From Candidatus Magasanikiibacteriota bacterium (lineage in GTDB: Bacteria; Patescibacteriota; Patescibacteriia; Magasanikbacterales; GWA2-37-8), in the NCBI GenBank assembly GCA_026396535.1, contig JAPLWP010000008.1, positions 1-21,993 on the forward strand: a DNA stretch of 21,993 nucleotides. The letters run 5' to 3'. This document shows positions 1 to 21,993 of this stretch, piece by piece. A program made the translations under genes and the position numbers. The first letter of the stretch is position 1. The number at the start of each line of letters is the position of its first letter. The notes beneath the pieces were generated by a model, which saw nothing but the letters and a program-made list of their open reading frames with translations, was not told the origin of the DNA and did no database searches.

Positions 1-687
1 AGCACTCAAGATATAGCCAAAATTGAAGACAGTGCTATGCTGGTACTAAACGGTGGCAAACTCGAAGCTTGGGGAGAACAAATAAAAGAAAATCTTCAAG
101 GTAAACAAACCCTAATACTAACAGTAGGTGAAAATATTGCAACCAAAGAAATAGAAGAAGATGGAGAAAAAATTCAAGACCCCCATATCTGGCTCGATCC
201 GGTATTGGCCAAAAAAGAAGTTGAAATGATTGCCAACGGACTTGCCCAAGTAGATCCAGCTAACAATGAATTTTATCAAGCCAATGCCACTCAACTTTTA
301 TCCAGATTAGACACTTTAGATACAGAATTCAACCAAGGATTGAAGAGCTGTATCAAAAGGGATATAATTACTTCACACGCTGCTTTTGGATATTTAGCGG
401 CTCAATATCAGCTCAACCAAGTGGCAATTTCCGGTCTTTCTCCTGATTCTGAACCATCCGTGCAGAAATTAACTCAGGTGGCCGAATTCGCCAAGAAAAA
501 TCAGATAAAATATATCTTTTTTGAAAGCCTAGTATCCCCTAAATTATCTCAGACCATCGCCTCAGAAATGGGTGCCCAAACTTTGGTACTAAACCCAATT
601 GAAGGTTTGAGTGATGAAGAAATAAAAAATGGCAAAAGTTATTTTTCCGAAATGGAAAACAATTTAAAAAATATTAAAATGGCGTAA
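1..687 (+). CDS. znuA: Zinc/manganese ABC transporter substrate-binding protein (ZnuA-like), 5' partial
   Basis: This is the C-terminal part of a cluster A-I periplasmic/lipoprotein metal-binding protein that delivers Zn2+ or Mn2+ to an ABC importer. The frame is open from base 1, so the first in-frame ATG at 37 is internal and the signal sequence lies outside the window. Seen: the motif DPHIWLDP (about residues 60-67 of the visible part) and TSHAAFGYLA, whose histidines are metal ligands in this family, and the late segment FFESLVSPKLSQ typical of ZnuA C-terminal lobes. The protein stops a few residues after LKNIKMA, close to the normal C-terminus. The stop overlaps the frame of the ATPase gene, which lacks its own start. 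ATPase, permease and Fur-type genes follow at once, indicating a metal-uptake operon. Zn against Mn specificity cannot be settled from sequence alone. Confidence 0.88.
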   Translation, partial: STQDIAKIEDSAMLVLNGGKLEAWGEQIKENLQGKQTLILTVGENIATKEIEEDGEKIQDPHIWLDPVLAKKEVEMIANGLAQVDPANNEFYQANATQLLSRLDTLDTEFNQGLKSCIKRDIITSHAAFGYLAAQYQLNQVAISGLSPDSEPSVQKLTQVAEFAKKNQIKYIFFESLVSPKLSQTIASEMGAQTLVLNPIEGLSDEEIKNGKSYFSEMENNLKNIKMA

Positions 688-1334
688 TCGGACCCAACGG
701 ATCAGGTAAATCCACCCTTCTCAAACTAATGGTCGGATTGCTTAAACCAACCAGCGGAGAAATAAAACTATTTGGCCAAAATCTAAATAATTTTAAAGAC
801 TGGCACAAACTAGGATATGTTTCTCAAAAAGCAGTGAATTTTGATTTTCTTTTCCCAGCCACAGTCAAAGAAGTAGTAGAGATGGGACGCTATGGAAGCA
901 AAGGGCTGTTTAAGAATCTAAATAAAAAAGATGATGGAATTGTAGAAAGATCTCTAAACCAAGTAGAGATGTGGAATTTTAAAGACCGGTTGATCGGCGA
1001 TCTTAGCGGCGGTCAACAACAACGTGTTTTTATCGCTCGCGCTCTAGCTGCCGAACCGGAAGTGATATTTCTGGATGAACCAACCGTAGGGGTGGATGCC
1101 AAAACTCAGGAACAATTTTATGCTTTATTAAAAAAATTAAACCGCGAATTAAATTTAACTTTAGTAATGATTTCCCACGATATAGAAATCATGACCAAAG
1201 AAACTACTGAGCTGGCCTGCGTAAACCAAAGCCTAATTTATCATGATGATCCAGCCAACTGTATTCGCAATAATTATATTGAACAATTATACGGAGAAAA
1301 AAACTCTGTTAATGTAATTGCTCATAAACACTAA
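678..1334 (+). CDS. znuC: Metal ABC transporter ATP-binding protein (ZnuC-like), 5'-truncated
   Basis: This is the ATPase subunit of the zinc/manganese importer. The coding frame is open from 678, just after an in-frame TAA at 675, and starts directly at the Walker A loop GPNGSGKST (690-716). The Q-loop, signature LSGGQQQR (about 1003-1026), Walker B VIFLDEPT (about 1063-1086) and H-loop ISHDI (about 1171) all follow in correct order. The usual 25-30 residues before Walker A, holding the first beta strand and the A-loop aromatic, are absent. No ATG lies upstream of Walker A in this frame; the first is at 729, which would produce a protein without a nucleotide-binding P-loop. The gene is therefore broken as given. 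The permease gene starts directly downstream. Identity as an ABC ATPase is certain, the metal substrate comes from context. Confidence 0.85.
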   Translation, partial: NGVIGPNGSGKSTLLKLMVGLLKPTSGEIKLFGQNLNNFKDWHKLGYVSQKAVNFDFLFPATVKEVVEMGRYGSKGLFKNLNKKDDGIVERSLNQVEMWNFKDRLIGDLSGGQQQRVFIARALAAEPEVIFLDEPTVGVDAKTQEQFYALLKKLNRELNLTLVMISHDIEIMTKETTELACVNQSLIYHDDPANCIRNNYIEQLYGEKNSVNVIAHKH

Positions 1335-1335
1335 T

Positions 1336-2148
1336 ATGGGATCACTCTTTCATTACGATTTTATTATTCGCGCTTTGGAAGCCGGCCTACTTATCGGCGC
1401 TATTGCTCCAGTAATCGGCATCTTCTTGGTATTACGCCGCTATTCCCTGATTGCTGATACTTTGTCTCATGTTTCTCTAGCCGGTGTAGCCGTAGGACTA
1501 CTGATAAAAGTAAATCCTCTTATCACTGCCATTATTGCTTCCACAGTATCTTCGGTTGTAATTGATAAATTACGTACTAGTAAAAAAATCTACGGCGAAA
1601 CTGCTTTATCTATCTTTTTATCCGGCAGCTTGGCGATGGCTATTATTCTAATTGGTCTGGCTCATGGTTTTAATGTAGATATTTTTAGTTATCTATTTGG
1701 CAGTATTGTCACAGTAAAAAATACCGACCTATATATTATTTCTATCCTTAGCGCTATTATTATTGCTCTACTTTCTCTGTTCTTCAAAGAATTAATATAT
1801 ATCTCTTTTGACGAAGAATCCGCTCAGGTAAGTGGCATCAAAGTAAAAACTCTTAATACTTTTTTTATAATCTTAGCGGCAGCGATGATTGCTATCGCTA
1901 TTCCAATTATTGGCATCCTGCTAATTTCGGCTCTTTTGGTTTTACCGACAGTCACTGCCCTACAATACAAAAAAAGTTTTAAAGCCACTCTGCTTATTGC
2001 CGAAATCATTTCTTTATTTTCCGTGATGAGCGGATTGATTATCTCCTTTTATCTCAATCTATCTCCGGGCGGCACTATCGTACTACTGATGCTAGGAATA
2101 TTTTGTCTTACTTTGTTTTATAAAAATTTTTCCGTTACTAAAAATTAG
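1336..2148 (+). CDS. znuB: Metal ABC transporter permease (ZnuB/MntB, ABC-3 family)
   Basis: An integral membrane permease of the ABC-3 family (270 residues, a normal length) that forms the channel for zinc or manganese import. Seen: at least seven strongly hydrophobic segments, an early ISG-like motif (LIGAIAPVIGIFLVLRRYSLIADTLSHV in two parts, with the conserved A/S-D-xLSHVSLAG stretch at about residues 38-50), and the family block DEESAQVSGIK near residue 160 that contacts the ATPase. The ATG at 1336 is preferred over the TTG at 1318 because it starts just after the ATPase stop at 1334 and gives a typical N-terminus. It is translationally coupled to the genes on both sides: the fur-type gene begins two bases after its stop. 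The protein looks intact, unlike the ATPase. Confidence 0.92.
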   Translation: MGSLFHYDFIIRALEAGLLIGAIAPVIGIFLVLRRYSLIADTLSHVSLAGVAVGLLIKVNPLITAIIASTVSSVVIDKLRTSKKIYGETALSIFLSGSLAMAIILIGLAHGFNVDIFSYLFGSIVTVKNTDLYIISILSAIIIALLSLFFKELIYISFDEESAQVSGIKVKTLNTFFIILAAAMIAIAIPIIGILLISALLVLPTVTALQYKKSFKATLLIAEIISLFSVMSGLIISFYLNLSPGGTIVLLMLGIFCLTLFYKNFSVTKN

Positions 2149-2149
2149 T

Positions 2150-2575
2150 ATGGCGCAACAGAGCCAAGAATTAATCAAAGAATTAAAGAAAACCGGTGAA
2201 CGCATCACCCCTATTCGTCGCGCTCTGCTGGAAAATTTTTGCAACCATCCCAAACCACAGACCCCCCAAGAACTTTTGTCATACCTAGAAAAGAAAGGTC
2301 TCATGGCCAACAAAACCACCGTCTACCGCCAACTAGAAATCTTGGTACAGCTAGGGTTGATCAAAGAAATAAATTTCTCCGACCGCAGCAAACGCTACGA
2401 AATGGCCTCCAAAGAACATCATCATCACCTGATATGTCAAAACTGCAAAAAGGTAGAGGACATAAACCTAGATAACGATTTGGATAAACAAGAAAAAAAG
2501 ATTTGGCAAAAACATCACTTCAAAGTATTGCAACATTCTCTGGAATTCTTTGGACTCTGCAGCAAATGCCAATAA
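2150..2575 (+). CDS. Fur-family metal-responsive repressor (Fur/Zur/PerR type)
   Basis: A 141-residue ferric-uptake-regulator family protein: N-terminal winged helix (ITPIRRALLENF, then the recognition-helix segment MANKTTVYRQLEIL at about residues 50-63) and C-terminal dimerisation/metal domain with the family signature EHHHHLICQNCKKVEDI (residues 88-104). The CxxC at 96-99 and the terminal CSKC (137-140) match the structural zinc site. It begins two bases after the znuB stop, so it is the last gene of the metal-uptake operon. This makes a Zur role (zinc-dependent repression of its own operon) the likeliest reading, but Fur, Mur and PerR cannot be excluded. The operon promoter and its operator lie outside the window. 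Confidence 0.9.
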   Translation: MAQQSQELIKELKKTGERITPIRRALLENFCNHPKPQTPQELLSYLEKKGLMANKTTVYRQLEILVQLGLIKEINFSDRSKRYEMASKEHHHHLICQNCKKVEDINLDNDLDKQEKKIWQKHHFKVLQHSLEFFGLCSKCQ

Positions 2576-2577
2576 TA

Positions 2578-2606
2578 TTGACTTATTTAACAAAATTGTG
2601 TAATAT
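2578..2606 (+). promoter_or_regulatory. Promoter of tRNA-Gly
   Basis: TTGACT at 2578-2583, a 17-base spacer, then TAATAT at 2601-2606. Predicted start is near 2613, about 16 bases before the mature tRNA. It begins three bases after the stop of the Fur-type gene, and no terminator is visible between them, so read-through from that operon is also possible. Confidence 0.65.
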
Positions 2607-2628
2607 TTAAAAAGATTTTACACGCTTT

Positions 2629-2700
2629 GCGGGCGTCATATAACGGCTATTATCCGAGTTTTCCAAACTCGTGACACGGGTTCGACTCCCGTCGCCCGCT
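2629..2700 (+). tRNA. tRNA-Gly (anticodon UCC)
   Basis: A complete 72-base cloverleaf. Acceptor GCGGGCG (2629-2635) pairs with CGCCCGC (2693-2699), with discriminator T at 2700. The anticodon stem CGAGT/ACTCG encloses the seven-base loop TTTCCAA, giving anticodon TCC, which reads GGA/GGN glycine codons. The T arm ACGGG-TTCGACT-CCCGT is perfect. The D stem is short and AT-rich. The 3' CCA is not encoded (the bases after the discriminator are CAAA), so CCA must be added after transcription, unlike the tRNA-Ala gene in this window. Confidence 0.95.
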
Positions 2701-2705
2701 CAAAT

Positions 2706-2739
2706 AAAAATACACCAAAAAAATAATTGGTGTATTTTT
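2706..2739 (+). terminator. Rho-independent terminator after tRNA-Gly
   Basis: Inverted repeat AAAAATACACCAA ... TTGGTGTATTTTT with an eight-base A-rich loop, followed by more T-rich sequence (TATTTTAC). The A-run before and T-run after make it functional in either direction. It separates the tRNA from the next unit. Confidence 0.85.
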
Positions 2740-2749
2740 TATTTTACTC

Positions 2750-2778
2750 TAGACTCTACCCGTATTTTGCGATAAAAT
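2750..2778 (+). promoter_or_regulatory. Promoter of the endonuclease/phosphatase-family gene, probably giving a leaderless mRNA
   Basis: TAGACT at 2750-2755, a 17-base spacer and TAAAAT at 2773-2778. Normal spacing puts transcription start at about 2785-2786, on or one base before the ATG at 2786, so the mRNA would have essentially no leader. This supports the ATG at 2786 over the in-frame GTG at 2780. Confidence 0.5.
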
Positions 2779-2785
2779 AGTGTAT

Positions 2786-3589
2786 ATGAAACTTATTTCC
2801 CTCAATACTTACGGCGGAAGATTCTTTGAACCAATAATGGAATTTATCAAACAGAACTCTGCAGATACAGATATTTTTTGTTTTCAGGAATTACTCCATA
2901 ATGAAAAAGATATGGTAGAGGTTGGGTTATTTCGCGCAAATTTTTTCTCTGAAATTTCTCGGGCTTTACCGGAATTTACTGGAACTTTTGCGCCGGTACA
3001 ACCAGGAGTGTATCCACATGGAGACACTACCCATGAAATAGCTTTTGGTCTGGGGATATTAATAAATAAAAAATTTAGCATTAAAAATAGCGGCAACTTT
3101 TTTATTGTTGGTAATGAACTTTCGTATATTACCGGCCAAGTAACTACCCTTCCCTATAAAGCCCAATTTATTCAACTCTCAATTGAAGATAAATCACTCA
3201 CTGTTTGTAATGTTCATGGCACTGCTTTTCCATCTGACAAATTAGACAATCCAGCAAGACTCGAACAATCTAAGAAAATCCTAGATTTCATCGCTTCGCA
3301 AGATGGTGAAAAAATTATTACTGGTGATTTCAATTTATTCCCGGAAACAGACAGTATTAAAATATTTGAAAAAGAAAGACTAAATAATTTAGTAAAAGAT
3401 TTTAACATCAAAACTACCCGCGGCTCTCTGATCAAGAAACTTCACCCAGAATATATTAAACCCGACGGCACAATGCAAGAATTTGCTGACTATACTTTTA
3501 TTTCTTCTGGCATAAAACCAACCAATTACACTGTTCCGGACTTACCTATTTCCGATCACCTTCCACTTATTCTGGAATTTAAAATATAA
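2786..3589 (+). CDS. Endonuclease/exonuclease/phosphatase (EEP) family hydrolase
   Basis: A 267-residue DNase I-like metal-dependent phosphodiesterase fold. Motifs in order: LISLNTYGG at the N-terminus (Asn), FCFQELL (metal-binding Glu, about residue 36), CNVHGTAFP (about 142), ITGDFNLFPE (catalytic Asp and Asn, about 178) and the C-terminal DYTFIS and SDHLPLILEF (Asp-His pair). All catalytic positions of the family are present, so the enzyme should be active. The substrate (nucleic acid, phospholipid head group or small phosphoester) cannot be told from the sequence. No signal peptide, so probably cytoplasmic. The next gene starts three bases after its stop, so the two form an operon. Confidence 0.88.
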   Translation: MKLISLNTYGGRFFEPIMEFIKQNSADTDIFCFQELLHNEKDMVEVGLFRANFFSEISRALPEFTGTFAPVQPGVYPHGDTTHEIAFGLGILINKKFSIKNSGNFFIVGNELSYITGQVTTLPYKAQFIQLSIEDKSLTVCNVHGTAFPSDKLDNPARLEQSKKILDFIASQDGEKIITGDFNLFPETDSIKIFEKERLNNLVKDFNIKTTRGSLIKKLHPEYIKPDGTMQEFADYTFISSGIKPTNYTVPDLPISDHLPLILEFKI

Positions 3590-3592
3590 ACT

Positions 3593-4213
3593 ATGCCATC
3601 CAAAAAGAAAAATAATTTTTTGCGTAAACTAATTTTCAACCTTTTAATTATTACTGATTGGGCTTTTTGTTTTGTGGCTTGGAATTTAGTCTTGGCCTGG
3701 ATACCACTGCTCTTAGCCTACTGGCTAAATTTTTATTTAGTCAAAAAAAATGTTTATTACCAGGCAGCAATCTTTCTTTTGTGGTTATTCTTTCTGCCCA
3801 ACGCCCCTTATCTTATTACGGATTTTATTCATCTTACCGTATGGTACCAGGTACCTATCTGGTATGATATTATATTATTTACCAGCTTCGCGTGGAATGG
3901 CCTGACCTTGGGATTTGTTTCTCTGTTTTTATCCCAAGAATTTTTGAAAAAGATTACTACTGCGAAAAAAAGTGCTATTTTAATAAACCTCTGCATATTT
4001 TTATCTTGTTTTGGAATATATTTCGGACGCTACATGCGTCGCAATAGTTGGGATATATTGATTCATCCTATTTTGATAGCTGGCGATTTGGCCAATACCC
4101 TTTTAACACCTAGCAATTTTATAAACATGGCCGGCATGACTCTTACTTGGTTTTTATTTTTATTTGGTGGCTATAAACTTTTTCTTCTCTTGCTAGAAAA
4201 CAAAAAATCATAG
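3593..4213 (+). CDS. DUF1361 family integral membrane protein
   Basis: A 206-residue multispanning membrane protein with about six hydrophobic segments (roughly residues 15-50 as a pair, 57-73, 85-112, 125-142, 178-200). Family-like motifs are LFFLPNAPYLITDFIHL (about 62-78), WYDIILFTSFAWNGL (about 88-102) and FGRYMRRNSWDILIHP (about 142-158), the pattern of DUF1361. No biochemical function is established for this family. It is co-transcribed with the preceding EEP gene (three-base gap). Its last codons overlap a promoter for the following gene. Confidence 0.85.
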   Translation: MPSKKKNNFLRKLIFNLLIITDWAFCFVAWNLVLAWIPLLLAYWLNFYLVKKNVYYQAAIFLLWLFFLPNAPYLITDFIHLTVWYQVPIWYDIILFTSFAWNGLTLGFVSLFLSQEFLKKITTAKKSAILINLCIFLSCFGIYFGRYMRRNSWDILIHPILIAGDLANTLLTPSNFINMAGMTLTWFLFLFGGYKLFLLLLENKKS

Positions 4214-4219
4214 TATACT
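4190..4219 (+). promoter_or_regulatory. Promoter of the GC-rich secreted-protein gene
   Basis: TTGCTA (4190-4195), an 18-base spacer and TATACT (4214-4219), lying across the end of the DUF1361 gene. The GC-rich composition starts just downstream of the -10 box. The predicted leader of about 75 bases contains a hairpin, 4241-4254 with 4260-4274 (CCAACC/GGTTGG at the top, ATCAAA/TTTGAT at the base). Confidence 0.5.
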
Positions 4220-4299
4220 AATGTTCTCGTTGGTTTCAATATCAAACTCCAACCAAGGCGGTTGGTGTTTTGATTTGACTACAAGGTCCTGGAGGATTC

Positions 4300-4677
4300 A
4301 TGCTCAAACGTTTCTTGTTCTGTATGCTGCCGGTCTGCCTGCCGCTTTCGGCCAACGAAGGCTCGATCACTTACACCACTTCCAAAGGTGCGGTCTTCTC
4401 GTGCAAGAAGCTCACCGACAACAAGCCGGACTTCCCGACCTGCGTCAGCGGTGTCGAACCGGCGAAGAAGTACGAATACCGCCGCTGGTGCGAAGGTGAA
4501 AAACGCCAAGAAGGATTGATCTACGACAGCGACCTGGGCAAGTTCCAGTGTCTGATCGATCACAACTGGTGTACATCGCAGGAAGGGAAACTCAATCCCA
4601 AGTTCTGCATCCACTACGGTGAGTGCAACATCGTCTCGGAAGTGCCCACCGACGACAAATGCTTCAACAAACACTAA
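4300..4677 (+). CDS. Secreted cysteine-rich small protein, function unknown, GC-rich foreign-looking gene
   Basis: I do not recognise the family. The 125-residue product starts with a clear signal peptide: MLKR, a hydrophobic core LFCMLPVCLPL, and a probable signal peptidase cut after SA (about residue 18). The mature part has eight cysteines spread evenly, enough for four disulfides, plus aromatic and charged residues. This suggests a small extracytoplasmic disulfide-stabilised protein. Codons end overwhelmingly in G or C, in sharp contrast to the AT-ending codons of neighbours, and a good Shine-Dalgarno GGAGG (4291-4295) precedes the ATG, whereas nearby genes lack one. The antisense frame is also long, but the codon bias, signal peptide and ribosome site all favour this strand. 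A weak hairpin at 4703-4719 follows the stop. Confidence 0.7.
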   Translation: MLKRFLFCMLPVCLPLSANEGSITYTTSKGAVFSCKKLTDNKPDFPTCVSGVEPAKKYEYRRWCEGEKRQEGLIYDSDLGKFQCLIDHNWCTSQEGKLNPKFCIHYGECNIVSEVPTDDKCFNKH

Positions 4678-4745
4678 ATTGAACATGAACAACATCCGTG
4701 CTCCGCCCTAAAAGGACGGCAGTGAGGAGGAAGAGTCATCGACCG

Positions 4746-4791
4746 CCAAATTGCTTTTTTTCTAAAAAATATTAGAAAAAAAGCAATTTGG
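4746..4791. repeat. Perfect 20-bp inverted repeat with six-base loop
   Basis: Left arm 4746-4765 (CCAAATTGCTTTTTTTCTAA) is exactly complementary to right arm 4772-4791, with loop AAAATA. It separates the GC-rich gene from the AT-rich repeat-protein gene. The T-run lies in the ascending arm, opposite to a normal intrinsic terminator, though a T-rich stretch (about 4796-4804) does follow, so it may still stop transcription. A recombination or processing role is equally open. Confidence 0.75.
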
Positions 4792-4814
4792 GATGATTTT
4801 TTATTTTATAAAAC

Positions 4815-4843
4815 TTGCTTAAAGATTCAATATCTACTAAAAT
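4815..4843 (+). promoter_or_regulatory. Promoter of the beta-flower-like gene
   Basis: TTGCTT (4815-4820), a 17-base spacer and TAAAAT (4838-4843), about 25 bases before the ATG at 4869. The region is AT-rich throughout, so chance matches are easy. Confidence 0.45.
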
Positions 4844-4868
4844 TAACTAATAAAATAATTTTAATATT

Positions 4869-5168
4869 ATGGGATATATTTATAATGCCACCTCGATTAA
4901 AATTGCCAAAATAAACGAAGAGGGCGAAGTGTATAGCACCAGCGAAAAACATTTAGGTAAAGTACACAGCGATGGAACAGTATTTGATACCAATGCCCAT
5001 AAAGTTGGACACGTAGACGGTAATGGAAAAGTGTTTGATTTAAAAAACCATATCGGCAGTACCCATAGTGATGGCGGTATTTTTGATACAAGTGGCCATC
5101 ATGTAGGTAAAGCAGAATCACCACACATTGAATTTGGGGCGGCAGCTTATTTATTACTTGTAAGATAA
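4869..5168 (+). CDS. Short tandem-repeat protein resembling the 4-fold beta-flower domain
   Basis: A 99-residue protein made of about four to five copies of a roughly 18-20 residue unit with the pattern G-x-V-F/Y-D/S-x-x-x-x-x-x-G-x-V/T-x-x-D/E-G (for example GKVHSDGTVFDTNAHKVG, then GHVDGNGKVFDLKNHIG). This period and pattern match proteins annotated as 4-fold beta-flower, small all-beta repeat proteins of unknown role. There is no signal peptide or membrane segment apart from a mildly hydrophobic end (AAAYLLLVR). Composition and codon use are AT-rich, like the core genes and unlike the two GC-rich genes beside it. No Shine-Dalgarno is present. It stands alone behind its own promoter. Confidence 0.72.
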   Translation: MGYIYNATSIKIAKINEEGEVYSTSEKHLGKVHSDGTVFDTNAHKVGHVDGNGKVFDLKNHIGSTHSDGGIFDTSGHHVGKAESPHIEFGAAAYLLLVR

Positions 5169-5246
5169 TAAAAAAAATAAATAAGATTTAAAAACTAATC
5201 CTGTTTTTTATTTAAAAAATAATAAAAAGTAACCACCCAAAAACCA

Positions 5247-5275
5247 TTGACTTTTTGCTTTTTCTATGTTACTAT
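5247..5275 (+). promoter_or_regulatory. Strong promoter of the second GC-rich gene
   Basis: TTGACT (5247-5252), a spacer of exactly 17 bases and TACTAT (5270-5275). GC-rich sequence starts at once after the -10 box. The leader of about 93 bases is bracketed by the inverted repeat GCCAGTAT (5280-5287) and ATACTGGC (5353-5360), which would close it into a stem just upstream of the ribosome site. Confidence 0.65.
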
Positions 5276-5374
5276 CCGCGCCAGTATCCATAAACGTGGC
5301 AACTTCGCCCCGTAGAGGATCAGATGTGACTGATGCGACACACTGTTCGCACATACTGGCTAGTGGAGAAAGCG

Positions 5375-5692
5375 ATGAAAAAGAATGCCCTGAACAATTT
5401 GCGCAACCTGCTCACCAACGCGCTGGCGCTCACCAACAACCCCGACGCCACGGCGGCCGAGTTGACGGAAGCGGTCCAACAGTGCGGCCAGCAGTGCGGC
5501 GAACTGGAAAGCCCGACCGATGAATTGGACGCCGATGCGCCCGAAACGACCCAGCCGGGCGATTCGAACGCGGCGACGCTGACCCAAGCGGCCATGGCGA
5601 CCAGCGGCGGCGAGAACACCGACGACCAGAGCGCGGCGCAATCCGATGCAACGGCCGAAGGCAACGCCACTCCGCAGCAGCCCGCGGTGTAG
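5375..5692 (+). CDS. Small disordered Ala/Gln/Thr/Asp-rich protein, function unknown, GC-rich foreign-looking gene
   Basis: Not recognised. The 105-residue product has a short basic, helical N-terminus (MKKNALNNLRNLLTNALAL), a central QQCGQQCGELE stretch with two cysteines, then a long low-complexity acidic tail rich in Ala, Thr, Asp, Gln and Ser, predicted disordered. The ATG at 5375 is chosen over the upstream one at 5333 because GGAG at 5365-5368 sits six bases before it and the leader stem ends at 5360. Third codon positions are almost all G or C. Long antisense frames exist, as expected in GC-rich DNA, but they lack a comparable promoter and ribosome site. The low complexity makes protein-coding status less certain than for the other genes. 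Confidence 0.55.
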   Translation: MKKNALNNLRNLLTNALALTNNPDATAAELTEAVQQCGQQCGELESPTDELDADAPETTQPGDSNAATLTQAAMATSGGENTDDQSAAQSDATAEGNATPQQPAV

Positions 5693-5721
5693 CCAGCGCA
5701 GTACGCGCCAGTCACAAAGCA

Positions 5722-5755
5722 GGTCGGCCGGGGATATCCATTCCCCCGGCCGACC
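5722..5755. terminator. GC-rich perfect hairpin after the second GC-rich gene
   Basis: GGTCGGCCGGGG (5722-5733) pairs perfectly with CCCCGGCCGACC (5744-5755) around a ten-base loop. AGC/GCT extends it after one A-A mismatch. No T-run follows directly, so it is not a classic intrinsic terminator. It could protect the 3' end or act as a terminator in a different host. Confidence 0.6.
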
Positions 5756-5798
5756 AGCTGACACATTCACATTTTACCACATCCGATTTCAAAAAATA

Positions 5799-5827
5799 TT
5801 GACTAAAATTTTAAAAAATAATATTAT
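5799..5827 (+). promoter_or_regulatory. Promoter of the acidic-protein gene
   Basis: TTGACT (5799-5804), a 17-base spacer and TATTAT (5822-5827). Predicted start is near 5834, giving a leader of about 37 bases that ends in an AT-only hairpin (5850-5868) just before the ATG. Confidence 0.6.
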
Positions 5828-5870
5828 TATTTAACCGTACCCTGCGGCCAAAAATTAAAATAATTTTTAT

Positions 5871-6062
5871 ATGAACCTTTTTTATACTTCTCCTGGTGAC
5901 GATATAGAGGAAGACAAAGATGAAGAAAAAGACAGTTTCGAAGATCTCAAAGAAGATGAATTCGAAGACGGTCTTGGTACCGACGACTACGGTGACGGTG
6001 ACACCGACAACAGTTGGCCATCGGGTAAAAAAGATGCTGACGCCGAAGAAGAAGTAGAATAA
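5871..6062 (+). CDS. Very acidic 63-residue protein, function unknown
   Basis: Twenty-seven of 63 residues are Asp or Glu against five Lys, giving a net charge near -22. Apart from the first seven residues (MNLFYTS) there is almost no hydrophobic content, so the chain is probably disordered. A promoter of the local TTGACT-N17 type lies upstream and a strong terminator just downstream, supporting a real expressed gene. No Shine-Dalgarno is visible, as for other core genes here. The protein could be a DNA mimic, a cation buffer or a chaperone-like tail protein, but nothing in the sequence decides. It is convergent with efp. Confidence 0.65.
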   Translation: MNLFYTSPGDDIEEDKDEEKDSFEDLKEDEFEDGLGTDDYGDGDTDNSWPSGKKDADAEEEVE

Positions 6063-6070
6063 TTTAAAAT

Positions 6071-6103
6071 AAAAAAGACTGGTAATTGATACCAGTCTTT
6101 TTT
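6071..6103. terminator. Bidirectional terminator between the acidic-protein gene and efp
   Basis: A perfect 14-bp stem AAAAAAGACTGGTA/TACCAGTCTTTTTT with a five-base loop ATTGA, lying between convergent genes. The A-run and T-run give a proper U-tract on both strands. Confidence 0.92.
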
Positions 6104-6113
6104 ATTTTAAATT

Positions 6114-6674
6114 TTAAGCACGGGCGCTATATTCTCCAGTCTCAGTATTTACCAATACCTCTTCACCTTCTTTGATAAATATAGGAGCTTGAATATACAA
6201 TCCATTATCCAATTTTACTTCTTTAGTTACATTGCCGGCAGCACTATCTCCTTTTACTGCTGGTGCCGCTTCCACTACTGTATACTGAATCTTTTTTGGA
6301 ATCTGGATACTTACTGGACGATCTTCATATACACCTACAATTACATCCAATCCTTCTTTGAGATATTTTCCATCGTCGCCTACCAGATCTCCATCCATTT
6401 CAATCTGCTCATAACTTTTCATATCCATGAAAGCGTAGTTGTCTCCACTTTTATATAGATACTGCATAGTCTGAAACATCACACTTACAATATCCACACT
6501 TTCACTAGTCTTATAAGTGATTTCAATCACTTTACCATTGCCCAAATTTTTCATACGAGTGCGCACAAAAGCCGCACCCTTACCTGGGTTGATATGTTGA
6601 AATTCCACCACTACGAACAAATCATTTTGGTGTTTGATTACTACGCCTTTTCTTACGTCAGATGTTGAAGCCAT
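6114..6674 (-). CDS. efp: Translation elongation factor P
   Basis: EF-P (186 residues, standard length) binds ribosomes stalled at polyproline and promotes peptide bond formation. Seen: the N-terminal KOW-like domain with the exposed loop PGKG (Lys32 equals the modified Lys34 of E. coli EF-P), the central OB domain (YLKEGLDVIVGVYEDRPV region), and the C-terminal OB domain ending VNTETGEYSARA, the classic EF-P signature. The gene lies 38 bases downstream of an EpmA-like gene on the same strand, which fits lysylation of Lys32. It has no Shine-Dalgarno. A shared bidirectional terminator follows. Confidence 0.97.
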   Translation of the reverse strand: MASTSDVRKGVVIKHQNDLFVVVEFQHINPGKGAAFVRTRMKNLGNGKVIEITYKTSESVDIVSVMFQTMQYLYKSGDNYAFMDMKSYEQIEMDGDLVGDDGKYLKEGLDVIVGVYEDRPVSIQIPKKIQYTVVEAAPAVKGDSAAGNVTKEVKLDNGLYIQAPIFIKEGEEVLVNTETGEYSARA

Positions 6675-6712
6675 ATTGGAATGAATGAAGAATATATCCT
6701 TAGATATATAAA

Positions 6713-7744
6713 TTAATTTAATTGATCTTTAACGCTTTGAAAAATTACTTCGTTGATATCTAGAGCGCCGGTAAACAATAATACCATACGATCCACCCCT
6801 AAAGCAATACCCCCGGCCGGTTTTATCCCCGATTCTAGAGCCGCGATAAAATCCGGATCTACCGACCAAATCGGCCTATTTAGCCTTGCACGCAGAGCCT
6901 TATCTTTTTCCAAATTATCCTTTTGAGCCCTAGCATCCACCAGCTCGCCAAACCCATTGGCCAATTCCAGTCCTCCTATATATAACTCAGCGCGCTGCGC
7001 ATATCGAGCGTCATCTTCACATTTTTTTGAGAGCGAACACAGTTGAGCCGGATAATCATATACAAAAGTTGGTACGTCTTGGCCAAGCTGTGTTTCTATT
7101 TTATTTAAAAATATTTTATAAAAAAGATCTTCATATTCATCACTGTCGCTCACTTGATATCCTAGACCAGAAACCAATTTTTTCATCGGCTCTATTTCCA
7201 AATAATCATCCAAATTTACATTCAAATATTTTTTCCACAGATCTTTTACCGTTATTCGTTGCCAAGTATTAGCGAGATCTATTTCATTCTCTTTATATTT
7301 CAATATACCAATAGATAACTTCTCACCCACATATTTAAACAACTTTTCCGTATCGTCCATAAAATCTAGATATGTGCCTGGCGCCCGGTACCATTCAATC
7401 ATAGTGAATTCTGGATTGTGCGTACCGCCAAAACTTTCTTCATTACGAAAACATTTTCCAATCTCAAAAACTTTTTCATAGCCCGTGGCCAACAATTTCT
7501 TCAAAGCATATTCCGGAGAAGTGCGCAGAAAAAATTTATGAGACTCCAAACGCGGATCCAAAAATTCTACCGGCATTGGATTGAGATACGGCTCTTGTCC
7601 AGGCAAATGCAGAGCAATTGGAGTCTCCGCTTCTACAAAATTTTGCGACCAAAAAAATTCACGAATCAGACGCAAAATCTGTAAACGAGTTTCATATATT
7701 TTTTTAAGTCTTGGGTTGTCTTTTATTTCTATCCAAGAGGACAT
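6713..7744 (-). CDS. epmA: EF-P lysine lysyltransferase-like class II synthetase (EpmA/GenX/PoxA)
   Basis: A 343-residue stand-alone catalytic domain of class II lysyl-tRNA synthetase, lacking the N-terminal anticodon-binding domain. That is the architecture of EpmA, which attaches (beta-)lysine to EF-P. Seen: motif 1 region with VEAETPIALHLPGQEP (about residues 37-52), motif 2 FRNEESFGGTHNPEFTMIEW (99-118) and motif 3 AGGIALGVDRMVLLF (about 311-325). In motif 3 an Ala replaces the Gly of true LysRS, as in EpmA. The adjacent efp gene strongly supports this assignment. No EpmB (lysine aminomutase) or EpmC is in the window, so the donor could be plain lysine. A truncated LysRS acting on tRNA is less likely. 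It starts after the rpsR terminator, so it has its own promoter, not clearly seen. Confidence 0.9.
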   Translation of the reverse strand: MSSWIEIKDNPRLKKIYETRLQILRLIREFFWSQNFVEAETPIALHLPGQEPYLNPMPVEFLDPRLESHKFFLRTSPEYALKKLLATGYEKVFEIGKCFRNEESFGGTHNPEFTMIEWYRAPGTYLDFMDDTEKLFKYVGEKLSIGILKYKENEIDLANTWQRITVKDLWKKYLNVNLDDYLEIEPMKKLVSGLGYQVSDSDEYEDLFYKIFLNKIETQLGQDVPTFVYDYPAQLCSLSKKCEDDARYAQRAELYIGGLELANGFGELVDARAQKDNLEKDKALRARLNRPIWSVDPDFIAALESGIKPAGGIALGVDRMVLLFTGALDINEVIFQSVKDQLN

Positions 7745-7762
7745 AACCTAGAAAAAAAATAT

Positions 7763-7781
7763 CCCCCGATTGAGTCGAGGG
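7763..7781. terminator. Terminator after the rpsF-ssb-rpsR operon
   Basis: Stem CCCCCGA/TCGAGGG with loop TTGAG (one G-T pair). On the minus strand it is followed by a run of eight T (ATATTTTTTTT), correct for ending rpsR transcription. On the plus strand TTTTTATTTT follows too. It separates rpsR from epmA. Confidence 0.82.
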
Positions 7782-7792
7782 AAGTTTTTATT

Positions 7793-8029
7793 TTATTTTG
7801 GCTGAAAGGCCATAAGACTAGCTTGGCGAGCGCGTTTGATAGCGTTGGCCACGTGGCGTTGGTGCTTAGCGCACAAACCACTACGGCGCTGAGGAGCAAT
7901 CTTCATATAAGAAGATACGAAACGGCGCAAGTTGGCTACATCTTTATAATCTACCATCGTTTTGTTGTTGATGCAGTAGAAGCAGCTTTTGATTACGTTG
8001 GCAGTGTTTTTGTTGTTACTGTGATTCAT
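7793..8029 (-). CDS. rpsR: 30S ribosomal protein bS18
   Basis: Seventy-eight residues, a full-length bS18. The conserved core VDYKDVANLRRFVSSYMKI followed by PQRRSGLCAKHQRHVANAIKRARQ is typical. It keeps a CxxC (CFYC, about residues 16-19) and a later C-x-x-H (LCAKH), the zinc-binding C+ type of S18. bS18 binds bS6 on the small-subunit platform. It begins three bases after the ssb stop and closes the rpsF-ssb-rpsR operon, before a strong terminator. Confidence 0.96.
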   Translation of the reverse strand: MNHSNNKNTANVIKSCFYCINNKTMVDYKDVANLRRFVSSYMKIAPQRRSGLCAKHQRHVANAIKRARQASLMAFQPK

Positions 8030-8032
8030 AGT

Positions 8033-8482
8033 TTAAAATGGTATATCTTCAACTTTAATTTCTTCTTCAATTACCGCTGACGGTTCGTCATGGGAATTGC
8101 TGCTGTAAATTGGCGGAATATTTTCACTCACATTGGATGAGGTGCCGCTACGAGCGGGACCATCAAGCATGATCATGTTTTCGGCGATTATCTCGGTGCG
8201 GTAACGCTTCACACCATCTTGTCCGGTCCAGTCACGAGTTTTGATGCGACCTTCTACGTACATTTTGGCACCTTTGCGTAAATATTGACCAGCCACATCG
8301 GCTAGCTTTCCCCACATCACCACATTGTGAAACTCAGACTCTTTTTGTTTCTGTCCGTTGCTGTCAGTCCAAGCTCGGCCTGTGGCCACTGAAACACTGG
8401 CGACGGATTTTCCGGCAGGAGTGCTTCTTACTTCTGGGTCGCGAGTAAGACGACCGATGATAGTAGCGCGATTTAAATCCAT
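8033..8482 (-). CDS. ssb: Single-stranded DNA-binding protein
   Basis: A 149-residue SSB: N-terminal OB fold (about residues 1-105) with the family opening MDLNRATIIGRLTRDPEVR, the aromatic-rich core (EFHNVVMWGKLADVAGQYL), then a short disordered linker and the acidic tip VEDIPF that recruits replication and repair partners. The linker is short compared with E. coli SSB (178 residues). It sits between rpsF and rpsR, the conserved bacterial arrangement, with gaps of 16 and 3 bases. Confidence 0.96.
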   Translation of the reverse strand: MDLNRATIIGRLTRDPEVRSTPAGKSVASVSVATGRAWTDSNGQKQKESEFHNVVMWGKLADVAGQYLRKGAKMYVEGRIKTRDWTGQDGVKRYRTEIIAENMIMLDGPARSGTSSNVSENIPPIYSSNSHDEPSAVIEEEIKVEDIPF

Positions 8483-8498
8483 ATTTTTAAATTAAGGA

Positions 8499-8987
8499 TT
8501 AAACGCCGGCAATGATATTACCGGATAAGATTTCATCCAATTTTTTATCAATGGCTTGCATGTCAACTTTTTCAACAGGCTTTTCTACTGCCACTGGTTT
8601 TTCTGTTTTTATAATTGCGGAGTGATCTGGTTTTGTAGGCTCTTCAGCCAAAGCAAAGTCGACAGTAGGAGCACCGTAAGTAGCTTTGTGAGCTGGGCTA
8701 TAAGCAACATTAAAATCAGTAAACATCGCGCGCAAAAGATCACGCATCAAACCAAGTTTGTTCTGCAATGTTTTTAGACCGGTTACTTCAGCATTAAACA
8801 CGATGGTATAAAAATATCCGTAGCGAATCTGTTTGATAGGATAAGCAAGGCGCATTTTTCCCATTGTGCTAATTTCGGCCTGTTGACTATTTTCTTTCAC
8901 GAAAGAAAGAATTTCGTTGGAACGGGTCTGAGCTTCGGTTTCATCCAAAGTGCCGGGTAAGACCAATAGTAATTCGTATTTCTTCAT
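8499..8987 (-). CDS. rpsF: 30S ribosomal protein bS6
   Basis: A 162-residue bS6: the ferredoxin-like core fills about residues 1-97 (MKKYELLLVLPG at the start, MRLAYPIKQIRYGYFYTIVF in the middle). The following 65 residues form an extension rich in Ala, Lys, Pro and Val (repeated KPVAVEKPVEKVD), ending in a helix-like IDKKLDEILSGNI. Standard S6 is 95-135 residues, so this tail is long. It is the first gene of the operon, starting about 90 bases downstream of its -10 box. It has no Shine-Dalgarno. Confidence 0.95.
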   Translation of the reverse strand: MKKYELLLVLPGTLDETEAQTRSNEILSFVKENSQQAEISTMGKMRLAYPIKQIRYGYFYTIVFNAEVTGLKTLQNKLGLMRDLLRAMFTDFNVAYSPAHKATYGAPTVDFALAEEPTKPDHSAIIKTEKPVAVEKPVEKVDMQAIDKKLDEILSGNIIAGV

Positions 8988-9076
8988 AACAATTTATGAA
9001 ATGATAATTTGTAGCCTATTTCTAGACTGGTTTATATTAAATTTTACCTTTAGATACTTTTGTAGTAGGCCTCAAT

Positions 9077-9105
9077 ATAATAGCATAAAAGCAGAAAAAG
9101 TCAAG
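9077..9105 (-). promoter_or_regulatory. rpsF: Promoter of the rpsF-ssb-rpsR operon
   Basis: Read on the minus strand: TTGACT (9105-9100), a 17-base spacer and TATTAT (9082-9077). The leader to the rpsF ATG at 8987 is about 80 bases, long enough for the S6:S18 autoregulatory leader found in many bacteria, though I could not identify that structure with confidence. Confidence 0.7.
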
Positions 9106-9117
9106 ATGTAGGCACTT

Positions 9118-9147
9118 TTGGATGAAAAGCAAAAAATATGCTATAAT
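9118..9147 (+). promoter_or_regulatory. Extended -10 promoter of the type IV pilus operon
   Basis: TTGGAT (9118-9123), an 18-base spacer and TATAAT (9142-9147) preceded by TG one base upstream (TGCTATAAT). Transcription would start near 9154, inside the frame that runs from 9122, showing that the first residues of that frame are not translated and that the real pilB start is the ATG at 9178. Confidence 0.7.
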
Positions 9148-10519
9148 TAAACTTGCCGAATTATTTTTTGGCTATTTATGCTTACAGAAAAAACACTCAA
9201 ACAGGTACTACACTGATAGCAAAAGTCTGGAGGAAATTTTGGTTTCCAGTAATATTATTGAAGAATCTGTACTATATAAAGGTGTTGGCGAATTCTTAAA
9301 CACTCCTTTCACCACTCTCAAAGGCAAAACTATCAACAAAGATACTCTGGAAATTATTCCAAGCCTAGTAGCCGGCACTCATCAAGTAGTAGCTTTTGAA
9401 AAAAACGAAACAGAGTTGCTTTTGGCCATGACCGATCCGACTGATATTCAAACTATTGAATTTTTGCATAGAAAAACCGGCCTAACTCCCCAAGTTTACA
9501 TTACTACCCCAAGTGACCTCAAAGACGCCTTGCACAAATACCACGCCGAGCTAAAAGATGAATTTTCTGCTGTATCTAGCAAAAAAAACCCTACCGACGG
9601 CGACCTTAAAAAGGCCGGAGAAGAACTGTCCATCATTAAGATGACCAACAGTATCCTAGAGCATGCCGTATACGAGGGTGCTTCTGATATTCATATCGAA
9701 CCTGAAGAAAAAGACGTGACTATCCGCTACCGTATCGACGGCATTCTTAAACCAGTGATGAATTTGCCAAAAAACGTCCAAAACGGCCTAACGGCTCGCA
9801 TAAAAATCTTGGCCAACCTTAAGCTGGACGAACACATGATACCCCAAGACGGCCGTTTTAAGATCCAAATTCAGGATGAACAGATGGCTTTTCGTGTTTC
9901 GGTATTACCAGTCTATGACGGCGAAAAAATAGTAATGCGCTTATTGCACGAAGGTGCCAAACCACTCACCCTAGACCAGCTTGGATTCCTAGAAAGTGCC
10001 AGAGCTAAACTAGAAAATGCTATCAAAAAACCTCACGGTATGATTCTAGTTACCGGACCAACCGGATCGGGTAAAACCACCACTCTATATTCCGTACTTG
10101 GGATTTTAAACCAGCCAGGAGTAAATATTTCTACCGTAGAAGACCCTATTGAATACCGCGTAGCTGGAGTAAACCAAAGCCAGATGAATGCCAAAGTTGG
10201 TTTCACTTTTGCTAGCGGGTTGCGCGCACTACTACGCCAAGATCCAAATATTATTATGGTCGGTGAAATCCGTGACCAAGAAACCGCCGAAATTTCCATC
10301 AATGCCGCGATGACCGGTCACTTAGTGCTATCCACTCTCCATACCAATGATGCTCCAACCACTCTACCTCGCTTGGTAGATATGGGCGTGCCACCATTTT
10401 TAGTAGCTTATACTACCAATATTATTATTGCCCAGCGTCTAGTGCGCCGCATCTGCGAATTTTGTAAAAAAGAATTTACTCTAGAGGGGGCCGCACTGGA
10501 TGAACTCGTCCCGCGGTGA
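9122..10519 (+). CDS. pilB: Type IV pilus assembly ATPase PilB, main fragment (frame-shifted at both ends)
   Basis: PilB/GspE-type hexameric ATPase that drives pilus extension. Seen: N-terminal GspE domain (SKSLEEILVSSNIIEES onwards), Walker A GPTGSGKT (about residue 313), Asp box ASDIHIEPE (about 187), Walker B IMVGEIRD (about 380), His box HLVLSTLHTND and the first half of the zinc motif, CEFC. The frame from 9122 contains the promoter, so its first 19 or so residues are an artefact. A typical start, MLTEKTLKQVL, is at 9178 in another frame and runs into a stop at 9214; joining it to SKSLEEIL needs a frame change near 9205-9217. The 3' end stops at 10519 just before the second zinc-motif half, which continues in another frame. 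The gene is therefore broken twice as given. Confidence 0.88.
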   Translation: MKSKKYAIIKLAELFFGYLCLQKKHSNRYYTDSKSLEEILVSSNIIEESVLYKGVGEFLNTPFTTLKGKTINKDTLEIIPSLVAGTHQVVAFEKNETELLLAMTDPTDIQTIEFLHRKTGLTPQVYITTPSDLKDALHKYHAELKDEFSAVSSKKNPTDGDLKKAGEELSIIKMTNSILEHAVYEGASDIHIEPEEKDVTIRYRIDGILKPVMNLPKNVQNGLTARIKILANLKLDEHMIPQDGRFKIQIQDEQMAFRVSVLPVYDGEKIVMRLLHEGAKPLTLDQLGFLESARAKLENAIKKPHGMILVTGPTGSGKTTTLYSVLGILNQPGVNISTVEDPIEYRVAGVNQSQMNAKVGFTFASGLRALLRQDPNIIMVGEIRDQETAEISINAAMTGHLVLSTLHTNDAPTTLPRLVDMGVPPFLVAYTTNIIIAQRLVRRICEFCKKEFTLEGAALDELVPR

Positions 10520-10748
10520 AGGCTGCAATCGCTGTGGCCAAACTGGCTACAAAGGCCGCCAAGGTATTTATGAAGTGATGGAAATAGACGAGGGTTTGGT
10601 GAAAAAAATAAATGAACGCGCCACCAGTGACGAAATAAAAAAATATGCTCGCGAACATGGCATGCTTACTATGCTTGAAGATGGTTTGATAAAAGCCAAA
10701 TTGGGCGTTACTAGTATCGCTGAAATTTTACGCGTTACCAAAGAATAA
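10500..10748 (+). CDS. pilB: PilB C-terminal fragment
   Basis: This frame carries the missing end of PilB: RGEGCNRCGQTGYKGRQGIYEVMEI, the second CxxC of the tetracysteine zinc motif plus the conserved GYKGRxGIYEV strand, then the C-terminal helices to residue ILRVTKE. The true fusion point lies near 10506-10516. The upstream frame ends DELVPR, and a one-base shift at the CCCGCGG run would join LV to RGEGC. The distance between the two CxxC pairs is then roughly 15 residues shorter than usual, which suggests lost DNA rather than a simple one-base change. The ATG at 10500 is not a real start. Confidence 0.85.
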   Translation: MNSSRGEGCNRCGQTGYKGRQGIYEVMEIDEGLVKKINERATSDEIKKYAREHGMLTMLEDGLIKAKLGVTSIAEILRVTKE

Positions 10749-10759
10749 ATTTTATTAAA

Positions 10760-11869
10760 ATGGAAAACACTCAAATAAAAAGCTTATCTCCGTTCGAGCA
10801 AAAACTAAATGCTCTTTTTGAAAAAGTTTTTTCTCGTATTTCTTTTGTTGATAAAATGCTTTTTGTTTTCCATTTACAAATCATGATCAAAGCCGGTCTG
10901 TCTATCGTGGCGGCCTTGAAAATTTTGAGTGAAGAAATGGAAAACAAAAAACTTAAAAAAATTATTGCTCAAATAAAAAATGAAGTAGAAAAGGGACGAC
11001 AATTGAGCGAGGTGTTGGCACAATTTCCAGATATATTTCCAGAAATTTACGTCAGCATGATCGCCGCCGGTGAAACTGCCGGTACTATGGAAAAATCACT
11101 ACTCCAAGTATATACACAAATGAAAAAAAGTCATGAACTTTTGTCTCATGTGCGTGGCGCCATGGTGTATCCGGCCGTAGTGGTAGTAGCCATTATTGGT
11201 ATTGCTACAGAAATGATTGTATTTGTGCTACCAAAAATCTTGGTAATGTTTAAAGACTTTAATGCTGAATTACCACTACCTACTCGTATTCTTATTGGTA
11301 TCGTAGATTTTACCCAAAAATATGGTATTGAATTAGTGATCGGAATTTTTTTATTTATTGCTTTGTGGATTTATCTTTACAAAAAACCAGAATTTAAAAG
11401 ATCAATTCATGCTTTCATGTTGCATCTGCCAATTTTTGGAAAAGTTATTAAAGAAATAAATTTAGCCAGTTTTACTCTTACATTATCCTCTCTGCTTGAT
11501 AGTACCATCTCTATTATTGAAGCGGTAAAAATTACCGCCAGCGTACAGACAAATATGGTTTACCGAGAAACTTTGCTTAAAGTAGCAGAAAACCTAAAAA
11601 GCGGTACTACTCTATCTCAAAATCTCTCTCCTTATCATGATATTTTTCCACCCATGGTAACAGAAATGGTAATGGTGGGTGAAGAAGCCGGAAAAATGAA
11701 TGATATGCTTAAAGAGCTTTCTGAATATTATGCGAATGAAGTAGATTCGATGATGAAAAATTTCTCTACCATTATTGAACCAGTAATTATTTTGGTAATG
11801 GGTTTGATGGTAGCGGGAATCGCCGTTTCAGTAATTATGCCAATGTATAGCTTGGCACAAAGTTTTTAA
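10760..11869 (+). CDS. pilC: Type IV pilus inner-membrane platform protein PilC
   Basis: PilC/GspF (369 residues) anchors the assembly ATPase at the membrane. Two T2SSF domains are visible: the first at about residues 35-157 (FVFHLQIMIKAGLSIVAAL ... MIAAGETAGTMEKSL), the second at about 235-360 (FTLTLSSLLDSTISIIEAV ... MVMVGEEAGKMNDML). The paired GE-x-AG motifs are the family hallmark. Three long hydrophobic segments lie near 140-165, 195-215 and 340-365. It is complete and in frame. It starts 11 bases after the pilB stop, with no Shine-Dalgarno. No pilT retraction gene is next to it. Confidence 0.95.
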   Translation: MENTQIKSLSPFEQKLNALFEKVFSRISFVDKMLFVFHLQIMIKAGLSIVAALKILSEEMENKKLKKIIAQIKNEVEKGRQLSEVLAQFPDIFPEIYVSMIAAGETAGTMEKSLLQVYTQMKKSHELLSHVRGAMVYPAVVVVAIIGIATEMIVFVLPKILVMFKDFNAELPLPTRILIGIVDFTQKYGIELVIGIFLFIALWIYLYKKPEFKRSIHAFMLHLPIFGKVIKEINLASFTLTLSSLLDSTISIIEAVKITASVQTNMVYRETLLKVAENLKSGTTLSQNLSPYHDIFPPMVTEMVMVGEEAGKMNDMLKELSEYYANEVDSMMKNFSTIIEPVIILVMGLMVAGIAVSVIMPMYSLAQSF

Positions 11870-11870
11870 T

Positions 11871-12491
11871 ATGTTTGGTAACAATCCTTTTGAAGAAGCT
11901 TTCGGCTTGGACATCGGAGACCTCTCACTCAAGTTGGTCCAGGTTAGCATTGCCAAAACTCATAAAGATAAAACAATTTATAAAATAAAAAATTCTCGTC
12001 AAATTTCTTTACCGGCTGGCTATATTGTAAATGGTGAAATTCAACAACCGGAAATGGTTCGCAAAAAACTACTCCAGCTTTTAGATAAGGTAGATTATGG
12101 CAAAAAAATTACTTCGCCTTGGGTGGTGGCGGATCTGCCCGAACCAAAAACCTTCCTCACCTCTATTGAATTTGATATGCCGGCCAGTCAAATCACCAAA
12201 GAAGATGTGGAATTTCAATGTCAAAAACATCTACCTTTTGATCTTGCTAATGCCTACCTGGATTGGCAAATTATTCCTCAGATGGATTCACAAAAAACCA
12301 CCAGAGTTTTAATTGGAGCGGTAGAAAAAATAGCGGCTGATTCTTACACCTACTTACTTCAAAGCGCCAATCTACAGCCGTTGGCGCCACTCGCTCCGCT
12401 ATCATTATTTATGACAATGGCGGCGTGCGCTTTAGCACCAGTATTGATTTTTCAGGCGAACTTATCAATACCGCTTTGGCCCAAAGTTTAA
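11871..12491 (+). CDS. pilM: Pilus assembly actin-like protein PilM, N-terminal fragment
   Basis: The actin/FtsA-like cytoplasmic protein that links PilB/PilC to PilN-PilO. The N-terminal lobe is clear: FGLDIGDLSLKLVQVS (phosphate-1 loop, residues 11-26) followed by the family block VVADLPEPKTFLTSIEFDMP and EDVEFQCQKHLPFDL. The proper sequence ends after SANLQPLA near 12387. The rest of this frame (PLAPLSLFMTM onwards) is out-of-frame read-through of the second half. The true continuation, ATRSAIIIYDNGGVRFS, is in the next frame from about 12386, overlapping the same bases. About 30 residues expected between LQPLA and GATRS are missing, so this is an out-of-frame deletion. Confidence 0.87.
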   Translation: MFGNNPFEEAFGLDIGDLSLKLVQVSIAKTHKDKTIYKIKNSRQISLPAGYIVNGEIQQPEMVRKKLLQLLDKVDYGKKITSPWVVADLPEPKTFLTSIEFDMPASQITKEDVEFQCQKHLPFDLANAYLDWQIIPQMDSQKTTRVLIGAVEKIAADSYTYLLQSANLQPLAPLAPLSLFMTMAACALAPVLIFQANLSIPLWPKV

Positions 12492-12871
12492 AAATTGACT
12501 ATGAAAAAATCGAAGAAATGAAAATTAAAAATGGATTAAATTATATCAAAGAATTTCCAAACTATCTCAAAATTGTTGACGAACTTACGGAAAGCCTGGT
12601 AATACAAATAAAAAAAGCATTTGATTATTACGAAGATCATTACCCAAACCCTCAAGTAATAGAAAAGATCATTCTATGTGGCGGTATGGCGGAAATGGAA
12701 AACTTACGCGACACTTTGGTCCGTCGTTTAGAAATTCCTTGCGAATTCGCCGATCCTTTCCAAAATATTTCCGTCAAGAATTTAACAGCGGAAAATAAAA
12801 AAACTTCCCTGACTATGATTTCCGCTCTTGGCCTAGCCATGCGTGCTACCGCCAATCCTTACAATAGTTAA
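12386..12871 (+). CDS. pilM: PilM, C-terminal fragment
   Basis: This frame holds the second half of PilM: ATRSAIIIYDNGGVRFSTSI (phosphate-2 loop of the actin fold, from 12386), the helical region ELINTALAQSLKIDYEKIEE, and the adenosine-loop segment ILCGGMAEMENLRDTLVRRL, ending in the typical NPY motif (ATANPYNS). A GTG at 12425 gives an open frame but falls in the middle of a conserved strand, so it is not the true start. Together with the fragment from 11871 this would be a PilM of normal architecture, lacking an internal piece. The pilN gene begins two bases downstream. Confidence 0.86.
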   Translation, partial: ATRSAIIIYDNGGVRFSTSIDFSGELINTALAQSLKIDYEKIEEMKIKNGLNYIKEFPNYLKIVDELTESLVIQIKKAFDYYEDHYPNPQVIEKIILCGGMAEMENLRDTLVRRLEIPCEFADPFQNISVKNLTAENKKTSLTMISALGLAMRATANPYNS

Positions 12872-12872
12872 T

Positions 12873-13457
12873 ATGTCTATAAATTTAATCAATTTACTGC
12901 CGGAAAGAAAAAAAGAAGGTTTGGAAAAACTGATTAAATTTTTATTTTGTAAAGAAATTTTAGAAGTGATTTTATTAGTATGCGCCTTCCTTTCAATGAC
13001 GCTACTATGGGGCTGGATAATATTAGAAGATCATTTTTCCGCTTTGTCCCAGAGTGCACTGTCGGTAAACAGAGAATTTTCCCACTACAACCAAGAAGTA
13101 AGAAAAATTAATTTTGCTATCAAAACTTTAAATATCGAAAGTGCGGGTTTTACCCCTCTTACTCCAAAAGTCTTAGATATAATTAATAAATTACCATCCG
13201 ATATTAAATTAAATTCTTTGGATATTAACCGATCCTCTGGAACTTTTCAAATTTCCGGCATAGCCAAAACCAGAGACGCTCTTTTGAACCTTCAATCCTT
13301 ACTGGAAAAAATTGACTGGCTAGACCATCTGGAATCACCGACTTCTCAACTGTTTCAAAAACAGGATATCAGCTTTGACATTAAAGCTAAGATTAAAAAT
13401 ATCCCTTTACTTGAACCTGAGATTAACAAACCAAAAAATACTGGCGGCAACGAATAA
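12873..13457 (+). CDS. pilN: Type IV pilus alignment protein PilN-like
   Basis: A 194-residue bitopic membrane protein. It opens with SINLINLLPE, the conserved PilN motif that docks into PilM, then one transmembrane segment (about residues 30-55, VILLVCAFLSMTLLWGWIIL), a coiled coil, and a periplasmic ferredoxin-like domain (SDIKLNSLDINRSSGTFQISG). The ATG at 12873 is selected over an upstream in-frame start because the docking motif follows at once and it sits two bases after the pilM stop. PilN pairs with the PilO-like product of the next gene. Confidence 0.88.
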   Translation: MSINLINLLPERKKEGLEKLIKFLFCKEILEVILLVCAFLSMTLLWGWIILEDHFSALSQSALSVNREFSHYNQEVRKINFAIKTLNIESAGFTPLTPKVLDIINKLPSDIKLNSLDINRSSGTFQISGIAKTRDALLNLQSLLEKIDWLDHLESPTSQLFQKQDISFDIKAKIKNIPLLEPEINKPKNTGGNE

Positions 13458-13465
13458 ATAATAGT

Positions 13466-14011
13466 ATGAAAATAAATTTAAGCATAGAAAAAAGAACCAT
13501 CCTTGTCCTCACTCTATTCTTTTTGAGTACTGTTATTATAATAATGGCAATTATTTTTCCAACCATAAATTTTATTAAAAACCTCAGCGACGATACTGGC
13601 AATCTAAGAAAATATCTCGATGATAAATACGAAGCCAACCATTCTTTATTAAATTACAAACAAAAAATAGAAGAAGATAGCGCTGCCATTACCGAATACA
13701 AAAGCTATCTTTTCTTTAAAGGCGAAGAATTGCAACTCATCACCAAGCTAGAAAATTTGGCTGAACAATACAAGCTGAACCAAAAAATAAATAACACTGA
13801 CCTGGATAAACCTGGCAATACCATCCATATTTCTCTTACCCTCACCGGCAATTATGCCAATTTACTACAATACCTATTGGCTTTAGAGAAAGACGTATAC
13901 TTTATGCAGGTGAAAAGCCTCCACCTTTCTCCAGGCTTCTCCACCCCAACCGATGACCCACAAGCGGCAATATTAAATTTGGATCTTGTATTATATGCTG
14001 CCAAACAATAA
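13466..14011 (+). CDS. pilO: Type IV pilus alignment protein PilO-like
   Basis: A 181-residue protein with a short cytoplasmic start, one strong transmembrane segment (about residues 12-36, ILVLTLFFLSTVIIIMAIIF), a coiled-coil stretch and a C-terminal alpha/beta domain with the PilO-type strand TIHISLTLTGNYANLLQYL (about 118-136). Position directly after pilN and topology support PilO, although sequence conservation of this family is weak. The following gene overlaps its last 17 bases. Confidence 0.8.
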   Translation: MKINLSIEKRTILVLTLFFLSTVIIIMAIIFPTINFIKNLSDDTGNLRKYLDDKYEANHSLLNYKQKIEEDSAAITEYKSYLFFKGEELQLITKLENLAEQYKLNQKINNTDLDKPGNTIHISLTLTGNYANLLQYLLALEKDVYFMQVKSLHLSPGFSTPTDDPQAAILNLDLVLYAAKQ

Positions 14012-14345
14012 ACCAGCCCATTCTCCTAATCTATTCAAAAAACCAGGTAAATATACTTCTTGGAAGATTTTAGAGCTGTTTATACTAGGATCGTTGATTG
14101 CCAGCGTAATGTGGACACTCAATTTTCTCTACCACTACGGCTATGTAACCCTGGACAATACTCAGGCAATTGTTATACTGAATTCCGGAGCTAGTCTAAA
14201 CACCGTGGATACTCGGTCTTTCAACAACGTCAAAGCCGTCGTTAAGTTAAAAACTGATTTACCTACTATTGATAACAAAATAAGAAATATATTCTACTAT
14301 GGCAACGAAACTTCCAACAGCAACCCAAAATCCGGTAAAAAATAA
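13995..14345 (+). CDS. Small membrane protein in the PilP position of the pilus operon
   Basis: A 116-residue protein with a polar start, one transmembrane segment (about residues 26-48, ILELFILGSLIASVMWTLNFLYHY) and a short polar extracytoplasmic part. The ATG at 13995 (MLPNNKPAHS) is within the end of pilO, giving translational coupling; further upstream starts lie deeper in pilO. It occupies the place of pilP but has no recognisable PilP domain or lipobox, so the role is inferred only from position and topology. The next gene overlaps its last 47 bases. Confidence 0.7.
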   Translation: MLPNNKPAHSPNLFKKPGKYTSWKILELFILGSLIASVMWTLNFLYHYGYVTLDNTQAIVILNSGASLNTVDTRSFNNVKAVVKLKTDLPTIDNKIRNIFYYGNETSNSNPKSGKK

Positions 14346-15465
14346 ATGGTTATTTATTTTAGGTCGCGAAACCACGCTATCTTTTGCCGAAATCCAGGCT
14401 TTATTTTTGCTCAACAATATTGAGCACGAAATTCTTCATAACCAAGAAAATAAATTAATTTTTACTGCTGCCCACCTACCAGATGCGGGAGATCTAATAA
14501 AAAAATTAGGAGGCACTATCAAAATTGCCTACTCCATTGGAAAAATAAAAAATCCAAATCAGTTGGCTAAATTTTTAAACGAACATATTACTGATGGTAA
14601 AATTGAATTTTCAATAAATGGCTCCATGTCACTGGGAATTGAAACCAAAAAAATACTCAAACAAATGGGTCGCTCCGCTCGATACGTGGAAGCCAAAAAT
14701 TCTGCCACCGTAATTTATAATAACCTAATTAAATCCGGCGCAGACATTGAAATCTACCAAGACGAGCTATTCATGACTGCTGCCATCCAACCAATAGAAG
14801 ATTTTTCGAAACGTGATTTTGGCCGCCCAGGCCGCGATGATGAGAGTGGTATGTTGCCGCCAAAACTAGCTATGATGATGATCAATCTAGCTACTGTCAA
14901 AACTGATAAAACAATTTTTGACCCTTCTTGTGGATCAGGCACAGTAATTAGTGAAGCGGTACTAATGGGTTATAAAAAAATAATTGCCGTAGACATTTCT
15001 GACAAGGCTATTAACGATACTATCCTAAATTTACAGTGGCTAAAAACCAACTTTCAAGTAAAAAATAATACTGATGATATTAAAATTTTTGTGGGCGATG
15101 TCACAAAAATCTCACAGAAAATAAAATCTGATTCGGTAGATGCCATTATTACCGAGCCCTATCTCGGCAAACCACTGCGCGGTAGTGAAAGCAGTCTGGT
15201 GTTAGAACAACAAGCCGATGAACTAAAAAGATTATACCTAGAATCTTTTGCCCAGTTCCACAAAATATTAAAAGATGACGGCGTAGCAGTCTTTATTATC
15301 CCCCGCTTCAAAACCTCAGAAGGTTGGATAACCATTGATTGCGAAGAAGAAATAGAAGACTTAGGTTTCAAAAATGATTGTATTCTTCCAGAAGAAAAAC
15401 ACTTAACCTACTGGCGCGAAACCCAACACGTAGGCCGAGAAATCTGGAGATTTAAAAAAGTTTAA
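14299..15465 (+). CDS. Trm11/TrmG10-like RNA methyltransferase
   Basis: A 388-residue SAM-dependent methyltransferase. The N-terminal part (from KWLFILGRETTLSFAEIQAL, about residues 16-35, to about 165) resembles the THUMP-like region of Trm11/TrmG10 enzymes. The C-terminal Rossmann domain has motif I DPSCGSGT (about 213-220), AVDIS (motif II) and a catalytic motif IV TEPYLG in place of the usual DPPYG. The related enzymes methylate guanine N2 at tRNA position 10, so a tRNA target is likely but unproven. The start overlaps the upstream gene by 47 bases. It ends the pilus transcription unit, though its function seems unrelated to pili. Confidence 0.82.
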   Translation: MATKLPTATQNPVKNKWLFILGRETTLSFAEIQALFLLNNIEHEILHNQENKLIFTAAHLPDAGDLIKKLGGTIKIAYSIGKIKNPNQLAKFLNEHITDGKIEFSINGSMSLGIETKKILKQMGRSARYVEAKNSATVIYNNLIKSGADIEIYQDELFMTAAIQPIEDFSKRDFGRPGRDDESGMLPPKLAMMMINLATVKTDKTIFDPSCGSGTVISEAVLMGYKKIIAVDISDKAINDTILNLQWLKTNFQVKNNTDDIKIFVGDVTKISQKIKSDSVDAIITEPYLGKPLRGSESSLVLEQQADELKRLYLESFAQFHKILKDDGVAVFIIPRFKTSEGWITIDCEEEIEDLGFKNDCILPEEKHLTYWRETQHVGREIWRFKKV

Positions 15466-15483
15466 TAACTTTAGTTAAGTAGA

Positions 15484-15599
15484 AAAAATAAAAAGACCGA
15501 CATAAGTTACTTTTGAGCGGGTTATGCGCCAATGCGCATCCTTTGGCCCTCGCGGGCCAAAAAAGCGAAAAAGTTACTTATGTCGGTCTTTTTATTTTT
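15484..15599. terminator. Large branched hairpin between convergent genes (terminator with an embedded two-hairpin head)
   Basis: The outer arms 15484-15514 and 15569-15599 pair over 31 positions with a single mismatch (core AAAAAGACCGACATAAGT). The 54-base head holds two perfect hairpins: ATGCGC/GCGCAT (15524-15539) and TTTGGCCC/GGGCCAAA (15542-15561). The outer stem ends in TTTTTATTTTT on both strands, so it can terminate the methyltransferase transcript and the ychF transcript. The compound head is unusual for a terminator. Confidence 0.85.
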
Positions 15600-15606
15600 G
15601 AAACTA

Positions 15607-16680
15607 TTACGCTATATGGAAATACACGGTGTCGCCATCCTTCACAATATAATCCTTACCTTCCAAACGAAGTTTTCCACTAGTTTTAATTCCACTCCAT
15701 CCACCAAATTCCACAAAATCTTTCCAATTCACCACATCAGCCTTGATAAACCCTTTTACAAAATCGGTGTGAATCACGCCGGCTGCCTCTGGGGCTTTGG
15801 TATTTTCCTTTACTGTCCAAGCACGTGTTTCTACCTCACCAGAAGTAAAATAAGTTACTAAATTTAATAATTTATAACTAGCGGTCACCAATTTATCCAA
15901 ACCAGTCTGAGACATCCCAAGTGAACGTAAATATTCTGCCGCTTCTTCTGCACTAAGCTCGGCTAATTCAGCTTCAAGCTTGGCGCTAATTTCAATCATC
16001 TCAGTGCCGGCTGGTGCGACAAATTTATTTTCACCGCTTCCACCTTCATCTACATTTACTACATAAAGCATCGGCTTCATAGTTAGCAATTGCAATTCTC
16101 TCATTATCAAAATTTCTTCTTCGTCATATTCCAATTCACGAGCTGGTTTGCCTTCTTGCAATTGAGTGTTTACTTTTTCAAGTAATTCAATCTGTTTGGC
16201 AAAATCTTTTGCCGCTACACCTTTGGCTGCTTTTTTAGTATTATCCAATCGTTTGCTTACAGTTTGCAAATCAGCCAAAGCTAACTCCAAATTAATAACA
16301 TCGGCATCATCTTTTGGATCTACTTTATTATTTACATGAATCACATTGCTATCCGAAAAAGCGCGCACTACCTGAGCGATCGCGTCTACTTCACGAATAT
16401 GTGATAAAAATTTATTTCCCAAACCTTGCCCTTCAGAAGCACCTTTTACTAAACCGGCAATGTCCACAAATTCAATCACAGTCGGAATAATCTTTTTAGA
16501 TACCGAGGTCGTGCTTAATTTTGCCAAGCGCTGATCAGGCACTTCTACCACACCCACATTTGGATCAATAGTACAGAATGGATAATTCTGTGCCTGAGCT
16601 TGTTTGCTGCGAGTCAGAGCATTAAATAGAGTGGATTTCCCCACATTTGGTAGCCCGACGATTCCAATAGAAAATGACAT
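15607..16680 (-). CDS. ychF: Redox-regulated ribosome-associated ATPase YchF (OLA1 family)
   Basis: YchF (357 residues, usual 360-365), an Obg-related P-loop protein that prefers ATP. Seen: G1 GLPNVGKST (residues 8-16), the G2 region NYPFCTIDPNVGVV, G3 DIAGLVKGAS (about 73-82), the altered G4 NVDE in place of NKxD, the helical coiled-coil insert in the middle (about 130-190), and a C-terminal TGS domain (about 275-357) with GVIHTDFVKGFIKADV. All family marks are present. It is monocistronic, behind the tRNA-Ala terminator and convergent with the methyltransferase gene. No clear -35 box; TATATA at 16686-16691 may be a -10 box with a very short leader. Confidence 0.97.
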   Translation of the reverse strand: MSFSIGIVGLPNVGKSTLFNALTRSKQAQAQNYPFCTIDPNVGVVEVPDQRLAKLSTTSVSKKIIPTVIEFVDIAGLVKGASEGQGLGNKFLSHIREVDAIAQVVRAFSDSNVIHVNNKVDPKDDADVINLELALADLQTVSKRLDNTKKAAKGVAAKDFAKQIELLEKVNTQLQEGKPARELEYDEEEILIMRELQLLTMKPMLYVVNVDEGGSGENKFVAPAGTEMIEISAKLEAELAELSAEEAAEYLRSLGMSQTGLDKLVTASYKLLNLVTYFTSGEVETRAWTVKENTKAPEAAGVIHTDFVKGFIKADVVNWKDFVEFGGWSGIKTSGKLRLEGKDYIVKDGDTVYFHIA

Positions 16681-16692
16681 AATTTGATATAT

Positions 16693-16720
16693 AAAAAACG
16701 GTTATTAAGCCGCTTTTTTT
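16693..16720 (-). terminator. Probable terminator after tRNA-Ala
   Basis: Minus strand: a run of A, (G)CGG, an eight-base loop, CCG, then six T. The stem is short in GC and has one bulged base, so it is weaker than the other terminators here, but its place directly after the tRNA is right. Confidence 0.6.
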
Positions 16721-16723
16721 AAT

Positions 16724-16800
16724 TGGTGGACCTTAAGGGATTTGAACCCTTGACCTCTTCCATGCCATGGAAGCGCTCTAGCCAGCTGAGCTAAAGGCCC
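16724..16800 (-). tRNA. tRNA-Ala (anticodon GGC)
   Basis: A complete 77-base cloverleaf on the minus strand including an encoded CCA (16726-16724). Acceptor GGGCCTT pairs with AAGGTCC and contains the G3-U70 wobble pair that defines alanine identity. The anticodon stem CTTCC/GGAAG encloses ATGGCAT, giving anticodon GGC (codons GCC/GCU). The T loop TTCAAAT is normal. It has its own promoter upstream. Confidence 0.96.
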
Positions 16801-16813
16801 GTTAACGTTTTAC

Positions 16814-16841
16814 ATTATAACACAACTTAAAAAAATTTCAA
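16814..16841 (-). promoter_or_regulatory. Promoter of tRNA-Ala
   Basis: Minus strand: TTGAAA (16841-16836), a 16-base spacer and a consensus TATAAT (16819-16814), about 14 bases before the mature tRNA. It lies directly after the stop of the giant surface-protein gene. Confidence 0.72.
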
Positions 16842-16845
16842 TACC

Positions 16846-19800
16846 CTAAGGAGCAGCCAAAGGCGCAGGAGCTTCAGAAACAGGGGCCAAGACCGGAGCA
16901 GGAGCTAGTGATGGATTTTGTGCTGGCGCTGATTCTACTACCGGCTCAGATGGAGTCACTATGGGAGCTGCACTTTCCAATACTGAAGTAGTAATTCCCC
17001 CTGTGGAACTCGAGCTTGCCGCAGGAACAGTTTCAGTAGTAGCACTACCTGAATTTAAATCCGGGGAAGAGTTTCCACTTTGACTATCAATTATATTATT
17101 TAAAATTTCCGGACTTACCGTTTGGTCCGTAGGTTTTCTGGTAGCCACCACAATCCAGTCAAAAGTTGCATTACTATGACCATTGTCCAATTCTTTTACT
17201 GTAAATCCTTGTGCGCTTTTTTCACTAACATAAATACCTTTACCTTCACCTGAAGTCAAAGTTATATTAATTTTAATTGGCTGTTGTTGATCAATTACTT
17301 CTTGCACATATTGATCAAACACAATTTTTACTTCACCCGATACCATTTGAGAAGAGCTGGAGAAGACAAATTCAGAATTTGGAGACTGCATTGCGTACAT
17401 ATCTCTATCTCCACCCGATGTACTTACACGAGTAATAAATCTACCCTGTTCATCAATTAACCACTTGTTATTTTTACCATATATCGAAGCAACATTTAGC
17501 AATTGATTGCCTTGTAAATTTAAATCACCACCACTATAAGTTAGATTACCACCAACATTTTGAACATTCAAATTATTATTTGATTGCAAACTTATTCCCT
17601 GAGCATTGGCCAATTTTTGCAAATCATTTTTTACGACTGTCAGAGCACTAGCGGCGTTATTTATCCAACCGGTTTTTACTAAGCCCATTATTTTACCAAC
17701 AGTACCGTCTGGCATATCTTCCAAAGCTAAACCCACCACACTCACTGTGCGCACAGCCTCATCTTTTTGATTATCATAGCGCATGGCATAGCCTGGCAAA
17801 GAAGCAGTTACCAATAAATCACCTTTTTTAATTGGACCATTTTCGTTACTTACTTTTACCGGTACACGACCAACCATAGCCATCAAAGCAGTGTTTTCTG
17901 TTTTACCATCACCTACTACGATAGTTGGATTAGTAGAAATCACACCAGCCACTGTTTCGCTATAAGCACCATTACTACGGCGATAAGTATCAATACTATT
18001 TTGATCAACTACCACCACATCACCAGGCTCCACACTATCATCCAGAGAAATATCTACACGTTCGGCCAAGTCACCAGGAGTTCCCGGAGTACCAACCGTA
18101 GCGGAAGAAGCCTTGAAAGTTCCTACCGCATTTACATTACCATTACTACTGACAGAAAATACCGGCGTACCACCCGCGCGTAAAGATAATAAATATTTAG
18201 TGGAAGAAGAAGGAGTATTAATAGCATCAAAAATAAAAGCATTATTAGCTGAGCTGGTAACAGAAGTTTTAAAGATTGTAGTGGTAGAAAAACTCAAAGT
18301 ATTTGTAACCATACCAGACATCGCAAAATCGCCATTTAACAATAAACCACCAGTTCCTACATTCAATCCATTTCTTACATATAGATTATTTCCAATATCC
18401 GCGTTTTCCCAAATTGTAAGATCATTGGTGGAGACATTACCAATATCCGCCGAACTAATATCCGCACCTTTTATATCCATAATTTTGAAACCCGCGGTTC
18501 CATTGGCCACATAAGCGTATTTACCAATTACCTTCACCGGACCACCTTCACCACTAATTGGATATGAACCTATAAGAGATCCACTGTTGGATATATCAAA
18601 AATATAAAAAGTTGAAGTATCAGTAATATAAGCATATTTTCCAGAAACATACACACCTTCAGCCGGACCATTTGTATTCATAACAAAAGAATTCAACGGG
18701 CTGGCAGGCGAAGAAATATTAATAGCAGTTACCGACTTACCACCAGTACTGGCCACATAAGCAAATCTTCCAGAAACATAAACATCACTAGAATTAACAC
18801 CTGTGTTTGTCGTAGTTGTTAATATTGGATTTTTAGCATCACTTATATTCACAATGGCCAACCCTCCACCACCAGCAGTGGCCACATAAGCGTTTTTACC
18901 GTTTACATACACCCTAACTGGTGCATAGGTAGTAGTGAGAGTCGATATTAGAAGAGGCCTGCTTGGGTCTGAAACATCAATTGTTAAAAATCCATTAGAT
19001 CCGGTTTCGTCGGCTACATAAGCGTATTTTCCAGAAACATACACACCGGTCGAAGCACCTGCAGTATCGTAAGAACCAACTAACGTTGGACTGGACGGAT
19101 TAGTAATATCAAAAATTTCTAAACCAGAAGTACCGTCAGCTACATAGGCATATCTGCCAGAAATCTTTACATCGTACACAGTACCGGCGGTATCATAGAA
19201 TCCAATTAGAACAGGACTAGACACTGTAGTAATATCAAAAATTTCTAAACCAGAAGTACCGTCAGCTACATAGGCATATCTGCCAGAAACATCCACGGCA
19301 TACACAGTGCCAGTGGTATCGTAATTTCCAGCTGAAGTAGGATGCACAGGACTATCCACCCTCAAAGTACCATCATACACATACAACTTCGACTGAAGAG
19401 AGGCGGCAGCACCAATTCCTATATTTCCAGTTCCATTTATTGATAAAATATTTGGTGTACCGGTAGCGGCAATAGTAAAAATATTAGCTGTCGAAGTATT
19501 GCCCGTGAAGAGACTAAAAGGACCGTTAGATAAAATTCCTCCAGCACCTACAGTTAAAGAATTTTTAATACTTAAATTATTACCAACATTAGCATCTTCC
19601 CAAACAGTTAAATCGTTGGTGGCGACATTACCAATATCCGCCGAACTAATATCCGCACCATTTATATTTATCACAGAAAAACCCATCTCACCTGCTACCG
19701 TTGTCTTGCCGGCAACATAAGCATTATTACCAACCACTTGTAAAGTTTTAATTTGCCCGATACTTCCCGTATTAAGAGAAGTTTTTACTGTAGGATTGGT

Positions 19801-21993
19801 CGGGTCTGATATATCTACTACAGTTAGAAGACCCCAACTATTACCACTTCCACCAACAGTATATAAATAATTACCAGATATAAATAAATTTGTGGAACCA
19901 AAGAAAGCGGAAAAATCATTTACCGAACCTACCACCGTCGGAGAAGATGGATTCGAGACATCTACTACTTTTAACACCGATCCATTTCCTTCCACATAAT
20001 AGGCATATCTTCCAGAAACTGTGATATTAGTAGTCAGGGTAGCCCCCAAGCTTAGCGAACCACCGACAACCGGACTCAACGGATTCGAAATATCTACTAC
20101 GACAAATTTCCCTGAAACCGCCCCATTATATAAATATAAATAATTACCAAAAACTTTTATTTTTGTTGGCGAATCTAATTTATGACTATTTTCTGTATAA
20201 TTAGTTACGACTGACATTGCCAATGGATTGGAAATGTCTACCACCATCAAGCCATTATACGTTGCGTTTACAATCGAAGCATTACCAATAAAAGCATAAT
20301 TTCCAGATACATCAAAAGAAGGGTAGAAGCTTGAGTCAGTTATACTACCCACTACTGCTGGACTATACGGATTCGAAATATCAATTGCAACTAATTCTAC
20401 TGAGCCCAAACTACCTGCCAAAACATAAGCATATTTTCCAGAAATTTTTACTCCTAAATTTAAATTCGTATTTAATAAACTAGAACTAAGGGTACTAATT
20501 AAAACAGGAGAAGACTTTTTAGAAACATCAAATACTAGAAATTTTCCTTCTCCGCTAACATAACCATACTTTCCAGAAATATAGATACCCCCCACAGATG
20601 ACACACTGGCCACACTTACACTACCTAATAAGGTTGGGTTTATCGGATTATCTACTAATAATTCCCCTCCGTTTATATGTAATTTTGCCGCAGGAGCATT
20701 TGTTCCTAAACCCAATCTTTTATTTACACTATCCCAATAAAATTCTGAAGTATTCTGAGTTAATTTTGTGCCATCAGAAAATAACACACCTCCATTTGAG
20801 AAAGTAGTTGTGCCAGTACCGCCCAGACTAACATCCAAGCTACTAGCAGACGACCAAACACCGCCAGAAATTATTGCTACCCCAGACCACGCACTACTAT
20901 CCTGACCCGTACCGCCATATACTGAGGAAATAGCATTACCATGCCAAGTGCCAGAAGTAATAGCACCATTTATAGAAATAGTTCCGTCAGCATTTACCGC
21001 CAAAATTGAACTAGTGGTATTAGTACCTGCAGAAAAAATTGTACTAGTACTAACCGCAGAAGACACACTGATTGCCAAAGCACCATTAGATAAAAGTCCA
21101 CCCTGCCCTAAATTTAAACCACCATGTACCGATAGACTATTACCAATATTTACATTTTCATAAACAGATAACTCATTTGTAGCAATATTACCAATATTTG
21201 CACTACTTATATCTGCTCCCAAAAGATTGATTATACTAAAGGTACCGGCATTACTATCCCCTGTAATATAAGCATACTTCCCATCTATCGCTACTCCATA
21301 GGGACTAGACATCAAAGAATTATACACTGACCCCACTATTACGGGATTTGTAGAGCTACTAACATCTACTACATTAATACCAATAGGGGAGTTTGTCTGA
21401 ACAAAAACGTACTTACCAGACATCGCAACACTAGTAACACTACCCACAGTTTTAGAACCTACCTCAATTGGGTTGGAAGGATCGGAAACATCTATTACTA
21501 CCAATTTAGAGGAATTCCTAGCGCCATAATACACATACTTCCCCGATAGCGCTAAACCAATACCATAATCCATGTTTGCAGTGTGTATCGATCCAACTAT
21601 AGAAGGATTATTTTTATCAGCAATGCTTATAATCACTAGCTTAGCGCTGCTCTGGTCAATCGCATAAACATAGCCTCCACGTACATACAAAGCATCTGGA
21701 AAAGTCAATGTACTAGTACTATAAACTGTCTGAATTAAATTTGGAGAAGTTGGGTTGGAAATATCTACGATACTTAAACCACTTAAAGATCCGTAGTATA
21801 AATATTTTCCTTCAACAAAAATACTATTACCAAAATTAAAATTACCACTACTAGTATTATATACTAATGTAGGATTCGAAGGATTGGAAATATCTATAAT
21901 TGTAAAACCAGCATAGGCATTGGAAATATATAAATATTTTCCAGATAAAAACATTCCATTCACTGAGCTAACACTAGCATCCACAAGATGACC
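16846..21993 (-). CDS. Giant surface protein with three LVIVD-repeat beta-propellers, 5' partial
   Basis: The frame is open to the window edge, so the 1715 residues seen are the C-terminal part; the GTG at 21984 is internal. Numbering from the edge: block 1 (1-255, six repeats seen), block 2 (about 450-778, seven repeats) and block 3 (about 889-1174, seven repeats), all of LVIVD type with the pattern SGKYAYVAD...L-x-I/V-x-DISNPSSPTLVGS and a period near 42. Seven repeats fit a seven-bladed beta-propeller. Each block ends in GADISSADIGN plus a tail-fibre-like linker (NDLTIWENADIGNNL, YGGTG and GGTGTTTFSNGG motifs). Residues 1306-1448 (DLAERVDISLDDSVEPGDVV, GRVPVKVSNENGPIKKGDLL) resemble the C-terminal modules of phage-tail-like surface proteins, possibly related to Peptidase_G2. 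A beta domain follows, with IDEQGRF and FDWIVVATRK, then a Pro/Ala-rich tail from 1631. It probably mediates adhesion outside the cell. The signal peptide is outside the window. Confidence 0.85.
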   Translation of the reverse strand, partial: GHLVDASVSSVNGMFLSGKYLYISNAYAGFTIIDISNPSNPTLVYNTSSGNFNFGNSIFVEGKYLYYGSLSGLSIVDISNPTSPNLIQTVYSTSTLTFPDALYVRGGYVYAIDQSSAKLVIISIADKNNPSIVGSIHTANMDYGIGLALSGKYVYYGARNSSKLVVIDVSDPSNPIEVGSKTVGSVTSVAMSGKYVFVQTNSPIGINVVDVSSSTNPVIVGSVYNSLMSSPYGVAIDGKYAYITGDSNAGTFSIINLLGADISSANIGNIATNELSVYENVNIGNSLSVHGGLNLGQGGLLSNGALAISVSSAVSTSTIFSAGTNTTSSILAVNADGTISINGAITSGTWHGNAISSVYGGTGQDSSAWSGVAIISGGVWSSASSLDVSLGGTGTTTFSNGGVLFSDGTKLTQNTSEFYWDSVNKRLGLGTNAPAAKLHINGGELLVDNPINPTLLGSVSVASVSSVGGIYISGKYGYVSGEGKFLVFDVSKKSSPVLISTLSSSLLNTNLNLGVKISGKYAYVLAGSLGSVELVAIDISNPYSPAVVGSITDSSFYPSFDVSGNYAFIGNASIVNATYNGLMVVDISNPLAMSVVTNYTENSHKLDSPTKIKVFGNYLYLYNGAVSGKFVVVDISNPLSPVVGGSLSLGATLTTNITVSGRYAYYVEGNGSVLKVVDVSNPSSPTVVGSVNDFSAFFGSTNLFISGNYLYTVGGSGNSWGLLTVVDISDPTNPTVKTSLNTGSIGQIKTLQVVGNNAYVAGKTTVAGEMGFSVININGADISSADIGNVATNDLTVWEDANVGNNLSIKNSLTVGAGGILSNGPFSLFTGNTSTANIFTIAATGTPNILSINGTGNIGIGAAASLQSKLYVYDGTLRVDSPVHPTSAGNYDTTGTVYAVDVSGRYAYVADGTSGLEIFDITTVSSPVLIGFYDTAGTVYDVKISGRYAYVADGTSGLEIFDITNPSSPTLVGSYDTAGASTGVYVSGKYAYVADETGSNGFLTIDVSDPSRPLLISTLTTTYAPVRVYVNGKNAYVATAGGGGLAIVNISDAKNPILTTTTNTGVNSSDVYVSGRFAYVASTGGKSVTAINISSPASPLNSFVMNTNGPAEGVYVSGKYAYITDTSTFYIFDISNSGSLIGSYPISGEGGPVKVIGKYAYVANGTAGFKIMDIKGADISSADIGNVSTNDLTIWENADIGNNLYVRNGLNVGTGGLLLNGDFAMSGMVTNTLSFSTTTIFKTSVTSSANNAFIFDAINTPSSSTKYLLSLRAGGTPVFSVSSNGNVNAVGTFKASSATVGTPGTPGDLAERVDISLDDSVEPGDVVVVDQNSIDTYRRSNGAYSETVAGVISTNPTIVVGDGKTENTALMAMVGRVPVKVSNENGPIKKGDLLVTASLPGYAMRYDNQKDEAVRTVSVVGLALEDMPDGTVGKIMGLVKTGWINNAASALTVVKNDLQKLANAQGISLQSNNNLNVQNVGGNLTYSGGDLNLQGNQLLNVASIYGKNNKWLIDEQGRFITRVSTSGGDRDMYAMQSPNSEFVFSSSSQMVSGEVKIVFDQYVQEVIDQQQPIKINITLTSGEGKGIYVSEKSAQGFTVKELDNGHSNATFDWIVVATRKPTDQTVSPEILNNIIDSQSGNSSPDLNSGSATTETVPAASSSSTGGITTSVLESAAPIVTPSEPVVESAPAQNPSLAPAPVLAPVSEAPAPLAAP
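18433..19659 (-). repeat. Dispersed identical 36-base segments encoding the GADISSADIGNV linker
   Basis: The same 36 bases occur at 18433-18468 and 19624-19659, with a diverged third copy near 21182-21220. Each marks the end of a propeller block. This indicates that whole propeller-plus-linker modules were duplicated. Confidence 0.85.
19101..19289 (-). repeat. Near-tandem DNA repeat within the giant gene (63 identical bases, 126-base spacing)
   Basis: Bases 19101-19163 recur exactly at 19227-19289. The offset of 126 bases is one 42-residue repeat unit, and both copies encode GRYAYVADGTSGLEIFDIT. Such identity at DNA level shows recent duplication or conversion of a propeller blade. Confidence 0.9.

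Follow-up and report, generated by a model that had tools for sequence, protein, structure and literature searches.

GC-rich transcription units with common 3' elements form a scattered family in Magasanikbacteria

Two GC-rich transcription units, here named c1 and c2, lie in a 21,993-nucleotide stretch of a Magasanikbacteria genome (the window) and are members of a large, scattered family of such units in Magasanikbacteria. The family, many members of which have 3' elements in common, is spread over the genus and over other genera and families, and its high GC is retained between species at conserved loci. These observations may bear on the means by which Patescibacteria that depend on a host affect their partners, and our leading explanation, which we put forward tentatively, is that the units carry genes directed at the host, whose GC-richness is maintained so that they function in a diderm partner that is itself GC-rich.

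Genomes and unit list

The window belongs to an AT-rich, 870-kb draft genome, 88% complete, of an ultra-small bacterium from an uncultured genus of Magasanikbacteria (G000), a lineage of the Candidate Phyla Radiation in class ABY1. G004, the sister species (Candidatus Magasanikbacteria isolate Ike-150m-44), and G001 (isolate MaH-04nov19-74) are of the same genus, and G048, a RIFCSPHIGHO2 Magasanikbacteria genome, is of another family. In G004, which supplied all native comparison genes, 742 kb were read for GC-rich units. L numbers denote loci retrieved from the searched genomes. Units were picked by composition, with strands and starts partly set by hand, giving 34 units at first and 30 later (64 in all).

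Two GC-rich units in the window

The first-pass annotation had described two GC-rich patches in AT-rich surroundings, and these are real: GC content reaches 51.5% at 4221-4740 and 63.6% at 5278-5760, versus 29.7% between the patches (4741-5275) and a mean of 38.0% (sd 4.1, maximum 51.7) in 300-base windows outside them. Its description of both patch genes as rich in G- or C-ending codons also holds, since GC3 is 0.76 in the c1 coding sequence and 0.83 in that of c2, compared with about 0.37 in native genes. Specifically, these values correspond to z = 4.8 and 5.7, respectively, against 153 native sister-genome genes of 80-160 aa (mean 0.387, sd 0.078). Chance composition is rejected by these z values together with the separate GC3 tail in G004 and the shifts in stop codons and Cys content described below.

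A -10-like box, recognised by eye, stands ahead of each patch and a hairpin closes each unit (Table 1), in line with the earlier view of discrete small cassettes with a common architecture. The c1 promoter overlaps the end of the DUF1361 gene, and the c2 promoter is the top promoter-like site there (score 7.1). The proposal that GC-rich DNA starts right after the -10 box is roughly correct, but the likelihood changepoint of c1 falls 27 bases past the end of the box, and that of c2 lies 47 bases short of that end. For c2, the start with Shine-Dalgarno (SD) support is the ATG at 5375. The genes flanking the units in the window are housekeeping genes by Pfam (DUF1361, EF-P and S18 among them), and the native protein encoded between the two units is 83% identical to its G004 counterpart.

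Table 1. Features of the two GC-rich units and the native gene between them
Feature	Position	Strand	Description
c1 promoter	4190..4219	+	TTGCTA 4190-4195, 18-base spacer, TATACT 4214-4219; read from sequence
c1 structured leader	4221..4299	+	SD GGAGG at end; fold -21.1 kcal/mol (without shuffle control)
c1 gene	4300..4677	+	125-aa Cys-rich protein, N-terminal hydrophobic segment, GC3 0.76
c1 3' UTR motif	4697..4730	+	CGTGCTCCGCC-hairpin-GGAGG, common to unrelated genes
c1 terminator hairpin, model R1	4736..4797	+	Bulged: covarying outer stem, one-sided bulge, conserved AT-rich inner stem, T-run
Native AT-rich 5-fold beta-flower gene	4869..5168	+	Pfam PF21785; between units, not part of either
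c2 promoter	5247..5275	+	TTGACT 5247-5252, 17-base spacer, TACTAT 5270-5275; read from sequence
c2 structured GC-rich leader	5276..5374	+	SD GGAG; fold -28.0 kcal/mol (without shuffle control)
c2 gene	5375..5692	+	105-aa Ala/Gln/Thr/Asp-rich orphan, GC3 0.83
c2 GC-rich 3' hairpin	5722..5755	+	Predicted fold; not R1-type terminator

At its word-based sensitivity, a search of 5.8 billion proteins finds no relative of either unit protein other than the protein itself, and neither matches Pfam or PHROGs. c2 has no tblastn match among the loci compared, and c1 was found in 2 of 57 genomes (G000 and G004), at the same locus in both.

A scattered family within and beyond the genus

Through a weak match to the c1 3' end, a further pair of GC-rich genes was located in the window genome (L002), and a pattern derived from this 3' end matches 3 of 29 genomes, all within the genus. 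The 671 called genes of G004 have a main GC3 mode of about 0.375 and a separate high tail of 25 genes at 0.6 or above, a list that includes some wrong-strand picks. After inspection, 26 units were listed in this genome, scattered among native genes and in some cases forming tandem arrays (L039, L040, L024). GC-rich islands are also present in the smaller samples of G001, G003 and G023, and some stand out over the 46-47% background of G009; none was seen in 72 kb of G006 or 100 kb of G036. Unit GC3 spans 0.55-0.91.

Because the units are scattered across the chromosome and the common terminator R1 (below) recurs across genomes, a one-off or special insertion hotspot, as the first-pass annotation had it, is rejected. 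Assembly chimerism is likewise rejected for the family, as loci are conserved in separately assembled species and, additionally, a G004 barrel protein from a 32-kb contig has a 100% identical copy on a 437-kb contig. In the window itself this worry is answered for c1, whose orthologue at the same locus was separately assembled, but not for c2.

Anatomy of the units

A typical unit has a promoter that is AT-rich and looks native, followed by a GC-rich structured leader, a single small gene behind a strong SD, and a hairpin at the 3' end. Promoter-like sites cluster at the switch from AT-rich to GC-rich DNA: 34 of 58 units have a site scoring at least 5, which lies within -15..+6 of the switch in 19 of them, versus 14 and 3 units, respectively, with reversed hexamers. 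At any score the clustering is weak (28 versus 16 of 58 with reversed hexamers), and c1 and c2 fall outside -15..+6.

The high GC extends over the transcript, with values of 0.475 in unit leaders and 0.556 in unit 3' UTRs versus 0.305 and 0.316 in native genes, and with GC1/GC2 of 0.59/0.44 versus 0.47/0.34. Since the UTRs are GC-rich, codon selection alone is insufficient as an explanation. An SD of at least 4 nt precedes all 34 units on the first list versus 261 of 627 native genes when the best start is allowed on both sides, and one of at least 5 nt precedes 22 of 34 versus 79 of 627. When the SD search range is narrowed and the full list is taken, 60 of 64 units have at least 4 nt, and two of those with less than 4 nt are truncated genes; the 16S anti-SD is intact. 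Stop codons are shifted as well: TAG or TGA ends 49 of 57 units versus 157 of 627 native genes, and TAA ends 8 of 57 versus 470 of 627 (p 6e-20). Unit proteins contain 3.05% Cys versus 0.85% in native proteins, and N-terminal hydrophobic segments are marginally enriched (21 of 57 versus 81 of 342, p 0.048).

Known RNA elements lie near some of the units. A SAM riboswitch lies about 150 bases ahead of the L050 unit, and an AdoCbl riboswitch precedes the L163 unit, which encodes a Tat-like lipoprotein. The L039 array carries three hammerhead-like ribozymes (type III) between and after its genes, one of which, at 53.4 bits, passes the Rfam gathering cut-off of 48.5, with the other two below it (37.7 and 33.2).

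A shared terminator

Nine 3' hairpins have in common a covarying outer stem, a one-sided bulge and a conserved AT-rich inner stem, with two-sided changes in 14 of 24 stem pairs across the nine sequences. This element, R1, has the stem and following T-run of an intrinsic terminator, and its pairing is kept by covariation. A covariance model built from nine such hairpins of the genus matches every one of the five genus genomes searched (best E in each 1e-13 or lower), and at E <=0.1 it matches 30 of 57 genomes; within the window it matches the c1 hairpin only (E <=0.1). c2 and many other units end in different, GC-rich hairpins, and c2, which has no R1 terminator, is assigned to the family by composition, SD and anatomy.

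R1 marks the end of GC-rich DNA. Over 31 genus matches the mean GC is 0.561 upstream and 0.368 downstream, and upstream GC is at least 0.48 in 30 of the 31 versus 5.6% of random places, a test made partly circular by the nine matches that built the model. Among the 22 matches outside model building, 21 have GC-rich DNA upstream, the exception being L175 at 0.47; two passing matches, L160 and L164, are close to where their contigs end, with 84 and 170 bases of upstream DNA, and no gene is seen at L160. The genus check covers 20 regions, taken mostly by rank, with several further genus matches left out. In other genera, 11 of 16 R1 matches end a GC-rich stretch when judged by eye in 150-base bins, and L132, L137, L141, L142 and L147 do not or are unclear. 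The terminator with GC-rich DNA ahead of it is found genus-wide and elsewhere in the order, in further genera and families, which does not support the earlier view of the two patches as recent arrivals.

High GC is retained at conserved loci

The c1 locus gives a direct comparison between species. In G004, the gene order is DUF1361, c1, the beta-flower gene and an acidic gene, as in the window, with c2 missing; the gap between the beta-flower and acidic genes there is 81 AT-rich bases, which align with the DNA just 3' of c2 in G000. The presence or absence in relatives that was anticipated for an insertion is thus seen for c2 but not for c1, one relative with the locus having been compared. 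The c1 orthologues share 47% amino acid identity (dN 0.48, dS 1.18), their GC3 is 0.76 in G000 and 0.83 in G004, and the c1 promoter (TAGTATACT) and the leader start align as well. On the other hand, the flanking proteins are 65-83% identical, with 33-50% identity at 4-fold sites and dS values of 1.0-3.6 by NG86 where computable, and of 0.87 (DUF1361) and 1.13 (ZnuB-like) by YN00, which places flank synonymous sites near saturation. Because the G004 orthologue of c1, in the same position, is GC-rich despite this near-saturation, c1 is not the recent arrival that the first-pass annotation took it for. The GC3 of a gene acquired once and then left under the mutation bias of the genome would probably have moved a long way toward the native 0.33-0.37. 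The 4-fold sites of c1 are identical at 10 of 16 positions, above the flanks, on a small sample in which the GC-restricted alphabet raises chance identity; c1 may therefore have had less synonymous change than its flanks, or recombination.

Further loci extend the comparison. L002 in G000 and L024 in G004 are arrays that precede the same two genes (82.7% identity over 323 aa and 92.9% over 140 aa), a conservation of position that is again at odds with recent arrival; within the two-gene array, one unit gene is 39% identical and the other is without detectable similarity. Matches to a 2OG oxygenase occur in 5 of 57 genomes; GC3 is 0.66-0.81 in all five, with flanks poorer in GC, and identity to the query is as low as 24-28% for two of the matches. 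Between G001 and G004 this gene is under purifying selection (dN 0.12, dS 0.63), the pair being too close for an amelioration test, and its GC3 is lower in the more AT-rich G001 (0.66 versus 0.78, with native GC3 of 0.28 versus 0.37). The single PRPP synthetase copy of G004 is a unit with a GC3 of 0.80, and close homologues in other genera (39-50% identical) have a GC3 of 0.28-0.62 that tracks their flanks. Some distant phosphoribosyltransferase relatives, namely L114, L116 and L120, are also GC-rich in poorer flanks.

Encoded products

Families encoded by the units include a 2OG-Fe(II) oxygenase, PRPP synthetase, NUDIX and an IMP-cyclohydrolase-like (PurH-like) domain that matches the phage family phrog_30501 at 6e-60. 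A uridine/purine phosphorylase superfamily member scores below NCBIfam cut-offs, and a methyltransferase-like protein also matches below cut-off. Further products are Cys-rich repeat proteins, lipoproteins and small membrane proteins, and many units are without a family match. Consistent with the earlier statement, no transposase or integrase is among the Pfam matches of the unit proteins scanned.

The gene at L026:9275-9769 encodes a predicted 8-strand barrel, with pLDDT values of 86.5, 85.8, 85.7, 66.8 and 55.4 for the five models. Searched against the PDB, the model gives 18 matches at E <=0.001, all of them outer-membrane proteins with modest TM (0.36-0.47 on the query), and against NspA the TM is 0.61/0.64 (E 0.0011). 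Seven relatives are present in the protein database, where they carry no taxon, and all eight sequences end in F. With eight strands and a C-terminal aromatic residue, the L026 product is thus predicted to be an outer-membrane beta-barrel. Omp85/BamA was found in 0 of 29 genomes (the control matched in 7 of 14). A Tat-like lipoprotein signal is present in 1 of 64 units (L163; Pfam E 0.009, below cut-off), the protein having no homologue in the other 56 genomes, and TatC was found in 0 of 29 genomes (the control matched in 11 of 14). LspA, tried as a test of lipoprotein maturation, is non-discriminating, being present in 25 of 29 genomes.

Origin and role of the units

We propose, as a possibility ahead of its rivals yet still in doubt, that the units are host-directed genes whose GC is kept high for function in a GC-rich diderm partner. 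Under this proposal, the products would be directed at the host, comprising Cys-rich secreted proteins, lipoproteins, an outer-membrane barrel and phage-AMG-like nucleotide-metabolism and oxygenase enzymes, many of which probably evolve fast. The whole transcript including its UTRs would be GC-rich through matching to the partner, either via expression there after RNA or DNA transfer or via long co-evolution with the partner's gene pool. This reading is favoured because the products suit acting on or in a GC-rich diderm cell. In particular, the predicted barrel in a lineage in which BamA was not found, and the Tat-like signal where TatC was not found, would count for action in the partner cell. 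The separate GC3 tail, the GC-rich UTRs, the strong SD, the scarcity of TAA stops, the prediction of units by R1, the retained GC3 of c1 and of the 2OG oxygenase, and the encoded enzymes also speak for it. On the other hand, the Tat-like signal is weak and confined to one unit, the barrel could leave by Sec and insert into the partner's outer membrane, the unit codons allow translation at home, the 4-fold sites of c1 are more alike than those of its flanks, and the GC3 spread of 0.55-0.91 is as expected from mixed donors or partial amelioration. The composition provides a DNA-readable signature for candidate host-directed genes (25 of 671 calls in one genome), the covariance model finds more, and, if composition reflects the partner, a route opens to inferring unknown hosts. 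Two freshwater ABY1 families are reported as free-living or on lake snow (PMC9166423), which calls for caution about a fixed host.

A more novel form of host direction, which we regard as unlikely, is that the bacterium makes mRNAs or gene cassettes for another cell: transcribed from its own promoters and matched over leader, SD, codons, stop and 3' UTR to a GC-rich diderm host, they would be delivered there, and their products (the outer-membrane barrel, Tat-exported and other lipoproteins, nucleotide enzymes) would be matured there. Nucleic-acid delivery of this sort would add a new type of cell-to-cell interaction. The T4SS of Patescibacteria is described as widespread and mostly without relaxase (PMC12102498), making it a possible delivery machine for host-directed cargo; VirB4-like AAA_10 matches occur in 18 of 19 genomes, 4 of them over cut-off, and lack strength and specificity. 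The Watson-Crick cognate fraction to the bacterium's own tRNAs is 0.71 in units versus 0.49 in native genes (tRNAs from 82% of the genome), so the unit codons fit the own tRNA set and translation at home is possible, which argues against nucleic-acid delivery.

Serial horizontal acquisition is a possible but doubtful alternative, in which GC-rich genes from a partner or prey enter local expression sites again and again, with turnover maintaining the GC-richness of the set. Such cells probably take up DNA. The GC-rich host or neighbour that the first-pass annotation suggested as source is conceivable. The patchy, orphan-rich content (c1 in 2 of 57 genomes; c2 without database homologue and missing at the G004 site), the positional replacement in the L002/L024 array, the GC3 spread, the lower unit GC3 in the more AT-rich G001, and lipoproteins in G023 with a possible likeness to those of Myxococcota all agree with it. 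However, c1 is GC-rich at one locus across species whose flank synonymous sites are near saturation, and the 3' UTR motif and the terminator are common to unrelated genes and look lineage-born, though the motif is itself GC-rich. Given this whole-transcript GC-richness and the UTR parts common to unrelated genes, donor origin alone is no easy explanation. A scan of named genomes with two short patterns gave 39 pattern matches, of which the 3 confirmed are the query genes themselves, in a set that hardly samples donors, and no close homologue of c1 or c2 from a GC-rich donor is among the 5.8 billion proteins at the sensitivity of the word-based search.

An internal regulon, in which high GC would serve RNA stability, RNA structure or highly efficient translation within the Magasanikbacteria cell itself, seems improbable to us. 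The fit of unit codons to the own tRNAs agrees with it, EF-Tu (named by eye) and S18 (GC3 0.54) are shifted to C-ending codons, and the hammerheads and riboswitches near units show RNA-level control. However, GC3 is just 0.40 in EF-Tu and 0.43 in L11, and the shift to TAG/TGA, the GC1/GC2 excess, the barrel without BamA and the Tat-like signal without TatC are left unexplained. Codon optimisation alone is thus insufficient, given the EF-Tu value and the shifted UTRs and stops, and the view of the units as highly expressed own genes is weakened.

Derivation from phage morons, or from a cassette element copied via RNA, with each unit inserted on its own as a segment running from transcription start to terminator, appears very unlikely: the anatomy is moron-like, the functions are AMG-like, promoter-like sites cluster at the AT-to-GC switch and the PurH-like domain is of a phage family, but the genes flanking the units in the window are housekeeping genes, scans of viral contigs gave no relatives of the 2OG oxygenase, the barrel or c1, 9 of 10 unit proteins are without a PHROG, and the c1 promoter is conserved together with its unit.

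Comparison with known systems

With a foreign-like composition that is maintained and RNA ends that are shared, the family falls outside the known kinds compared here, although under serial horizontal transfer it would count as a variant of one known kind. Literature searches, over listings and the opening lines of abstracts and with bioRxiv outside their scope, returned no description of such cassettes, and the retrieved parts of PMC6851277 and PMC10746230 treat other matters. Genomic islands and ordinary recent horizontal transfer share the compositional anomaly, whereas here some unit loci are conserved with their GC retained, UTR elements are common to the units and the SD is strong. Phage morons and AMGs are alike in having a single gene, an own promoter and terminator (predicted in the units), odd composition and nucleotide-metabolism enzymes, but the units are chromosomal, with housekeeping neighbours in the window and a common lineage-specific terminator. 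Integron gene cassettes resemble them as small one-gene units that have a bulged hairpin at the end and sometimes form arrays; distinct from these, the units have a T-run after the hairpin and their own promoter, and are scattered.

A boxA-like word upstream of several cassettes

The boxA-like word GTTCTTTACA lies directly 5' of several of the GC-rich cassettes or their tandem arrays, and these positions account for six of its eight occurrences, which suggests a possible antitermination at these units. Among the recognisable products of the GC-rich units in general, the IMP-cyclohydrolase-like domain matches the phage protein family phrog_30501 at 6e-60, an entry listed in PHROGs as "unknown function". 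Close to a cassette of the congeneric genome G001 lies a DUF3800-V RNA (RF02964, 73.8 bits).

Features of the window and of compared loci
Feature	Position	Remarks
boxA-like word	L039:2498; L040:5084/4210/2731; L043:16843; L053:3602	5' of cassettes/arrays
IMP-cyclohydrolase-like domain	L075:339-944
DUF3800-V RNA	L176:2564-2659	G001
Group I intron match	L049:16688-16874	G004
Group I intron match	L042:18324-18512	G004
Conserved acidic protein	window 5871-6062	63 aa
Pilus-type genes, ATPase and PilM-like	window 9122-10748 and 11871-12871	named by eye
Repeat-rich, surface-like protein	window 16846-21984 (-)	1712 aa; by eye

Other elements and genes

In the sister genome G004, one Group I intron match falls within a 23S rRNA match, and the other adjoins tRNA genes. 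About ten copies of one AT-rich sequence, with words such as GCATAATTGGCTAT, are distributed over loci L016-L055 of this genome, possibly representing a repeat gene or a mobile repeat. The conserved acidic protein, for which Pfam returned no family, is 79% identical to its G004 counterpart. Each of the two pilus-type genes is broken across overlapping frames, reflecting either a frameshift or an assembly error, and one end of the repeat-rich protein lies near the contig end.
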